Assembly: GCF_017873555.1 (NCBI RefSeq)
Contig: NZ_JAGGKE010000006.1
Coordinates: 62,001-126,000, forward strand
Direction of reading: 5' to 3'
DNA: 64,000 bases
Source: Halorubrum trapanicum
Lineage (GTDB): Archaea > Halobacteriota > Halobacteria > Halobacteriales > Haloferacaceae
In this document: positions 1 to 64,000 of the stretch, piece after piece
Layout: the number at the start of each line of letters is the position of its first letter
How positions within the stretch are numbered: the first letter of the stretch is position 1
The notes under the pieces: generated by a model
Told to the model about the DNA's origin: nothing
The model's database searches: none
Seen by the model: the letters and a program-made list of their open reading frames with translations, nothing else
Translations under genes and position numbers: made by a program

Positions 1-165
1 ATGAACCTGTTCCAGCTCGAGATGACCGCGAAACAGCTGTTCCCGGAGCGGTTCGGGGAGTGGCCGAACTACGAACACGGCGACGACTACCCCGATATCC
101 CCGCCGACGAGCGGCTGTTCGACCGCGACGAGGTGGCCTCGATCGTCGCCGGAGGGGCGGAATGA
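1..165 (+). CDS. Iron-siderophore ABC transporter substrate-binding protein, C-terminal fragment (5' end outside window)
   Basis: Only the last 54 codons are present; the first ATG aligns with an internal residue of the homologue at 3451-4701. The tail reads NLFQLEMTAKQLFPERFGEW and ends with the ERLFDR block that closes the two full-length binding proteins in this window. The family (FepB/BtuF-like, periplasmic-binding fold type III) captures ferric siderophores outside the cell and hands them to a FecCD-type permease. Its stop overlaps the next start as ATGA, so it is translationally coupled to the flavoprotein and transport genes that follow. Confidence 0.9.
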   Translation: MNLFQLEMTAKQLFPERFGEWPNYEHGDDYPDIPADERLFDRDEVASIVAGGAE

Positions 166-1202
166 GCGACGCCGTCGACCGCGACGTCACCGACCGCGCT
201 GCCGCCGACCGCGACGTCGTCGTGGTGGGGGGCGGCCCGGCCGGCTGCGCCGCCGCGGTGTTCGCGGCGCGCGCCGGTCTCGACGTCGTCGTCTTCGACC
301 GCGGGCGGTCGTCGCTCGTGCGCTGCGCGCACCTGGAGAACTACCCCGGATTCCCGGCCGGGATCGACGTCGGAACGCTCTCGGACCTCATGCGCGCGCA
401 GGCAGAGCGGGCCGGCTGTGCGGTCGTCGAGGACCTCGTCGAGTCCGTCGAGCGCTCGGAGGCCGACGCGGACGAGCCTGAAACCGAGCGGTTCATCGTC
501 GGCCTACAGGAGGGCGAGTCGGTCACCGCTCGTCGGGTGATCGCGGCGACGCGCTACGACGGCGAGTACCTCCGCGGACTCGACGACGACGACGCGATGT
601 TCGAGGTCCACGACCACGGCGGCGAGACGCACGAGCACTTCGACCGCGAGTACGCGGACCGCGACGGGACGACCCCCGTCGAGGGGCTGTACGTCGCGTC
701 CCCCTCGGAGGCCGACCGGCAGGCGATCACGGCCGCGGGCCGCGGCGCTCGGGTCGGAAAGAAGGTCGTCGCCGACGCCCGGATCGAGGACGGCTGGTGG
801 CCGGCGGCCGCTGAGGGCGTCGACTGGGTCCGTCGCGAGGCGGAACTCGACGACGAGTGGACCGACCGAGACCGGTGGGTCGAGTGGTTCGACGCGGAGC
901 ACGCCGACGGCCCGGTCGACCCCGACTCGGAGCGGTTCGCCCGCGTCCGCGAGGCCGCGATCGACGAGGCGCTGTCGTCGTACGTCGACGCGGACGAGGA
1001 GGCGGCCCGCGCCGCGGCCGGCCACCGCGCGCTCGCCGAGCGCCTCGATCCCGAGGCGGTCGTCGACGCCCACGGGACCGACGCGCTGCTCGACGCGATG
1101 GACGACGAGGTGATCGCCGCGTACGCGGCCGGTGACGGGTCGAACGCCGGAGGCGACACCGACGACACCGACGCCGAGCCGGTGGACGGAGGGCGGCGAT
1201 GA
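162..1202 (+). CDS. Thioredoxin-reductase-like FAD flavoprotein inside the siderophore uptake operon
   Basis: A 346-residue protein with a GGGPAG dinucleotide-binding motif at residues 23-28 and a closing FAD-domain segment (GLYVAS...AAGRGARVGKK, residues about 176-201). The layout recalls thioredoxin reductase, but the redox-active CxxC and most of the NAD(P)H domain that should lie between these segments are missing. About 120 charged residues follow with no motif I recognise. I chose the ATG at 162 because it overlaps the upstream stop (ATGA); frame continues further upstream but would overlap the binding protein. It also overlaps the permease start by ATGA. Its position suggests a role in iron release from siderophore (ferrisiderophore reductase) or siderophore modification; this is inference. 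Confidence 0.8.
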   Translation: MSDAVDRDVTDRAAADRDVVVVGGGPAGCAAAVFAARAGLDVVVFDRGRSSLVRCAHLENYPGFPAGIDVGTLSDLMRAQAERAGCAVVEDLVESVERSEADADEPETERFIVGLQEGESVTARRVIAATRYDGEYLRGLDDDDAMFEVHDHGGETHEHFDREYADRDGTTPVEGLYVASPSEADRQAITAAGRGARVGKKVVADARIEDGWWPAAAEGVDWVRREAELDDEWTDRDRWVEWFDAEHADGPVDPDSERFARVREAAIDEALSSYVDADEEAARAAAGHRALAERLDPEAVVDAHGTDALLDAMDDEVIAAYAAGDGSNAGGDTDDTDAEPVDGGRR

Positions 1203-2398
1203 GCGGCGGGGAATCGACGACCGGCGGGGAGGGGCGGACCGTCGGCGGCGGCTCTCCGGCTCGGCGCCCGGCCGAAGGCGGTCGGCTCGGGTGGCTGTTC
1301 GACCCCCGGCTCGTAACGGTCGCGGCGGGAAGCCTCGTCCTGGTCGCCGTCGCGGGACTCGTCCAGGTGAGCTTCGGGGCGTACTCGATGACGGTCGGAC
1401 AGGCGTGGCGGGCCGTCCTCGACCCCGCCGTCCTGTTCGACCCGCGGTGGTTCCTCAACTTCCTCCTCGGCGAGGAGCTGATGCGGACGGTCACGGGGTT
1501 CCAGGGCGAGCTGCCGCAGCTCGCGCGCGAGACGCTCATCGTCTGGAACATCCGGCTGCCGCGGGTGCTCGTCGGCGTCGTCGTCGGGATGAACCTCGCC
1601 GTCTCGGGCGCCATCTTCCAGGCGGTGACGCGGAACGAGCTCGCCAGCCCGTTCATCCTCGGCGTCTCCTCCGGCGCGGGGCTGATGATCCTGCTCACGC
1701 TCGTGGTGTTCGGGAGTCTCTCGGCGTTCCTCCCGATCATCGCGGCGCTCGGCGGGGCGGTGGCGTTCCTGATCGTGTACGCCATCGCGTGGAAGAACGG
1801 GACCAGCCCCGTCCGGCTCGTGCTCGCGGGCGTCATCGTCGGGACCGTCTTCACAAGCCTCCAGACGGGGCTGTTCTTCTTCGCGGACGACATCAGCGTC
1901 GTCCAGTCGGCGATCCAGTGGACCACCGGCTCGCTGACGGGGACCGACTGGGAGCAGGTCCGGATGGCGCTCCCGTGGACGGTCGTGGCGGTGGTGCTCT
2001 CGCTCGCGGGGTCGCGGCAGCTGAACCTCCTCCTCCTCGGCGAGCAGACGGCGAAGTCGCTGGGGATGTCGATAGAGCGGGTTCGGTTCGCGCTCTCCGG
2101 CGTCGCCGTGCTGGCGGCGGCCGCCAGCATCGCGGTGGCGGGCATCGTGAGCTTCGTGGGGCTCATCGTCCCCCACGTGGTCCGGAACCTCGTCGGCAGC
2201 GACTACAAGCGGGTGATCGTCGGCTGCCTGTTCGTCGGCCCGGCGCTGATGGTCGGCGCCGACGTGGGCGCGCGCCTCGGGATGAGCGTGCTGACCGGCG
2301 CGGACTCGCAGATCCCGGTGGGGATCGTCACCGGGCTGGTCGGCGGGCCGTACTTCCTGTACCTGATGCGGCGACAGCAGAACATGGGTGACCTCTGA
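1199..2398 (+). CDS. FecCD-family iron-siderophore ABC transporter permease
   Basis: A 399-residue polytopic membrane protein of the BtuC/FhuB/FecCD family, which forms the transmembrane channel for ferric siderophores or cobalamin. After a Gly/Ser-rich cytoplasmic lead of about 35 residues come hydrophobic helices. Family-typical segments include NIRLPRVLVGVVVG, TRNELASPFILGVSSG, the SPVRLVLAGV region, and the C-terminal FVGLIVPHVVRNLVG that contacts the ATPase. The start overlaps the flavoprotein stop, and the ATPase start follows directly after its stop, so all are one operon. The closest relative in the window is the permease at 37015-38127. Confidence 0.95.
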   Translation: MSGGESTTGGEGRTVGGGSPARRPAEGGRLGWLFDPRLVTVAAGSLVLVAVAGLVQVSFGAYSMTVGQAWRAVLDPAVLFDPRWFLNFLLGEELMRTVTGFQGELPQLARETLIVWNIRLPRVLVGVVVGMNLAVSGAIFQAVTRNELASPFILGVSSGAGLMILLTLVVFGSLSAFLPIIAALGGAVAFLIVYAIAWKNGTSPVRLVLAGVIVGTVFTSLQTGLFFFADDISVVQSAIQWTTGSLTGTDWEQVRMALPWTVVAVVLSLAGSRQLNLLLLGEQTAKSLGMSIERVRFALSGVAVLAAAASIAVAGIVSFVGLIVPHVVRNLVGSDYKRVIVGCLFVGPALMVGADVGARLGMSVLTGADSQIPVGIVTGLVGGPYFLYLMRRQQNMGDL

Positions 2399-3355
2399 AT
2401 GTCCACAGAACACGCGGACGCGACGGAGTCGGGCGAATCGAGCGGTGCGAACGAGATGAACGGCGCGACCGAAGCGGACGGCCCGCAGGGAACGGGCGGC
2501 GGGGACGGACAACACGGAACGAGCGGCGCGGGCGGGCAACACGGAACGGGCGGGGCGGGAGCCGCGAGCGACCTCGACGGCGAGGACCTCGTGTTGGGCT
2601 ACCCGACGGCCCCGGAGCCGGTGATCGACGGCGAGTCGATCGCGGCCGAGCCGGGCGCGGTCACCGCCCTCGTCGGCCCGAACGGCTCCGGGAAGAGCAC
2701 CCTGCTGAAGGGACTGGCGAACCAGCTCGCGCCCGAGGGCGGCTCGGTGCTGCTGGACGGGCGCGACGTCCACTCGATGGACACGAAGGCGCTCGCGAAG
2801 AAGCTCGGCCTGCTTTCACAGGAGAGCACGTCGCCGGACAGCATCACCGTCGAGGACCTCGTGTACCACGGTCGCTACCCGCACCGCGGGTTCTTCGAGC
2901 GGACGACCGCCGAGGACGCCCGCGCGGTCGAGCGCGCCATCGACCTGGCGGGCTGCGGCCACCTGCGCGACCGCGAGGTCGGCAGCTTAAGCGGCGGGCA
3001 AAAGCAGCTGGCGTGGATCGCGATGGTCTTAGCGCAGGACACCGACGTGCTCCTGCTCGACGAGCCGACGACGTTCCTCGATCTCCACCACCAGATGGAG
3101 GTGATGGAGATCATCGAGACGCTCCGCGACGAGAGCGAGGTCACCGTCGTCGTCGTCCTCCACGACATCGAACAGGCCGCGCGGCTCGCCGACCGGGTGG
3201 TCGCGCTCAAGGACGGCGAGATCCGGGCGCGCGGGCCGCCCGAGGAGATCGTCACCGAGGACCTGCTCACCGACGTGTTCCGCGTCGATGCCGAGGTCGT
3301 CGACACCGATCGCGGCCCGCGGGTGACGCCGCTCCGGGCGCGACACGAGGAGTAG
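2399..3355 (+). CDS. FecE-family iron-siderophore ABC transporter ATP-binding protein
   Basis: A 318-residue ABC ATPase. It shows Walker A (GPNGSGKST), a Q-loop region (LLSQES), the LSGGQKQ signature, Walker B (DVLLLDEPTT) and the switch His in VLHDIEQA. It powers import through the permease encoded just upstream. The ATG follows the permease stop with no gap. The first 58 residues or so are a low-complexity Gly/His/Asn extension with repeated GGxGQHGT units; the homologue at 38127 has an acidic extension instead. The cobalamin importer ATPase BtuD is an alternative family label, but the iron boxes nearby favour iron. Confidence 0.95.
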   Translation: MSTEHADATESGESSGANEMNGATEADGPQGTGGGDGQHGTSGAGGQHGTGGAGAASDLDGEDLVLGYPTAPEPVIDGESIAAEPGAVTALVGPNGSGKSTLLKGLANQLAPEGGSVLLDGRDVHSMDTKALAKKLGLLSQESTSPDSITVEDLVYHGRYPHRGFFERTTAEDARAVERAIDLAGCGHLRDREVGSLSGGQKQLAWIAMVLAQDTDVLLLDEPTTFLDLHHQMEVMEIIETLRDESEVTVVVVLHDIEQAARLADRVVALKDGEIRARGPPEEIVTEDLLTDVFRVDAEVVDTDRGPRVTPLRARHEE

Positions 3356-3396
3356 CCCGGCTCGCGGCGGCGAGCAGCGCTCGGCCGCGACAGATT

Positions 3397-3448
3397 TTAG
3401 GACATCCTAAAGATCGGAACGGTTATATTGTTTTAGGTTGGCCTAAAA
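3397..3448. promoter_or_regulatory. Two iron-box palindromes and TATA box upstream of the second binding protein
   Basis: Two inverted repeats lie in the 95-base gap. TTAGGACATCCTAA is at 3397-3410 and TTTTAGGTTGGCCTAAAA is at 3431-3448. A TATA-like TTATATT is at 3423-3429. The second palindrome ends two bases before the ATG at 3451, so it covers the expected start of a leaderless transcript. TTAGG-N4-CCTAA resembles the half-sites of DtxR/IdeR-type iron boxes; repression by an iron-loaded DtxR-family protein is inferred. Confidence 0.8.
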
Positions 3449-3450
3449 GT

Positions 3451-4701
3451 ATGTCCAACGGCAACGAGGTGCCCGACGAACCGACCCGCAGAGCGTTCGC
3501 GAAGTACGGCGGTACCGTCGCTCTCGGCGGTCTACTCGCCGGCTGTACCGGCGGCGGTGCCGAGTCCGACGGGAGTGACGGCGGCGCGAGCGACGGCAAC
3601 TCGACCGACGACGGCTCGACCGACGGCGGCGACTCGGAGGAGTCCGCGGACGACGCCGGCGACGGGAGCTACACCGCGTCCATCTCGCCGGTGGGCGAGG
3701 TGACGTTCGAGTCGCCGCCGGAGACGGTGTTCACGCGGCTCACCCACCACGCCGACATGGCGTTCGCGCTCGGTCGGAGCGACGGGATCACCGCGATGCA
3801 CGCGCCCGACTACTACGACGCGCTCTGGAACCAGTACGTCGAGCGCCTGCCGGGCGTCTCGCTCGACTGGTCGGGACTCTACTCCTCGTGGGAGCCGGAC
3901 AAGGAGAAGCTGTACGAGCTGGACAGCGACATCCACCTCGCGGACCCGGCGTGGGTGACGCAAGTCGAGGGGTGGGACCGGTCCGACATCGACGAGATCG
4001 CGGAGAACGTCTCGCCGTGGTTCGGGAACTCTCTCAGCGACCGCCACCAACCGCCCGCGGAGGAGTGGGCCGACGGCTACGAGTACTACGGGCTGTGGGA
4101 GCAGTTCGAGCGCGTCGCCGAGGCCTTCCAGGAGCGCGAGCGCTACGAGGCGCTCGCCGAGGTCCGCGAGGGACTCTTATCGACGATCGAAGACGGGCTG
4201 CCGACGGAGTCGGAGCGGCCGGACGCGGTGTTGATCTCCTCCGGTGACATGGAGACGGTGTACGCCTACACGCTGGACAACCCGGGATTCCTCACCTCGC
4301 ACACGCGGCCGCTCGCTCCGAATCCCGCCTTCGGCGGGTCCGTCGAGTCCGGCGCGACGGTCGACTTCGAACAGCTGCTCGAGGCCGATCCCGACGTGAT
4401 CCTCTTCCTCGGCGGGATGCAGCCCGGCACGAGCATGGCCGAAGTTCGGTCGACCCTGGAGAACGACCCCGTCGCCTCGGAGGTCACGGCGGTCCAGAAC
4501 GGGCGGGTCCACCCGCAGGGCGCCCGGTATCAGGGACCGATCCTCAACCTCTTCCAGCTGGAGATGACCGCGAAGCAGCTGTATCCCGACGAGTTCGGCG
4601 CGTGGCCGACCTACGACGAGGGACCGTACCCGGAAATCCCGCAGGAAGAGCGGCTGTTCGACCGGCAGCGGGTCGCGGACGCGATCAACGGGGACCTGTA
4701 G
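3451..4701 (+). CDS. Iron-siderophore ABC transporter substrate-binding lipoprotein (Tat-exported)
   Basis: A 416-residue binding protein. The N-terminus carries a twin-arginine signal (TRRAFAKYGG) and a lipobox (LLAGC, Cys32), so it is probably exported folded and lipid-anchored. An Asp/Ser/Gly linker to about residue 70 precedes the two-lobe binding domain. I chose the ATG at 3451 because it is the first Met before the Tat signal and sits directly after an iron box; the frame stays open far upstream only as antisense-like noise. It ends with the same FQLEMTAKQLYP...ERLFDRQRVA block as the other two binding proteins here. It probably shares the transporter encoded upstream. Confidence 0.93.
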   Translation: MSNGNEVPDEPTRRAFAKYGGTVALGGLLAGCTGGGAESDGSDGGASDGNSTDDGSTDGGDSEESADDAGDGSYTASISPVGEVTFESPPETVFTRLTHHADMAFALGRSDGITAMHAPDYYDALWNQYVERLPGVSLDWSGLYSSWEPDKEKLYELDSDIHLADPAWVTQVEGWDRSDIDEIAENVSPWFGNSLSDRHQPPAEEWADGYEYYGLWEQFERVAEAFQERERYEALAEVREGLLSTIEDGLPTESERPDAVLISSGDMETVYAYTLDNPGFLTSHTRPLAPNPAFGGSVESGATVDFEQLLEADPDVILFLGGMQPGTSMAEVRSTLENDPVASEVTAVQNGRVHPQGARYQGPILNLFQLEMTAKQLYPDEFGAWPTYDEGPYPEIPQEERLFDRQRVADAINGDL

Positions 4702-4878
4702 ATGCGCGCCCGCGAGTGGGCCGTCGCGGCGACCTCCGGCGACCCGACCGACTACGACGTGCCGGCGCTGCCGACGTGGCGCGTCGAGCGCGGCGAGGGC
4801 GGCGACGTGGCGTTCGCCTCGGCCGACGGCGACGAGCCGTTCATCGCCGCCGCCAACCCGGTCCGGGTGCGCCGATGA
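4702..4878 (+). CDS. Small conserved-looking protein, 58 residues, function unknown
   Basis: An open frame of 58 codons whose ATG directly follows the TAG of the binding protein. It begins MRAREWAVAATSGDPTDYDV and ends with NPVRVRR. The composition is acidic with a basic tail, no Cys and no membrane segment. Codon use is strongly GC-biased at third positions, as in neighbours, which argues that it is real. It lies between the binding protein and the haloarchaeal gene at 4965 and could be co-transcribed with the binding protein. I assign no function. Confidence 0.6.
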   Translation: MRAREWAVAATSGDPTDYDVPALPTWRVERGEGGDVAFASADGDEPFIAAANPVRVRR

Positions 4879-4964
4879 CCGGAGCGCTCACAATCCCCCG
4901 AATTCGCCCCACTTCGGGGCCGTAACCCCGTCAAACGCGGTTCCCCGCCCGTGAGGACACCACC

Positions 4965-6059
4965 GTGATCGGAACCACGCTACTCGACATCGCGGACCAC
5001 ATCGAATCGCTCGCGGTCGCGGACGGCGAGTTCTCGCTCGTCTGCGCGCGCTACGGTGACCGACCGGTCCCCGCCGCGGGGCTGCGGTTCGACAGCCGCG
5101 AGACGGCCCGTGCGGCGGCCCGCGCGACGGAGCAGTACCGCGACGCGCTCCGCCGGTACGACCCCCAGCTCCCCTTCTACGACATCGTCGTCAGACAGGA
5201 GTTCGTCGAGTCAGAGCCGGGGTCGGCTGGCGTTCGGGCCGCTGACGCCCCGCGTTTCGTCCCGGACGGCGCCGACCGACCGACGGACGAACTCGCCGAC
5301 CGCGTCGTCGACGGCGACGCGGTCGGTCCCTCGCGAGGCGGTCGTTCGAGCGACGGTGATCGCGGCGACGACGCGGGGTCGGCGATCCCTCGGCTTCCCG
5401 GCCGCCCGCCGGAACGCGGCCGGCGCCGCGACCGCGTCGAGTTCTGCCACGCCGCGGCGGCGGCGACGTTCGAGGCGCTCTCCGCCGGTGGCCACGACCG
5501 CGCGGAGTCGGCCGTGATGGACGCGTACTTCGCGTTCGCCGAGCGGCTCGCGGACCCCGACGACCTCTGTCTGTGTCTCCTCGAAGCGATGGCGGCGGCG
5601 CTCGAACGCCACCTCGATCCGGGAACGCAGGCGGCGGTGCTGTCCGCGGCCGCCGAGCGGCTCCCAGACCTCCCAGAGCCGCCCGCGTCGGACCCGCCGA
5701 AACCGTCCGACTCGGACCCGGTGACCGCCGCGTTCGACCGCCTCGCGGCGGTCGGTCTCGTCGACGGGTACGAACGACTCGACGACGCGGAACCGGTCCC
5801 GGGATCGGGAGCCTCGGCCGCGGACGACGCGGCGGTCCGCGTCTCCGGCTACGCGCTGTCGCCGACCGAGGGGCGAGTCCCGACGCTTCCGCTGGCGCTG
5901 GAGGTGTGTCGCCGCGACCCCCGCGGGCGGATCGCCGGGGTCGCCCTCCTCCCGGACGGCGGCGACCCGAGCGGTCCGGACTGGCGGTTCCGGATCACGC
6001 CGGACGCCCCCGACCGCGACGGCGGTCCGGTGAGCGCGCCGATTCCGCCCGAGGACTGA
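4965..6059 (+). CDS. Haloarchaeal conserved protein of unknown function (364 aa)
   Basis: The gene starts with GTG at 4965. The N-terminal 80 residues (MIGTTLLDIADHIESLAVADG...ETARAAARATEQYRDALRRYDPQLPFYDIVV) look like a compact domain I have seen in haloarchaeal proteins of unknown function. A disordered acidic/Arg-rich linker (about residues 90-150) follows, then a helical domain (VEFCHAAAAATFEALSAGGHDRAESAVMDAYFAFAERLADPDDLC) and a C-terminal beta-rich part. There are no membrane segments or catalytic motifs. It runs in the same direction as the iron operon after an 86-base gap that contains a small GCCCC/GGGGC hairpin (about 4906-4920). Confidence 0.75.
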   Translation: MIGTTLLDIADHIESLAVADGEFSLVCARYGDRPVPAAGLRFDSRETARAAARATEQYRDALRRYDPQLPFYDIVVRQEFVESEPGSAGVRAADAPRFVPDGADRPTDELADRVVDGDAVGPSRGGRSSDGDRGDDAGSAIPRLPGRPPERGRRRDRVEFCHAAAAATFEALSAGGHDRAESAVMDAYFAFAERLADPDDLCLCLLEAMAAALERHLDPGTQAAVLSAAAERLPDLPEPPASDPPKPSDSDPVTAAFDRLAAVGLVDGYERLDDAEPVPGSGASAADDAAVRVSGYALSPTEGRVPTLPLALEVCRRDPRGRIAGVALLPDGGDPSGPDWRFRITPDAPDRDGGPVSAPIPPED

Positions 6060-6127
6060 CGGTCGTCGGGAGCCATACGACTGTCGTCGCGCGTCTCGGG
6101 GGAGCTCCGGCGCACTCCGGCGTGCTC

Positions 6128-7189
6128 TCACTCGTCGTCCGGCTCGATCCGGGCGAGGTCGGCCTCGACGTCCTCGACGAACGCGCCCTGTCCGCCGACA
6201 GTGACCTCGCCGTCGTCGGTCTCGACGACGAGCGAGTGCTCGACCGGGAACTCGTTGTTCGTCGGCTCCACCATCCCCTGTCTCGTCTCGACGACGCGGC
6301 CGACGATTTCGGCCGGTTCGTCGTCGTCGGTCCACCGACCGCCGACGGTCACCCGAGGCGGGTCGCCGGCGCGGAGCCGGAGGGTCGCCTGGAGGACGGT
6401 GTGTCTGAAGTTCGTGTACTCGGCCGGGAGCGGCGCCGAGTCGGCGACGAGGACCTCGGTCGCCGCGGGCCAGTAGTTCCCGAGGAACGAGCCGACGATC
6501 ACCGGCGCGAGCTGCTCTTGGGCGAAGGCGATGGCCTGCCGGTCGGTGGTCGACCGGCGGAGGAGCTCCGGCGGGGCGACGACGCCGGCCGCGGAGTCGA
6601 CGGTGAGGAGCGTCGGCATCGCCTCGCCCCAGCTCCGGACGACGTTGGCGACTCCCGACAGCGCGGGGTCGTCCGCGTCGAGGTCCGCGTCGGCGTCGGA
6701 GACGACGAGTAAGACGAGCACGCCGCGGTCGACCGCGTCCGCGAGCGCGTCCCTGACCTCCGGGACCTGTCCGGCGGTGAGCGACAGCGTCACCTCGGAC
6801 TCGGCGTCCGAGAGCAGCGAGCGCATCCGCTTGAGGACGGTGACCCGCGATTTGATCACCTCGAACTGCTCGGCCTGTCGCTCGACGCGGGAGTACCGCT
6901 CCGCCAGCCCGGGCCGCATCGCGTCGACGTCGGACCGGAGCCGCTCTATCACCTCGTCCGGCGGGTTCGCGCGGATCGTCGTCGGCACGACGTGGTCGTT
7001 CACCTCGACGAAACCGCGCTCCGCCAGCGACTCGCTCACGCTGTAGACGTACCGCTTCGAGACGCCCGCCGCGTCGGCGACGGTGCTCGCCTTCGCCTCG
7101 CCGTGTTCGAGCAGACTGAGGTAGGTGTCGACCTCCTTGTCGGAGAGTCCGAACCGACGGAGGAGGTCGGTCAGCGTCCGGTCGTCCAT
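6128..7189 (-). CDS. trmB: TrmB-family transcriptional regulator
   Basis: A 353-residue protein with an N-terminal winged helix (residues about 1-70: LLRRFGLSDKEVDTYLSLLEHGEAKASTVADAAGVSKRYVY) and a linker helix. A C-terminal TrmB-type ligand domain includes TVGGRWTDDDEPAEIVGRVVETRQG. TrmB proteins bind sugars and switch sugar uptake, glycolysis and gluconeogenesis genes. I chose the Met at 7189 (MDDRTL) because a TATA box at 7211-7220 is then about 27 bases upstream, as in leaderless haloarchaeal genes; an in-frame Met eight codons earlier would overlap that box. It is adjacent to amylase and glucoamylase genes, which makes them likely targets. Confidence 0.9.
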   Translation of the reverse strand: MDDRTLTDLLRRFGLSDKEVDTYLSLLEHGEAKASTVADAAGVSKRYVYSVSESLAERGFVEVNDHVVPTTIRANPPDEVIERLRSDVDAMRPGLAERYSRVERQAEQFEVIKSRVTVLKRMRSLLSDAESEVTLSLTAGQVPEVRDALADAVDRGVLVLLVVSDADADLDADDPALSGVANVVRSWGEAMPTLLTVDSAAGVVAPPELLRRSTTDRQAIAFAQEQLAPVIVGSFLGNYWPAATEVLVADSAPLPAEYTNFRHTVLQATLRLRAGDPPRVTVGGRWTDDDEPAEIVGRVVETRQGMVEPTNNEFPVEHSLVVETDDGEVTVGGQGAFVEDVEADLARIEPDDE

Positions 7190-7210
7190 ACGAACGCCTC
7201 TTCCGAGCGA

Positions 7211-7220
7211 CACTTATAAG
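7211..7220 (-). promoter_or_regulatory. TATA box of the TrmB-family gene
   Basis: CACTTATAAG (CTTATAAGTG on the coding strand) is centred about 27 bases upstream of the ATG at 7189. This fits the standard position for a leaderless archaeal transcript and supports the chosen start. Confidence 0.7.
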
Positions 7221-7285
7221 GGTCGGTCCGCGAGCGTCCGCGGAGACGACGACCCGGCCGACCCCCTCGCCGCGGTCCCCGGTGC

Positions 7286-7348
7286 CCTCGCCGCACTCCC
7301 GGACGACCTCGCCGCACTCCCGGACGACCTCGCCGCGCTCCCGGCCCG
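7286..7348 (+). repeat. Three tandem 21-bp units between the regulator and amylase genes
   Basis: The unit beginning CCTCGCCGCACTCCC and ending GGACGA occurs at 7286-7306 and 7307-7327, with a degenerate third copy at 7328-7348. It lies just past the amylase stop codon (7352, minus strand) in the gap to the regulator. It may be slippage-prone remnant coding sequence or linker; no function is visible. Confidence 0.7.
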
Positions 7349-7351
7349 CGG

Positions 7352-9712
7352 TCACCGGAGGACGGCTACCGAATCGACCGCGACGCGGAGTTCGTCGCGG
7401 TCGGCGTCGCCGGCGTCGGCGCTCGGGTCGTCGCCGTCGCCCGCGTCGTCGCGGACGCGACCGTCTCCGAACAGATCCGCCCCGACAGATCCGGGGACCG
7501 CGACGGTCGCCGGCTCCTCGGCGAAGTTGACGACGACGAGGAGCGGTTCGCCGCCGCCGTCGTCGGTCGGGTCGCCGCCGTCGGTCTCGCTCCCGTCCGC
7601 TTCCGGCGGCGTCCGCTCGTAGGCGGTCACGCGCTCGGCGTCGCCCTCGACGACGCGCACCTCGCTCGCGCGGCCGTCGAACGCCACGTCCCCGTCGCGG
7701 AGGAGCCGCTCGTTCTCGCGCAGCGCGGCCAGTTCGCGGTGGAAGTCGGTGAGGTCGTTGTCCCCGTCGTGCCACCGGATCGGACCGCGGTACGTCTCGT
7801 TGCCCCGTTCCTGTCCCGCGTAGATCATCGGGGCGCCCGGCAGCGTGAACGTCACCGCGGCGGCCGCGCGGAGCGCGTCTCGGCCGTGCTCCGCGAGGTA
7901 CCGGTCCTCGTCGTGGTTCTCGACGTAGCGCATCTGCGCGCCCCCGTCGCCGAAGCCGAGCCACTCGCCGCGGGCGAGCGCGGTCTCGACCGCGTCGGCC
8001 GGCTCCTCGTCCGCGCCGACCGCGCGGAGCGTCTCGTACAGCGAGGTGTCGTAGTGGCGGTGGAACTCCCCCTCGCCGTAGAACGGGTCGTGGGGCAGCG
8101 TCTCGTCGAGGAGGAGCACGTCGTCGGGGACGCGGTCGGCGACCTCCTTCCAGAAGCCGTGCGGGACGCCCCACGCCACGTCGGCGCGGAAGCCGTCGAC
8201 GACGCCGGCCCACTCGTCGACGGCGTCGAGCAGCCACTCGCGGACCGCCGGGCTGTCGTAGTTGAGGTTCGGGATCCGGCCCCACTCGAAGTAGTAGTCC
8301 GGCATATCGCCGTCCCCGAGCTCGGCCCAGTCGATGCCGGTCACGTCGGCCGCGGCGTCGGTCCGGCGGTAGTGGTCGGCGTACGCGTCGACGCCGGCGG
8401 AGTGGAGCTGGAAGGCGGGGTGGTCGCGGGAGGTGTGGTTGATCACCAGATCGAAGACGACGCGGATGCCGGCGTCGTGGCACGCGTCGACGAGCGACTC
8501 GAACGACTCGCGAGAGCCGAGGTCGGCGGCGGTGTCGTAGTAGTCGGTGACGTGGTAGCCGTGGTCCGTCGGCGAGGCGAGGACGGGGGTGAGCCAGAGC
8601 GCGTCGACGCCGAGGTGCTCCAGATACTCGACTCGGCGCTCGATCTCCCGGAACGTCGTCGGCAGCGTGTCGCCCGCGAACGACCGGACGAACACCTCGT
8701 AGATCGTCGGGGATTCGGCCCAGTCGGGCGTCGGGTTCGGCTCGGTGACCGCGACCGGTCCGCCGCGGTCGCCGGCCGCCTCCCCTTCGCCGGCGCTGCC
8801 CCCGCCGGTCTCGATCCGCACCGTCTCCGCGGCCCCGTACCGTTCGCCGTGCGGAACCGCGTGGATCCGGACCGAGTCGGGGAGGTCGTCGAGCGGGACC
8901 GAGAGCGTCCGCCCGTCCGCCCGCGACTCGATCGCCGCGACCGTCTCCGGGTCGGCGTCGCGGTCGTCGACGAGGAACGTCGCGTGGAGCGCCTCCGGGT
9001 CGCCGCCGCGCTCGACGTCGTCGACCGCGGGTGCGGGGTCGAGCGCGGCCGTCAGGCGGAGGCGGCCGCTCTCTTCGGGGCCGTCGGTCTCGACGACCGT
9101 CGCGTCGAGCGAGACTCGCGGGCGGCCGGGACCGGGAACCTCGCAGACGCCGTGGGACGCCGACGACCGGTCGTCGTTGGCGGCGAGCGCGAAGCCGTGA
9201 CTGCCGGGCGGCACGCGCACCGAGGCGACCCACTCGTCGCCGTCGCGCTCGGGGCGGTCGAGCGCGAGCCGGTTCTGGCCGAGCGGCCACAAAAGCGACA
9301 CGCGGTCGACGTCCGCGTCGTTGACCGGGAGGTCGGCGGCCGGGACCCGGATTTCCGTCTCGCGGCGCTCGTCGGGGAAGGCGCGCACGCGCTGGCGGTG
9401 GACGCCGTCGGGCGCGTCGAGCGCGAGGACGTAGGTCCCGGGAGCATCCGGGGCGAGATGGACCACCGGGTCGTCGTCGCGGCTCGTCTCGCCCGCGCGG
9501 AGCACAGCGGTCGGGGAAGCCGAACTGACCGCGGTCGCCGAACTCGGCGGCCCGGTCGCTTCGGGATCCGGACCGTCTCCGGCGGCGAGGTCGCTGTCGG
9601 CCGGCGCGTCGCGGACGGTCCACCGGTAGGTCCCGTCCGGGTCGGGGGAGCGCGGCGCCAGCTCGACCGACTCGCCGACGCTCGTCGTTCGCGGGGGGCC
9701 GGGTTCGTACAC
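7352..9712 (-). CDS. Alpha-amylase family glycosidase (GH13) with N-terminal beta-domains
   Basis: A protein of about 786 residues. The first 330 or so residues look like Ig-like/E-set carbohydrate-associated domains. The (beta/alpha)8 catalytic domain begins at TPDWAESPTIYEVFVRSF. It shows GH13 blocks: VVFDLVINHT, GFRADVAWG (nucleophile Asp), LLLDETLP (acid/base Glu) and VENHDED (third carboxylate). An acidic C-terminal beta domain follows. No signal peptide is evident, so it probably acts on intracellular maltodextrin or cyclodextrin. I prefer the GTG at 9712 (VYEPGPPRTTSVGESVEL); the frame is open to 9817, but that stretch is Cys/Arg-rich and overlaps the promoter region of the divergent gene. 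It pairs with the glucoamylase at 9817. Confidence 0.9.
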   Translation of the reverse strand: MYEPGPPRTTSVGESVELAPRSPDPDGTYRWTVRDAPADSDLAAGDGPDPEATGPPSSATAVSSASPTAVLRAGETSRDDDPVVHLAPDAPGTYVLALDAPDGVHRQRVRAFPDERRETEIRVPAADLPVNDADVDRVSLLWPLGQNRLALDRPERDGDEWVASVRVPPGSHGFALAANDDRSSASHGVCEVPGPGRPRVSLDATVVETDGPEESGRLRLTAALDPAPAVDDVERGGDPEALHATFLVDDRDADPETVAAIESRADGRTLSVPLDDLPDSVRIHAVPHGERYGAAETVRIETGGGSAGEGEAAGDRGGPVAVTEPNPTPDWAESPTIYEVFVRSFAGDTLPTTFREIERRVEYLEHLGVDALWLTPVLASPTDHGYHVTDYYDTAADLGSRESFESLVDACHDAGIRVVFDLVINHTSRDHPAFQLHSAGVDAYADHYRRTDAAADVTGIDWAELGDGDMPDYYFEWGRIPNLNYDSPAVREWLLDAVDEWAGVVDGFRADVAWGVPHGFWKEVADRVPDDVLLLDETLPHDPFYGEGEFHRHYDTSLYETLRAVGADEEPADAVETALARGEWLGFGDGGAQMRYVENHDEDRYLAEHGRDALRAAAAVTFTLPGAPMIYAGQERGNETYRGPIRWHDGDNDLTDFHRELAALRENERLLRDGDVAFDGRASEVRVVEGDAERVTAYERTPPEADGSETDGGDPTDDGGGEPLLVVVNFAEEPATVAVPGSVGADLFGDGRVRDDAGDGDDPSADAGDADRDELRVAVDSVAVLR

Positions 9713-9750
9713 GCCCGGTCCCTCGTCGCGGCGGGGTTTGAGGGTTTCCG

Positions 9751-9769
9751 TTCGCGAAACACGTGAACA
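9751..9769. promoter_or_regulatory. Imperfect palindrome in the amylase/glucoamylase divergent region
   Basis: GTTCGCGAAACACGTGAAC reads GTTCnCG-N5-CGnGAAC and lies between the divergent starts (9712 minus, 9817 plus). The region around it is AT-richer than the flanking genes. It is a candidate operator for a sugar regulator such as the nearby TrmB homologue, although it does not match the TACT-N-GAGTA type of TrmB site. Confidence 0.4.
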
Positions 9770-9816
9770 ACAATTACACCAAAACTTCATATCGCACCGC
9801 GGCGTACGATCTCGCA

Positions 9817-12003
9817 ATGCAACTCCGCGACGCGCTCGACGACTACAAGCGCCACGCCGGCGACGGGACGCACTTCCCCGGCGAGCGGCGCACCGTTTCC
9901 GGCCGTTTTTCGGGGGGAGACGGCCGGCTCGTCCACGTCGGCGACGACGGCGAACTCCGCGATTTCGGCTACCCGCTCACCGGTCGGACCGGTCTCGTTC
10001 GGTCCCGGATCGGTCTCGCCGTCGACGACGAGGTCACCTGGCTCGACGAGGCGGACACGACACAGCGGTACGTCGGCGACACCGCGATGGTCGAAACCGT
10101 CCACGAGACGCCGCGAGCGACGGTGACCCGCCACGACGTCACGCTCGGCGACGCGCACCTCACCCGCGCGTCGGTCGAGTTCCCCGAGGGGGAGTCGGCC
10201 GACGGCGGCGCCGACGGAACCGACCTCGGCCCTGCGGACCCCGCGGACGCCTCGCTCGTCGTCTACGCCCGCTTCGCGCCCGACGGCCGCGACGACCGGG
10301 TGGGACAGCTCCGGTTCGACGACGCCGTCGAGGTGTACCACGCCGACGAGCACGACTTCCTCGCGAGCGCGACCGGCTTCGCGGACCTCCGCGGCCAGCT
10401 CCCGGCGACGTTCCCGGAACTGCTCGACGACGACCCCACCGACCTCCCGCGCGACCGCGACGGCGACCGGTACGAGGAGGAGCGCCTCTCCGGGGAGGTG
10501 ATCGCCGACGTGCCGCTCTCGGACGGGATTGCGACGGTCGCCACGCTCCTGACGGACCGGGCGGAGACCGACCGCGAGACGGCCCGCGAGCGCCTCGACG
10601 CGCTCTTCGCCGACCTCGACGGCGTCGACGCGCTCGCGGACGCGGCCGCGGACGCGCTCCCGACCGTCCCCGAGTCGGCGCCCGCCCGCGAGTCCGTCGT
10701 CGCCGACCTGCGCGTCCTCTCGCTGCTCTCCGCGCCGTCCGGGCTCCGGATCGCGGGGCCGGACTTCGACCCCTACTACGAGCACTCCGGGGGCTACGGC
10801 TACACGTGGTTCCGCGACGACGCGGAGATATCCGGGTTCCTGCTCGGCGCCGCAGACGCGCTCGGCGTCGACCTCGACGACCGGCACGCCCGGTCCGCGC
10901 GGATGTACGTCGCCACGCAGCGCCCCGACGGCTCGTGGCCCCACCGGGTGTGGCCCCGCGACGGCGCGCTCGCGCCCGGGTGGGCGAACGCCCGCATCGA
11001 GGACGGGCCGGACGTCGACTATCAGGCCGACCAGACCGGCAGCGTCGTCGCGTACCTCGCGCAGGCCCGCGCCGCCGGCGTCGAGATCGCGGGGCTAGAC
11101 CGGACGCTCGTCGCCGCGCTCGCGGGCCTCGACCGGACGCTCGAACCCGACGGCCGCCCCGTCGTCTGTCAGAACGCGTGGGAGGACTCCGCCGGCCGGT
11201 TCACGCACACCGCCGCGACGTTCCTGGAGGCGTACAGCGAACTCGGCCGCCACGGGGAGGGGCTCGCCGTGGACGCGCTCGACGACTCCGACGCCGTGCC
11301 CGGCGCCGCGTCGCTCCCGGACGACCTCGCCGCGCACGCCCGCGACCGAGCCCGTGAGGTGTACGCGGCGCTCGACGACCTGTGGGTGCCCGAGCGCGGC
11401 TGCTACGCGCTTCGCGAGACGGTCGACGGCGGGATAGACGACCGGCTCGACTCGGCCACGCTGGCGCTGGCGGCCGCGCACCGCTCGTTCGACGCGCTCG
11501 GCGAGGCGGGCGAGGAGCGCCGAGACGGCGACGACGGTCCCGAGGCTGGCGGCGCGGTCGACGCGGAGCGACTCGACCGGCTGGTCTCGCACGTCGAGGC
11601 TGTCGTCGACGGGCTCTATCACGAGACCGACGCGATCACCGGGCTGACTCGCTACGAGGGCGACGGCTGGCGGCGGGCGGGGCAGGTCTCCGAGAAGGTG
11701 TGGACGGTCTCGACCGCGTGGGGCGCGCACGCCTGCGCGGAGCTGGCGGCCCTGCTCGCGGCGCACGACGACCCCCGCGCGGCCGAGATGACGGCCCGCG
11801 CCCGCGGTCTGCTCGCGCACGTCTCACCCGGCGGCTCCCTCTGCGAGCCGACCACGTACCTCCCCGAGCAGTTCTTCGACGACGGGACGCCCGACAGCGC
11901 GACCCCGCTCGGGTGGCCGCACGCGATCCGGCTGGCGACGGTTGCGCTGCTCGACGACGAGCTGCCGCAGTTCGCCGACCGCGCCGCCGCGGACGACGAC
12001 TGA
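9817..12003 (+). CDS. GH15 glucan 1,4-alpha-glucosidase (glucoamylase)
   Basis: A 728-residue protein. The N-terminal beta-sandwich domain (to about residue 290) is followed by an (alpha/alpha)6 barrel with GH15 blocks: GYGYTWFRDDAEIS, PDGSWPHRVWP, NAWED (general acid Glu456), VSEKVWTVSTAWG, and the C-terminal PEQFF (base Glu684) before PLGWPHA. It releases glucose from alpha-glucan non-reducing ends. I chose the ATG at 9817 (MQLRDALDDYKRHAGDG), the usual start in this family; the open frame begins 18 codons earlier in an AT-rich stretch. No signal peptide is seen, so a cytoplasmic role in glycogen or maltodextrin breakdown with the divergent GH13 enzyme is likely. Confidence 0.92.
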   Translation: MQLRDALDDYKRHAGDGTHFPGERRTVSGRFSGGDGRLVHVGDDGELRDFGYPLTGRTGLVRSRIGLAVDDEVTWLDEADTTQRYVGDTAMVETVHETPRATVTRHDVTLGDAHLTRASVEFPEGESADGGADGTDLGPADPADASLVVYARFAPDGRDDRVGQLRFDDAVEVYHADEHDFLASATGFADLRGQLPATFPELLDDDPTDLPRDRDGDRYEEERLSGEVIADVPLSDGIATVATLLTDRAETDRETARERLDALFADLDGVDALADAAADALPTVPESAPARESVVADLRVLSLLSAPSGLRIAGPDFDPYYEHSGGYGYTWFRDDAEISGFLLGAADALGVDLDDRHARSARMYVATQRPDGSWPHRVWPRDGALAPGWANARIEDGPDVDYQADQTGSVVAYLAQARAAGVEIAGLDRTLVAALAGLDRTLEPDGRPVVCQNAWEDSAGRFTHTAATFLEAYSELGRHGEGLAVDALDDSDAVPGAASLPDDLAAHARDRAREVYAALDDLWVPERGCYALRETVDGGIDDRLDSATLALAAAHRSFDALGEAGEERRDGDDGPEAGGAVDAERLDRLVSHVEAVVDGLYHETDAITGLTRYEGDGWRRAGQVSEKVWTVSTAWGAHACAELAALLAAHDDPRAAEMTARARGLLAHVSPGGSLCEPTTYLPEQFFDDGTPDSATPLGWPHAIRLATVALLDDELPQFADRAAADDD

Positions 12004-12019
12004 CCGGACCTCGGCGACT

Positions 12020-12286
12020 ATTTATAAATGATCAGTGCGGTCGGCGCGTGCCGACGAGCGCCCGCAGGGCGCGAGTCGCACGCGCGAGGGAGTCAGTCGC
12101 CCGGAGCAACGCGGAGGGCGACTGACGAGGCTGGGGAGGTGTGAGGTGCGGTTGCCGTGCGGGGCGGGACTCAAAGCCCCAGCCGGGAGGCGGACGCACG
12201 CTCGCTGCGCGCTTCAGTCGCTCGCGTTGCTCGCTCCTTCCAGTGCTTGCGTCGCCTGCGTCCGCCTCCCGGCTGGGGCTTTGGAG
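12020..12286 (+). ncRNA. Dispersed structured element, copy 1 (apical loop inverted)
   Basis: It begins with a palindromic TATA box ATTTATAAAT at 12020-12029, 16 bases after the glucoamylase stop. Helix 1 is GCGCGTG (12044-12050) with CACGCGC (12079-12085). Helix 2 is GTCAGTCGCC (12092-12101) with GGCGACTGAC (12117-12126). A conserved purine-rich strand starts GAGGCTGGGGAGG, followed by GGGACTCAAAG. The closing helix pairs 12170-12198 with 12257-12286: 29 base pairs with one bulged G, ending in CTTTGGAG. The loop at 12199-12256 is the reverse complement of the equivalent loop in copy 4. I do not recognise a known RNA family. Open frames through it are not credible proteins. Confidence 0.75.
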
Positions 12287-12290
12287 ATGT

Positions 12291-12440
12291 CCTCCGTCGA
12301 TCTCCCGTCGACCATTTATAAACGAGCGGCTGGAGATTTGGGGGTGTTCGCCATCGATCTACCGTCAGCTATTTATAAGCGATCAACTGGCGTTCTGGAA
12401 GTGATTACCGCCGCTCCGCTCACAACGACTTATAAATAGA
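12291..12440 (+). repeat. 3' tail of copy 1: about three degenerate ~58-bp units, each with a TATA-like box
   Basis: TATA-like boxes ATTTATAAA (12314), ATTTATAAG (12371) and TTATAAATA (12430) recur every 57-59 bases. The first unit, CGACCATTTATAAACGAGCG followed by GCTGGAGATTTGG, matches tail units of copies 2 and 3 and partly repeats the closing arm of the element. Together with copy 1 it fills the 462-base gap between the glucoamylase and the gene at 12466. Confidence 0.65.
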
Positions 12441-12465
12441 AACCGAAAACACGAAAAACCCGATC

Positions 12466-12651
12466 TTATCGCCACTCCTCGCGGGGAATACAGTCCTCCT
12501 CCCGGACCGTGACCCACCGGGTGGTTCGCTCGTCCGGGTCGACGTCCGGCTCGAAGAACGTCACCTCGCCGCCGTCGTCGCTGTCGGTCCGTTTACAGAC
12601 GAGTTCCGGCGACCCGTCGCGAACACGTGCGGATGACGTGGACGTGGACAT
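12466..12651 (-). CDS. Small haloarchaeal protein, DUF7511-like
   Basis: A 61-residue acidic protein. After a Ser/Thr-rich start it reads ELVCKRTDSDDGGEVTFF, then DERTTRWVTVREEDCIP and REEWR. This matches the pattern I recall for DUF7511 proteins (ELV...DERxTxWIT...VPLEEMR), which are small haloarchaeal proteins of unknown function. It stands alone, convergent to copy 1 of the repeat element and upstream of hisF on the same strand. The length is normal for the family. Confidence 0.7.
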   Translation of the reverse strand: MSTSTSSARVRDGSPELVCKRTDSDDGGEVTFFEPDVDPDERTTRWVTVREEDCIPREEWR

Positions 12652-12733
12652 ACGTCACGGTTCGCGCCCGATCGGATAATAACTGTTGGTTTCGGGTGCG
12701 GAAAAATACACACTACAACTGTAGTTAGCGTCT

Positions 12734-12775
12734 CACCGGGACGCCGCGCTCAGCGCCGCACCGGGACGCCGCGCT
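12734..12775. repeat. Direct repeat duplicating the 3' end of hisF
   Basis: CACCGGGACGCCGCGCT occurs at 12734-12750 and again at 12759-12775, a period of 25 bases. The second copy is the hisF sequence for the C-terminal RGVPVR; the first lies just past the stop. This looks like a short tandem duplication. Confidence 0.8.
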
Positions 12776-13568
12776 CGTCGAGGTACGCCTTCGTCTCCTC
12801 GATGGAGTAGTCGCCGAAGTGGAAGATGGAGGCCGCGAGACCGGCGTCCGCGTTCGCCTCGGTGAACACCTCGTACATGTCCTCGGGGGAGCCGCAGCCG
12901 GAGGAGGCGATGAGGGGGGTCGAGACGGCCTCGCCGACCGCCTTCATCAGGGGAACGTCGTAGCCGTCCTTCGTCCCGTCCTTGTCGATGGAGTTGACGA
13001 ACAGCTCGCCCGCGCCGCGCTCCTCGGCCTCCTTCGCCCACGAGACGGCGTCGATGCCGGTGCCCTCGCGGCCGCCCTTCTTCGTACACTCGAACCACAC
13101 CGTCTCGCCGTCCTCGTCCTCGTAGAAGTGGTCGCCCGCGTCGTCGTACCGCCGCCGCGCGTCGACGGAGATGACGATGCACTGACTACCGAACGCGGCC
13201 GCGCCCTCCTCGATCAGCTCCGGGCGTTCGAGGGCGCCGGTCGTGATCGACACCTTGTCCGCGCCGGCCCGGAGCGTCTCCTTGATGTCGGCCTTGGTGC
13301 GGATACCGCCGCCGACCGTCAGGGGGATGAAACACTCGTCGGCGACCGCGTTGACCACGTCGAGCATCGTCTCGCGGCCGTCGGCGCTGGCGGTGATGTC
13401 GAGGAAGACGAACTCGTCGGCGCCGGCCGCGTTGTACTTCTTCGCCAGCTCCACCGGGTCGCCCGTGTACTCCAGGTTCTCGAAGTTGACGCCGGTGTAC
13501 ACCGCGGCGTCGCCGTCGTCGTCGCGGTCGACGTCGATACAGGGAATGATGCGCTTCGTGAGTCCCAT
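12750..13568 (-). CDS. hisF: Imidazole glycerol phosphate synthase, cyclase subunit HisF
   Basis: A 272-residue (beta/alpha)8 barrel of histidine biosynthesis. It uses ammonia from HisH to turn PRFAR into imidazole glycerol phosphate and AICAR. The start [14 protein letters not shown] carries the catalytic Asp, and SVDARR with the second catalytic Asp region ([13 protein letters not shown]) is present. Phosphate-binding loops ([20 protein letters not shown]) are intact. An acidic insertion ([23 protein letters not shown]) is typical of haloarchaea. No hisH is adjacent, so the partner is encoded elsewhere. Confidence 0.97.
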
Positions 13569-13613
13569 TCGTTACCGGGGTGTTGGCCGCGCCCTCGGTT
13601 AAAAGGCGCGGGC

Positions 13614-14684
13614 CTACTCGTCCGCGTCGACTTCGGTCACTCGCTCGCCCTCGACCCCGGTCGGTCCACCGCCGTCAGCCTCGGTCGCACCGTCACCGTT
13701 CGCACCGGCCCGCCGGTCGTACTTCGCGACGGCGCGGTCCGCGCGCGTCGAGATGCCGTTGGGGTTCCGCGCGGGGCTTCGGTCCCGCCGCCGCGCGACG
13801 AGTCCGTCGGAGGTCCCGCCGGTGAGACCCAACAGCACGTCGCGGCCCGTCGCCGCCCACCGCGTGGGCGTCGACTCGCCGCGGACCACGTCCTTCGCCG
13901 CGCCGAGCGCGTCGCCGAGCGCGTGCGAGCCGGTCCGGAGGAGCACGGTCGGCCGCACGCCGTAGTTCTTCAGCAGGCGGTAGGCGAGCGCTCGGTACTT
14001 CCAGCCCCACTCGTGGGCGCTTCGGCCGCCGTCGGCGGCGGTCGGGGTCGGAAGCTCCTTCCGCGCAGCGAGTTCCGGCCGCCACGCCACCTCGCGGTCC
14101 ATGCGCGCGAGCCGGTGGGCGGCGTCGCGCGCGCCGCCGACCCGGAGGTACTCGTCGAAGCCGTCGAGGTCCCGCAGGGCGTCCCGTCGGAACGCGACGT
14201 TGCCGCCCTCGAAGTAGGTGACGTCCCGGCCCGCGATCCGATTGCGCTCCGGTTCGCTCGGACTGCGCTCCGGTTCGCTCGGATCGTCGCGCTCCGCGTC
14301 GTCCGTCGCGGTCGAATCACCGTCGGCCGTCCCGCTCGGCGGGATCGGCGTCACCGGTCCCGAGACCACGGGCGACGCGTCGAGACCCGCCGCGACCGCC
14401 TCGCGCCACCCCGGCTCGATCCGGTTGTCGTAGTCGACCAGCGCGACCGCGTCGCTCGTCGCCACCTCGATCCCGGCGTTGCGGGCGACGTTCACCGTCC
14501 GGTCGGAGATTTCGACCAGTACGTCCACGTCGTCGCGGTCGCGAACCATGCCGGTCGTGCCGTCGGCCGAGGGACCGTTGACCACGATCACCTCGGCGTC
14601 GGGCGCGTCGGCCGCCAGCGCGTCGAGGCAGGCGGCCAACCGGTCCCGACCGTTGAGCGTCGGGACGACGACCGAGAGATCCAT
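13614..14684 (-). CDS. Glycosyltransferase family 2
   Basis: A 356-residue GT-A fold enzyme. The N-terminal nucleotide-binding part is MDLSVVVPTLNGRDRLAACL, and the metal-binding acidic motif lies in VALVDYDNRIEPGW (a DxD-like DYD). Later FEGGNVAFRRDALRDLDGFDE is the conserved acceptor-side block. There are no membrane anchors. It transfers a nucleotide-activated sugar to an unknown acceptor, such as a dolichol glycan or surface polysaccharide. A short tandem repeat encodes SEPERSPSEPERN in a disordered loop near residue 140. It is followed downstream by hisF on the same strand, probably not functionally linked. Confidence 0.85.
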   Translation of the reverse strand: MDLSVVVPTLNGRDRLAACLDALAADAPDAEVIVVNGPSADGTTGMVRDRDDVDVLVEISDRTVNVARNAGIEVATSDAVALVDYDNRIEPGWREAVAAGLDASPVVSGPVTPIPPSGTADGDSTATDDAERDDPSEPERSPSEPERNRIAGRDVTYFEGGNVAFRRDALRDLDGFDEYLRVGGARDAAHRLARMDREVAWRPELAARKELPTPTAADGGRSAHEWGWKYRALAYRLLKNYGVRPTVLLRTGSHALGDALGAAKDVVRGESTPTRWAATGRDVLLGLTGGTSDGLVARRRDRSPARNPNGISTRADRAVAKYDRRAGANGDGATEADGGGPTGVEGERVTEVDADE

Positions 14685-14942
14685 ACGACCCGCTATCGGG
14701 GCGAGGAGGTAAAAAGGACTGCGTGTGCGTTCGACCGGCCCCGTCAGCGGGGGCCGGCCGGTTCGTGCGGGGGACGCTCTGCGTAATTCAAGCTGGAACC
14801 TCCGACCTCAAGGAGTGAGCGTAGCGAGCGAGTAGGTCGGAGAGAAACCGACACAGTACTACACCAACCATGCTCGATGACTGGCCGACTCCCCACCGAG
14901 CCATTACTAATATAAAGTCATAGGTCTACATCTGAAGTACGG

Positions 14943-16262
14943 ATGGAGGTACGTCGCACCGTCCCCGTCAAACTCGACGTGGCCGACAGCGACGCTGACC
15001 TCCTCCACGAAACCATCTCCGAGTTCCTGTGGGCCGCCAACTACGTCGTAGACCACGCGTGGCAAGGCGAATACAAGACCACGAGCAAAGCTGAACTCCA
15101 ACGCGAAACCTACGACGACGTGCGGGCCGAGACGCGACTCCAAGCGAACCTCGTCCAAAACGCTCGCAACAAGGCTGCCGACGCCGTACAGAGCGTCGTC
15201 GCTCGGTGGAAGCAAGGCGACTACGCTGGGAAGCCGAACTTCTCCGCACCGACGCTCGTCTACGACAAGCGATGTGCGACGTTCAACGACGACCACGCGA
15301 CGCTCTCGACCGTCGAAGGACGCATCACCGCGGAGTACGTCCTCCCCGACGAGAACCGCGAGACGCCCCACTCGGAGTATCTGTTCAATGACGACTACGA
15401 AGTGACAGGCGGGGAACTCCACTACCGAGACGGCAATTTTTACCTTCACGTCCGAACAAAGGCGGACGTGGAGTTCGAGACTGCCGACGACGGCAACGAC
15501 GAGCACAGCACAGTCCTCGGCGTTGACCTCGGCATCGAAAACGTCGCCGTCACCTCCACAGGGACATTCTGGAACGGGTCGGAGTTGAATCACTGGCACC
15601 GCGAGTTCGAGAAGCGGCGTGGTTCACTCCACCAGCGCGGCACGCGGGCCGCCCACGAAACCATCCAGTCGGTCGGACGTACTGAGACGGGCCGCTACGA
15701 CCACTTCTTACACACTGTCTCCAAGGAACTCGTCGCGGAAGCCGTCGAGTATGGCTGCGACGTGATCGCGTTCGAGAACCTGACCGGGATTCGTGAGCGG
15801 ATGCCCAACGCCAAGAAGTTCCACGCGTGGGCGTTTCGACGCCTGTTCGAGTACGTCGAGTACAAAGCCGAAGTGGTTGGCATCTCGGTCGAACAGGTGA
15901 GTCCTGCGTACACGAGCCAGCGGTGTTCCAAGTGCGGCTTCACTCACGAGAACAACCGTTCAACCTCGGACGGACAGGACGTATTCGAGTGCCTGAAGTG
16001 TGGATACTCGCCCCACGCAGACTACAACGCGGCGAAGAATATCGGATTGAAGTATCTCCGTTCGGCGCAAAAGTCGTCGGGCGGAGGCGCACCCGTAAAC
16101 GTGCGTTTGAATCGCGGGATGTTGAACGTGAATGGCGAGTACGAGCCTTCCGCCGACGGCGGACAGAACGGGAGTCCATGCGAAAGCCCCACCCGCAACG
16201 AAGCGAACGGCGAAGTCGTTCGAGAGGCGCATAGCGCCTCTCGTGATGACGAGACGCCGTAG
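14943..16262 (+). CDS. tnpB: TnpB RNA-guided endonuclease (IS1341-type OrfB)
   Basis: A 439-residue TnpB. The RuvC residues are all present: Asp195 in GVDLGIEN, Glu278 in AFENL and Asp360 in HADYNAAKN. The zinc ribbon CSKC (328-331) with CLKC (350-353) is intact. Length is normal for haloarchaeal family members, with a Ser/Asn-rich tail that runs through the palindromes of the element's right end. TnpB proteins use an omega RNA made from the right end to cut DNA next to a short motif, which keeps the element in place. Nothing indicates decay, so it is probably active. Its base composition is less GC-rich than its neighbours, consistent with transfer. Confidence 0.95.
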
Positions 16263-16300
16263 GCGTCTCGAACCACCGTGAGCGAGTAGGGTGGGGTAGT
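16150..16300 (+). ncRNA. Probable omega RNA / sense-overlapping RNA region at the 3' end of tnpB
   Basis: Two back-to-back hairpins straddle the stop codon: CGAGAGGCGC-ATA-GCGCCTCTCG (16221-16243) and CGAGACGCC-GTA-GGCGTCTCG (16250-16270). Both have perfect stems of 9-10 pairs and three-base loops. A third weak stem CCACC...GGGTGG lies at about 16274-16294. Such 3' structures overlapping tnpB are known as sotRNA in Halobacterium and as omega RNA in TnpB systems. The 5' limit is a guess. Confidence 0.65.
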
Positions 16301-16573
16301 TTACACCGTCAGGTAGTACACCTGTTTGCGCGCGTCCTTGAAGCTGTACCGCGAGTCGACGAGGCCCTCCTCTTCGAGGCGGTTGAGCGCGTAGCGGACG
16401 GTGCGGTCCGGCAGCAGCGACTCCTCGGCGAGACCGCCCTGCGAGAGTGGTGCGTCGCCCTCCAGCACTTTCGCGACGAGCTTGGCGCTCGGGGGTAGCT
16501 CGCGCAGGCGGTCGCGGTACTCGGTCTCCGACAGGCGGTCCTGGTCAGCGGTCTCCGCGGGACTGGTACTCAT
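16301..16573 (-). CDS. Small winged-helix transcriptional regulator (MarR/HTH type)
   Basis: A 90-residue protein that is essentially one winged helix: ELPPSAKLVAKVLEGDAPLSQGGLAEESLLPDRTVRYALNRLEEEGLVDSRYSFKDARKQVYYLTV. Short MarR-like HTH proteins of this form are common in haloarchaea. A TATA-like stretch (CTATATGTAG on the coding strand) lies about 40 bases upstream. The tnpB element ends exactly at its stop codon, so insertion spared the gene. Target and ligand are unknown. Confidence 0.8.
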   Translation of the reverse strand: MSTSPAETADQDRLSETEYRDRLRELPPSAKLVAKVLEGDAPLSQGGLAEESLLPDRTVRYALNRLEEEGLVDSRYSFKDARKQVYYLTV

Positions 16574-16725
16574 GTCTCACACGAATCCCACGGGTAGTGG
16601 TAAAGGTTGGCTACATATAGGGGAATCTGCCTGTGATAATATAATGTGTTAATATCACTCTTCGTCCGGCCCGTCGTCGACGATCCGTCCGGGACGTTTT
16701 CCGGCGGGCGTTCGTACCTCGTCGC

Positions 16726-17118
16726 GTGATACCCGAGTCCCACGTCGACATCCTCGAGGCCGAGTCGTACGCGCACTTCGCCACCGTCGGACCGGACGGC
16801 CTCCCTCACGTCACGCCGGTGTGGGTCGACCACGAGGACCGCGAGTACGTCCTCGTGAACACGCTCCGCGGGCGCCGCAAGGAGCGGAACGTCCGAAACA
16901 ACCCGAAGGTCGGCGTCAGCGTGCTCGACCCCGACGACGCGTACCGATACGTCTCCGTCCGCGGCGAGGCCGAACTGACCGAGGAGGGCGCGCGCGAGCA
17001 CATCGACGAACTCGCCCGCCGGTACTTCGGCGTCGACGAGTACCCGCACCACGACGAGGAGGAGGGCGCGCGGGTGATCGTCAAGATCCCGGCCGAGAAC
17101 GTCGCCACGAGCGGGTGA
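16726..17118 (+). CDS. PPOX-class F420-dependent oxidoreductase family protein
   Basis: A 130-residue split-barrel flavin/F420-binding protein with a GTG start at 16726. Typical blocks are ESYAHFATVGPDGLPHVTPVWVD near the N-terminus, then NTLRGRRKERNVRNNPKVGVSV and YVSVRGEAEL. Family members reduce substrates with F420H2 or bind FMN. The tail GARVIVKIPAENV is the usual end. It runs upstream of a methyltransferase gene in the same direction after 100 bases. Substrate is unknown. Confidence 0.85.
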   Translation: MIPESHVDILEAESYAHFATVGPDGLPHVTPVWVDHEDREYVLVNTLRGRRKERNVRNNPKVGVSVLDPDDAYRYVSVRGEAELTEEGAREHIDELARRYFGVDEYPHHDEEEGARVIVKIPAENVATSG

Positions 17119-17218
17119 CCGCGGCGACGGTCGGCGTCGCTTCCAGCCGGCCGCGCCGGGTCCGGCGCCGGACCGCATCCAGTACGGTTTTGTCGGTCCG
17201 GCTTCCATCACGGACAAC

Positions 17219-17938
17219 GTGAAGGGACAGGACTGGTACCAGGCCGACGAGGTCGCCGAGGAGTACGACGACGTCCGCTTTTCCGGCGGCGGACAGCTCA
17301 TCGACCGCCGGGAGAAAGAGGCCGTCCTCTCCGCGTTGGGACCGATCGATCCGGGCCATCGCGTGCTGGAGGTCGCCTGCGGCACCGGTCGGTTCACGAC
17401 GATGCTCGCCGATCAGGGCGCGGACGTCGTCGGACTCGACGTCTCCCGCGAGATGCTCGAACAGGCCCGCGAGAAGGTCGCCGCCGCCGGCCACGCGGAC
17501 ACGGTCGAGTTCCTCCGCGGCGACGCGTCGCGGCTCCCGTTCCCCGACGACCACTTCGACACGGTGGTCGCGATGCGCTTCTTCCACCTGATGGACGACC
17601 CGGTCCCGTTCGCGACGGAGCTTCGCCGGGTCAGCCGCGATCAGGTGTTCTTCGACACGTTCAACAGCCGCAGCCTGCGGACGCTGTACACCTGGCTGCT
17701 CCCGATGGGGTCGCGGCTCTACTCCGAGCGCCAGGTCGCCGCCATGCTCGGCGAGGCGGGGCTCGCGCTCGCGAACGAGGAGCACGACTTCGTGTTACCG
17801 TACGGCTTCTACCGCGAACTCCCGGGGGCCGTCGCGAAGCCGTTCCGGGCTCTCGACGAGCTCGCGGGCGACACGATTCCGGGCGACTACGTCGCCTCGG
17901 TGTCGTACTGGGACGCCCGGGTGGCGGACGAGGAGTGA
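17219..17938 (+). CDS. Class I SAM-dependent methyltransferase
   Basis: A 239-residue Rossmann-fold methyltransferase of the UbiE/COQ5-like group, starting with GTG at 17219. Motif I is VLEVACGTGRFT, followed by the acidic SAM-binding VVGLDVSREMLEQA, and LRGDASRLPFPDDHFDTVVAMRFFHLM forms motifs II/III. The gap upstream is short, so it may be co-transcribed with the oxidoreductase at 16726. The substrate cannot be named from sequence; a quinone, lipid or small-molecule acceptor is possible. Confidence 0.88.
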   Translation: MKGQDWYQADEVAEEYDDVRFSGGGQLIDRREKEAVLSALGPIDPGHRVLEVACGTGRFTTMLADQGADVVGLDVSREMLEQAREKVAAAGHADTVEFLRGDASRLPFPDDHFDTVVAMRFFHLMDDPVPFATELRRVSRDQVFFDTFNSRSLRTLYTWLLPMGSRLYSERQVAAMLGEAGLALANEEHDFVLPYGFYRELPGAVAKPFRALDELAGDTIPGDYVASVSYWDARVADEE

Positions 17939-17996
17939 ACGCGGAGCGACGCGTTCGTCGCCTTCGGACCGCTGCCCGCAGTTCGTCCCGTCGCTC

Positions 17997-18407
17997 TCAG
18001 ACCGCCTCCTCGACGACTTCGCCGACGGCGAAGTTGGACTTCACTTCCGTCACTTCGATCTTCACGCGCTCTCCCACCTCGGTGTCCGGGACGATGATCA
18101 CGTAGCCGCGCTCGACGCGAGCGATTCCGTCGCCCTGCTTGCCGAGGTCCTCGATCTCGACGTACCGCATCTCGCCCGGCTCGACCGGCGGCTGTGGGCC
18201 GTCGTCGCTCCGCGAGGCGGCGGTGTCGGGGTCGCCGGCCGCTTCCGGCGACCCGTCGCGGGCGACGAGCGCGACGCGGTACGTCTCGCCCGGCTCCAGC
18301 GATCCGGTGTCGATCTCTCGGCTGGGCACGTCGACGACGTACTCGCCGTCGTCGGTCTCGCGAACTTCCGCGCTGAACAGACAGAGGAGCTTCTCGGAGA
18401 TTTCCAT
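17997..18407 (-). CDS. TRAM-domain RNA-binding protein
   Basis: A 136-residue protein. The C-terminal TRAM domain (residues about 75-136) reads MRYVEIEDLGKQGDGIARVERGYVIIVPDTEVGERVKIEVTEVKSNFAVGEVV, a small beta barrel that binds tRNA or structured RNA. The N-terminal half (MEISEKLLCLFSAEVRET...VVDVPSREIDTGSLEPGETYRVAL) is seen in other haloarchaeal TRAM proteins. I chose the Met at 18407; the frame upstream is open but Arg-rich and belongs to no known domain. TRAM proteins are thought to act as RNA chaperones in archaea. Confidence 0.85.
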   Translation of the reverse strand: MEISEKLLCLFSAEVRETDDGEYVVDVPSREIDTGSLEPGETYRVALVARDGSPEAAGDPDTAASRSDDGPQPPVEPGEMRYVEIEDLGKQGDGIARVERGYVIIVPDTEVGERVKIEVTEVKSNFAVGEVVEEAV

Positions 18408-18502
18408 AGTAGACTCCACCGGATGCTGGTGGCCGGTTAGTATAGTTGTACCGCCGACGCAGTCAGGCGTCGCGTCGACCCGAGTCGCGGCGACTCTCCC
18501 CG

Positions 18503-19150
18503 TCACCCGAGGAACGCGTCGACCAGCGCCGCCTCGGCCTTGCGGAGGTGTGCGCCCGCGGTCGACGACGAGCAGCCGATCGACGCCGCGACGTCGTCCA
18601 CCGATCCGGTCCGGGGGACCTCGTAGTAGCCGACGCGGTGCGCGGCCCGCAGCGCCTCCCGCTGGCGTTCCGTAAGCCGGACTCCGGCCAGCCGCCGACC
18701 GCCTCCGTACGACCCGATGCGGTCGATCTCGACGGCGATCGGGTTCGGTACCGCCGCGAGCGCGTCGCGAAGTTGGTCGGGCGGCCCGATCAGTCCGAAC
18801 GACAGCCGGCCCGCCGGCCGGAACACGACCGGCGGGACCGAGAGGTACTCGGTGTCGACGAACGCGTCGAGGAACCGCTCCGTCGGTCCGCCCAACCGCT
18901 CGTACGCCTTGAGGTAGAACGGCGCCTCCCCGGGGACCGTCTCGAACCGCTCGATCGCCTCGACCTCCCGCAGTCGGTCGAGGTACGGCTCGCGCGGGGC
19001 CGCGACCCGGAACAGCGTCGCGAGCGTCCCGTCGGGCAACCGCCGCCACGTCAACAGCTCGCTCCGCCGGCCGTCGCCGCCGTCGAGGAAGTCGTGCATC
19101 GGATGCCGGACCGCCGGCGGGAACTCGAACTCGACGTGGACGTAGCGCAT
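18503..19150 (-). CDS. HTH-10 family regulator (bacterio-opsin-activator type)
   Basis: A 215-residue protein. The first 150 residues form an MRYVHVEFEFPPAVRHPMHDF sensor-like domain. The C-terminal HTH-10 domain reads LTERQREALRAAHRVGYYEVPRTGSVDDVAASIGCSSSTAGAHLRKAEAALV, the DNA-binding module of Bat-type activators. It is divergent from the cytochrome P450 gene, with a perfect palindrome between them, so it probably controls itself and the P450. Its ligand is unknown. Confidence 0.88.
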   Translation of the reverse strand: MRYVHVEFEFPPAVRHPMHDFLDGGDGRRSELLTWRRLPDGTLATLFRVAAPREPYLDRLREVEAIERFETVPGEAPFYLKAYERLGGPTERFLDAFVDTEYLSVPPVVFRPAGRLSFGLIGPPDQLRDALAAVPNPIAVEIDRIGSYGGGRRLAGVRLTERQREALRAAHRVGYYEVPRTGSVDDVAASIGCSSSTAGAHLRKAEAALVDAFLG

Positions 19151-19172
19151 AGGTCTCTCACGCGGTGCCGCA

Positions 19173-19205
19173 CACTTTAATTTAAAAGACACGGACCAGT
19201 CCGTG
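19173..19205. promoter_or_regulatory. Divergent promoter with perfect 16-bp palindrome (operator candidate)
   Basis: CACGGAC-CA-GTCCGTG at 19190-19205 has perfect 7-bp arms. It sits beside an AT-rich ACACTTTAATTTAAAAG stretch (about 19171-19187) that can serve as the TATA box of the minus-strand regulator gene starting at 19150. A partial second half-site, AGTCCGTC, follows at about 19216-19223. It lies 35 bases upstream of the P450 start. Confidence 0.6.
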
Positions 19206-19240
19206 CCAAGGCTCAGTCCGTCGCGGCGCCGATCGATCGT

Positions 19241-20767
19241 ATGGGTCAGACGACGACTCGATCCGACGACGACTCCAATCCGTCGACGGAGCGCACCGCA
19301 GACGGCGCCGATCCGTCGACGAAGCGCACCGCAGACGACGCCGACCCGCCGCGACCGCCGGCGCCCGGGGGTCTCCCCCTGCTCGGGAACGTTTACGAGC
19401 TGGCGAGCGACGCGCTCGGGTTCTACGAGCGCCGCGCCGCGACGCACGGCGGCGTCGTCCGGTACGACGTGTTCGGCACAGAGAGCTACCTCGTCACCGA
19501 CCCCGAGGCGATCCGCCGGATCCTCGTCGACGACCACGATCGGTACGAGAAGGGCGCGATGCCGCGAGACCAGCTCGGCGGACTCCTCGGTGACGGGCTG
19601 TTCCTCGCCGAAGGGGACGACTGGCGGGAGCAGCGGACGGCGATCCGCTCCGCGTTCTTCCGCGAGCAGGTGGCCGAGTACGGCGACCCGATGGTCGATC
19701 ACGCACGCCGCGCGGCGGCGTCGTGGGACGACGGCGACGTCGTCGACGTCCACGCCGCGGCGACGGACTACGCGTTCGACGTTCTCGCCGAGAGCCTGCT
19801 CGGGAGCGATGTCGAACGGGAGCGTGAGACCGTCCGCGCGGCCGCCGAGAGCGTCACCGAGCGGTTCGACACGCGGCGGCTGACCTCCTTTCTCCCGGCG
19901 TGGGTGCCGACCCCGACGAACCGGCGGTACCGGCGGCGGCTGGCGGCGCTTCGGTCGACGATCCGCGACCTCGTCGCGGAGCGGCGCGCGGCCGGCGCGC
20001 CGGCGAACCCCGGCGAAGCAGACGACCTCCTTGGGACGCTCGTCGCGGCCGCCGACCTGGGGGCGATGGACGACGACCGGCTCGTCGACAACGCGGTGAC
20101 GTTCCTGTTCGCCGGCCACGAGACGAGCGCGCTCGGGCTCACGTACACGCTCTACTGCCTCGCCGACCGCCCCGCGTTCCAGCGGCGGGTCCGACGGGAA
20201 GTCGCGGCGCTGGACGGCGATCCCGCCCCCGCTGACCTCAGGGAGTGCCCCGCGCTGACCGCGGCCGTCGACGAGGCGCTCCGCTTGTACCCGCCCGTTC
20301 ACTCCTTCTTCCGCGAGCCGACCGAGCCGGTGACGCTCGGCGGCCACCGCGTCCCCGCGGGCGTCGTGTTGACGCTCTCGCCGTGGGCGGTCCACCGCGA
20401 CGACCGGTGGTGGGACGATCCGACGACGTACCGCCCCGAGCGCTGGCTCCGCGACGGGGCGGCGGGGGCCGTCCACGGCGACGACGCTCCCGGACCGGCG
20501 GTCGGCGAGCGCCCGGAGTACGCGTACTTCCCGTTCGGGGGTGGACCGCGCCACTGTATCGGGATGCGCTTCGCGAGACAGGAGCTTCGCCTCGCGACCG
20601 CAACGGTGCTCCGACGGCTGCGGCTGGAGCCGGTGACGACCGACCTGTCCGTGCGGGCGAGCGCGAACACGCGGCCGGCCGGTCCCGTCCGGGTCCGGGT
20701 CCGCGACCGGCCGGCCGAAGCTGACGACGGTCCCGCCGCCGCTCGGTCGCCGGTCGGAGGCGAATAG
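19241..20767 (+). CDS. Cytochrome P450 monooxygenase
   Basis: A 508-residue P450. The oxygen-binding I helix is FLFAGHETSALGLTYTLY, the K-helix ExxR is in VDEALRLYPP, and the heme loop is FPFGGGPRHCIGMRFA with Cys439 as heme ligand. The first 45 residues are a Thr/Asp/Pro-rich extension with repeated STERTADGADP-like units before PPAPGGLPLLGN. No transmembrane anchor is present, so the enzyme is soluble. Haloarchaeal members belong to the CYP174-type group; substrate is unknown, with carotenoids or fatty acids suggested for relatives. No ferredoxin partner gene is adjacent. Confidence 0.95.
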   Translation: MGQTTTRSDDDSNPSTERTADGADPSTKRTADDADPPRPPAPGGLPLLGNVYELASDALGFYERRAATHGGVVRYDVFGTESYLVTDPEAIRRILVDDHDRYEKGAMPRDQLGGLLGDGLFLAEGDDWREQRTAIRSAFFREQVAEYGDPMVDHARRAAASWDDGDVVDVHAAATDYAFDVLAESLLGSDVERERETVRAAAESVTERFDTRRLTSFLPAWVPTPTNRRYRRRLAALRSTIRDLVAERRAAGAPANPGEADDLLGTLVAAADLGAMDDDRLVDNAVTFLFAGHETSALGLTYTLYCLADRPAFQRRVRREVAALDGDPAPADLRECPALTAAVDEALRLYPPVHSFFREPTEPVTLGGHRVPAGVVLTLSPWAVHRDDRWWDDPTTYRPERWLRDGAAGAVHGDDAPGPAVGERPEYAYFPFGGGPRHCIGMRFARQELRLATATVLRRLRLEPVTTDLSVRASANTRPAGPVRVRVRDRPAEADDGPAAARSPVGGE

Positions 20768-20859
20768 CGGTTCGTCGCCCTCGACGACGACGCCCGCCGC
20801 ACTCGGAAATTCCCGCCTCCGGACCAAGGTCTTTGTCACGCCCGGTCGAATCGGTCCCT

Positions 20860-21765
20860 ATGACCGCTCCGGAGTTCCGACGCGGCGCCGTCTCGCCACC
20901 GATCGTCACGCCGTTCGACGCCGACGGCGACGTGGACACCGACACGCTCGCGGACCACGTCGCGACGCTCGTCGAGGTCGGTCTCGACGGAATGGTCCCG
21001 TGCGGGACCACGGGCGAGTTCGCGAGCCTCACCGACGAGGAGCGTCGGACCGTGGTCGAGACCGTCGTCGACGCGGCCGACGGGCGCGTGCCGGTGATCG
21101 CCGGGGCGGCCGACACCTCGGTCGCGGGGGTCCGCGAGCGCCTCGAAGCGGCCGACGCGGCCGGCGCGGACGCGGCGCTTGTCACCCTCCCGTACTACCA
21201 CAACTCGACGGCGCCGGCGGGGCAGCGGGCCTTCCTCGACGCGGTCGCCGACGACGCGCCGCTCCCGATCTACCTCTACGACATCCCGTCGACGGTCGGC
21301 GAGCCGATCGATCCCGACGTCCTCGCGGCCGTCGCCGAGCGCGACCCGGTCGTCGGGGTGAAGGACACCAGCGGCGACGTCTCGGCGGTCGACACCGCCG
21401 TCGACCGGACCCCCGACGAGTTCACCGTCTTCCAGGGCGTCGACGCGCTGCTGTACCCGAGCGTGAGCCTCGGCGTCGACGGCGGGATCCACGCGCTCTC
21501 GCAGGTCATCCCGGAGGTCTTCGTCGCGCTCGGCGAGGCGATCCGCCACGGCGACGACGAGCGGGCGCTGGCGCTTCACCGTCGCGCGGTCGGCCCGCTG
21601 TTCGAACGCTGCGCCGACCACGGCTTCGCGCCCGCGACGAAGGTCGCGGCCGCCCACCGCGGGTTCATCCCCGACCCCCGCGTCCGGCCGCCGCTCACGC
21701 TCCCGGACGAGGACGCCCGCGAGGAGATCCGCGCCGACGTGGACGCGGCGCTCGATACCGTCTGA
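20860..21765 (+). CDS. Dihydrodipicolinate synthase / KDG-aldolase family protein
   Basis: A 301-residue class I aldolase of the DapA/NAL family. It shows the substrate-carboxylate loop PCGTTGEFASLT, the catalytic Tyr in PIYLYDIPS and the Schiff-base Lys in VVGVKDTSGD. I chose the ATG at 20860 (MTAPEFRRGAVSPPIVTPF), nine codons inside the open frame, because the family starts there. The family includes dihydrodipicolinate synthase (lysine) and 2-keto-3-deoxygluconate aldolase (sugar acid breakdown); sequence alone does not separate them, and no lysine or sugar-acid genes lie next to it. Confidence 0.88.
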   Translation: MTAPEFRRGAVSPPIVTPFDADGDVDTDTLADHVATLVEVGLDGMVPCGTTGEFASLTDEERRTVVETVVDAADGRVPVIAGAADTSVAGVRERLEAADAAGADAALVTLPYYHNSTAPAGQRAFLDAVADDAPLPIYLYDIPSTVGEPIDPDVLAAVAERDPVVGVKDTSGDVSAVDTAVDRTPDEFTVFQGVDALLYPSVSLGVDGGIHALSQVIPEVFVALGEAIRHGDDERALALHRRAVGPLFERCADHGFAPATKVAAAHRGFIPDPRVRPPLTLPDEDAREEIRADVDAALDTV

Positions 21766-21792
21766 GAAGGGCGGACAGTCGAACGCTCCCGG

Positions 21793-22578
21793 CTACTCCC
21801 CGCCGATCGGGGTTCCGTCGGCCGCCTTCGGACCCTCGGAGTCGAAGACGACGGCGTCGCCGTCGGCCCGCTCGCGCGCGTCGGGATCGTAGCCGTCGCG
21901 GACGCCGATAGCCTCCTCCAGTTCCCGCACCGCGCGCTCCTTCAGCGCCGCCGCCAGCTCCTCGGCGTCCTCCCGGGAAATGTCGCGGCCGAGCCCCTCG
22001 CACTCGTGGGCACGGACGACGCCCGCCTCGTCGACCGCTTCCCCCATCGGCTGGCTCGTCCCCTCCAGGGCGACGCTGAAGGGGTATGTCCGACAGATGA
22101 GCGGGCGCGCGTCGTGGACCGTACACGCGCCCTGCCCGTCCGACTCCTCGTAGAAGGTACAGTCGCCGCAGTCGTCGGTCGCGAGCGCCCACTCGAACGT
22201 CTCGCCGGTCGGCTCGCCGTCCGCGTCGGCGTCGAGTCCGAACGGCATCGGTCTGGCGACGTCGCGCCAGTCGTACGCCTCGCCGAACGTCTCCTCGGCG
22301 GCGTCGGCGACGCGGCGGACCTCGTCCGGAAAGACGGTCGCGGTGTGGGGTTCCCGGTCGGCGTCGCCGCCGCCGTGACACCCGGACTCGGTCTCTGCGC
22401 CCCCGTCCCCGTCGTCGGTCCCCGGGCCAGCCGGCGCACCGCCCGGCTCGTCCGGCGCGTAGCCGGTACAGCAGCCGCCACAGCGCGTGCACTCGAAGCC
22501 GATGGACTCGATGGCGTCCGCCAGGTCCGCGACCGCGAGGTCGCGGGCCGCGGCGAGTTCGGCTTCGAGCGACTCCAT
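21793..22578 (-). CDS. YkgJ-family cysteine-cluster protein
   Basis: A 261-residue protein with the family's Cys pattern: CTRCGGCC near residue 30, CGDCTFYE, GACTVHDARPLICRTYP and a later CEG. These Cys residues probably bind zinc or an iron-sulfur cluster. A large acidic, Gly-rich insertion (GAPAGPGTDDGDGGAETESGCHGGG) separates the first cluster from the rest. The function of the family is not firmly known. It is convergent with the aldolase gene and divergent from the DUF5788-like gene. Confidence 0.85.
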   Translation of the reverse strand: MESLEAELAAARDLAVADLADAIESIGFECTRCGGCCTGYAPDEPGGAPAGPGTDDGDGGAETESGCHGGGDADREPHTATVFPDEVRRVADAAEETFGEAYDWRDVARPMPFGLDADADGEPTGETFEWALATDDCGDCTFYEESDGQGACTVHDARPLICRTYPFSVALEGTSQPMGEAVDEAGVVRAHECEGLGRDISREDAEELAAALKERAVRELEEAIGVRDGYDPDARERADGDAVVFDSEGPKAADGTPIGGE

Positions 22579-22710
22579 GCGATCCGATCGCGGCGCGGCG
22601 CGGTTAACGTCGTCCCTTCCCGGGTCGCGACGCGTTCGACCGGAGTCGACGCCGCGCTCGGCCGGGAGCGGGCGAAGGAGCGAAGTACGCCCGTCGCCTA
22701 CCGGACGGGC

Positions 22711-23157
22711 GTGAAGGAGTACGAGCGGAAACAGCTCTTAGAGCGGGTCAATCGAGAGTCCTCGACCGTCGGGGTCGAGATCCCGGAGTCGATCGAGATC
22801 CAGGGCGAGGCGATCGACCTGCGCTCGTTCGTCTTCGAGATCAAGCGGCGCGACTCGGTCCCGCCCGGCGAGCGCGACCGCGTCGAGCGCGCCAAGCGGA
22901 ACCTCCGGCGCGAGCGGCTCGACCGGCTCGAACCCATCGAGGAGAACGAGGTGAGCCGGGAGGAGGGCGAGCGGCTGGCGGCGTCGATAATCGGCATCGA
23001 CCGCGCGCTGGAGGCGCTGGAGGGACTCGACGCACCCGACCCGGAGACGGAGGCGAAGCGGCAGGCGGCGGCCGACCAGAAGCGCTGGATGAACTTCTTA
23101 CAGAAGGCGCTCGGGCGCGAGGACGCCGGCGGCGGGAGCGGCCGAACGCGGTTTTGA
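22711..23157 (+). CDS. DUF5788-like haloarchaeal protein
   Basis: A 148-residue charged, helical protein that starts with GTG at 22711 (MKEYERKQLLERVNRESSTVG). The block IQGEAIDLRSFVFEIKRRDSVPPGERDRVERAKRNLRRERL and the later GERLAASIIGIDRALEAL match what I recall of the DUF5788 family. The frame is open far upstream, but that part is antisense to the neighbouring gene. No membrane segment or enzyme motif is seen. Function is unknown. Confidence 0.75.
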   Translation: MKEYERKQLLERVNRESSTVGVEIPESIEIQGEAIDLRSFVFEIKRRDSVPPGERDRVERAKRNLRRERLDRLEPIEENEVSREEGERLAASIIGIDRALEALEGLDAPDPETEAKRQAAADQKRWMNFLQKALGREDAGGGSGRTRF

Positions 23158-23170
23158 ACGCCGGCGCCGC

Positions 23171-23641
23171 TCAGTTTCCGGTGAAGTCGATCCGCGAGCC
23201 GCCGCCGTCGCCCTTCCCGGCGGAGGGACCGAGTCGGACGAACTCGTAGGCGTCGTCGTCGAGGTACACCGCGCCGTCCGCCACCGTCACGGCGACCGAT
23301 TCGAGGACGGCGCCCTCGCAGGGACCGAAGTTGCAGTAGCCGCCGTCGGCCTCGAACGTCGCGCCGTGCTTCTGACAGAACACCTCGCCGTTGCGGACGA
23401 ACGCCCCGTCGTCCTTGTCGAGTCGGACGTCAGTCCAGTGCTGGCAGTAATTTCGGAACGCGCGCACCTCGCCGGCGGCCCGCGTGAGGACCGCCTCGAC
23501 CTCGGGGCTGCCGTCGTCGCTTTCCCCGAGGTCGCCCTCGCCCTCGTCGACCGTCTCGGGGTCGACCGGCCGCAGCGTCGCGAGCAGCGTGCTCTCCTCC
23601 GGAACCTCCTCGACGCCGGCGATCCGGCGGTGCTCGTCCAT
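23171..23641 (-). CDS. Rieske 2Fe-2S domain protein
   Basis: A 156-residue ferredoxin-like Rieske protein. The cluster ligands are Cys66/His68 in CQHW and Cys89/His92 in CQKHG, with GYCNFGPCEG closing the second loop. There is no membrane anchor, and the protein lacks a catalytic oxygenase domain, so it is probably a soluble electron carrier or a component of an oxygenase or nitrite-reductase-like system. It is convergent with the gene at 22711 and has no obvious redox partner beside it. Confidence 0.9.
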   Translation of the reverse strand: MDEHRRIAGVEEVPEESTLLATLRPVDPETVDEGEGDLGESDDGSPEVEAVLTRAAGEVRAFRNYCQHWTDVRLDKDDGAFVRNGEVFCQKHGATFEADGGYCNFGPCEGAVLESVAVTVADGAVYLDDDAYEFVRLGPSAGKGDGGGSRIDFTGN

Positions 23642-23728
23642 GTCCGAGGGAGACCGGCGACCGGCTTGAACGTTGTGCGTTCGCGCGTCGGGGACCGCCC
23701 TCGGCGCGGTATCGCCCGCCGATCCGGG

Positions 23729-24328
23729 TCAGACCCCGAGCCACTCGTCGTCGCGGACCTCGTAGCCGTGCGTCCGGCAGTACTTCGCAGCCTGTCGGCG
23801 GAGGTCCCGCGACCCGGGAACCGACTCCGTCTCGCGGATCCGGTCAACGACCCAGTCGGCGATGGCGCGGACGCCCTCCTCGTCGTCGACCTCGTTTATG
23901 TCGCTCAGCGCCCGGAAGGTGCGCTCGAACGCCTCGTGTTGCGACCGCCCGAAGTCGACGTTTTCGAGCGCGGCCGCCGCCTCGACGACGCGCTTCATCG
24001 CGGCCGCGACCGCCGGCCGGCGAACCCGCTCGCGGACCGTCGCCGGCGCGTCGAACGCCTCCAGGTCCGCGTCGGGGATCAGGTCCGCGACGGTGTAGAC
24101 CCGAGCCGCCGATTCGAGCTCGCGGTCGCCGACCGCGGCGACGACCTCCCGGCCAGTCGCCGGGAACGTCAGCGGTTCGAGCGCCGCTTCGAGGGCCTCG
24201 GTCGCCGCGTCGTCGAGCGGCGGCTCGGTCTCGTCGCCGCGCTCCAACTCGGTCTCGACGTCGCGCTCGCGCTGTCGTCGGTCCTCGTCTGCGGCCTGTT
24301 TCTCCCGTCCGTCCTTGTCGTCTGCCAT
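23729..24328 (-). CDS. Haloarchaeal conserved protein, DUF5789-like
   Basis: A 199-residue soluble, acidic protein. It begins MADDKDGREKQAADEDRRQRE with a charged helix. A middle part, LTFPATGREVVAAVGDRELE...YTVADLIPDADLEAF, looks like a small domain. It closes with GSRDLRRQAAKYCRTHGYEVRDDEWLGV. The pattern matches what I recall of DUF5789. I chose the Met at 24328; the longer upstream frame is antisense-like. It lies just downstream of the pabB-pabA-pabC operon on the same strand but after an 80-base gap. Function is unknown. Confidence 0.75.
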   Translation of the reverse strand: MADDKDGREKQAADEDRRQRERDVETELERGDETEPPLDDAATEALEAALEPLTFPATGREVVAAVGDRELESAARVYTVADLIPDADLEAFDAPATVRERVRRPAVAAAMKRVVEAAAALENVDFGRSQHEAFERTFRALSDINEVDDEEGVRAIADWVVDRIRETESVPGSRDLRRQAAKYCRTHGYEVRDDEWLGV

Positions 24329-24408
24329 CCGTCGTTTAGGATCCCTGATGGGATAACGCTGTGGGGAACCCCGATCCGCGGAATCGCTTTGGCGGTCCGC
24401 TTCCCCGG

Positions 24409-25359
24409 TCACAGCCGCTCGCCGTCGTAGTGCCTCTCCTCGATCCGCCGGTCGAACAGCCGCGAGAGGAGCGTCGTGAGCGGGCCGGCGACCCCCTCGC
24501 CGTCGTCGCCGCCCCCTCCGCCGTCGACCGCGATGCCGTCGACGGTCGCCACGGGGCGGACCTCCCACGTCGAGTTCGTGAGGAAGGCCTCGTCGGCCTC
24601 GCGGACCGCGTCCGGCGCGAACGTCCCCTCCTTGACCGGGATCCCCTCCGACTCCGCGACGTCGATCACGGTCGCCCTGGTGACGCCCGGGAGGATCGGG
24701 CCGTCGAGCGACGGCGTCTTGAGGGCCGTCCCGTCGACGAAGAAGAGATTCGAGGTCGCGCCCTCCGCGACGTGCCCGTCCGGGTCGAGCATCAGGGCCT
24801 CGTCGGCGCCGGTGACTCGGAGTTCGAGCCGGGCGAGGATTCCGTTGAGGTAGTTGTGCGTCTTCGCGGCGGCTGGGATCGCGCGGTCCGCGGGCTTGCG
24901 CGTCTTCGTCGTCTGGAGCGCGGCCGGGCCGTCGTGGACCGGATCGCTCCCGACACCGCCGCGCGGGAGCGGCTTCGCGATGACGACGACGGTCGGGTCG
25001 ACCTCCGGGTCGGGATCGAGGGTGCCCGGCTGGACGCCCCGCGTGATCGAGAGCTTGACATAGGCGTCCGCGAGGTCGTTCGCGGCGAGCGTCTCGTCGA
25101 CCCGGCGTTTCAGCTCCGCGTCGCCGATCCCGTGATCGAGTCCGAGCGTCTCGCAGGTGTCCGCGAGCCGGTCCGCGTGCGCCTCCCATCGGAAGAGGTC
25201 GCCGCCGTACGCGCGCATCGTCTCGAAGGCGGCGTCGCCGTAGGCGAACCCGCGGTCCTCCACCGAGACGCTCGCCTCCGCGGCGGGGACGAGCTCGCCG
25301 TCGACGTGGTACCGGAGCGGGTCGTCGTCGCTCGATGACGACTCGTTCGGGTCACTCAT
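24409..25359 (-). CDS. pabC: Aminotransferase class IV, probable aminodeoxychorismate lyase (PabC)
   Basis: A 316-residue fold-type IV PLP enzyme. RYHVDGELVPAAEASVSVEDRGFAYGDAAFETMR is the standard N-terminus; the PLP Lys is in AAAKTHNYLN; EGATSNLFFVDG and LPGVTRATVIDVA are the cofactor-binding blocks. Its ATG overlaps the pabA stop (ATGA), and the operon context makes 4-amino-4-deoxychorismate lyase (pABA release for folate or methanopterin-type cofactors) the likeliest role. Branched-chain or D-amino acid aminotransferase are sequence-level alternatives. A Gly/Asp-rich insertion lies near the C-terminus. Confidence 0.9.
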   Translation of the reverse strand: MSDPNESSSSDDDPLRYHVDGELVPAAEASVSVEDRGFAYGDAAFETMRAYGGDLFRWEAHADRLADTCETLGLDHGIGDAELKRRVDETLAANDLADAYVKLSITRGVQPGTLDPDPEVDPTVVVIAKPLPRGGVGSDPVHDGPAALQTTKTRKPADRAIPAAAKTHNYLNGILARLELRVTGADEALMLDPDGHVAEGATSNLFFVDGTALKTPSLDGPILPGVTRATVIDVAESEGIPVKEGTFAPDAVREADEAFLTNSTWEVRPVATVDGIAVDGGGGGDDGEGVAGPLTTLLSRLFDRRIEERHYDGERL

Positions 25360-25997
25360 CGCTCGCACACCTCCACGAAGTTCCGAACCATTCGCTTCCC
25401 CCGCGGCGTGAGGATGCTCTCCGGGTGGAACTGGACGCCGACGTGCGGCTTCTCGCGGTGGCGCACGCCCATCACGACCTCGCGCTCCTCGGCGGTGCGG
25501 GCGGTCTCGACCAGCTCGTCGGGGAGGTCCTCGCGCTCGACGCACAGCGAGTGGTACCGGCCGACGCGGAGCCGGTCGGGGAGGCCGTCGAAGACTCCCT
25601 CGCCGTCGTGGGTGATCGTCGAGGGCTTCCCGTGGACGACCTCGGGCGCGTGGCCGACGCGGCTCCCGCGGCTCGCGCACAGCGCCTGATGGCCGAGACA
25701 GACGCCGAACACGGGGCGGTCGAGTTCGAAGACGGCGGTCGAGACCCCCGCGTCGGCCGGGGTGCCGGGGCCGGGCGAGACGACGACGCCGTCGGGGTCG
25801 AGCGCGCGGATCCCCGCGAGGTCGACCGCGTCGTTCCGCCGGACCGTCACCGCGCCGGCGACCTCGCCGACGTACTGGACGAGGTTGTACGCGAACGAGT
25901 CGTAGTTGTCGACGACGAGGACCCGCGCGTCGGACTCGCCAGCGCCGGGACGCCAGTCCCCCTCCGCGGTCGCTGTGTCGCTACCGGCGCCCGTCAT
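25356..25997 (-). CDS. pabA: Aminodeoxychorismate/anthranilate synthase glutamine amidotransferase (PabA)
   Basis: A 213-residue class I glutaminase. The nucleophile Cys is in FGVCLGHQAL and the His-Glu pair in QFHPESIL; VVDNYDSFAYNLVQYVGE opens the domain after 27 extra acidic residues. It supplies ammonia to component I. It overlaps pabC by ATGA, and its own start overlaps a 15-codon mini-ORF that follows pabB. TrpG is an alternative name by sequence alone, but the adjacent lyase argues for the pABA pathway. Confidence 0.92.
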   Translation of the reverse strand: MTGAGSDTATAEGDWRPGAGESDARVLVVDNYDSFAYNLVQYVGEVAGAVTVRRNDAVDLAGIRALDPDGVVVSPGPGTPADAGVSTAVFELDRPVFGVCLGHQALCASRGSRVGHAPEVVHGKPSTITHDGEGVFDGLPDRLRVGRYHSLCVEREDLPDELVETARTAEEREVVMGVRHREKPHVGVQFHPESILTPRGKRMVRNFVEVCER

Positions 25998-26041
25998 CGC
26001 TCGACCGCCTCCTCGCCGGTCTCGGCCGAGCCGCCCGTCAT
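25994..26041 (-). CDS. 15-codon mini-ORF bridging pabB and pabA by two ATGA overlaps
   Basis: The frame reads [15 protein letters not shown]. Its ATG overlaps the pabB stop and its stop overlaps the pabA start, both as ATGA. CGAGCGATGACGGGCG occurs at both junctions, 44 bases apart, and the mini-peptide's end (GEEAVER) echoes the pabB C-terminus (EEAGER). A tandem duplication of the old gene junction explains this. It may keep translational coupling; the peptide itself need have no function. Confidence 0.5.
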
Positions 26042-27753
26042 CGCTCGCCCGCCTCCTCGGTCGGCTCGTCGAGCGCGTCCTCGACCGGCTCGTCGACGGC
26101 CATCCCGCCGGCTGCGAGCGCCTCGTCGACCGCGCTCACCAGCGCGCGCGCCTTCGCGAGCGTCTCCTCGTACTCCGCGTCCGGGTCGGAGTCGTGGACG
26201 ATCCCCGCGCCGACGCGGAGGTGGTACTCCGCCGCGTGGCGCACGAGCGTCCGGATGACGATGTTCAGCGTCGCGCGCCCGTCGAAGCCGGCCGCGAGCA
26301 TCGACCCGGTGTACGGTCCCCGGCGCGTCGGCTCCAACTCGTCGATGATCGCCATCGTCCGCGGCTTCGGCGCGCCCGTGATCGTTCCGCCGGGGAAGCA
26401 GGCCGCGACCGCGTCCGCGAGGCCCACGTCCCGCCGCACCTCGCCTTCGATCTGGCTCACGAGGTGCATCACCTCGCTGTAGCGGTCGACGCGGCGGTAC
26501 TCGCTCACCTCGACCGTGCCGAACCGCGACACCTTGCCGAGGTCGTTCCGCTCCAGATCGACCAGCATCGCGTGTTCCGCGCGCTCCTTCGCGTCGCCGG
26601 TCAGTTCCGCTTCCAGTGACTCATCGGCGGTCGACGTGTCCCCCCGCGGGCGCGTCCCCGCGATGGGTTCGGTGACGAGGCGCGCGCCGCGCTCGGGGTC
26701 GTCGGTCGGCTCGCGCTCCAAGAGCAGCTCCGGACTCGCGCTCACGAGGTCGACGCCGCCCGGGCGGTCGCCGAACTCGATCAGCCCCGAGTACGGCGCC
26801 GGGTTCACGTCCCGGAGCGCGTCGTACGCGTCGACCGGGTGGACCGCGGCTGGCGCGGTCAGGCGCTGGGAGACGTTCGCCTGAAAGGTGTCGCCCTCGC
26901 GGACGTACTCCTTGACCCGCCGGACCGCGTCGGCGTACCCCTCGCGGCCCACGTCGCTCTCGAAGGTCGCGCTCCCGGCGGTCGGATCGGGCGCCGCCTC
27001 GGCGTCCGGGCCGCCGCTCTCGATCCGACCTATCAGCGCCGCCGCGCGCGACCGTCCCTCGTCGAACAGCGCGTCGAGCGCGGCGCGGTCGGCGTCGGGG
27101 TCGTCGAGTCCGTCCGGCACGCGGGGGCAGGCGGTCACTCGGAGCGTGACGGTCTCGTCACCGGCGTCGGCGGCGCCGTCGGACGACCCGCCCGCGTCCA
27201 CCGGACACTCCCAGGCCGCGATCCGGTCGAACAGGGCCACCCGAAGCCGCGGCAGCCCCCGATCGTCCACGGCTCCCGGACCCTCGGGGGCCGCGGGCGG
27301 GAACTCCTCCAGTTCGCGGGCGGCGTCGTAGGAGAGCCAGCCGAACGCGCCGCACGGGTACGGCACGTCGCAGTCGCCGCGCGCCAGCCGTTCGCCGTCG
27401 AGAACGCCCTCCAGCGCCGAAAGCGAGGCGGAGGGGCGCCGGTAGTCGCCCGCGTGTTCCGATTCCGACTCGCCTTCGGCTTCCGATCTCCCCCGCTCAC
27501 CGCCCGCGCCGGCGACCACCGCGTCCCCGGAGACGGTCAGTCGCTCGACCGGGTCGACGCCGAAGTACCCCCAGCCGGACTGGCCGCCGGTCGTCTCGTA
27601 GAAGACGCCGCCGGGACCGTCCCGCGCCCGGCGGTAGGCCGCGAAGGGGTCGTCGACGGCGACCCGGAGCTCGACCGGGACCCGCGCGCCGTCCGGCGCC
27701 GCGGCGGCGACCGCGCGGAACCGGTCCCGGTCGGTGTGTACCGTTCGCCTCAT
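26038..27753 (-). CDS. pabB: Aminodeoxychorismate synthase component I (PabB)
   Basis: A 571-residue chorismate-utilising enzyme. The N-terminal half ([24 protein letters not shown]...[17 protein letters not shown]) precedes the catalytic domain, which has [49 protein letters not shown] and [21 protein letters not shown]. It aminates chorismate using ammonia from PabA. I chose the Met at 27753 ([12 protein letters not shown]). Anthranilate synthase TrpE is the closest alternative; the linked class IV lyase supports PabB. It is the first gene of a three-gene operon. Confidence 0.9.
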
Positions 27754-27811
27754 GGGACCCTGTTCGGCGGGGGCGGTGAAACAGTTGCGGTCGTCGAAAC
27801 CGGTCCGCCGG

Positions 27812-28387
27812 TTAGAACTCGCTCGCGCGGTCGATCCACGTCGCGGCGCGCTTCTCGCCGACGCTCGTCCCCTCGGCGATCGCGGCGGCGTCCGCGCCCG
27901 CGAGGTCGTCAATCGTCTCGATCCCGATCTCCGCGAGGCGCTCGGCGTACGCCGGTCCGATGCCCTTGATCTCCTCGACGCTCGGGCCGCGGTCGTCGTC
28001 GTCGACCGCGACGTCGTCCGCCTCGCTCCCCGCGGCCTCCGCCGGCTCCGCCGCATCGTCGGCTTCGGTTCCGCCGTCGTCGGTCGCGGCGACCTCCTCG
28101 TCGACGAGCGACTCGGTCGAGGCGGCGGCCTCCGTCTCCGCGGCGACCGGATCGTCGTCCCCGTCCGCGAGGTCGTCGACGTCGGTCTCGCTCTCGTCCG
28201 ATTCGTCCGCGACCGACTCGCCGGCCTCGCTCTCGTCGGTCGGCTCGGTCTCGTCCACTTCGGTCGCGGACGCCTCCGCGGCCGGTTCCGACTCGCGCTC
28301 GACGGTCACTTCCGTCTCGGCGGACTCGCGCTCGCCCGAACCGCTCCCGAATCCGAGCTTCTCTTTGAGCTTCTGGAGTAGAGCCAT
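27812..28387 (-). CDS. Helix-hairpin-helix domain protein with long acidic linker
   Basis: A 191-residue protein. The start [18 protein letters not shown] is basic. Residues 20-135 are a disordered stretch almost entirely of Asp, Glu, Ala, Ser and Thr. The C-terminal 55 residues hold a helix-hairpin-helix fold ([52 protein letters not shown]), as in DNA-binding or DNA-repair proteins. A TATA-like ATATTTAAAA at 28411-28420 lies about 28 bases upstream, fitting a leaderless start. Role unknown; divergent from the membrane protein at 28491. Confidence 0.85.
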
Positions 28388-28410
28388 TGCCGGCGGCTAC
28401 ACGTGCGAGA

Positions 28411-28467
28411 TATTTAAAAACCCTCTCCGCCGCAACGACCCGTCGCTCCGTCTCGCCGATTTATAAG
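28411..28467. promoter_or_regulatory. Divergent leaderless promoters (two TATA boxes)
   Basis: ATATTTAAAA (28411-28420) serves the minus-strand gene starting at 28387. TTTATAAG (28460-28467) serves the plus-strand gene starting at 28491. Each is centred about 27 bases from its ATG, which supports both start choices. Confidence 0.7.
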
Positions 28468-28490
28468 TGGCACCGGCCCGTTCCGAGTGT

Positions 28491-28949
28491 ATGGACGTTC
28501 TCAACCCCGTCATGTGGTCGGTCCACGTCGGCTTCGCCGTCCTCTGGGTCGGCAGCGTGCTGTTCGTCACCCTCGCGGTGCTCCCGCCCGCGCTCCGCGG
28601 CGACATCGGCGGCGACGCGCTCGGCTCGGTCGTCGGCCGCCTGCGCTGGATCACCCGGATCGGCGCGGTCGCGTTCGTCGCGTCCGGCGGACACATGGCC
28701 GGGACGCAGTACACGTTCGAGGCGCTGACGAGCACGCCCCGCGGCCACCTCGTGTTGACGATGCTGGGGCTGTGGTTCGTCGGAACCGGACTCGTCGAGG
28801 TCGCCGGCTCGAAGCTGGCCGACGGACTCGACGCCGGCAAGCTCAGGGAGCCGGCCCGCGACGCCAAGCCGTTCCTCTACGGCGCGTCGGCCGTTTCTGT
28901 GGGGCTTATCGTCACCGCGGGGCTGCTCGCCAGCCCGACGGTACTTTAA
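28491..28949 (+). CDS. CopD-like small integral membrane protein
   Basis: A 152-residue protein with four hydrophobic segments: MWSVHVGFAVLWVGSVLFVTLAVLP, ITRIGAVAFVASGGHMAG, GHLVLTMLGLWFVGTGLVEVAG and LYGASAVSVGLIVTAGLLAS. His residues in helices 1 and 2 resemble the CopD/YebZ family, which has been linked to copper or heme handling. I chose the ATG at 28491 because of the TATA box at 28460. It stands alone and is convergent with copy 2 of the repeated element. Confidence 0.7.
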   Translation: MDVLNPVMWSVHVGFAVLWVGSVLFVTLAVLPPALRGDIGGDALGSVVGRLRWITRIGAVAFVASGGHMAGTQYTFEALTSTPRGHLVLTMLGLWFVGTGLVEVAGSKLADGLDAGKLREPARDAKPFLYGASAVSVGLIVTAGLLASPTVL

Positions 28950-28994
28950 AGGTAGTCGCCGCTGTCGATAGCCTCTTTTTAGGTGTCGTCGACC

Positions 28995-29061
28995 GCGCGC
29001 CGAACGCTTCCGAAAGCCCAGCCGCTCGGCGATACGTGGTCGCTAACTCTGCGGTGAATCC
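28995..29061 (-). repeat. 3' tail unit of repeat element copy 2
   Basis: On the minus strand, CGACCACGTATCGCCGAGCG followed by GCTGGGCTTTCGG (about 29039 to 29007) matches the tail unit of copy 3 almost base for base. The TATA-like centre is degraded (GTATCG). It lies directly after the closing helix of copy 2. Confidence 0.6.
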
Positions 29062-29471
29062 CTCCAAAGCCCCAGCCGCGAGGACTCGCGCGGCTCGCTG
29101 CGCTCCTCGTCACTCGCTGCGCTCGTTCCTGCGGTGCTTCCGTCGTCACCAGAACGCTTCGCGTTCTGGTTGGCTCACGAGAGCTTCGCTCTCGTGAACG
29201 CCGTGCTTCGTCCTCGCGGCAGCGTGGCGCTACGCGCCACGGGCAGCGAGGGACTGCGTCCCTCGGGCAACCGGGCTTCGCCCGGTGACAGCCGGCGGCG
29301 GAGCCGCCGGCGACTGTCCCTTTGAGTCCCACCCAGCCCCGCACCTCACGCCTCCCCAGCCTCGTCGGTGGTCCTCCGCTTCGCTCCGGACCACCGACTC
29401 CCTCGCGCCGACGGTTCGCGGCCCTTCGGGCCGCTCACCGGGGCGCGCCACCGCATCGTCCGTTTATAAAC
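29062..29471 (-). ncRNA. Dispersed structured element, copy 2 (largest, six extra palindromes)
   Basis: On the minus strand it begins with a palindromic TATA box GTTTATAAAC (29462-29471), 15 bases past the aroE stop. Helix 1 is CGCGCC/GGCGCG (29442-29447 with 29404-29409). Helix 2 is GTCGGTGGTCC/GGACCACCGAC (29388-29398 with 29364-29374). Both are compensated versions of the helices in copies 1 and 3. The conserved strand and GGGACTCAAAG follow (to 29320). Six short palindromes with three-base loops are then present, at 29291-29311, 29270-29286, 29247-29265, 29224-29240, 29176-29196 and 29148-29170. An apical stem pairs 29210-29220 with 29075-29085. It closes with CTTTGGAG (29062-29069). Confidence 0.75.
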
Positions 29472-29486
29472 AACCGCGCCGCAACG

Positions 29487-30311
29487 TCACTCTAACTCCG
29501 CACGCAGCGCGGCGTTCATCGCCTCGACCGGCGCGTCCTCGCCGGTCCATATCTCGAACGCCTCGACCCCCTGGTAGAGGAGCATCCACGCGCCGTCGAC
29601 CGTCGTCGCGCCCGCGGCGGCGGCCTCCCGCAGCAGGCGCGTCTCGATCGGCGCGTACACCGCGTCGAGGACCGCGAGGTCGCCGTGGAGGTGGTCCGCG
29701 GGCACCGGCGTCTCCTCGGGAGCCTCCATCCCCACGCTCGTCGCGTTGACGAGCAGGTCGGCGGCGGCGACGCGGGTAGCGAGGTCGTCGAGGCCGCCGC
29801 CGGTCGCGTCCGGCACGTCCTCGGCCAACTCGGTCGCGCGCTCGGCGGTGCGGTTCGCCACGTGGACCGTCGCGCCCGCGTCCGCCAGCGCGAACGCGGC
29901 CGCCCGCCCCGCGCCGCCCGCGCCCACCACCAAGGCCTCGCGCCCGTCGACCGTCACGTCGTGGTGCGCGAGCGCCCGCGTCACGCCGGCCGCGTCGGTG
30001 TTGTGGCCCCGCGGCCGGTCGGTCTCGCCCGCCCTCATCGGCCCGTAATCGACCGTGTTGACCGCGCCGATGCGCTCGGCGAGCGGGGCGGCGTCGACCG
30101 CGCGCAGCGCGTCCCGCTTGAACGGCACCGTCACGTTGAGTCCCGCGACGCCGAGGTCGGCGCCGCCCTCGATCGCCGCGACGGCGGCGTCGGCGTCCGG
30201 CTCGAAGGTCACGTACCGGGCGTCGAGTCCGAGCGCCGCGTAGCCCGCCTCGTGCATCGGCGGCGACAGCGAGTGGCCGACCGGGTTCCCGATCAGTCCG
30301 TACACGTCCAT
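29487..30311 (-). CDS. aroE: Shikimate dehydrogenase
   Basis: A 274-residue NADP enzyme of the shikimate pathway that reduces 3-dehydroshikimate. [34 protein letters not shown] holds the substrate Ser residues, and [11 protein letters not shown] carries the catalytic Lys. [15 protein letters not shown] is the dinucleotide-binding loop, followed by [10 protein letters not shown] for NADP selection. Length is normal. It stands apart from other aro genes; the repeated element copy 2 begins just past its stop codon in the same orientation. Confidence 0.97.
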
Positions 30312-30384
30312 GCCCGCTCACGCGGCCGCGACCGACAAAAGGCGGTCGGTCGGGCGCGTTCTCTCTCGCCGGCTCCGCCCGGAC

Positions 30385-31521
30385 TCACTCCCGCCGCCCC
30401 TCGGCGTCCCGCTCCGCGTCGATGACGTCTTCGAGGGTCTCGGTGCCGACGTCGCTGGCGACCTTGACGCCGACGAGCGACACGACGATGCCGCCGACGA
30501 TGAACGCCGCGAGCTGCTGGACCGGCGTCATCGTCATCCCGTAGGCGGACAGCGGCTCGTGGATCGCCTCCTGCGCGAGGAAGTACCCCGCGAAGCCGCG
30601 GACGACCAAGGCGACCGCGGCGATGACGAACGGGAGGTTGAGGTACGGCGTCCGGATCCCCTCGTCGCGGATCAGCTCGTCGAGCAGCCGCCCCACCGCC
30701 GCGGTCACGCCGGCGACCGCGAACCACGGGACCGCCGCGTAGGTGAACTCCACGACCTCGACGAGCCGCGGCGACCCGGAGGCCAGTTCCGAGGCGGCGA
30801 GGAAGCCGAAGAAGCCGCCGACGAGGGCGAGTCCCCCGGCGACGACGTACGTCACGACCGACACCTGCCCGGCGTACAGCGCCTCGCGGACCCGCTCTGG
30901 CATCCCCGCCACGAGCCGGTCGATCGCCAGCCCCTTGTACAGCAGCGCGGCGCCGAGCAGGCCGGCGACGCCCGCGATCGCCTCGCCCGCGGAGAACTGC
31001 GAGAACAGCACGGGCAACAGAAGCAGCGCGACGCCGATGGGGACCAGCACCGTCGACCGCAGCTGCTCGTCGGCGAGGAACTGCTTCAGCAGGTAGTAGG
31101 TGGACTCGATGTCGCGGGCCTGTCGGACGACGACGCGGTCGACGGAGTCGACGGGGACCCTCGACTCGACGACCGGGAGGACCCGCTCGTCCTCGGCGGA
31201 GTCGACGACGACGATCGCGGCCCGCGGCTCGTACCGCTCCACGAGGTCGTCGAGCTGGGCCGCGATCGAGCGGTCGGCGCCGACGGCGGTGTCGCTCTCG
31301 GCGGAGACGACCGCCACCACCGACTCCTCGCGCTCGTCCCTGAGGTCGCGCGCGACGCGCAGCGACTCCAGCAGGCAGTTCACGCTGGCGTCCTCGGGGT
31401 CGTCCAGCCCGGCGTCCGTGACCAGCGACCGGACGGCCTCCCAGCCGGCGACCGGCATCGGGACGTTGGTGGCGCGACCGATCGCCCCCGAGCGGTCGAC
31501 GCAGATGACCAGCGTCGTCAC
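30385..31521 (-). CDS. DUF373 family integral membrane protein
   Basis: A 378-residue archaeal protein. The soluble N-terminal domain (MTTLVICVDRSGAIGRATNVPMPVAGWEAVRSLVTDAGLDDPEDASVNCLLESLRVARDL) is followed from about residue 150 by about eight hydrophobic segments, then a short acidic tail. I chose the GTG at 31521, which gives the usual family start; Met and Val codons further upstream are possible. DUF373 is conserved across archaea, and its function is not established. The neighbour upstream is the S49 protease. Confidence 0.9.
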   Translation of the reverse strand: MTTLVICVDRSGAIGRATNVPMPVAGWEAVRSLVTDAGLDDPEDASVNCLLESLRVARDLRDEREESVVAVVSAESDTAVGADRSIAAQLDDLVERYEPRAAIVVVDSAEDERVLPVVESRVPVDSVDRVVVRQARDIESTYYLLKQFLADEQLRSTVLVPIGVALLLLPVLFSQFSAGEAIAGVAGLLGAALLYKGLAIDRLVAGMPERVREALYAGQVSVVTYVVAGGLALVGGFFGFLAASELASGSPRLVEVVEFTYAAVPWFAVAGVTAAVGRLLDELIRDEGIRTPYLNLPFVIAAVALVVRGFAGYFLAQEAIHEPLSAYGMTMTPVQQLAAFIVGGIVVSLVGVKVASDVGTETLEDVIDAERDAEGRRE

Positions 31522-31633
31522 GTGTCGACTCACATCGCGGCCGGACAAAAATCCTCCCCGTCGGCCGCCGCGTGCGGTTCGGCTCCGGCGGCCGCTCCCT
31601 CCCGCGGCCGGCGGCGCGTCGCCTCGGCCGCCG

Positions 31634-32569
31634 CTACCGGAACTCCACGTCGATGTCGCCGCCCTCGTCGGCGAACACGCCCGCGATGCCGCTCCCGGCG
31701 GCGAACGCGACGCGCTCGGCGCCGATGCCGAGCCGCTCCGCCAGCCCGCGTTCGGGCGTGAACTCCTTGACCTCCGGCTCTGCTCCGAGCAGGTCCGCGA
31801 GCCGCGCCTCCACGTCGTCCTCGGTGCCGAGTTCGTCGACGAGACCGATCTCCGCGGCGTCGTCGCCGAGGTACACGCGCGCCTCGGTCTCCCGGATCTC
31901 CTCGGGGTCCATGTCGCGGCCCTCGCTCACGGTCTCGACGAACTGCTCGTAGTAGCCGTCGATGATCCCCTGGAGGTACTCGCGCTCGTCCTCCTCGATC
32001 TCCTTCAGCGGGACGCCGGCGTCCTTGTACTCGCCGGCGGTGAACTGCTCGTAGGAGATCCCGAGCTTGTCCGCCAACCCCTTCGCGTTCGGCCGGGAGC
32101 CGACGACGCCGATGGAGCCGACGAGGCTCGCCTCGCGCGCCCACAGCTCGTCGCAGCCGCTCGCGATCCAGTAGCCGCCCGAGGCGCAGGTGTCCGTCGC
32201 GTACGCCACCGTCGGCCCGTCGAACTCGGCGGCGGCCCGCCGGATGTCGTCGCTCGGCACGACCTCGCCCCCGGGCGTGTTGAGCTCGACGAGCAGCGCC
32301 GCGACGTCCTCGTCCTCGTCGGCCGCCTCGATCTGTTCGACCACGTCGTCCGCGGTCGCGCCGCCCGGTCCCGACAGCGGCGACGGGCGGCCCTGACTCC
32401 GCCGGATCGGTCCCGACACGGTCACCTTCGCGGTGTTGTACTCGTCGGCGTCACCGAACCGGCCGCCGGTGAGCCGCGCGAGGGCCGCGCGGCCCGCGAT
32501 CGTCGTCGCCGCGCCCACCGCGGCCGCCGCGAGCAACCCCTTCCGTCCGTTCGTCGGCGCGTCGTCCAT
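31634..32569 (-). CDS. sppA: S49 family signal peptide peptidase (SppA-like)
   Basis: A 311-residue membrane-linked serine protease. A hydrophobic N-terminus (GLLAAAAVGAATTIAG) acts as anchor. The catalytic Ser lies in TDTCASGGYWIASGCDEL and the catalytic Lys in FTAGEYKDAGVPL, giving a Ser-Lys dyad. Family members degrade released signal peptides and membrane-protein fragments. A palindromic TATA box (CGCTTATAAGCG, about 32591-32602) sits about 27 bases upstream of the ATG. An NfeD-type partner is encoded elsewhere in the window (44788) rather than beside it. Confidence 0.93.
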   Translation of the reverse strand: MDDAPTNGRKGLLAAAAVGAATTIAGRAALARLTGGRFGDADEYNTAKVTVSGPIRRSQGRPSPLSGPGGATADDVVEQIEAADEDEDVAALLVELNTPGGEVVPSDDIRRAAAEFDGPTVAYATDTCASGGYWIASGCDELWAREASLVGSIGVVGSRPNAKGLADKLGISYEQFTAGEYKDAGVPLKEIEEDEREYLQGIIDGYYEQFVETVSEGRDMDPEEIRETEARVYLGDDAAEIGLVDELGTEDDVEARLADLLGAEPEVKEFTPERGLAERLGIGAERVAFAAGSGIAGVFADEGGDIDVEFR

Positions 32570-32723
32570 ACCGACGGTTGGCGTCGCACGCGCTTATAAG
32601 CGGTGGCCGGCGCGGACCGTCGCCGCCGGTCTCGACTCGCTCGTCGCGGCCGCGACGCTGCCCGTCACGCTACTCGGCGCGAAAAACCGCAGAAAACCGC
32701 GTCGGAACCGCTTCTCGCCCGGC

Positions 32724-33647
32724 TTACAGGAGGCCGGTCTTCTGGAGCTTCATCAGGTCCTCGGTGTCGAGCGTCTCGCCCTCCTTGAACTTCTGATAGA
32801 TCTCCTCGGCCTCTTCCTTCTCCTCTTCGCGCTTCTCGGCGCGCTCGTCCTCCCGCTCTTCCTCCTCCTTCTTGTCCAGCTCGCGCAGGCGCTTCTGGAC
32901 GCGGACGAAGTCCTCGTGGTGGCGGTCGGCCGCCTCTTGGGCCTCGACGAACAGCTCGTGCATCTCGTCGGCCTCGTCGCGGATGTCGTCGGCCTCGCGG
33001 TAGGCCTCGATCATCTGGTTGTGGTGCTCCTGGGCCTTGTCCGCAAGCTCCGTCACCTTCTGGTGGTGCTGGGACGCCTCGGAGCGGACCTCCTCGGCCT
33101 CCTCGACGAGCTCGTCCAGCTCGCTCGTGTCGTCGACCTTCTCCTTCTTCTCGGCGAGCTTCTCGCGTTTGTCGTCGATCTTCTCGATCAGCTCGCGCTC
33201 GTCTTCCGCGTCGAGGACCTCCGTCTGCTGACGGAACTCCAGGTCCTCGATCTCCTCTTCGAGCTCCTCGATGGACTTGCCGGAGCCGAGTTCGAGGTCC
33301 TGTTTGATCTCCTCGACCTCGTCGAACAGCTCGTTGGCCTCGGCGTTGAGCTCGTTGCGCTTGTCCTTGTGTTCCTGGACCTGCTCGTTGAGCTCGTCGC
33401 GCTTCTCGCGGTGTTCCTGGGCCTCGTCGACCTTCTCGCGCGTCTTCGCGTTGAGGTCGTCGCGCTTGGAGGCGCGCTCGGAGGCCATCTGGTTCAGCTC
33501 GTTGCGTCGGTCTCGCAGCTGACCGGCGCGTTTGATGAGCTGGCCCTTGGAGCCGTTCTCCAAGTCGTCCTCAGAAAGGTCCACGTTGTCCGCCTCGTCC
33601 ATCGCTTCCACGTCGTACTGCTCGATGACTTCTTCTTTCGTTACCAT
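32724..33647 (-). CDS. Long coiled-coil protein, haloarchaeal
   Basis: A 307-residue protein that is almost wholly alpha-helical coiled coil, dense in Glu, Lys, Arg, Asp and Gln. Examples are KRDDLNAKTREKVDEAQEHR, EEIEDLEFRQQTEVLDAEDE and EEEREDERAEKREEEKEEAEE. The C-terminal FKEGETLDTEDLMKLQKTGLL is conserved-looking. There are no membrane segments or enzyme motifs. Such proteins are conserved in archaea, possibly as structural or SMC-like accessory proteins. It stands alone with a 250-base upstream gap. Confidence 0.85.
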   Translation of the reverse strand: MVTKEEVIEQYDVEAMDEADNVDLSEDDLENGSKGQLIKRAGQLRDRRNELNQMASERASKRDDLNAKTREKVDEAQEHREKRDELNEQVQEHKDKRNELNAEANELFDEVEEIKQDLELGSGKSIEELEEEIEDLEFRQQTEVLDAEDERELIEKIDDKREKLAEKKEKVDDTSELDELVEEAEEVRSEASQHHQKVTELADKAQEHHNQMIEAYREADDIRDEADEMHELFVEAQEAADRHHEDFVRVQKRLRELDKKEEEEREDERAEKREEEKEEAEEIYQKFKEGETLDTEDLMKLQKTGLL

Positions 33648-33897
33648 TTGTTATCTCTCCATCACCGCTCCGGCGATAGCGGACGCTCGCTGTGGTGCGT
33701 CGGGCCGTCTGCAAGAACTCCCGTTCATTTCAGCGTGCGATTCCACCAGCGCCAGAGGCGTTCTGGTACCAGCAACTACCCCCGGGCGATACATAAATAC
33801 TTCGGTGATTTCCGTGTACACCGGTGCCACGGCCCGTGTACCTCTCGATTTCGTGGTTACGGTTCACACGGAGGTGGCGAGCGGCGTCCGGCTCGGT
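33648..33897. other. Intergenic region with a long hairpin and TATA-like box
   Basis: No gene is credible here. GTACACCGG at about 33816 pairs, with one mismatch, with CCCGTGTAC at about 33833-33841. An AT-rich GATACATAAATACTT (about 33788-33802) could be the promoter of the minus-strand coiled-coil gene, which would give a leader of over 100 bases, or serve an unseen transcript. Confidence 0.4.
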
Positions 33898-34575
33898 TCA
33901 CGGCTCCCCGTCCGCTTCGACCTCGTACGAGAGGACGACCCCGTCGTCGAGCCGTTCCGTCTCCGTGAGCGTCAGGTCGGGAAACGCCTCGGTGAAGCCC
34001 GTCCCGTCCGCCAGCGTGGGGGCGTCGCGGCCGCCGATGACGAGCGAGCCGACGTAGACGTGGAGCTCGTCGACGACGCCGGCGTCGAAACACGAGAAGA
34101 TCACCTCGCCGCCCCCCTCGACCATCAGGCGGTCGACGCCGCGGTCGGCGAGCTTGTCGAGTCCCTCGGCGACGTCGACGCGCTCCTCGCCGGCGACGAT
34201 CACCTCCGCGCCGGCGTCGGCGAGCGCCGCCCGCCGCTCCCGGTCGGCCGCGGTCGAGACCAGGAGATACGTCGCCGCCGCGTCGTCGAGGATCCGGGCG
34301 TCGGTCGGCGTCCGGCCGGTGGAGTCGACCACGACGCGGGCGGGGTCGCCCGACCGCCCGTTCCGCAGGCGCTCGACCCGGCGGTCCTCCTCGTCGAGCG
34401 TGAGGTGGGGGTCGTCCGCGAGGACGGTCCCGACCCCCACGAGCACCGCGTCCGCGGCCGCTCTGACGCGGTCGACCCGGTCGAAGTCCTCCGGGCCGGA
34501 GATCCGGAGCTGTTCCCGGCGGCGGGTGGCGAGCTTCCCGTCGACGCTCTGGGCCGCGTTGACGACCACGTGCAT
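33898..34575 (-). CDS. 2,5-diamino-6-(ribosylamino)pyrimidinone 5'-phosphate reductase (riboflavin pathway)
   Basis: A 225-residue RibD C-terminal-type reductase. MHVVVNAAQSVDGKLATRRREQLRISGPEDFDRVDRVRAAADAVLVGVGTVLADDP carries the substrate and NADPH sites. RVVVDSTGRTP and MVEGGGEVIFSCFDAGVVDELHVYVGSLVIGG complete the fold. In archaea this free-standing reductase (ArfC-type) acts in riboflavin and F420 precursor synthesis. Length is normal. No other rib genes are adjacent. Confidence 0.93.
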   Translation of the reverse strand: MHVVVNAAQSVDGKLATRRREQLRISGPEDFDRVDRVRAAADAVLVGVGTVLADDPHLTLDEEDRRVERLRNGRSGDPARVVVDSTGRTPTDARILDDAAATYLLVSTAADRERRAALADAGAEVIVAGEERVDVAEGLDKLADRGVDRLMVEGGGEVIFSCFDAGVVDELHVYVGSLVIGGRDAPTLADGTGFTEAFPDLTLTETERLDDGVVLSYEVEADGEP

Positions 34576-34671
34576 ACGCGAGGGTCGTCCGGACGCGGAA
34601 TGGTCGTTTCGGTCCCCGTTTCGATTACTGACTCGTGCGCCTCCCGCGGCGCCGCTGACGGAGGGAAAGTG

Positions 34672-34689
34672 ATTTAGGTCGGCCTAAAT
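34672..34689. promoter_or_regulatory. Iron-box palindrome upstream of the HTH regulator
   Basis: ATTTAGGTCGGCCTAAAT has 7-bp arms (ATTTAGG/CCTAAAT). It lies 15 bases before the ATG at 34705 and overlaps the expected TATA position. It is the same TTAGG-N4-CCTAA type as the sites at 3397, 3431 and 35769. Confidence 0.75.
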
Positions 34690-34704
34690 AACGGGCGGTA
34701 ACCG

Positions 34705-35574
34705 ATGACGATCGCAAACGACGGAACTGTCACGGCGGCGGGAGACGACGCCCACCGTGCTGACGACGCGATCGACGCGGTGGCGTTCCTCGCCCGCTCG
34801 AAACACCGCGTTCGGGTGCTCGAACTGCTCGACGACGGGCCGCGAACCCGGGAGGAGATCGCCGCGGGGACGGACGCGACGCGCGTGACGCTCAGCCGCA
34901 TCCTCGGCGATCTGGAGGACCGCGGCTGGATCGACCACGACCACGCGGACCGATCGTACGCGCTGACTCGGTTCGGTCGGCTCGTGTTCGGGGACTTCTC
35001 CCGACTGCTCGGAACCGTTTCGGTCGGCCGGACGCACCCCGACCTGGTGAACCGCCTGCCGACGGAGTGGTTCGGGTTCGACCCGCGGTGTCTCACCGAC
35101 GCGGAGCGCGTCGCCGCCGAAGCGGCCGACCCCCTGGCGGCGGCCCGCGTCGTCGCGAACGCGATCCGCGAGGCCTCGTCCTGCCGGTCGCTGCTCGGGA
35201 CGTTCATCGCGCTCCCCATGTACGCGGCCGAGGAGGCCGTGCGCGCGGGGGACACCCTCGACGGGGCCGTCGTCTTCGACTCCAACGTCACCGCGACGAT
35301 GCTCGACGACCCCGACCTCCGGTCCCGGTGGCAGCGACTCGAAGCGGCCGCCGACGGCCACTTCTACTTCGGTGCCGACGGGACGGTCCCCTGTAGTATC
35401 GACCTGATCGACGGGACGGCGTTCCTGACGATCGACCGCGAGGACGAGCGTGGCTTCGATATTCTCCGGACCGACCAACCCGACGTCGTCGAGTGGGCGG
35501 AGGAGACGATCGCGCGTTACCGCGCCCGGGCGACGCCGCTCGCGCGACTGGCCGACGGCACGGACCCCGAGTAG
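34705..35574 (+). CDS. Winged-helix transcriptional regulator linked to iron uptake
   Basis: A 289-residue regulator. The winged helix lies at residues about 25-100 (DAVAFLARSKHRVRVLELLDDGPRTREEIAAGTDATRVTLSRILGDLEDRGWIDHD). The C-terminal 180 residues look like the methanogenesis-regulator-type (FilR1/DUF1724-like) sensor of many haloarchaeal HTH proteins. It has an iron box in its promoter and lies 215 bases before an iron ABC operon in the same direction, so it may respond to iron status and control that operon. No metal-binding Cys cluster is obvious. Confidence 0.85.
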   Translation: MTIANDGTVTAAGDDAHRADDAIDAVAFLARSKHRVRVLELLDDGPRTREEIAAGTDATRVTLSRILGDLEDRGWIDHDHADRSYALTRFGRLVFGDFSRLLGTVSVGRTHPDLVNRLPTEWFGFDPRCLTDAERVAAEAADPLAAARVVANAIREASSCRSLLGTFIALPMYAAEEAVRAGDTLDGAVVFDSNVTATMLDDPDLRSRWQRLEAAADGHFYFGADGTVPCSIDLIDGTAFLTIDREDERGFDILRTDQPDVVEWAEETIARYRARATPLARLADGTDPE

Positions 35575-35768
35575 ACTGCTGACCGCGGACGAGTTTCCTC
35601 CTAATTCCGTCGGTCTCCGCACGTCGCCGGCCGTGAGCGACGCGAACGCGCCGATCGGCGCCCGCTCGAAGGATTACCGTGTCCCTCCCGAACGGTCCGT
35701 TCGATCGTTCACGGCGTGAACGCGACGCCACGCCGCATTACGGCGAACGCGAGGAATCACTATCACTG

Positions 35769-35784
35769 TTTAGGCCAACCTAAA
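35769..35784. promoter_or_regulatory. Iron-box palindrome upstream of the second binding-protein operon
   Basis: TTTAGGCCAACCTAAA ends five bases before the ATG at 35790. Its core TTAGGCCAACCTAA is the exact reverse complement of the core at 3433-3446. As there, it would cover the start site of a leaderless transcript. The rest of the 215-base gap shows no other feature. Confidence 0.8.
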
Positions 35785-35789
35785 CTCGT

Positions 35790-37010
35790 ATGCCACGAAG
35801 GCGTCAGCTGTTGGCTGGAACCGCTGGATTCGTCGCTGCCGGGTTCGCCGGCTGCCTGAACGAGACCGACGGATCGGCCGCCGGCGGGACGAACGACTCC
35901 GCGGGGGGAAACGGCTCCGCGACCGAGACGACCGACGACGACTCCTCCGAGGAGGAGGACTCGGGCGGTATCGACCCGTACACGGTCGAAATCGCGCCTC
36001 ACGGCGAGTTCACCTTTGAGGCGGTGCCGGAAACGTACTCCGTCATCCCCAGCGTCTACCTCGACATCGGGATGGCGCTCGGGAAGCAGCCCGTCGCGGC
36101 GACGGACATGGCCCGCGCGCCCCGGAAGCTCTACGACATCCTCCCCGACGTCACGTTCGACGAGGAGGCGATCATGGCGCTGGCCTCGGGCTCCGAGTCC
36201 GGCTACGACAAGGAGAACTTCTACGCCCCCGGGCAGGACGTCAATCTCATCGACCCCCGGGACCTGGGACGGTTCACTGACTGGGACGACTCGGATATCC
36301 AGGAGATCGAGGACGCGACCGGCCCGTTCGTCGGGACCGGGATCCGGTTCGGGCCGACCCACCCGTTCGGAAACGATCAGGACACCTACTACGAACTCTA
36401 CGACGTCTTCGAGAAGATCGCGACGGTCTTCCAGGAGCAGGAGCGCTACCAGGCGTGGCAGTCGCTCCACGACGAGTTCATGTCGGACATCGAGTCCGAA
36501 CTGCCGCCCGAGGACGAACGACCCTCGGTCATCCCGCTGTGGCGCGGCGTCGACCCGACGTCTGGGCAGTTCTATCTCTCGGACATCCACCAGTACCACA
36601 ACCAGACCAAGCCGCTCGAACGGCTCGGCCTCCGGAACGCCTACGACGCGGAAATCCCCAGCGGCGGTTACATCGGGTACGAGGAGCTGCTCGAGTACGA
36701 CCCCGACTACATCTCCGTCGGCGGCTCGCTCGTCTCGAGCACACACGAGCAGTTCGTCGATCAGGTCGTCGAACCGTTCGAGAACGACCCGAGCGGTCAG
36801 GACCTCACCGCCGTCCAAGAGGGGAACATCCTCCGCATCGGCGACCAGTATCAGGGCCCCATCGTCGACCTCTTCGCGACGGAGGCGGTCGCCAAGATGG
36901 TCTGGCCGGACCGCTTCGGCGAGTGGCCGGGCCCGGTCAGCGAGGTCCCCGAGGACGAGCAGCTGTTCGACCGCCAGCGCGTCGCAGACATCATCAACGG
37001 GAACTTCTAG
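35790..37010 (+). CDS. Iron-siderophore ABC transporter substrate-binding lipoprotein (Tat-exported)
   Basis: A 406-residue binding protein. Its Tat signal PRRRQLLAG is followed by a hydrophobic run and a lipobox (GFAGC, Cys22). A Gly/Ser/Asp/Thr/Glu linker to about residue 60 precedes the type III binding fold. It ends in the same EDEQLFDRQRVADIINGNF block as the homologue at 3451. It is the first gene of an operon with permease and ATPase, under an iron box, which supports ferric siderophore as ligand. Confidence 0.94.
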   Translation: MPRRRQLLAGTAGFVAAGFAGCLNETDGSAAGGTNDSAGGNGSATETTDDDSSEEEDSGGIDPYTVEIAPHGEFTFEAVPETYSVIPSVYLDIGMALGKQPVAATDMARAPRKLYDILPDVTFDEEAIMALASGSESGYDKENFYAPGQDVNLIDPRDLGRFTDWDDSDIQEIEDATGPFVGTGIRFGPTHPFGNDQDTYYELYDVFEKIATVFQEQERYQAWQSLHDEFMSDIESELPPEDERPSVIPLWRGVDPTSGQFYLSDIHQYHNQTKPLERLGLRNAYDAEIPSGGYIGYEELLEYDPDYISVGGSLVSSTHEQFVDQVVEPFENDPSGQDLTAVQEGNILRIGDQYQGPIVDLFATEAVAKMVWPDRFGEWPGPVSEVPEDEQLFDRQRVADIINGNF

Positions 37011-37014
37011 CCCG

Positions 37015-38127
37015 ATGGCGAAGGCATTCGACCGACTCGCGAAGCTGCGCGCGGCCGGCGCTGACTGGTACGCCACCTCGAAGCTCGGACTGGTCGTCGT
37101 CGGCAGCCTCGCTGTCCTGCTCGGATCGACGATACTGCAGGTGAGCTTCGGTGCGTACCCGCTTGCCCTCGGCGAGGCGTGGAACACGGTCTTCGACGCA
37201 CAAGTGGTGTTCAGCCCCGACGTCTGGCGGTGGGCGTTCCTCGGCGCGAACGTGCCCGAGTGGCTGACCCGCCAACAGATCATCGTCTGGAACCTCCGGC
37301 TGCCGCGCATCCTCGTCGGCGCGCTCGTCGGCGCGAACCTCGCGGTGTCGGGCGCGCTGTTCCAGATCGTCACGCGCAACGAGCTCGCCAGCCCCTACAT
37401 CCTCGGCGTCAGCGACGGCGCCGGACTGGTCGTGTTGCTCACGCTCACGTTCTTCTACGGACTCATGCCGGTCCTCCCGCTGTTCGCGGCGATCGGCGGC
37501 GGGCTGGCGTTCCTGCTCGTGTACGCCATCGCGTGGAAGAACGGCACCAGCCCCGTCCGCTTGGTGCTGGCGGGCGTCGTCGTCGGCTCCGTCTTCGGGT
37601 CCGTCCAACGCGCGCTGTTCTTCTTCATCGACGACCTCGGCGTCGCGATGGCCGCGCAGGCGTGGCTCTCCGGGACGCTCATGAACGCCGGGTGGGAGGA
37701 GGTGCGCATCGCGCTCCCGTTTACCGTCATCGCGATGGCGCTGGCGTTCACCGTCACGCAGGAGCTCGACGTCCTGTTGCTCGGCGCGGACCGGGCGGAC
37801 TCGCTGGGGATGCCCGTCGAGAAGGTCAGGTTCGCGATCGCGGGGATCGGCGTCCTCTCGACGGCGGCCGCCATCGCCGTGGCCGGTCTCATCGGCTTCG
37901 TCGGACTCATCGTCCCGCATATGGTCCGGAACATCGTCGGTAGCGACTCGAAGCTACTCTTAGCCGGCTGTCTGTTCCTCGGTCCGGCGCTCCTCGTCGG
38001 CGCGGACGTCGGCGCGCGGCTCGCGCTGAGTCCCGTCCAGCTCCCGGTGGGCGTCATCACCGGCATCGTCGGCGGCCCGTACTTCCTCTACCTGATGCGG
38101 AAGAAGACCAACCTGGGTGAAGTCTGA
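37015..38127 (+). CDS. FecCD-family iron-siderophore ABC transporter permease
   Basis: A 370-residue polytopic permease. MAKAFDRLAKLRAAGADWY is a short cytoplasmic lead, then about ten helices. Family segments include VSFGAYPLALGEAWNTVF, NLRLPRILVGALVGANLAVSGALFQ, TRNELASPYILGVSDGAG, SPVRLVLAGVVVGSVFG and FVGLIVPHMVRNIVG. I chose the ATG at 37015, four bases after the binding-protein stop; the open frame upstream overlaps that gene. Its stop overlaps the ATPase start (TGATG). It is very similar to the permease at 1199-2398. Confidence 0.95.
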   Translation: MAKAFDRLAKLRAAGADWYATSKLGLVVVGSLAVLLGSTILQVSFGAYPLALGEAWNTVFDAQVVFSPDVWRWAFLGANVPEWLTRQQIIVWNLRLPRILVGALVGANLAVSGALFQIVTRNELASPYILGVSDGAGLVVLLTLTFFYGLMPVLPLFAAIGGGLAFLLVYAIAWKNGTSPVRLVLAGVVVGSVFGSVQRALFFFIDDLGVAMAAQAWLSGTLMNAGWEEVRIALPFTVIAMALAFTVTQELDVLLLGADRADSLGMPVEKVRFAIAGIGVLSTAAAIAVAGLIGFVGLIVPHMVRNIVGSDSKLLLAGCLFLGPALLVGADVGARLALSPVQLPVGVITGIVGGPYFLYLMRKKTNLGEV

Positions 38128-39047
38128 TGGGTGACGGACGCTCCTCACGGGTCGAGCGAGAACCGGCCGACTCCCGCTCCGCCTCGGAGCCGGAGTCCGA
38201 GACCGAGACGGGGACGGAAGCGGCCGACTTCAGCGGGAGCGACCTGGTCTTGGGCTACCCCGGCCTGGACGACCCCGTCGTCGACGGCGAGTCGATCGCG
38301 GTCCCGCCGGACGAGGTGACCGCCCTCATCGGCCCGAACGGGAGCGGGAAGAGCACGCTCCTGAAGGGGCTCGCGGACAAGATCTCGCCCGACTCCGGAA
38401 CCGTCCTCGTCGACGGCCGGCAGATCGACGCGTTCGGGTCGAAGGAGCTGGCGCGCACGCTGGGCCTGCTCTCACAGGAGAACGTCGTCCCCACCGGTAT
38501 CTCGGTCGAGGACCTCGTCGAGCGCGGGCGCTACCCGTACACGGGATTCTTCGACTCGCTGTCGGACGAGGACCGCGAGGTCGTCGACGAGGCGATCCGG
38601 CTCGCGGGGATCGACCATCTCCGCGACCGCGACGTCGACAGCTTAAGCGGCGGCCAGAAACAGCTCGTCTGGATCGCGATGGCCATCGCGCAGGACACGG
38701 ACGTGCTCCTGCTCGACGAGCCGACGACGTTCCTCGACCCGCAACACCAGCTGGAGGTGATGCAGATCGTCGAGACGCTCCGCGACGAGAGCCGGATCAC
38801 CGTCGTGCTCGTTCTCCACGACATCGCGCAGGCCGCGCGGTACGCCGACCACGTCGTCGCGCTCAAGGACGGCTCGATGCGCGCCCGCGGCCCGCCCGAG
38901 GACGTGATCACGGAGGAGTTGCTCGCCGACGTGTTCGAGATCGACGCGGCGGTGCTGGACACCGAGTACGGGATTCAGGTCGTCCCGCAGAACCCCCTCG
39001 CTGACGGCGCGGTCCCTCCGACCGGCGACCCCCCGACGCCCGATTAA
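38127..39047 (+). CDS. FecE-family iron-siderophore ABC transporter ATP-binding protein
   Basis: A 306-residue ABC ATPase with Walker A (GPNGSGKST), the LSGGQKQ signature, Walker B (DVLLLDEPTT) and the switch His (VLHDIAQA). An acidic, Ser/Glu-rich 30-residue extension precedes the nucleotide-binding domain. Its start overlaps the permease stop by one base. Core sequence is close to the paralogue at 2399, so the two transport systems probably arose by duplication within haloarchaea. Confidence 0.95.
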   Translation: MGDGRSSRVEREPADSRSASEPESETETGTEAADFSGSDLVLGYPGLDDPVVDGESIAVPPDEVTALIGPNGSGKSTLLKGLADKISPDSGTVLVDGRQIDAFGSKELARTLGLLSQENVVPTGISVEDLVERGRYPYTGFFDSLSDEDREVVDEAIRLAGIDHLRDRDVDSLSGGQKQLVWIAMAIAQDTDVLLLDEPTTFLDPQHQLEVMQIVETLRDESRITVVLVLHDIAQAARYADHVVALKDGSMRARGPPEDVITEELLADVFEIDAAVLDTEYGIQVVPQNPLADGAVPPTGDPPTPD

Positions 39048-39092
39048 CGCGGGGTCGACACCGTTTTCTCGGCCACCGGCGACTCACGGACC

Positions 39093-39527
39093 GTGTCCGA
39101 CCCAACCGCGCACCACCTCGGGATCACCGTTTCCGACCTCGACCGCGCCGTCGACTTCTACGTCGAGACGTTCGGTCTCGACGTCGTCAGCGAGTTCTCC
39201 GTCGGCGGCGACGCCTTCGCCGAGGCGGTCGACGTCGAGGACGCGTCGGCCGAGTTCGCGCACCTCGACGCGGACGGCGCCGTCGTCGAACTCGTCGCGT
39301 ACGACCCCGCCGAGGAAGCGGGCGACGGTCCCGCGGCCGACAATCCCACCCTGAACCGCCCCGGCGCGACGCACCTCGGCCTGTCCGTCGATGACGTGGA
39401 GGCGTTCTACGACGGTCTCGACGACGACGTGGAGACGCTCAGCCCGCCGCGCACGACCGAGAGCGGGACGACGATCCTGTTCGTTCGCGACCCGGAGGGG
39501 AACCTGATCGAAGTGCTCGACGCCTGA
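39093..39527 (+). CDS. VOC-family (glyoxalase/bleomycin-resistance fold) protein
   Basis: A 144-residue protein with a GTG start at 39093. Two babbab modules are visible: HHLGITVSDLDRAVDFYVETFGLDVVSEF and ATHLGLSVDDVEAFYDGLDDDVE. Metal-ligand positions occur at the conserved His of each module and the Glu in VVELVAYD and LIEVLDA. The family includes lyases, dioxygenases and methylmalonyl-CoA epimerase; substrate is not predictable. It follows the iron operon after 45 bases and could be read through from it. Confidence 0.88.
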   Translation: MSDPTAHHLGITVSDLDRAVDFYVETFGLDVVSEFSVGGDAFAEAVDVEDASAEFAHLDADGAVVELVAYDPAEEAGDGPAADNPTLNRPGATHLGLSVDDVEAFYDGLDDDVETLSPPRTTESGTTILFVRDPEGNLIEVLDA

Positions 39528-39568
39528 TCCGGTCGACGCCGCCCGCGACGGTCCCGCGCGCTCGTCCC

Positions 39569-39772
39569 CTACCGATTCGCCTCGCGCATCACGAGCAGCG
39601 ACAGCGGGACGCTCGCGGCGACGAGTCCGTAAACGCCCCCGAGGATCGGTTCGACGCCGAACTCGGGGGCGAGCAGGTAGCCGGCGGCGAAGCCGATCGG
39701 GTCGCAGATGACTGCGACGAGGATCAGTTGTGCCTGAAACGAGAGCGCGTCGAACCACGGGAGGAGGGCCAT
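39569..39772 (-). CDS. Small two-helix membrane protein
   Basis: A 67-residue protein with two hydrophobic segments (SFQAQLILVAVICDPIGFAAGYLL and EPILGGVYGLVAASVPLSLLVM) and a short basic end. I chose the Met at 39772 (MALLPWFDAL) because an ATAAAAG box at 39801-39807 then falls near -30; an in-frame Met eight codons earlier would sit on that box. The family is unknown to me. Confidence 0.7.
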   Translation of the reverse strand: MALLPWFDALSFQAQLILVAVICDPIGFAAGYLLAPEFGVEPILGGVYGLVAASVPLSLLVMREANR

Positions 39773-39853
39773 TACGAACCCCCATCCGCTCGGCAATCAC
39801 ATAAAAGTTCGAACGGACGCGTGGTTTCGTCGGCGGCCGCGGCCCCGTGGGAC

Positions 39854-42022
39854 TTACTTCACCTTCGTGCCCGGCGCGGCGTCCTCGTAGGTCGTGAGGA
39901 GGTCGGCCTCCTCGCCGGCCGCGAGGACCATCCCGTTGGACTCGACGCCGAACAGCTCCGCCTTCTCCATGTTCGCGAGTACGATCACCTTCGTGTCGGG
40001 GAGATCGTCGACGTCGTGGAGTTGTTTGAGACCCGCCACGATCGTCCGGGTCTCCGCGCCGAGGTCGACGGTGAGCTTCACGAGGTCGTCGGCGCCCTCG
40101 ATCCCCTCCGCCTCGTCGATCCGGCCGACGCGGACGTCCAGTTCCTGGAACTCGTCGAAGCTGATGCGGTCGTCGCTGAGGGGTTCGATGTCAGTCATAT
40201 CGGTGTCGTCAGTGGTCCCCGTTTCGTCGTCTTCCGTTCCGTCGTCTTCCGTTCCGTCGTCGCCCTCACCGTCGTCGCTCTCCGACTCGGCGACGCGCGC
40301 TTCGAGCTTCTCGTTGAGCGCCTCGACGCGCTCGTCTTCGATCTGCTCGAACAGCTCGGTCGGCTCGCTCAGGTCGCCGGCGGGTCCCTCGCGGGCGGCC
40401 TCGACCGTCGCGTCGTGGACCGACCCCGGCTCGCCGAGCTGCTCCCAGAGGCGCTCGCTCTTCTCGGGCGCCAGCGGCTCGAAGAGGACGGCGATCGCCT
40501 TCGCGAGCGCGACGCAGTCGTAGATGACCCGCTCGGCCGCCTCCGGGTCCTCGTCGACGAGCTTCCACGGCTCGTTGCGCTGGATGTACTCGTTGCCGAA
40601 CCGCGCGAGGTCGGTGACGGCGTCGCCCAGCGCCCGGACCGAGTAGTCGTTGACGGCGGCCGCGACGTCGTCGATCGCCTCGTCGATCCGCGCCGCCACG
40701 TGGTCGCTCGGGGCGTCGGCGTCGGGACCGTCCTCGTAGTTGCGGTGGGCGAACAGCAGCGAGCGGTAGAGGAAGTTGCCGACGGTCCCCACCAGCTCGG
40801 TGTTGACGCGCTCGGCGAACTTCTCCCACGAGAAGTCCACGTCCTGCTGGAACCCCCCGTTGGTCGCGAGGTAGTAGCGCAGCGGGTCGGGGTGGAACCC
40901 CTCCTCGAGGTACTCGTCGGCCCAGACGGCGCGGTCGCGGCTGGTCGAGAACCCCTTGCCGTCGAGGGTGACGAAGCCGCTCGCCATCACCGCGCGCGGC
41001 TCCGCGTGGTCGGTCGCCTCCAGCATCGCGGGCCAGAAGATCGTGTGGTGCTGGATGATGTCGCGGCCGATCACGTGGACGATCTCGCCGCCCTCCGGGA
41101 ACTCGTCGCTGGCGCCCTCCTTCCAGGCGGCCTCCCAGTCGAACGCGTCGCTTCCGACGCGCTCGGAGTACTGCTTCGTCGAGGCGATGTACTCGATCGG
41201 GGCGTCGACCCAGACGTATAAGACGAGGTCCTGCTCGGCGGTTTCACCGCCTTCCCGAGGCGACTCCGTCGCCTCGCCGCCGGGATAATCGATCCCCCAG
41301 TCCATGTCGCGGGTGATACACCAGTCCTGTAACCCCTGCTCGATCCACTCGCGGGGCTGGTTCCGGGCGTTCGAGGTGCCTTCGAGCCGGTCGAGGAACT
41401 CCGAGAGGTAGTCGGCGAACGCGGAGACCGCGAAGAACTTGTGGGTGCGCTCGCGGTACTCCGCGGGGTTGCCGGTGATCGTCGACTCGGGGTCCTCCAC
41501 CTCGCCGGGTTCGAGGTGGCGCTGGCACCCCTCGTCGCACTCGTCGCCGCGGGCGTGCGCGCCGCAGTACGGGCAGGTCCCCTCGACGTACCGGTCCGGG
41601 AGGTACTGGTCGTCGACGGGGTCGTACGCCACCATGATCGCCTTCTCGTAGAGGTGGCCGGCCTCGTCGAGGTCGCGGACGAGCTGCTGGGTCAGTTCGG
41701 TGTTCGTCTCGTCGTGGGTGTGGCCGTAGTTGTCGAACTCGACGTTGAACTTCGGGAACGTCTCGGCGTACCGCTCGTGCCAGTCGAGCGCGAACGTCTC
41801 CGGGGAGACCCCCTCCTGCTCGGCGTTGACCGCGACGGGGGTGCCGTGCATGTCGGAGCCGGAGACGAACGCGGTCTCCTGGCCGAGTCGTTCGAGCGCG
41901 CGGCTGTACACGTCGCCGCCGACGTAGGTGCGGAGGTGACCGATGTGGAGGTCGCCGTTGGCGTACGGCAGTCCACAGGTCACCACCGCGGGGCGGTCGG
42001 TGGGGAAGTCGTCGTGGCTCAT
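39854..42022 (-). CDS. metG: Methionyl-tRNA synthetase
   Basis: A 722-residue class I synthetase. The HIGH motif is at residues 26-29 (LHIGHLRTY), zinc knuckles are in CPYCGAHARGDECDEGC, and the KMSKS loop is the archaeal form GFSTSRD. An anticodon-binding helical domain follows, then an acidic linker with repeated EDDGTEDD units (about residues 590-620). The C-terminal EMAP-type tRNA-binding domain begins ELDVRVGRIDEAEGIEGADDL. The linker is encoded by short tandem DNA repeats (40211-40262). It charges initiator and elongator Met-tRNA and also feeds its amino acid into editing-free translation. Confidence 0.97.
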   Translation of the reverse strand: MSHDDFPTDRPAVVTCGLPYANGDLHIGHLRTYVGGDVYSRALERLGQETAFVSGSDMHGTPVAVNAEQEGVSPETFALDWHERYAETFPKFNVEFDNYGHTHDETNTELTQQLVRDLDEAGHLYEKAIMVAYDPVDDQYLPDRYVEGTCPYCGAHARGDECDEGCQRHLEPGEVEDPESTITGNPAEYRERTHKFFAVSAFADYLSEFLDRLEGTSNARNQPREWIEQGLQDWCITRDMDWGIDYPGGEATESPREGGETAEQDLVLYVWVDAPIEYIASTKQYSERVGSDAFDWEAAWKEGASDEFPEGGEIVHVIGRDIIQHHTIFWPAMLEATDHAEPRAVMASGFVTLDGKGFSTSRDRAVWADEYLEEGFHPDPLRYYLATNGGFQQDVDFSWEKFAERVNTELVGTVGNFLYRSLLFAHRNYEDGPDADAPSDHVAARIDEAIDDVAAAVNDYSVRALGDAVTDLARFGNEYIQRNEPWKLVDEDPEAAERVIYDCVALAKAIAVLFEPLAPEKSERLWEQLGEPGSVHDATVEAAREGPAGDLSEPTELFEQIEDERVEALNEKLEARVAESESDDGEGDDGTEDDGTEDDETGTTDDTDMTDIEPLSDDRISFDEFQELDVRVGRIDEAEGIEGADDLVKLTVDLGAETRTIVAGLKQLHDVDDLPDTKVIVLANMEKAELFGVESNGMVLAAGEEADLLTTYEDAAPGTKVK

Positions 42023-42332
42023 GTGGTGTGTATGTCGTGTGTCGGTCGATCGGGTCTAAAGCCCGCTGGTTCGGGACCGGCGAGTGTCGCGCGGTCCGCG
42101 AGGGGTCGCGCGTGGCCGCCAGCCGTCGAGACCGGCGATGTCGACGGTCCGGGCGCTGCGGAGGGGCGACGGGATTCGCCGCCGCGTCGGCGTCGACCGC
42201 GCTACCGGTCGTCGCCGCCGCGACGGGTCCACCCGTCGCTAGAAGGAGCGCATCCGCATCCCGGACCGCCGGAGTTCGGTCACGCCCGTCGATTCGGGCG
42301 GTCAGGTCTAAAAAGCGTCGCCGGAAGTCAGC
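42023..42332. other. 310-base intergenic region, no gene seen
   Basis: The region is GC-rich with no credible frame on either strand. TCTAAAGCCC at about 42054 and TCTAAAAAGC at about 42307 are the only AT-rich spots. The first could be part of the metG promoter on the minus strand; the second lies just past the stop of the regulator gene. No strong inverted repeat or match to the repeated element was seen. Confidence 0.5.
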
Positions 42333-43247
42333 TCACAGCAGGCCGCGGACGACCCGCGCCGCCTCGGCCGCGGTGGGCGCGAGGACGTAGACGATCGGCT
42401 CGACGCCGACCGCGCCGGTCTGGTACAGCACGAGCGTCTCGGCGTCCTCGTCCGTCGAGCGGTCGGCGGCCGCGACCGCGTCGGCGACCGCCTCGCGGGT
42501 CGGTCGCTCGGCGTCGAACTCGACGGTCGGGTGGGCGGCGCCGAGGGTCTCGACCGTTTCGGGTTCGTACCGGAGGTTGACCGCGCCCCGGACGTCCGCG
42601 CCCGCCTCGCGCGCCGCGAGCAGCACCGTCGCGACGTGTTCGCTCACGCCGAACTCCGGCTCGCCGGGGACCATCGCCCGGCCCTTCACGTCGACGAGCC
42701 GACCCGGGACCGCGGCGACGTCGTCGACGGTGGCCGCGTCCGCGAGAGACTCCGCGACGTTCGCGCCGACGTTCGGGATGAGTCCGGCGAAGCCCGAGGC
42801 GTTCGTCAGGGTGCGGAGCCCCCGACGGACAGAGGTGAGGACGCGCTCGCGCTCGCGGAGGCCGCTGTCGGGGTCGTGGACCGAGAACTCCACGTCGGCG
42901 TCGGCGAGCGCGGGCATCGCGTCCTCGTGGAGGTCGGCGAGGAGGTCGCCCTCCTCCAGCTGGCGGATCAACACCTCGATCTCGACGAGCGCGGCCACCG
43001 GGGTGAGGTCGCCGCTCGCCAGCCCCTCGCCGACGCGCTCGACGAGCTCGCGCACGCGCTCGTCCGCGACGATCCGGTCGTGTCTGGCCACGTCGCCGGC
43101 GGCGTACTTCGAGACCGCCGACTGCGAGATGCCGAGCGCGTCGGCGACCTCCAGCTGGGTGAACCCCCGCTCCCTGAGGTCCTCCGCGAGCATCGAGCGG
43201 ACGGTCGGGAGGAACTCGTCGACGACGACCTCCTCGATGAACCTCAT
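42333..43247 (-). CDS. thiR: HTH plus ThiN-domain thiamine regulator (ThiR-like)
   Basis: A 304-residue protein. An N-terminal XRE-type HTH ([34 protein letters not shown], residues about 18-52) is followed by a helical linker. A C-terminal ThiN (thiamine-phosphate-synthase-like) domain has [56 protein letters not shown] and [10 protein letters not shown]. This is the architecture of the archaeal regulator ThiR, which senses thiamine phosphates. It overlaps the dcd stop by ATGA. The thi4 gene at 48304 is a natural candidate target. Confidence 0.85.
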
Positions 43248-43870
43248 CGGTCTTCACCCCCCGAACGTCCCGCACTCCCGCCGCCGCTCTCGCCCGCGAA
43301 CTCGGGGTCGTCGCCGATCCGGGACGCCTGCGGCCCGTCCTGCCCCTGGTACTTGGAGCCGCGCTCGGCCCCGTACGGGCGCTCGGCGGGACGTTTCAGC
43401 TCCGTGAAGGTGAGCTGCGAGACGCGCATGCCCGGCGAGAGCGCCACCGGGGCGGTCCCGAGGTTCGAGAGTTCGAGGGTGATCTGCCCCTCGTAGCCCG
43501 GGTCGCACAGGCCCGCGGTCGCGTGGACGACGATGGCGAGCCGGCCGAGCGAGGAGCGCCCCTCGACGTGCGCGACCAGGTCGTCCGGGATCGAGACGCG
43601 CTCGACGGTCGTCCCGAGGACGAAGTCCCCGGGGTGGAGGATGAACTCGTCGCCCTCGGGGACGGTCGTCTCCGTGACGTACTCGCTCACCTCGCCCGCG
43701 TCGGTCGGGTGGATACAGGGGATGTTGGTGCGCTGGAACTCCAGGAACCGCTCGCCGAGCCGCAGGTCGACGCTCGCGGGCTGGACCTGCTGGTCGACGT
43801 CGTCGAGCGGCTCGATCGCGAGGTCGCCCTCGGCGAGCCGGTCGAGGATGTCGGCGTCCGACAGGATCAT
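43244..43870 (-). CDS. dcd: dCTP deaminase
   Basis: A 208-residue trimeric dUTPase-fold enzyme. The catalytic block [34 protein letters not shown] contains the Ser-Arg and Glu residues that bind and deaminate d[15 protein letters not shown] and the C-terminal [12 protein letters not shown] complete the active site. A Gly/Ser-rich tail of about 15 residues follows. The bifunctional dCTP deaminase/dUTPase form is possible. Its stop overlaps the start of the ThiR-like gene, so the two are co-translated. Confidence 0.95.
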
Positions 43871-43962
43871 ACCGAGAGGGGGAGCGCCGGGGGGTTAAAA
43901 ACTCCCGAATCCGCGGTCGCCGGCGTTCCGACGCCCGTCCCCAGCGCGTTCCCGAGGCGGGG

Positions 43963-44706
43963 TCATACCGCCGCGAGCAACAGCGCGATCGCGGCGAAGA
44001 ACGTCGCCACGCCCGCCGCGGCGCCGCGACCCAGGTCGTGTTTGGCCTCCAGCCCGCCGACGACAACGACCCACTGGATCGCGATCCCGACCGCGGACGC
44101 GACCAGCAGCGGTCCCGTCGCGCCCGTGATCGCGGCGACGAGGTCCGTCGTGAGCGCCTCGAACGACGACCCCGCGGGCTCCGCGTTCGAGAGCGTGTAC
44201 CAGATCGCGACGATCCCGGCCCCGAGCCGGAGCAGCTCCGCGCCGAGTGCCCAGCCGGCGATCACGAAAGAGTCGCCGGCGGAGCCGGAGCCGCCGGCGA
44301 CGAGCGCCCCGACGTGGAGCGTGACCGCGAACAGCACCCACCAGAGCGGCACGCCCAGCAGGCCGTAGTGGATGTAGCCGCCTGCGGCGTCGCGCAGCTC
44401 CTCCCCCGCGTCGACCTCTATTTGTTTCGGCTCGTCGCACTGGTCGGCGAGCACGGAATCGGAGTCGTCCCCGAACGTCTCGCACGTCGACTCCGGGGGC
44501 CGATCGGGGTTGTCGACGGTGATCTGCTGGTCGACGGTCGCGTCGAAGACCGCTCCGAGCGCGAGGATCCCGACGGTGGTACCGATCGTGACGACGACCA
44601 GCATCGCGACCGCGACGGCCCCGGCTCGAGGGGAGCCGAAGGCGTCGCGAACGCGGTCGAGGACGCTACCGGGCAGACTCGCGAGCGCGGCGAGCGGGGA
44701 GGGCAT
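43963..44706 (-). CDS. Yip1-like integral membrane protein
   Basis: A 247-residue membrane protein. One helix (VAVAMLVVVTIGTTVGILALGAVF) is followed by a loop of about 60 residues with two Cys (STCETFGDD...LADQCDEP) that could form a disulfide outside the cell. Four further helices follow (GLLGVPLWWVLFAVTLHVGALVAG, AGWALGAELLRLGAGIVAIWY, GPLLVASAVGIAIQWVVVVGG and VATFFAAIALLLAAV). The arrangement recalls Yip1/DUF1282 proteins of haloarchaea. I chose the Met at 44706. Function unknown. Confidence 0.7.
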   Translation of the reverse strand: MPSPLAALASLPGSVLDRVRDAFGSPRAGAVAVAMLVVVTIGTTVGILALGAVFDATVDQQITVDNPDRPPESTCETFGDDSDSVLADQCDEPKQIEVDAGEELRDAAGGYIHYGLLGVPLWWVLFAVTLHVGALVAGGSGSAGDSFVIAGWALGAELLRLGAGIVAIWYTLSNAEPAGSSFEALTTDLVAAITGATGPLLVASAVGIAIQWVVVVGGLEAKHDLGRGAAAGVATFFAAIALLLAAV

Positions 44707-44787
44707 GACCGGACGATCTCGGCCGACGGACAAGTGTTTTTTCGCTCGCGGGTTCCGGACGGGAACCGGCGTTCCGGCCGGGCGGCG

Positions 44788-45450
44788 TCATTCCCGTTCG
44801 AGTTCGGTCTCCGGATCGGCGTCCCGGTCGCTCGCGTCGGCGTCTCGGTCGCCGCGGTCCCGCTCGCCGCCGCCCTCCGCGGTCTCGGCCTCGCTTGCGG
44901 CGGCCTTCCGGGCGCGGTCGGCGGCCAGTTCGCGGTCGATGTCGTCCTCGACGTACCCCATCGACTCGACGGTGACGACGTTGCCGCCGCCGGGGTCGAC
45001 GACCATCACCTCCTCGCCCTCGTCGATCTCGCCGTCTATCGACCGGGCGGAGTAGTGGGGATTGAAGCCGCCGCCGGCGAGTTTCACCTCGCCGCCGGTG
45101 GGTGTCACCCGCTCCGTGACGGTCCCCGTCTTCCCCTTCAGCGAGTCGCTGTCGGTGGTCTGTTGTTGCCCTTTCCCGCCGTAGAGGTCGAACTCGTGGT
45201 AGCCGTAGAAGGCGGCGGCGCCGAACACGAGCGTCAGCACCGCCATGAAAAGCGTGAGGAGGGCGCCGGCGACGCCGAACGCGGTCAGGAGTAGCCCGCC
45301 GAGTCCCGCGCCGATGAGCGCGATGCCGACGACGATGAAGTTCGCCCCCGGCGCGAGCGCCTCGGCCATCGAGAGCAACAGCCCCGCTGTCAGGAGCAAA
45401 AGCGGGAGTGTGTCCGGAGAGACGAGGCCGGACTGTACGAGCGCGTCCAT
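44788..45450 (-). CDS. NfeD family membrane protein
   Basis: A 220-residue protein with three to four N-terminal helices (LLLLTAGLLLSMAEALAPGANFIVVGIALIGAGLGGLLL...GALLTLFMAVLTLVFGAAAFYGY). An OB-fold NfeD domain follows (SLKGKTGTVTERVTPTGGEVKLAGGGFNPHYSARS...EEVMVVDPGGGNVVTVE). The tail is disordered and acidic. NfeD proteins work with stomatin-like proteins and SppA-type proteases in membrane quality control. No stomatin gene is adjacent; the S49 protease at 31634 is a possible partner. Confidence 0.88.
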   Translation of the reverse strand: MDALVQSGLVSPDTLPLLLLTAGLLLSMAEALAPGANFIVVGIALIGAGLGGLLLTAFGVAGALLTLFMAVLTLVFGAAAFYGYHEFDLYGGKGQQQTTDSDSLKGKTGTVTERVTPTGGEVKLAGGGFNPHYSARSIDGEIDEGEEVMVVDPGGGNVVTVESMGYVEDDIDRELAADRARKAAASEAETAEGGGERDRGDRDADASDRDADPETELERE

Positions 45451-45559
45451 ATCCTGTCCTACGGCCGCGGCCTGATAAGTGATGGTGCGCGCGGCCGCGG
45501 CGTCCCTTGAGTCGTCGACGCTCGCCGGCGTGGATCGCCCCGGTCGGCGGTGCCCGCGT

Positions 45560-45874
45560 TCAGAACCCGACCAGCAGCACGCCGACGGTGAGCGCCACCC
45601 CGAGGACGACGAACGCCGCGTGTTCGAGTTCGACGTCGCCCGGCTCTATCGGCTCGTCCATCGGCGTGGCGGTGTCTTCGGTGACACCGTCCGGGCCGAC
45701 GTCGTCGACCGAGAAGCGCCACTCGCTCTCGTCGTCCGCGGTCTCGTCGCCGGCGTCGTTGGCCCGACTCCTCTCGCCGGAGACCGAGGCGTCGTCGCCG
45801 GGGGGCGCGGTCTCGTCGCCGGCGTCGGCGCTCGAACTCCCGTTGCGGGCACCGTCGCCGGATTCGTCGCTCAT
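45560..45874 (-). CDS. Small tail-anchored acidic membrane protein, DUF7312-like
   Basis: A 104-residue protein. Residues 1-45 are disordered and acidic, rich in Ser, Gly, Asp and Ala. A short conserved part (SEWRFSVDDVGPD...EPIEPGDVELEHAAFVVLG) leads into one C-terminal membrane segment (FVVLGVALTVGVLLVGF). The pattern fits the DUF7312 family as I recall it. It is tail-anchored with the N-terminus probably in the cytoplasm. Function is unknown. Confidence 0.7.
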   Translation of the reverse strand: MSDESGDGARNGSSSADAGDETAPPGDDASVSGERSRANDAGDETADDESEWRFSVDDVGPDGVTEDTATPMDEPIEPGDVELEHAAFVVLGVALTVGVLLVGF

Positions 45875-45959
45875 GGACGCCCGTACACGGTTCCGCGATA
45901 AATGGCTGGCGGGCGCGGTCGCCGTCCGGCGGGTGCGGTCCCCGGCCGACGGGGAGGGT

Positions 45960-47717
45960 CTACCGCTTCCGGGCGGCGGCGATCACGTCGCCGGCGTACA
46001 CGACGCCGCGCTCGCCGTCGACGGTCACCGTGGTCCCGTCCGCGACCGAGTCGGGTAGCCGGGCGCCGGAGACCATCGGGACGCCGAGTTCGCGGGCGAC
46101 TACGGCGGGGTAGCCGGTCATCCCCTCGCGGGCGTCGATGACCCCGGCGATCCGGTCGAGGTCGCCGGAGAACTCCTCGTCGAAGTCGGGACCGAGAACC
46201 ACGACGGAGCCGTCCGGCAGCGCGTCGATGTCGCCGTCCTCGGTCCGATGGACCGGCGCGGAGGCGTGGCCGGCGACGACCGCCTTGCCGGTCACGAGCG
46301 TCTCGGCGGCGACGTGGACCTTCAGGGTGTTCGTCGTGTTCGTCCCCTCGAACTCGGTGAGCATGCCGGAGAGGACGACGAGGGTGTCCCCCGACTCGGC
46401 CCCGCCGCGGTCGAGCGCGGCGTCGACCGCGTTGTCGAGGATCCCCTCCATGTCGTCCGCGTACTCGGTCAACACGGGGCGAACGCCCCACGAGAGCGCG
46501 AGCTGGCGGCGGACGCGGTCGTTCGGCGTCGTCGCGACGACCGGGACGCCCGGGCGGAACATGGCGGTCTTGCGCGCGGTGAAGCCGGACTCGGAGACCG
46601 CGACCACCGTCGAGGCGCCGATGTCGCGCGCGAGGTAGCGCGCCGAGCGCGCCAGCGCCTCGGTGCGCGACCCCTCGTCCGCGGTCGGGACGCGCTGTTC
46701 GCGCGTCTCCGCGTACTCGTCGCTGGACTCGACCTGGCGGACGATCCGGTCCATCGTCTCGACGACGTTGACGGGGTCCTCGCCGATGGCGGTCTCGCCC
46801 GAGAGCATCACCGCGTCGGTGCCGTCGAGGACGGCGTTGGCCACGTCGGAGGCCTCCGCGCGGGTCGGCCGCCGCGAGGAGACCATCGAGTCGAGCATCT
46901 CCGTCGCGGTGATGACTGGGACGCCCTCGTTGACGCAGGTCCGGATGATCCGCTTTTGGATCACCGGCACGTCCTCCAGCGGGCACTCGACGCCGAGGTC
47001 GCCGCGGGCGACCATCACGCCGTCGGCGGCGTCGACGATCTCCTCGAGGTTCTCCACCGCGCCGGCGCGTTCGATCTTCGCGACGATCGGGATGTCGTCG
47101 CTGCCGCGGGCCTCCAGCTCGTCGGCGATCTGGTAGACGTCGTCGGCGTCGCGCACGAAGGAGGCGGCCACGAAGTCCGCGTCGGTCCGGGCCGCGAGGT
47201 CGAGTTCGGCCTCGTCCTCGGGGGTGATCAGGTCGACGTCGATGGCGACGCCCGGGAGGTTGACGCCCTTCCGCGAGCTGAGCTTCCCGCCGGAGAGGAC
47301 GGTCGCGACCACGGACTCGCCGTCGACGCGCTCGACGCGGCACTCGATCCGGCCGTCGTCGAGCAGGATCGTGTCGCCCGGTCCGGCGGCCGCGATGGAG
47401 TGGGTGAGACCGACGCGCTCGGGAGTGGCGTCGTCGCCCTCGACGAAGGTCACCTCGGACCCGGTCGCGAGCGAGATCGGTTCCGCCAGCTCGGCGGTCC
47501 GGACCTCAGGTCCCTTCAGGTCGACCATCACCGCGAGCGCGTCGTCGATCTCGTCGTCGACGGCGCGGGCGCGCTCGATCACGGTCTCTCGGTGGTCGGT
47601 CGTTCCGTGGCTGGCGTTGAGTCGGACGACGGACATCCCGGCGTCCGCGAGGCCGCGGATCGTGTCCCGGTCGTCCGAGGCGGGACCGATCGTACAGACG
47701 ATCTTGGCGTTTCGCAT
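45960..47717 (-). CDS. pyk: Pyruvate kinase with C-terminal PEP-utiliser-like domain
   Basis: A 585-residue glycolytic kinase. MRNAKIVCTIGPASDDRDTI, KGPEVRTAEL, KIERAGAVENLEEIVDAADGVMVARGDLGVE and ITATEMLDSM are the catalytic blocks, with the nucleophile-region Lys and metal-binding Glu present. The allosteric C domain follows. The last 100 residues resemble a PEP-utilising mobile domain (GVIDAREGMTGYPAVVARELGVPMVSG), but the usual catalytic TSHAA motif reads TGYPA, so the His is lost. An extra domain of this kind is known in several pyruvate kinases and may be regulatory. Confidence 0.95.
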   Translation of the reverse strand: MRNAKIVCTIGPASDDRDTIRGLADAGMSVVRLNASHGTTDHRETVIERARAVDDEIDDALAVMVDLKGPEVRTAELAEPISLATGSEVTFVEGDDATPERVGLTHSIAAAGPGDTILLDDGRIECRVERVDGESVVATVLSGGKLSSRKGVNLPGVAIDVDLITPEDEAELDLAARTDADFVAASFVRDADDVYQIADELEARGSDDIPIVAKIERAGAVENLEEIVDAADGVMVARGDLGVECPLEDVPVIQKRIIRTCVNEGVPVITATEMLDSMVSSRRPTRAEASDVANAVLDGTDAVMLSGETAIGEDPVNVVETMDRIVRQVESSDEYAETREQRVPTADEGSRTEALARSARYLARDIGASTVVAVSESGFTARKTAMFRPGVPVVATTPNDRVRRQLALSWGVRPVLTEYADDMEGILDNAVDAALDRGGAESGDTLVVLSGMLTEFEGTNTTNTLKVHVAAETLVTGKAVVAGHASAPVHRTEDGDIDALPDGSVVVLGPDFDEEFSGDLDRIAGVIDAREGMTGYPAVVARELGVPMVSGARLPDSVADGTTVTVDGERGVVYAGDVIAAARKR

Positions 47718-47834
47718 ATCGGCGGCTTCGGCGCATGGCCGGAAAAAGGCATCCGGTTGCGTCGCTCCCGAGTCAACGTTCGTGATGGTTGACTGAACGG
47801 TCGCGCCGCGGGTTCCGGATCCGGTGTGCGACGA

Positions 47835-48230
47835 CTGTTTATAAACAGACGAAGCGGTCGGCGCGTGTCTCCGAGTGGCCGCCGAAGGCGGCCGCGAGTA
47901 GTGAGAGACCGACGGTCTCTCTGACAGCCGGCGGCTTTGCCGCCGGCGAGAGCACGCGCGAGGGAGTCAGTCGCCCGAAGCGGAGCGAGGGCGACTGACG
48001 AGGCTGGGGAGGCGTGAGGTGCGGTCGCGGTGCTGTGCTGGGCGGGACTCAAAGGGGCAGCCGTGAGGCGGGCGCAGGCGATGTAAGGACCACAGGGAGC
48101 GAGCGAGTGAAACGAGCGACCGACCGAGGACCGCAACGAGCGTGCGCCCGCCTCACGGCTGGGGCTTTGGAGGCGTTCCCTATCGGTCTACAGTCGACCA
48201 CGTATAACCGAGCGGCTGGGGCTTTGGAGG
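47835..48230 (+). ncRNA. Dispersed structured element, copy 3, with one tail unit
   Basis: The 14-bp palindrome CTGTTTATAAACAG (47835-47848) contains the TATA box. Helix 1 GCGCGTG/CACGCGC (47861-47867, 47953-47959) encloses three palindromes with three-base loops (47877-47893, 47904-47920, 47927-47947). Helix 2 is GTCAGTCGCCC/GGGCGACTGAC (47966-47976, 47989-47999). The conserved strand follows, then CTCAAAG (48048-48054). The closing stem is 19 bp (48058-48076 with 48143-48161), ending CTTTGGAGG (48165-48173). A second unit, CGACCACGTATAACCGAGCG plus GCTGGGGCTTTGGAGG, runs to 48230. It occupies most of the 586-base gap between pyk and thi4; the rest holds only the pyk promoter side. Confidence 0.75.
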
Positions 48231-48303
48231 ACTCCGTCGTCGGGGCGTCAGCGGGAAGCGATGTACGAGCGACTGCGGCTTCGCCCGTTAGGGAATTCGT
48301 TTA

Positions 48304-49239
48304 TCAGTCGTCGGCGGGCGCGGGCGCGCCGCCGGCCGACAGCGACACCTCGGGCGCGTCCACCTCCAGCTCGTCGAGGGCGGACTGCGCGGCGCGCTTG
48401 CCGGAGACCAACATCGCGCCGAACGTCGGTCCCATCCGCGGGAGACCGTGGGCGGTCGCGACCGCCATCCCGGACGCGATCAGGCCGTCGTGGACGATGC
48501 CCGTGTGTTCGACGACGGCGTCCTCGCTCTCGCCGACCCACATCGAGTCGTGGCCGGGCGAGTCGTGGCCGGGGGCGCCGTACTCCCCGTCGCCGGTCTG
48601 GTCCATCCCGGTGTTGTGCTCCTTCGCGTGCTCGATGCCGGGCGCCGAGAGGACGCCGCGCTCGTCGAGCTTGCTGATCGCGACCGCGTCGTGGCCGGTC
48701 GCGTCGATCACGAGGTCGGACTCGACCGCGATGGGGTCGACGCAGGTGATCTCGCGCGGGAGCGCGTGGACCGGCGTCCAGTTCATCACGATCCCTCCGA
48801 CACGGTGGTCCTCGCGGACGACCAGGTCGGTGAACTCCGTCATGTTCTGGACGCGCGCGCCGGCGTCGCAGGCGGCCTTGATCAGCCCGGAGCAGGCCTC
48901 GGGACCGGGGGCGGTGTAGAGCCCGTCGACGTCCTCGACCGGATCGTAGTCCACGTCGAGGTCGTCGAGGATCTCCTGGGCGGGGTCTCGGACCGTCACG
49001 GTGTTCATCAGGAACCCGCCGAGCCAGAAGCCGCCGCCGAGGTAGTTGTTCTTCTCGACGATCATCACCTTCACGCCGCGCTCGGCCAGCTCCTTCGCGG
49101 CCATCAGGCCGGAGGGACCGCCGCCGAGGATGATCACTTCCGAGTCGGTGAACTCGAGGAATCCGTCGGTCCACTCGGTGCCGATAGCTCTCGTTACGTC
49201 GGTCTCGCTCACGTCCGCGAAGCCGTTGAATCCGTTCAT
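48304..49239 (-). CDS. thi4: Thi4 thiamine thiazole synthase
   Basis: A 311-residue flavoprotein-fold enzyme that builds the thiazole precursor of thiamine from NAD and glycine. The dinucleotide motif is [35 protein letters not shown], the GHD block ([13 protein letters not shown]) and [15 protein letters not shown] are family hallmarks. Cys166 in EITCVDP aligns with the sulfur-donor Cys of yeast-type suicide Thi4, as also reported for Haloferax, rather than the His of sulfide-using methanogen enzymes. A TATA-like TTTATAA at 49296-49302, within the tail of copy 4, could drive it with a leader of about 30 bases. Confidence 0.95.
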
Positions 49240-49330
49240 ACAACTTAGTAGTATTACTTGGTTGTGAAATGTGTTGCGGTCGATACGCGGCTGTGTTTAT
49301 AAGGCGTGACTGTGAGACGGCGGCGAACAC

Positions 49331-49589
49331 CTCCAAAGCCCCAGTCGCGAGGGCACCGTACGCTCGCTGCGCGCTTCAGTCGCTCACTCCGTTCGCTCCT
49401 TCCAGTGCTTGCGTCGCCTACGGCGCCCTCGCGACTGCCCCTTTGAGTCCCACCCGCACAGCACCGCGCCTCACGCCTCCCCAGCCTCGCCGCTCGCTCG
49501 GGGCTCCCTTCGGTCGCCCACCTCGCTCGCGGCGTCCCTCGCGCGTGCGACTCGCGGCCTTCGGCCGCTCGTCGGCACGCGCCACCGCC
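49331..49589 (-). ncRNA. Dispersed structured element, copy 4 (TATA end missing)
   Basis: On the minus strand, helix 1 GCGCGTG/CACGCGC is at 49576-49582 with 49541-49547. Helix 2 has a different sequence, CGCCGC/GCGGCG (49529-49534 with 49488-49493), but keeps the pairing. The conserved strand GAGGCTGGGGAGG and GGGACTCAAAG follow. CAGTCGCGAGGGC/GCCCTCGCGACTG forms the apical stem, and it closes with CTTTGGAG (49331-49338). The 5' TATA palindrome is absent, replaced by the promoter region of rpl37ae. The tail to about 49295 contains TTTATAA upstream of thi4. Confidence 0.72.
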
Positions 49590-49680
49590 TCCGTCACCCG
49601 CGTTCCGTCGTCGCCGCGGGCGTTTCCGACCGCCGCAACTCGCAGCCTTTTTACCTGCGCTGCCGGTAGAAGTGGCTACT

Positions 49681-49947
49681 ATGGCTGAGGACAAGGCTCG
49701 AAGCACCGGCAGCGCGGGCCGATTCGGCGCCCGCTACGGCCGAGTCGCCCGCAAGCGGGTTCAGGACATCGAAGCGGAGATGCGCAACGCGACCGTCGAC
49801 GGCGACGACGTCACGCGCAAGGGTACCGGCATCTGGGTCAACGAGGAGACCGGCGAGACGTTCACGGGCGGCGCGTACCGCCCCGAGACGCCCGGCGGTC
49901 GCACCGTCCGCCGCTCCATCCGCGCCGCGCTCGCCGACGAGGAATAG
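49681..49947 (+). CDS. rpl37ae: 50S ribosomal protein L37Ae lacking zinc-ribbon cysteines
   Basis: An 88-residue protein of the large ribosomal subunit. The flanks are typical: [24 protein letters not shown] at the start and [28 protein letters not shown] at the end. The middle, where most L37Ae proteins have CxxC...CxxC, reads [25 protein letters not shown] and has no Cys at all. I chose the ATG at 49681 (MAEDKARS); TTTTTAC at 49647-49653 is then in the TATA position. The gene is followed three bases later by rpoP. Confidence 0.93.
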
Positions 49948-49950
49948 GTC

Positions 49951-50085
49951 ATGAGCTACAAGTGCTCCCGCTGTAAGCGCGACGTCACCCTCGACGAGTA
50001 CGGCGGCGTGCGCTGCCCGTACTGCGGCCACCGCGTCCTCCTGAAGGAGCGCGGCGGCGACATCAAGGAAGTCGACGTCGAGTAA
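49951..50085 (+). CDS. rpo12: DNA-directed RNA polymerase subunit P (Rpo12)
   Basis: A 44-residue zinc-ribbon protein, [19 protein letters not shown] then [16 protein letters not shown]. The CxxC pairs (CSRC, CPYC) bind zinc. It is a standard small subunit of archaeal RNA polymerase, equivalent to eukaryotic Rpb12. Gene order L37Ae-Rpo12-Pcc1-prefoldin beta is a conserved archaeal cluster. Start follows the L37Ae stop by three bases. Confidence 0.96.
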
Positions 50086-50110
50086 CGCCGTCTCTCCCCT
50101 CCACCGGACC

Positions 50111-50368
50111 GTGACGGCGACGCGCGCACACGAGACGGTCCTTTCCTTCACCTACTCCACCGAGCGACGCGCCCGCGTCGTGGCCGCCGCCCTCGGTCCC
50201 GAGGTCGGCGAGATCGACGACGCCCGTTCGACCGCGACCGTCGACCGCGAGGGCGACGCGGTCCGGGTCCGCGTGCTCGCCGACGACCTCGTGGCCCTCC
50301 GCGCCGGCGTCAACAGCTGGTCGCGCCTGGTCGGCGTCGCCGAGCGCGTCGGTGCGGGAGGCGAATAA
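50111..50368 (+). CDS. pcc1: KEOPS complex subunit Pcc1
   Basis: An 85-residue protein with a GTG start at 50111. HETVLSFTYSTERRARVVAAALGPEVGEIDDARSTATVDREGDAVRVRVLADDLVALRAGVNSWSRLVGVAERV is the Pcc1 fold (KH-like). Pcc1 dimerises in the KEOPS complex and binds Kae1, which makes the t6A modification of ANN-decoding tRNAs. It lies in the conserved Rpo12-Pcc1-prefoldin cluster; 25 bases follow Rpo12. Confidence 0.95.
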   Translation: MTATRAHETVLSFTYSTERRARVVAAALGPEVGEIDDARSTATVDREGDAVRVRVLADDLVALRAGVNSWSRLVGVAERVGAGGE

Positions 50369-50476
50369 TCCCACCGCGACACCGCCGATAACACCCGTCT
50401 CCGGGGCTGTCCCGCCCGGACCGCTCGTCGTCGGAGAAGTCGGGGGTTTTTCCGTCCGGGCCGCCTCGTTCCGCCC

Positions 50477-50875
50477 ATGCAAGGGAACATGCCGCCCGAG
50501 GCACAGGAGAAGATAGAGGAACTGCAGGAGCTTCAGGAGACCGCACAGCAGGTCGCCGAGCAGCGGGAGCAGGCCCAGAGCGCGCTCAACGAGTCGAAGA
50601 CCGCCCTCGACGCCCTCGAAGACGTCGACGAGGACGCGGGCATGTACCGAGAGATCGGCGAGGTCCTCGTCGAGACGGACTACGAGTCCGCCTACGACGA
50701 CCTCGAGAACAAGGTCGAGTCGCTCGAAGTCCGCGCCGAGCAGCTCGAAAAGCAGGAGGAGCGCGTCGAAGAGCAGTTCGACGAGCTCCAGAGCGAGCTC
50801 CAGCAGATGCTCCAGGGCGGCGCGGGCGGCGGCGGCCCGATGGGACCGGGCGGCCCGGGCGCCGGCGGCGCGTAA
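50477..50875 (+). CDS. pfdB: Prefoldin subunit beta
   Basis: A 132-residue chaperone subunit. Two long coiled coils flank a beta hairpin ([34 protein letters not shown]), giving the jellyfish tentacle of the prefoldin hexamer that hands unfolded proteins to the thermosome. The C-terminus is a Gly-rich tail ([19 protein letters not shown]), longer than in many archaea. It follows pcc1 in the conserved cluster, and the next gene starts four bases after its stop. Confidence 0.96.
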
Positions 50876-50879
50876 GGCC

Positions 50880-51167
50880 GTGACCGACGACGGAGCCGAC
50901 GGTTCCGAGGCGGCCGCGGCGGACGCGGAGCCGAGCGACGACGAGGTCGTTCGCACCGCGGCCGAGGCGGCCGAGGGGATCGTGTTCAAACACTACGACC
51001 AGTCGACGGTCACGGACCTGGACGTCACCGTCACGTTCGAGGAGGGCGTCCTCGACGTCGACGTCTACCTCAACGCGCCCGAGGACGCCGATCCGGACCG
51101 GGAGGCGGTCGCGCAGGAGGCGGTCGAGACCGCGGGCGAGGCCGTCGACGAGCTGTTCGCGGAGTAG
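50880..51167 (+). CDS. DUF3194 family protein
   Basis: A 95-residue acidic protein with a GTG start at 50880. VVRTAAEAAEGIVFKHYDQSTVTDLDVTVTFEEGVLDVDVYLNAPEDADPDREAVAQEAVETAGEAVDELF matches the archaeal DUF3194 family, which regularly sits beside prefoldin beta. No catalytic residues are evident. It is the last gene of the L37Ae-Rpo12-Pcc1-prefoldin operon, four bases after prefoldin. Confidence 0.9.
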   Translation: MTDDGADGSEAAAADAEPSDDEVVRTAAEAAEGIVFKHYDQSTVTDLDVTVTFEEGVLDVDVYLNAPEDADPDREAVAQEAVETAGEAVDELFAE

Positions 51168-51246
51168 CCGCTCGCCGCTTTTTGCTCACCGTCGCTTTCC
51201 CAACCGCGACCCGTAGGTGTGCGGTTCGCGTGCGTTAGCGACGCGC

Positions 51247-51801
51247 CTACGCCGACTCGCAGATCGCGACGAAGTTCTCGAAGACCTCCTCGCCGCGCTC
51301 CGTGTGCGCGACCTCCGGGTGCCACTGGACGCCGTACAGCCCTGCGTCCGGGTCGGCCATCGCCTCGATGCCGCAGACGTCGGAGGTGGCGGTGTGGGCG
51401 AACCCGTCCGGGAGTTCGGTCACCTCGTCGGCGTGGGAGGCCCAGACGCGCGTCTCCGGCGCGAGCGAGCCGACGAGCGGGTCCTCGTCGTCGACGATCT
51501 CGACGTCGACGTCGGCGTAGCCGCCGTAGTCGCCCTCGCCGACCGCGCCGTCGAGTTCGCTGGCGATCAGCTGCATTCCGAGGCAGATCCCGAGCACGGG
51601 GACGTCGCCGTCGAGGTAGTCCGGCGCGTTGCCGACGCGGTCCATGTCCGGGCCGCCCGAGAGGACGATCCCGTCCGCCTCGACCTCGTCGGCCGGCGTC
51701 TCCGCCGAGATTATCTCGGTGTCGACGCCGAGGTCGCGGAGCGCCCGCCGTTCGAGGTGCGTGAACTGGCCGTGGAGGTCGATGACGACGATCCGGGTCA
51801 T
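51247..51801 (-). CDS. guaAA: GMP synthase subunit A (glutamine amidotransferase)
   Basis: A 184-residue class I glutaminase that forms the separate amidotransferase subunit of archaeal GMP synthase. The nucleophile Cys is in LGICLGMQLIASEL and the His-Glu pair in VQWHPEVAHT. RIVVIDLHGQFTHLERRALRDLGV is the normal N-terminus, so I chose the Met at 51801. The partner PPi-synthetase subunit (guaAB) is not in the window. It is convergent with the DUF3194 gene. Confidence 0.95.
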   Translation of the reverse strand: MTRIVVIDLHGQFTHLERRALRDLGVDTEIISAETPADEVEADGIVLSGGPDMDRVGNAPDYLDGDVPVLGICLGMQLIASELDGAVGEGDYGGYADVDVEIVDDEDPLVGSLAPETRVWASHADEVTELPDGFAHTATSDVCGIEAMADPDAGLYGVQWHPEVAHTERGEEVFENFVAICESA

Positions 51802-51905
51802 GGCCCCGATTGACGGTTCCCGCACAAAAGCGCCTCGGAACGGCTGACAGTATCGTGGTGGTTTCGACCGCTGAAATCGTCCAGTAGTACACGAACGCGG
51901 ATCGA

Positions 51906-53426
51906 TCAGAGGTCGAGCGGGCCGCGCTTCGTGAACTCCCGGAGCAGCACGGTCGCGTACGAACCGCTCGGGAGCGCGAACCCGAACCGGGGGTCCCCGT
52001 CCGCGAACGAGACGTCGAGGTCAGTACGGAGGAGAATCGCCCGCCGGGTGCCGCGGGAGTCGAACTCGCCGGGGAGCGCGAAGTCGCCCGGCTCGACCCC
52101 GACGTCGGCGAGGACCTCGCGCTCGATCTCTCCGGGTTCGCCGTCGCCGAGTTCCGTCTCGGTGCCGACGAGCGGCGCGGTGACGAACGCCCGCCCCCGC
52201 TCGCAGTGCCGCGAGACCACCTCGACCCGGTCGGCGTCGACCCGCTGGAGCCGGTCAGTGTCGGGCGCGTACAGCTCTCCGGGCGCGTCGCCGTCGGCGA
52301 AACAGACCGCGTCGCCGGCGACGGGGCGGTCGAACGGAAGTCCCCGTCGCAGCCGCTCGCTGACGATCCGGTTGAAGCAGAACGACTGCGCGGCGTTGAC
52401 GAACAGCCGCTGGAGGTTGGAGGGGACGGCCTCCAGCGCGTGCCACCAGTCGTCGTGGTCCGCCGGCGCGTCGGGGTCGACGTCGCGGTCCGCGAGCCGG
52501 TGGACCATCGAGCGCTCGAACCGGAGCTTGCCGGGGATCGCGTTCAGGCAGGCGGCCCAGTCGCCGTCGCCCGTGCCGTCGGCGGCGGAGCGCTCCGCCC
52601 CTCCGGCCGCGTCCGAGTCGGCGACGCCGTCCGCGACCGCGTCGTCCACCCCGAACGCGGCGTCGACGCGGTCGCGCGCGGCTCTGGTGTCGTCCGGCTC
52701 CGTCTCCGACGGATTGCCGGCGTACAGCCGGACCGCCTCGCGGGGGTCGTTCCGGGCGATCGCGAGTCCGACGACGTGCGTGACCGGTCGCCGGCTGCCG
52801 AACCGCTGCTGGCCGAAGTAGTTCGGGACGCCGACGGTCGCGTCGATCGGGAACTCCCGATCGGCGGCGTCGGCCCCCGGCCCCTCTCCGTCGGCGCCCT
52901 CCGCCCCGCCCGCGAACCGCCGGAGGTCACGAACCGCGGCGGCGACGCGCTCGGGGGCATCGTCGACCGCGTCCGCGACCCGGATCTCGAAGGCGTTGCC
53001 GGCGAGGTCGCCGAACGAGAGGCTCCGCCCCGCCCGGCCGAGCGCCTCGATCTCGGCGCCGCGGATCTCGGGGAGGTCGGCGGCGTCGACGCCGCGCACC
53101 GTGAACAGCTGCGTGGTCACGGCGCGCTTGTCCTTCGTCCCCGCCCACGAGACGCGCTCGCGGCTGACGCCGAGCGCGTCCGAGAGCCGGCGCGCGAAGT
53201 CGTTCGTGTCCCAGTCCCGGAGCGTCGCCCGGATCACCAGCTCGGGGTAGCTTCCGGTGTCGGCGTCGAGCGGCTCTGCGTCGAACGCCTCCAGCTCCCG
53301 GACCCGGAAGTCCTCGGGCGACTCGCGGAGCCGGCCGCCGATCCCGTCGGCGTCGCTGACGTAGTGCTCGATGCCGACCGCGCGCTCGGTCGGATGCGCC
53401 TCGCGGAGGGTGTCGGGCGCGGCCAT
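51906..53426 (-). CDS. truD: tRNA pseudouridine(13) synthase TruD
   Basis: A 506-residue TruD with a large archaeal-type insertion. The catalytic Asp is in [15 protein letters not shown], and [18 protein letters not shown] is the family hallmark. An acidic, low-complexity insertion ([26 protein letters not shown]) interrupts the middle. The C-terminus ends in [22 protein letters not shown]. It converts U13 to pseudouridine in tRNA. Its start overlaps the pth2 stop by one base (TGATG), so they form a two-gene operon. Confidence 0.95.
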
Positions 53427-53764
53427 CAGTACAGCGAGAGGTCGCCGGTCACGCGGTCGACGGTGTCGTCGCGGGCGGGCCCCACGGCGAGCGCGGTGAC
53501 CGTCCCCGGCTCCAGCTGGGTGTGGCCGGCGTCGCGGACGATCGCGTACGGGATCCCCTCCTTGTCGGCCTTGTCGGCCAGCTCGAACAGCTGGCTCTCG
53601 GAGTCGCCCTTGAGGACGACCTTCTTCTGTCCCTCGCCCTGCCACTTCTTCCGCGCTCGCTTGCCCGCGTCCTGGTACGCCGACAGCGACGCGTGCGCGA
53701 CCTGCGCGGCGAGCTTCCCCTCGCCCATCCCGATGTCCGTCCGGGCGACGATGGCCTGTTTCAT
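53426..53764 (-). CDS. pth2: Peptidyl-tRNA hydrolase Pth2
   Basis: A 112-residue archaeal/eukaryal-type peptidyl-tRNA hydrolase. [33 protein letters not shown] is the characteristic start, with the catalytic Lys and His, and [28 protein letters not shown] closes the active site. It recycles tRNA from stalled peptidyl-tRNA. It lies upstream of truD with a one-base overlap; a 119-base gap separates it from the halorhodopsin gene. Confidence 0.97.
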
Positions 53765-53883
53765 GTCTCGTCTCACCGCGGCCGCGGGTTTAGCGCTTTG
53801 CTCTCGGCGGCCGTGCCGGCGGCTTGCGGGCACGAAGCGGCGAAAAAGGACTCTCGAGAGCGCGGCGACCGCGCCACGGTCGA

Positions 53884-54759
53884 TCAGTCGTCCGCGGGCG
53901 CCGTGCCGGTCCGAGTGGCCGGGCCGAGACCGGGCGCCATGTCGGCGACCGTGCGCTCGTTGTCGACGACCCACCGCAGCAGGAGGAACGCGAAGAGGTA
54001 CTTCGCGACGATGTCCATCCCGCTGTAGGCCCACGAGGTGACTGCGGGCGACTGGATCAGCGCGAGCCCCTCGGCGCCGAGTCCCCAGACGATCGGGTAG
54101 CCCAGCCAGAGGACGACGGTGAGGATCTTCAGCGTGTCGAAGATCTCCGCGGTGCCGGCGAGCTCGGCGTCCCGCGACCACTCGGCGAGCAGGATGTAGA
54201 GGACGACGACGAAGAACGCGCAGCTGATCCCGTACCAGACCCAGCGCAGCAGGTACGAGGACGTGGTCATCGCGGCCGCGAGACCGGTGACGCACATCCC
54301 CACGTCGGCCGCGACGGCCGTGAACAGCTTACTCAGGTTCGTTCCGGCGAGCAGGCCGAGCGCGATCAGGATCATCGGCGTCGAGAACGCCCACGTGAGG
54401 TACCGCCCCCACGGGGTGAACACGCCGCCCTCCGGCCCGGCGCCCATCCCCGCGAGCGCGTGTCCGGACGGCATCTCGAGGAACCCGACCGTGATACCGG
54501 AGACGAGCCCGGTGTAGCTGGATATCGATACCAGCGGCACCATCATCGCGGCGACGAATATCAACTGCGCGCGCGGGTCCTCCACCTTCCGCCCCATATA
54601 GACGAACAGGAGGATCGAAAAGCCCGCGAGCGCGATGTTCACCCACAGCGACGCGCTGAGGAGGGTGTTGTCCTGAATGAACTGATATATCTCGGTTTGG
54701 GTCATTTCGAGCGGGACTGTGCCGCTTGCGAGCAAGTCAGCCGCTGCTGTTTCGATCAT
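53884..54759 (-). CDS. hop: Halorhodopsin (light-driven chloride pump)
   Basis: A 291-residue seven-helix rhodopsin. In helix [21 protein letters not shown] gives Thr122, Ser126 and Ala133 where bacteriorhodopsin has Asp85, Thr89 and Asp96; this TSA set marks chloride pumps. The retinal Lys is Lys253 in [13 protein letters not shown], with Asp249 as the counter-ion partner. A Gly-rich B-C loop ([21 protein letters not shown]) is longer than in the Halobacterium protein. I chose the Met at 54759; an in-frame Met 14 codons upstream would lie across the promoter. It is placed beside a carotenoid desaturase and an HTH-10 regulator gene. Confidence 0.96.
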
Positions 54760-54782
54760 GCGACGGCCGGAGATACGAGACG

Positions 54783-54811
54783 AGTTTAGTAAACAAACCA
54801 ACCTGACTGGT
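54783..54811 (-). promoter_or_regulatory. Halorhodopsin promoter with Bat-type upstream activating site
   Basis: On the minus strand, ACCAGTCAGGTTGG (54811-54798) fits ACC-N7-TTnG, the published bop-type UAS bound by Bat in Halobacterium. It is followed by TTTACTAAA (about 54792-54784) in the TATA position, about 27 bases before the ATG at 54759. The surrounding 54780-54890 stretch is unusually AT-rich. Confidence 0.65.
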
Positions 54812-54907
54812 ATGGGTTTTCTGACAGTCTTCGATCTCGAAACGAATTATTCGAAATATTTTGATTCTACAAAACAGAGGTAAACGAACAGTTCTCAAAA
54901 CCACCGA

Positions 54908-56440
54908 TCAGCGCCCGACCAGCGGCAGCCGATCGAACGGTCCGCCGGCCACGTCCGCCTCGATCGCGGCCGCGCAGTGCTCGCCGGAGAGCAGGCACAT
55001 CGGCACGCCGATCCCGGGGTTGCTGCTTCCGCCGACGTAGTAGAGCCGGTCGGTCCCTCGGACGCGCGGTCCGGGGCGGAGCGGCCCGGTCTGTCGCACC
55101 GTGTGCGCGAGACCGAGCGCGGTCCCGCCGGGCTGGTCGAACCGCTCCGCGAACTCGGAGACGCACGCCGACTCCTCGGCGACGATCCGGCCGCGGAGGT
55201 CGACGCCGGTCCGCGACGCCACCGCGTCGAGGACGCGGTCCCGGAGCGCCGTCCGCCGCTCCGGCGTGTCGTCGAGGCCCGGCGCGAGCGGCACGAGCGT
55301 CACCACCGCCTCGTGGCCGTCGGGCGCGACCGACGGGTCGGTCCGCGACGGGACGTTCACGTACACGACCGGCTCCGTCTCGTCGGTCGGCCACGCGGGG
55401 TCGTCGAATATCGCCTCGAAGTGCGGGTCCCAGTCCGTCGGGAGCGCGAGCGTGTGGTGTTCCAACTGCGTCAGTTCTCCCTCGACGCCGAGGTACAGCA
55501 GGTGCGCGGAGGGACCGTACGTCCGCCGGTCCCAGTAGTCGCCGAACCGCGGCACCGTCCCCTCGGGGAGCAGTTCGCGCTCGACGTGCGCCGGCGGCGC
55601 GTTACAGACGACCCGGTCGTGGACGTACCGGTCGCCGCCCAGTTCGACGCCGACGCCGTCGTCGAGCGGCTCCAGTCCGGTCACCGCGACGTCCGTGTAA
55701 ACATCGGCGCCGGCGTCGCGCGCGATCGTCTCGACCGCCTCGACGACCTCGTACATCCCGCCCATCGGGTAGTAGACGCCCAGCCCGTAGTCGACGTGGC
55801 TCATCAGCTGGTACAGCGCCGGCGTGTTGTGCGGCGACCCGCCGAGGAAGACGAGCGTGTACTCCAGCAGCTGTCTGAGCTTCGGGTGGTCGACGTACGA
55901 TCCGACGCGCTCGTCGAGGCTGGACAGGAGATCCAGCTCTCGCCCGCCGGCGAGGACGTCGAGCGAGAGGTAGTCGCGGAACCGGGACCGCCCGGGGAGG
56001 ACGAACCGGTTCATCCCGGCGTCGTACGCCCGCTCCGCGTCGTCGAGGTACTCGCGGAACGCCTGGCCCGCGCCCGCCTCGTACGACTCGAACAGGTCGG
56101 CGGCGGCCGTCGGGTCGGCGGGCACGTCGGCTCGGTCGCCGTCGTCCCAGAACACGCGGTAGTGCGGGTCGAGCCGGGTCAGCTCGTAGAACTCCTCGGG
56201 AGACCGGTCGAAGTCCCCGAAGAACCGCTCGAACAGGTCCGGCAGCAGGTACCACGACGGCCCGGTGTCGAACCGGAACCCGTCGACGTCGAGCCGACCG
56301 GCCACGCCGCCGACGCGCTCGGCGCGCTCGTACACCGTCACCTCCGCGCCGGCGGCCGCGAGGTACGCGGCCGCCGAGAGTCCGCCGATTCCGGCCCCGA
56401 CTACCCCCACCGACTGCTCGCGGAGCGCGTCGTCGCTCAT
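54908..56440 (-). CDS. Phytoene desaturase/carotenoid oxidoreductase (CrtI family)
   Basis: A 510-residue FAD enzyme. The N-terminal dinucleotide fold is SVGVVGAGIGGLSAAAYLAAAGAEVTVYERAERVGGVAGRLDVDGFRFDTGPSWYLLPDLFERFF. The C-terminal FAD segment LYYVGGSSNPGIGVPMCLLSGEHCAAAI is a CrtI hallmark. I chose the Met at 56440 (MSDDALREQSVG). Such enzymes desaturate C40 or C50 carotenoids and so supply the retinal or bacterioruberin routes. It lies next to halorhodopsin, which needs retinal, though no beta-carotene dioxygenase is in the window. Confidence 0.92.
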   Translation of the reverse strand: MSDDALREQSVGVVGAGIGGLSAAAYLAAAGAEVTVYERAERVGGVAGRLDVDGFRFDTGPSWYLLPDLFERFFGDFDRSPEEFYELTRLDPHYRVFWDDGDRADVPADPTAAADLFESYEAGAGQAFREYLDDAERAYDAGMNRFVLPGRSRFRDYLSLDVLAGGRELDLLSSLDERVGSYVDHPKLRQLLEYTLVFLGGSPHNTPALYQLMSHVDYGLGVYYPMGGMYEVVEAVETIARDAGADVYTDVAVTGLEPLDDGVGVELGGDRYVHDRVVCNAPPAHVERELLPEGTVPRFGDYWDRRTYGPSAHLLYLGVEGELTQLEHHTLALPTDWDPHFEAIFDDPAWPTDETEPVVYVNVPSRTDPSVAPDGHEAVVTLVPLAPGLDDTPERRTALRDRVLDAVASRTGVDLRGRIVAEESACVSEFAERFDQPGGTALGLAHTVRQTGPLRPGPRVRGTDRLYYVGGSSNPGIGVPMCLLSGEHCAAAIEADVAGGPFDRLPLVGR

Positions 56441-56574
56441 GGGCACGGTACGGACTTGTGCCGTGTGAGTCGTCGCCAACTCTCGACGGGGCTTTATGCG
56501 TTCGCCCGCCGGGCCGCCCCGAGGCGTACTCGTTCGGCTCGCTTTTTTTCCGACTTCGGCCGCACGATCGAGGT

Positions 56575-57342
56575 ATGAGACGGCGGTCGCGGTCGTCCGA
56601 CTCCAGCCCCGCCGAGCGTCTCGGAACCGGACCGGCAGGACCCTCCGGCTCCGACGGCGCCGCCGGCGCAGACGCGTCCCGAAACGGTTCGGAGGCGCCA
56701 CGGAGCGGGAAGGCGTGCGACGACGCCGGGGTCCGCGTCGAAGTCGTCGTCCGCGAGCCGACGCCCGCCCCGGTCGCGGAGGCGCTGCCGCCGGGAGCGG
56801 TCGCCGAGGACGTCGACCGCGTTCGCGTCGACGACGCGGTCGTCTCGCAGTTCCGCGCCGACCGCACGGTCGACGCGGAGCTGGTCTTCGACGGCGGCGA
56901 CGAACTCGTCTACCGCTGTCGGAGCCGGCAGGGGGGTCCGTTCCCCGTCGACGCCGTCGAGTCGCTCGGCTACCCCGTGTCCACGGTCACGGTCCGGACG
57001 GCGCCCGATCGCGTCCGACTGGAGCTGTCGCTGCCCGCCGCCGACCCGCTCGGCGACGTGATCGACGCGCTGGAGGCGACCGGCGGGTCGGTGCGGCTCG
57101 AACGGCTCACCAGCTCCGGCGGCGCCGACACCCGGTCGGACCCGGTCGTCGTCGACCGGGGGCGGCTCACGGAGCGGCAGCGCGAGGTGATCCGGACCGC
57201 ACAGCGGCTCGGCTACTTCGAACACCCCCGGGGGGCGAGCGCGACGGAGGTGGCCGACGCAATCGGCATCGCCCGCGCGACCTTCTCGGAACACCTCGCG
57301 GCGGCCCAGCGGCGCGTCTTCGAGGACCTCGTCGGCGGCTGA
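56575..57342 (+). CDS. HTH-10 family regulator (Bat-like HTH)
   Basis: A 255-residue protein. After an Arg/Ser-rich start of about 45 residues comes a sensor-like middle (GVRVEVVVREPTPAPVAEALPPGAVAEDVDRVRV...LVYRCRSRQGGPFPVDAVESLG). The C-terminal HTH-10 domain is LTERQREVIRTAQRLGYFEHPRGASATEVADAIGIARATFSEHLAAAQRRVFEDL. It lacks the PAS and GAF domains of full-length Bat. It is divergent from the carotenoid desaturase and near halorhodopsin, and so is a candidate regulator of both. I chose the ATG at 56575. Confidence 0.85.
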   Translation: MRRRSRSSDSSPAERLGTGPAGPSGSDGAAGADASRNGSEAPRSGKACDDAGVRVEVVVREPTPAPVAEALPPGAVAEDVDRVRVDDAVVSQFRADRTVDAELVFDGGDELVYRCRSRQGGPFPVDAVESLGYPVSTVTVRTAPDRVRLELSLPAADPLGDVIDALEATGGSVRLERLTSSGGADTRSDPVVVDRGRLTERQREVIRTAQRLGYFEHPRGASATEVADAIGIARATFSEHLAAAQRRVFEDLVGG

Positions 57343-57403
57343 CCCGTTCCCGCTCGCTGAGGGCGACCGCGATATTAAAACCGTTCAGGTCCTCAGATAG
57401 GGT

Positions 57404-57829
57404 ATGTATCGCAGACGGTTCCTCCGAGAGGCCGGCGCCGTCGGGAGCGCGGCGGCGGCCGTCGGTCTCGCCGGGTGCGCGAGCGTCGGCGGCGAACCGG
57501 ACCACGACGTCGGCATGCTCGCCACCGCGTACCGACCGCGGGAGATCACGGTCTCCGTCGGCGAGACCGTCGTCTGGGAGAACACGAGCGCGAGATCGCA
57601 CACGGTCACCGCGACCGCGGGAGGGATCCCCTCGGAGGCGGAGTTCTTCGCCTCCGGCGGGTTCGACGACTACGAGTCCGCGCTGTCGGCGTGGCAGTCG
57701 GACTTCGGCGGACGGATGGAGAGCGGGGACCGCTTCGAGCACACGTTCTCCGTCCCCGGCGCGTACGAGTACGTCTGTATCCCCCACCGCGAGGGCGGGA
57801 TGTTCGGCACCGTCGTCGTGGAGGAGTGA
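57404..57829 (+). CDS. Halocyanin-like blue copper lipoprotein
   Basis: A 141-residue plastocyanin-fold protein. A Tat signal (RRRFLREAG) and lipobox (LAGC, Cys25) indicate a lipid-anchored outer-face protein. The copper ligands are His66 in RSHTV, Cys125 and His128 in YVCIPH, and Met133 in GGMFG. It probably carries electrons in a respiratory chain. It sits upstream of a SafE-type protein and a copper P-type ATPase in the same direction, which fits a copper-handling group. Confidence 0.94.
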   Translation: MYRRRFLREAGAVGSAAAAVGLAGCASVGGEPDHDVGMLATAYRPREITVSVGETVVWENTSARSHTVTATAGGIPSEAEFFASGGFDDYESALSAWQSDFGGRMESGDRFEHTFSVPGAYEYVCIPHREGGMFGTVVVEE

Positions 57830-57934
57830 GCGTCCGTGACCCGGTCTAACGTCGTCGCCCGCGACGACGCTGCGCTCCGTCCCGCCCGACGAAACCCCTT
57901 CCGGCCTTCGCGCCGAACGGGAGGTAACTGACAG

Positions 57935-58771
57935 ATGGCCCTCTCGCCGCTCCTCGGGACCGACGTGCTGCTGTTCGCCGCCATCGGGCTGCTCGGCGGC
58001 GCCCACTGTATCGGCATGTGCGGCCCGCTCGTCACCGTCTACGCGAGCCGGATGGACGCCGAGGGCGGTCGGACCGACGGCGGCGGGGCGGGCGCCGCGC
58101 CGCCCGCCAGCGCGCCGACCGGCCGCGAGGGGCACCTGACCACCTACGAAGTCCGCCAGCACGCGCTGTTCAACCTCGGACGCGCGGCGAGCTACGCGAC
58201 GATCGGCACGGCCCTCGGCGCGCTCGGCGGCGCGGTCCTCGTCACGGCCGCGACCCTGACCGGCGCCGCGGAGGCCGTCCGCGGCGGGGTCGGACTGCTC
58301 GTCGGCGCGGCCGTCGTCCTCGTCGGGGTCCGGTACCTCCTCGGCGGCGCGACCGGCGGGGTCCACCTCCCCGGACTCGACCGCGTCACGGGGTGGCTCA
58401 CGGGGTACGTCGACCGCCTCGCGAACGGGCCGGGGATCGTCGCGCTCGGCGCGGTCCACGGCCTGCTCCCCTGCCCGATCCTCTACCCGGCGTACCTGTA
58501 CGCGTTCGCCAGCGGCTCCGCGGTCGCCGGCGGCGTCGCGCTCGGCGCCCTCGGGCTGGGGACGATCCCCGCCGTCTTCGCCTACGGGACGCTGATCGAG
58601 AGCGTCGACCCCGTCCACCGGCGCCGGGTCCACCGGCTGCTCGGCGTCGCGTTCGTCGCGCTCGGCTACGTGCTGTTCGCGCACGGGCTGATGTCGGTCG
58701 GAATCTCCGTGCCGCACCCGAGCCTCCCGTTCTGGAACCCGCTCGACGCCGGGATGATGGGGGCGATGTGA
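57935..58771 (+). CDS. SafE/DsbD-like six-helix membrane protein
   Basis: A 278-residue membrane protein. GGAHCIGMCGPLV in helix 1 is the hallmark of the SafE/UreH-like group linked to cytochrome oxidase copper delivery. A loop of about 45 residues follows, then further helices, including LGAVHGLLPCPILYPAYLYAFASGS. Together the two Cys/Pro motifs resemble DsbD-type transporters of reducing power or metal. The P-type ATPase start follows its stop by one base, so they are co-expressed and likely act in the same copper pathway. Confidence 0.88.
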   Translation: MALSPLLGTDVLLFAAIGLLGGAHCIGMCGPLVTVYASRMDAEGGRTDGGGAGAAPPASAPTGREGHLTTYEVRQHALFNLGRAASYATIGTALGALGGAVLVTAATLTGAAEAVRGGVGLLVGAAVVLVGVRYLLGGATGGVHLPGLDRVTGWLTGYVDRLANGPGIVALGAVHGLLPCPILYPAYLYAFASGSAVAGGVALGALGLGTIPAVFAYGTLIESVDPVHRRRVHRLLGVAFVALGYVLFAHGLMSVGISVPHPSLPFWNPLDAGMMGAM

Positions 58772-58772
58772 G

Positions 58773-61361
58773 ATGAGCGAGGCGCCGCCTTCGGCCGGCT
58801 CCGGCGCGGCCGCGCGCGACGACCCCGCCGTCTGTACGCTCTGCGAGCTCCCGACCGAGGGCGTCGACGTGACCGACGACGACGGCAACCGGTTCTGCTG
58901 TACGGGCTGCCGCGACGTGTACGGCGCGCTCGGCGACGTCGACGTGGACGCCGACGCGGTCCGCGAGCGCCGACGGGCGAACGGGGATGGCGAGGGCGAC
59001 GCCGACGCCCGCGGAGCGGACGCGACGACCGCCGCCGAGGCCGCCGACGCCGACCGCGACGTTCCGGACGGCCACGAGGCGACGTACCTGGAGGTCGACG
59101 GGATGCACTGCGCGACCTGCGAGGCGTTCATCGAGACGGTGGCGACCGACGCCGACGGCGTCAGCGCCGCGAGCGCGAGCTACGTCACCGACACGGTGCG
59201 GATCGACCGCGACCCCGACGCCGTCACGGTCGACGACCTCACGGAGACGGTGAGCGGGCTGGGGTACAGCGCGTACGCCCGCGACGACGCCTTCTCGCGC
59301 CGGCAGGCGCACAACTTGGCGACGGCGCGGCTCGCGGCGGGCGTCATCGTCGGGATGGCCGTCATGCTGCAGTACATCACCCTCATCTACCCGACGTACT
59401 TCGCGTTCCCGTTCTACGACCAGCTGACCCTCACGTACCTCAACGAGGCGATGGCCTCGACCTCCGGGACGTACTTCTTCATCGTCATCGGCGTCCTGAC
59501 GACCATCGTCTTATTTTTCACCGGGAAGCCGATCCTGCGAGGCGCGTACGTCAGCGCGAGGACGCGCTCGCCGAACATGGACCTGCTCGTCGCTATCGCG
59601 GCGGTGAGCGCGTACCTCTACAGTACGCTCGCGGTGATCTTCGTCGAGTCGCCCTCCATCTACTACGACGTGACCGTCGCGATCATCGTCGTCGTCACGG
59701 TCGGCAACCACTACGAGGACTCGGTGAAAGACCGCGCGACGGAACTCCTCTCCGAGGTCACCGCGGTCCAGGTCGAGGACGCCCGCCGGCTGACCGCGGA
59801 GGGGGAGACGGAGTCGGTCGCCGTCGACGCGCTCGAACCGGGCGACCGGCTCCTCGTGCGCGCCGGCGAGCGGGTCCCGGTCGACGGCGAGGCGGTCGAC
59901 GGCGACGCCGCGGTCGACGAGTCGGTCGTCACCGGCGAGTCGCTCCCGGTCCGGAAGGTCGCGGGCGACGCGGTCGTCGGCGGCTCCGTCGTGACCGACG
60001 GCTCGCTCACGGTCGCGGTCGGCCCGGACGCGACCTCCAGCCTCGACCGCGTGGCGGAGCTGGTGTACGACCTCCAGAGCGGGAACCACGGCGTCCAGAA
60101 GCTCGCTGACCGCCTCGCGACCGTGTTCGTCCCGGCGGTCCTCGTCATCGCGGCCGTCGCCGCCGGGGCGTCGCTCGCGCTCGGCTCCGCGCCGACCGAC
60201 GCGATGCTCGTCGGCCTGACGGTGCTGATCGTCTCGTGTCCGTGCGCGCTGGGGCTGGCGACCCCGCTCGCGGTCGCCGCCGGGATCCGCGACGCCCTCG
60301 AACGCAACATCGTCGTGTTCGACGACACCGTCTTCGAGCGGATCCGCGAGGCCGACACGGTCGTCTTCGACAAGACCGGGACGCTCACGACCGGCGAGAT
60401 GCGCCTGATCGACCGCGCGGTCGACGACGACCTGCTCCGGCTCGCGGCCGCGCTCGAATCCCGGTCCGCGCACCCGGTCGGGCAGGCGATCGCCGCGGCG
60501 CGCTCCGCGGCGGACGCGGTCGACGCCGGTCCCGGCGAGACGGGCGACGACGGCGCGACGCCGGCCGTCGCGGACGGCGGCGCGGAGGAGATCGACGCGC
60601 CGACCGACGGGGGCGACGGCCCCGCGGTCGAGTCCTTCGAGAGCCACGCCCGCGGCGTCTCCGGCGTCGTCGACGGCGTCGAGGTCGTCGTCGGCCACCC
60701 CGACCTGTTCGACGAGCGCGGCTGGGCCGTCCCCGACGGGGTCCGCGAGGCGGTCGCGGACGCGCGCGACGTGGGGCGCGTCCCGGTCGCGGTCGGCCGC
60801 GACGGCGCCGCCGAGGGGTACGTCGTCGTCGGCGACGAGCTTCGCGACGGGTGGGAGGAGACCGTGACCGCGCTCGACGACTCGGGCGTCGAGGTGATCG
60901 TCCTCACCGGCGACGACGAACGCGCCGCGGCGGTGTTCGCCGACCACGACGCGATATCGTCGGTGTTCGCCGGCGTCCCGCCGGAGGGGAAGGCCGAGGC
61001 GGTCGGGCGGCTGAAGGAACGCGGCGTCACCGTGATGGTGGGCGACGGGACGAACGACGCGCCGGCGCTGGCCGCGGCGGACCTCGGGGTCGCGCTCGGC
61101 GGGGGCACCGCGATGGCCGCCGACGCCGCCGACGCCGCCATCGTCGACGACGAGCTCGGCTCCGTGGCGACCGTCTTCGAGCTCGCCCGGGCGGCGGGCC
61201 GGCGCGTGAAGGGGAACATCGGCTGGGCGTTCTGCTACAACGCGGTCGCCATCCCGCTCGCGGCGACCGGCCTCCTCAACCCCCTCTTCGCCGCGGTCGC
61301 GATGGGCGCGTCGAGCCTGCTCGTGGTGACCAACTCCTCGCGGGCGCTGTTGGACGACTGA
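58773..61361 (+). CDS. Copper-translocating P-type ATPase (P1B, CcoI/CopA-like)
   Basis: An 862-residue P1B ATPase. A Cys-rich N-terminus (CTLCELPTEG...FCCTGCRDVYG, residues 21-50) comes before an acidic linker and one HMA domain with CATC (113-116). The membrane Cys-Pro-Cys is at 489-491 (SCPCALGLATP), the phosphorylation Asp at 533 (DKTGTLT), and the hinge GDGTNDAP at 757-764. A long acidic insertion lies near residue 590. A Cys-rich domain before HMA is seen in CcoI/FixI types that load copper into cytochrome oxidase. The SafE-like gene upstream supports that role over detoxification. Confidence 0.95.
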   Translation: MSEAPPSAGSGAAARDDPAVCTLCELPTEGVDVTDDDGNRFCCTGCRDVYGALGDVDVDADAVRERRRANGDGEGDADARGADATTAAEAADADRDVPDGHEATYLEVDGMHCATCEAFIETVATDADGVSAASASYVTDTVRIDRDPDAVTVDDLTETVSGLGYSAYARDDAFSRRQAHNLATARLAAGVIVGMAVMLQYITLIYPTYFAFPFYDQLTLTYLNEAMASTSGTYFFIVIGVLTTIVLFFTGKPILRGAYVSARTRSPNMDLLVAIAAVSAYLYSTLAVIFVESPSIYYDVTVAIIVVVTVGNHYEDSVKDRATELLSEVTAVQVEDARRLTAEGETESVAVDALEPGDRLLVRAGERVPVDGEAVDGDAAVDESVVTGESLPVRKVAGDAVVGGSVVTDGSLTVAVGPDATSSLDRVAELVYDLQSGNHGVQKLADRLATVFVPAVLVIAAVAAGASLALGSAPTDAMLVGLTVLIVSCPCALGLATPLAVAAGIRDALERNIVVFDDTVFERIREADTVVFDKTGTLTTGEMRLIDRAVDDDLLRLAAALESRSAHPVGQAIAAARSAADAVDAGPGETGDDGATPAVADGGAEEIDAPTDGGDGPAVESFESHARGVSGVVDGVEVVVGHPDLFDERGWAVPDGVREAVADARDVGRVPVAVGRDGAAEGYVVVGDELRDGWEETVTALDDSGVEVIVLTGDDERAAAVFADHDAISSVFAGVPPEGKAEAVGRLKERGVTVMVGDGTNDAPALAAADLGVALGGGTAMAADAADAAIVDDELGSVATVFELARAAGRRVKGNIGWAFCYNAVAIPLAATGLLNPLFAAVAMGASSLLVVTNSSRALLDD

Positions 61362-61464
61362 CGCGGCCCGGCGGCGCTCGCCTCGCCCTCGGGCGTCGAC
61401 CACGACGCGGTCGCGTCCGCCCCTACCGCAAACGATTTTCGGCTCACGCGTGTAGACGGAAGCG

Positions 61465-62295
61465 ATGACAGACCAACAGCAGCAGCCCGCGGTTCCGACC
61501 CGCAACGGGATGCCCGTCCTCGGACTCGGCACGTGGGAGAACGACGACCCGACGCAGTGTACCGAGTCGGTCGCGAACGCGCTCGACGCCGGGTACCGCC
61601 ACGTCGACACCGCCCAGATCTACGGTAACGAGGCCGCCGTCGGCAAGGGGATCGCACAGAGCGACGTCGACCGCGAGGACGTCTTCCTCGCGACGAAGGT
61701 GTGGATCGACAACCTCGCGCCCGCGGACGTGGCCGCCTCGACCCGCGAGAGCCTCGACAAGCTCGGCGTCGACGCGGTCGACCTCCTCTACGTCCACTGG
61801 CCGGCCGGGGAGTACGAGCCGGAAGAGACGCTGCCGGCGTTCGCCGAGCTGCGCGACGACGGCCTGATCGACCGGATCGGCGTCTCCAACTTCGAGCCGC
61901 ACCACCTCGACGCCGCGACCGACGCGCTCGGCGAGGCGCCGTTCGCGAACCAGGTCGAGATGCACCCGCTGCTCCGGCAGGAGGAGCTCCGCGAGTACGC
62001 CGACGCCAACGACGTGGAGCTCGTCGCCTACTCGCCGCTCGCCCGCGGCGAGATCCTCGACGACCCGGCGATCGTCGACATCGCGGAGAAACACGGCGTC
62101 AGCGCGGCGCAGGTGAGCCTCGCGTGGCTCCGCGAGACGGGCGTCACCGCCATCCCGAAGGCGACCGGGGTCGACCACATCCGCGACAACCTCGCGAGCC
62201 TCGGCCTGGAACTCGACGACGAGGACGTCGAGGCGATCGACTCGCTCGGCCGCAGCGACCGCCAGCTCAACCCCGACTTCGGGCCGGACTGGTAG
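61465..62295 (+). CDS. Aldo/keto reductase
   Basis: A 276-residue NAD(P)H-dependent reductase with a TIM barrel. The catalytic tetrad is complete: Asp in YRHVDTAQIY, Tyr in AQIYGNE, Lys in ATKVW and His in LYVHWP. QVEMHPLLRQEELREYA, VAYSPLARG and AIPKATGVDHIRDN form the cofactor site. Family members reduce aldehydes and keto sugars. It starts 103 bases after the copper ATPase and has no clear functional tie to it. Confidence 0.93.
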   Translation: MTDQQQQPAVPTRNGMPVLGLGTWENDDPTQCTESVANALDAGYRHVDTAQIYGNEAAVGKGIAQSDVDREDVFLATKVWIDNLAPADVAASTRESLDKLGVDAVDLLYVHWPAGEYEPEETLPAFAELRDDGLIDRIGVSNFEPHHLDAATDALGEAPFANQVEMHPLLRQEELREYADANDVELVAYSPLARGEILDDPAIVDIAEKHGVSAAQVSLAWLRETGVTAIPKATGVDHIRDNLASLGLELDDEDVEAIDSLGRSDRQLNPDFGPDW

Positions 62296-62310
62296 CGCGA
62301 GACCCGCCGC

Positions 62311-63774
62311 TCACTCGGACGCTCGCGGCAGCGACACCGTGATCCGGTTACCGCGCGCGCCGTCGAGCGAACGGCCCTCGCCGCGCTCGTTGCCGGCCGC
62401 GTCTCGGCCGTCGCGCTCGCCGCCCGTTATCCCGGCGTCGACCGCCACGGTCCCGTTCGACAGCTCCACGCTCCAGTAGACGAGCCAGAACCCCAGCCCG
62501 CTGCTGTGGTAGACGTGAGTCATGTCGTGGTCGCCGGTGAGCACGTCGGCCTCGACGGCCGGGATCGGCGGGAGGTCGTCCTCGACGACGAGTTCCGCTC
62601 CCGCCTCGGTGCGCCGCAGTCGCACCGTCACCGTCGGGTTCTCGCGGTCGGCGTGCTGAAACGGGTTCTCCAGCAGTTCGGTCACCGCCGACCGCAGCTC
62701 CGCGCGGCCCGTCACCGCGACCTCGTCGAGCCCGTCGACCTCGATCGAGCCCGCCGGGTACCGCTCCCGCACGCGCTCGACGCACTCCGCGACCACGCTC
62801 CGGAGGTCGATCCGATCGGTCTCGCGGTGGTCGGTGATCAGCTCGATGATGTCGCGTTCCTTCTGTGCGGTCTCGAGGAGCCCCTCGCCGACGCGCCGGA
62901 TCACCGCGGTGTGTTCCGCCGACTCCGGCACGTCGGTCTCCAGTTCCTCCAGCTCGCCGAGGACGACGTTGAGGTCGTTCCGGAGGTTGTGCCGCAAGAG
63001 GTTGTCCATCACGACGAGCTGTCGCTCGCGCCGCCGCCGGTCCGTGACGTCCTTCGTGAACCCCGTGATCCGGATCACCTCGCCCCCTTCGGTGATCGGC
63101 TCCCCCTGTACCCAGACCCACCGGTTGTAGTTCTCCGCGGCGTTCACCCGGTACTCGATGTCGACGGACGCGCCCCCGGAGAGGGTCTCCATGGCCTCCC
63201 GGACGGCGGGCCGGTCGTCGGGGTGGATCGCGTCGAGGAACGCCCCGGGATCGCCGCGGAGCTCGTCGACCGACGCCCCGTAGATCTCCTCGTAGGCCGG
63301 GTTCACGAAGAGGAGCTCCGACCAGTCGGCGTCGAACATCCAGAGCACGTCGCTGGAGACCGCCGCGATCTCCCGGAGGTTCGAGGCCGCCTCCGCGCGC
63401 TGGCGCTCCGCCCGGACGCGGTCGGTGACGTCGCGGGAGCTGACGACGAACCCGTCGAGCGCGGGGTCGGTGAGGTTCGACATCCGGCTCTCCAGCCAGA
63501 CCCACGACCCGTCGCTGGCCCGGTGGCGGTACTCCGCCGTGACCTCGGTGAACTCCGCGGCGCGAATCGCTCCCTCGAACGTTCGTCGCACCCCCTCTCG
63601 CTCGTCCGGGTGAACGTACTCGAAGGCGCTCGTCCCGACGATATCCGCGGGTTCGTAGCCCAAGATCCGCTCGACGGCCGCGTTGACGTACGTGTACGTC
63701 CCCTCCTCGTCCAGCAGGGCGACCTTGTCCTGTGACTGATCGAGCAGCAGGCCGTGCGGCTCGGACCGACTCAT
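62311..63774 (-). CDS. Two-PAS-domain sensor histidine kinase with altered G1 box
   Basis: A 487-residue soluble sensor. PAS1 (residues about 15-125) and PAS2 (about 135-250) precede the kinase. The phospho-acceptor is His262 in LLRHNLRNDLNVV, and the N-box Asn is Asn370 in ELLENPFQHAD. The G1 box, normally DDGPGIP, reads DDLPPIP (399-405); the G2-like SSGLGFWL is present. No membrane segment is seen, so it senses a cytoplasmic signal, possibly redox or light through a PAS cofactor. No response regulator gene is adjacent. Confidence 0.9.
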   Translation of the reverse strand: MSRSEPHGLLLDQSQDKVALLDEEGTYTYVNAAVERILGYEPADIVGTSAFEYVHPDEREGVRRTFEGAIRAAEFTEVTAEYRHRASDGSWVWLESRMSNLTDPALDGFVVSSRDVTDRVRAERQRAEAASNLREIAAVSSDVLWMFDADWSELLFVNPAYEEIYGASVDELRGDPGAFLDAIHPDDRPAVREAMETLSGGASVDIEYRVNAAENYNRWVWVQGEPITEGGEVIRITGFTKDVTDRRRRERQLVVMDNLLRHNLRNDLNVVLGELEELETDVPESAEHTAVIRRVGEGLLETAQKERDIIELITDHRETDRIDLRSVVAECVERVRERYPAGSIEVDGLDEVAVTGRAELRSAVTELLENPFQHADRENPTVTVRLRRTEAGAELVVEDDLPPIPAVEADVLTGDHDMTHVYHSSGLGFWLVYWSVELSNGTVAVDAGITGGERDGRDAAGNERGEGRSLDGARGNRITVSLPRASE

Positions 63775-63852
63775 CTCCTCACTCTCGTTCGCGTACCTCC
63801 ATAACCGTCACGGCGGTCTCCGGGTCCCGAGAGCGCTCCGCCGGACGACGGC

Positions 63853-64000
63853 TCAAACGTGCTCGGCGAGGAAGTCGACGATCTCGCGGTACGCCTCGAT
63901 CCGGTTGTCGAGCTTCGCGAAGCCGTGCCCCTCGTCGTCGAAGATCAGCTTGCGGACCGGAACGCCCTGCTCGCGCGCCTTTTCGACGATCTGTTCGGCT
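63853..64000 (-). CDS. S9-family prolyl oligopeptidase/acylaminoacyl-peptidase, C-terminal fragment
   Basis: Only the last 48 codons lie in the window; the gene continues past 64000. It reads EQIVEKAREQGVPVRKLIF then DDEGHGFAKLDNRIEAYREIV. The GHGF block carries the catalytic His of alpha/beta-hydrolase serine peptidases of family S9, and the following helix closes the fold. Substrate specificity cannot be judged from this fragment. Confidence 0.85.
   Translation of the reverse strand, partial: AEQIVEKAREQGVPVRKLIFDDEGHGFAKLDNRIEAYREIVDFLAEHV

Follow-up and report, generated by a model that had tools for sequence, protein, structure and literature searches.

Recurrent loop inversion in a Halorubrum hairpin repeat, probably through replication template switching

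The 64,000-nucleotide stretch of the Halorubrum trapanicum genome analyzed here (the window) holds four copies of a dispersed hairpin repeat, one of which (copy 1) carries its apical loop in the reverse orientation. This inversion happened in place and is derived, and flips of the same kind recur independently elsewhere in the family. We consider it probable (roughly 0.7) that the loop of copy 1, one copy of a Halorubrum-wide hairpin repeat, was turned by template switching during replication.

Copy 1 occupies an intergenic site between a GH15-type gene (9763-12003, plus strand) and a small DUF7511 gene (12466-12651, minus strand) that is followed by hisF (12750-13568, minus strand). Read on the plus strand, it comprises helix A (12044-12085; GCGCGTGC / GCACGCGC), which has an inner hairpin and a conserved CGAG/CGAG tandem G-A, helix B (12092-12126; GTCAGTCGCC...GGCGACTGAC), and a conserved core, ACGAGGCTGGGGAGGTGTGAGG (12125-12146), which sets the orientation of the element. 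The apical hairpin follows, with a left arm (12172-12198), a loop of 58 nt (12199-12256) and a right arm (12257-12283). The two arms are perfect over 27 bp, slightly less than the 29 bp given in the earlier note, which had put the loop at about 58 bases. An alternative fold can be drawn in which two segments at the left-arm base, CAGCC and CTCA, face GGCTG and TGAG of the core (12127-12146, 12166-12187), and this pairing would compete with the apical stem. On the 3' side lie tandem units, now decayed and each about 57 bp long (TTTATAA...GGCTGG-GNTTTGG; 12284-12400, plus strand; direct repeat family D14). Such units (TTATAA plus GGCTGGGGCTTTGG) are found 3' of many element copies, e.g., at 48162-48240 as well as at 12284-12400, and two nearly identical ones occur in a region upstream of the element (L309). 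A TnpB-type gene (OrfB_IS605, Cas12f1-like; 14943-16262) is located 2.7 kb from copy 1, and no relation between it and the element was seen. The other copies in the window, all with normal loops, are copy 2 (29068-29460, minus strand), copy 3 (47850-48175, plus strand, with 19-bp arms at 48058-48076 and 48143-48161) and copy 4 (49328-49590, minus strand). Copy 2 has several small palindromes such as CGAGACGCCTTCGGCGTCTCG inserted in its loops and helices (29150-29310). Two small palindromes also occur in the loop of another copy (L296) and are missing from the related loop of L295, so that they are gained and lost as modules.

The earlier note had reported that the loop of copy 1 is reversed relative to its own core while those of copies 2, 3 and 4 are not, and our analysis confirmed this observation. 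The cores of copies 1 and 3 run on the plus strand and those of copies 2 and 4 on the minus strand, so that copies 1 and 4 are opposed (12125-12146, plus, versus 49469-49490, minus). Nevertheless, both share the same loop words on the plus strand, at 12205-12223 and 12240-12256 in copy 1 and at 49367-49385 and 49402-49418 in copy 4. Aligned with the loop of copy 4, that of copy 1 scored 45.5 of 58 when re-inverted and -10.5 as it stands. The same held against the family, where the reverse complement outperformed the direct reading for all 128 normal loops compared, with best scores of 51.5 and -2.0, respectively, and at most 2.5 for shuffled loops.

Copy 1 is not a single exception. The core was matched 137 times (up to 3 mismatches) in the 3.08-Mb genome to which the window belongs, the reversed control giving no match, and 18 further Halorubrum genomes have between 15 and 195 core matches each. 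A scan of named genomes with the core pattern returned matches almost exclusively from Halorubrum. Parts of other haloarchaeal families also have the core, but there a different hairpin comes after the 5' part of the element. Among these, one set of copies (L260-L275) has the 5' part joined to the hairpin GCAGTAGCTAGCTTC..., and in some of them (L262, L266) a 5' part lies at either end, forming a long inverted repeat. Copies in its own genome mostly lie on the 3' side of genes; among the 84 that were resolved, 39 are between convergent genes and only 3 between divergent ones. All but about 38 of the 137 core copies were read there, and loop orientation could be parsed for 91, of which 81 were normal and 10 flipped. 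Two exact patterns applied to 52 Halorubrum genomes yielded 45 true flips and 1543 normal copies. The 45 remained from 50 pattern matches after five copies (L202, L203, L211, L220, L237) proved to be normal elements read from the right arm; L207 and L152 were also excluded. The patterns were specific on the copies of the own genome and recovered about 67% of its normal and 90% of its flipped copies, which together with the counts puts flips at roughly 2-3% of the family, and more in this genome. By pattern, 9 of 83 copies were flipped in this genome versus about 36 of 1505 elsewhere, but this apparent fivefold excess was dropped as a real effect since the pattern had been tuned on the flips of the own genome.

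Both orientations thus occur in this and in related genomes, the normal one being far commoner. The earlier note had held that its observation would fall if every other copy showed one orientation and copy 1 were an assembly error; flips were instead found in about 20 other Halorubrum genomes. Several of these flipped copies come from long or single-contig assemblies (G110, G316, G163, G323), so assembly error is no general explanation. After precise trimming, four flipped loops were exact reverse complements of normal loops found elsewhere. An old and separate subfamily of flipped copies was also considered and rejected. Untrimmed arm bases mimic such a subfamily; with trimmed loops, clustering was weak (the nearest neighbour of a flipped loop was itself flipped in 17 of 42 cases, versus 10.8 +/- 3.1 after shuffling) and flipped loops were scattered among normal ones.

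Comparison of orthologous loci revealed an element that keeps its position while its loop reverses, since the direction of the core is constant and that of the loop varies. The flank of copy 1 is present at some level in all 52 Halorubrum genomes, and the core runs in the same direction in every genome with an element at this site (GH15 / DUF7511-hisF). The loop is normal in 20 other species and flipped in this genome (G000) and in one distant species (G290). A starred branch separates these two genomes in the hisF tree, which implies at least two changes at the locus. Likewise, at a second locus (L005) this genome and G323 are flipped, at least 14 species are normal, and the tree needs two changes, whereas at a third (L003) the flip is seen in this genome only. 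At the corresponding site of G120 (L307), only fused remnants of the element survive, its right arm abutting helix A; this internal deletion is a sign of how unstable the hairpins are. These comparisons also bear on the two origins proposed in the earlier note. Inversion through the stem is supported by loci that keep the core orientation and have a normal loop in other species. A cassette inserted either way round is not supported, as flipped loops are the loops of normal copies and the orthologous sites already contain the loop. The hairpin sequence at a given locus differs strongly between species, turning over much faster than the flanking genes. For this reason copy 1 has no immediate ancestor to be compared with and no event could be retraced base by base, which counts against the template-switch reading.

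Some of the flipped copies bear a further mark in their arms. The left and right sides of the hairpin base, AAAGGGGCAG and CTGGGGCTTT, form a mismatched block in the family. Copy 1 has the family-typical GGCTGGGGCTTTG as its right base, and its left base reads AAAGCCCC in place of the AAAGGGGC of the family. Its left block, AAAGCCCCAG, is the exact complement of the right one, the sole case among 178 distinct copies, and its CCCC is likewise the only one at the left base in those 178. The mirror case is provided by L005 and L218, in which the right base reads TGCCCC and the left base is present twice, and in L089 the right arm is the complement of the left. At least four flips therefore have one arm replaced by a copy of the other (the left in copy 1, the right in L005, L218 and L089), and such conversion is absent from about 41 of the 45. 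Conversion of the base was found in 3 of 45 flipped versus 2 of 155 normal copies, an excess that is suggestive only. In copies with an interrupted stem (L199, L206, L209 and others), an asymmetric inner stem was inverted together with its loop, and the inversions thus differ in where they end. Uninterrupted arms were also longer in flipped than in normal copies (median 19 versus 14 bp, p = 0.014).

Template switching would account for these features as follows. During replication, the growing strand would leave its template within the left arm, copy the complementary right arm and the loop backwards, and rejoin the original template inside the right arm. Backward copying of the right arm and loop would turn the loop into its own reverse complement and make the outer left arm a copy of the right one. 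The agent would then be the replicative polymerase, switching templates between strands, and we infer that the flips are rare accidents and not the output of a programmed switch. Reciprocal recombination through the arms offers a second, unlikely, route to the same inverted loop. The arms are unchanged in most flipped copies, and the roughly 41 of 45 flips without arm conversion fit reciprocal exchange equally well. The longer arms of flipped copies also speak for it, as do interrupted-stem copies such as L199, which look like clean reciprocal inversions that broke within the outer stem. On the other hand, arms of 13-27 bp are short for homologous exchange, and reciprocal exchange alone yields neither copy 1, with its right arm present twice, nor L005 and L218 with the left base twice, nor L089 with the left arm twice. 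A simple inversion cannot leave one arm in duplicate, but a single template switch can, given appropriate switch points.

Two further sources of inverted loops are less probable still. Copy 1 could have taken its orientation from a flipped paralogue by ectopic gene conversion, and the fast turnover of hairpins at orthologous loci relative to the flanking genes does suggest exchange between copies. However, neither the hairpin of copy 1 nor its left-arm CCCC was found in any other genome copy examined, flipped loops form no family of their own, and conversion only relocates flips that something else must have created; we regard this origin as improbable. Different species can show either orientation at shared loci, as would also be expected of a site-specific recombinase that switches the loop in a regulated way (phase variation). 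Against it, flips, at a few per cent, are nowhere near equilibrium, and we found no fixed recombination site or crossover word common to invertible copies, the breakpoints lying in arms that differ among the flipped ones. Nor was an invertase present among the five genes tested around copy 1 (GH15, DUF7511, hisF, a glycosyltransferase and the TnpB-type protein). A regulated switch is not supported, and we rate it the least probable of the explanations considered. The non-reciprocal arm mark, the variation in breakpoints and the greater arm length of flipped copies together favour template switching over a recombinase.

The host element itself has three helices and the appearance of a structured RNA or repeat. 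Pairs were counted by hand, as the RNAalifold structure had helix A in the wrong register. The 16 consensus pairs of helix A were 93% standard over 141 aligned copies, against 17-58% in slid controls, with full pair switches (e.g., GC/CG 65/58) and with the conserved tandem G-A flanked by covarying pairs. Similarly, the 8 bp of helix B adjoining the core were 90% standard across 37 distinct variants. On the core strand, G-U exceeded A-C in helix A (85 versus 21) and in one pair at the base of the apical stem (25 versus 1), with no clear asymmetry in helix B (10 versus 6), although related copies are not independent in these covariation and G-U counts. An excess of G-U is expected if an RNA of the core strand is selected and unexpected for a hairpin that acts as DNA. 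No part of the window matched Rfam 15 at the gathering score, the only hits being weak, hairpin-only microRNA look-alikes far below the cut-off. In the literature searched, by name and by sequence, there was no match to the element, whose words turned up in no archaeal context; it appears to be undescribed. When clean empty sites were sought, species without the element also lacked the neighbouring tandem units, which leaves the ends undefined. This abundant three-helix repeat (137 copies, e.g., 12044-12283), with its RNA-like covariation, merits a study of its own. It is improbable, about on a par with ectopic conversion or slightly below it, that the element is a new and abundant archaeal structured RNA whose two heritable loop orientations, one purine-rich and one pyrimidine-rich, differ in regulatory effect and act as a slow genetic switch.

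Reversal of a hairpin loop through template switching is a known kind of cause, of which this case would be an archaeal, long-spacer and recurrent instance. In yeast, the spacers of inverted repeats are inverted by intermolecular template switching, with or without homogenisation of the arms and also in parallel (PMC8604942). The Halorubrum flips share these traits, since a loop between inverted arms is reversed relative to normal orthologues (copy 1) or equals, base for base, a normal loop read backwards on the other strand (four flipped loops), one arm is sometimes homogenised, and the change recurs in parallel. They differ in being archaeal, in affecting a dispersed repeat instead of coding genes, and in numbering dozens of instances within one genus. 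Their spacer of about 58 nt also far exceeds the 2-5 bp inverted in yeast (PMC8604942), which counts against template switching. Loop inversion by template switching has also been described for rRNA and MIR633 hairpins (PMC8794818), which resemble ours in combining stem correction with loop inversion in hairpins apparently selected as RNA structure; in Halorubrum, however, the loop is long, the repeat has more than 100 copies and an RNA function is a matter of inference. Finally, the element resembles REP/BIME, MITE and PATE repeats, including the MITEs, PATEs and SMRs of Haloquadratum (PMC3119063), in being short, non-coding, palindromic, intergenic and present in many copies per genome. Unlike these repeats, it has a three-helix architecture and a strand-specific G-U excess, and no insertion sequence or target duplication is tied to it.

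In the Halorubrum repeat, hairpins of a single kind have undergone dozens of natural, independent inversions whose loci are known and whose normal state is preserved in sister species. It thereby becomes possible to measure directly, in archaea, how often template switching occurs, what strand bias it has and how it depends on stem length; we found no comparable archaeal survey in the literature searched. The repeat also illustrates how a dispersed family can have its stems restored and its loops reversed through template switching, and compensatory changes in such families therefore need not be two-step. The flips of Halorubrum are a good natural data set and point to an apparently undescribed element.
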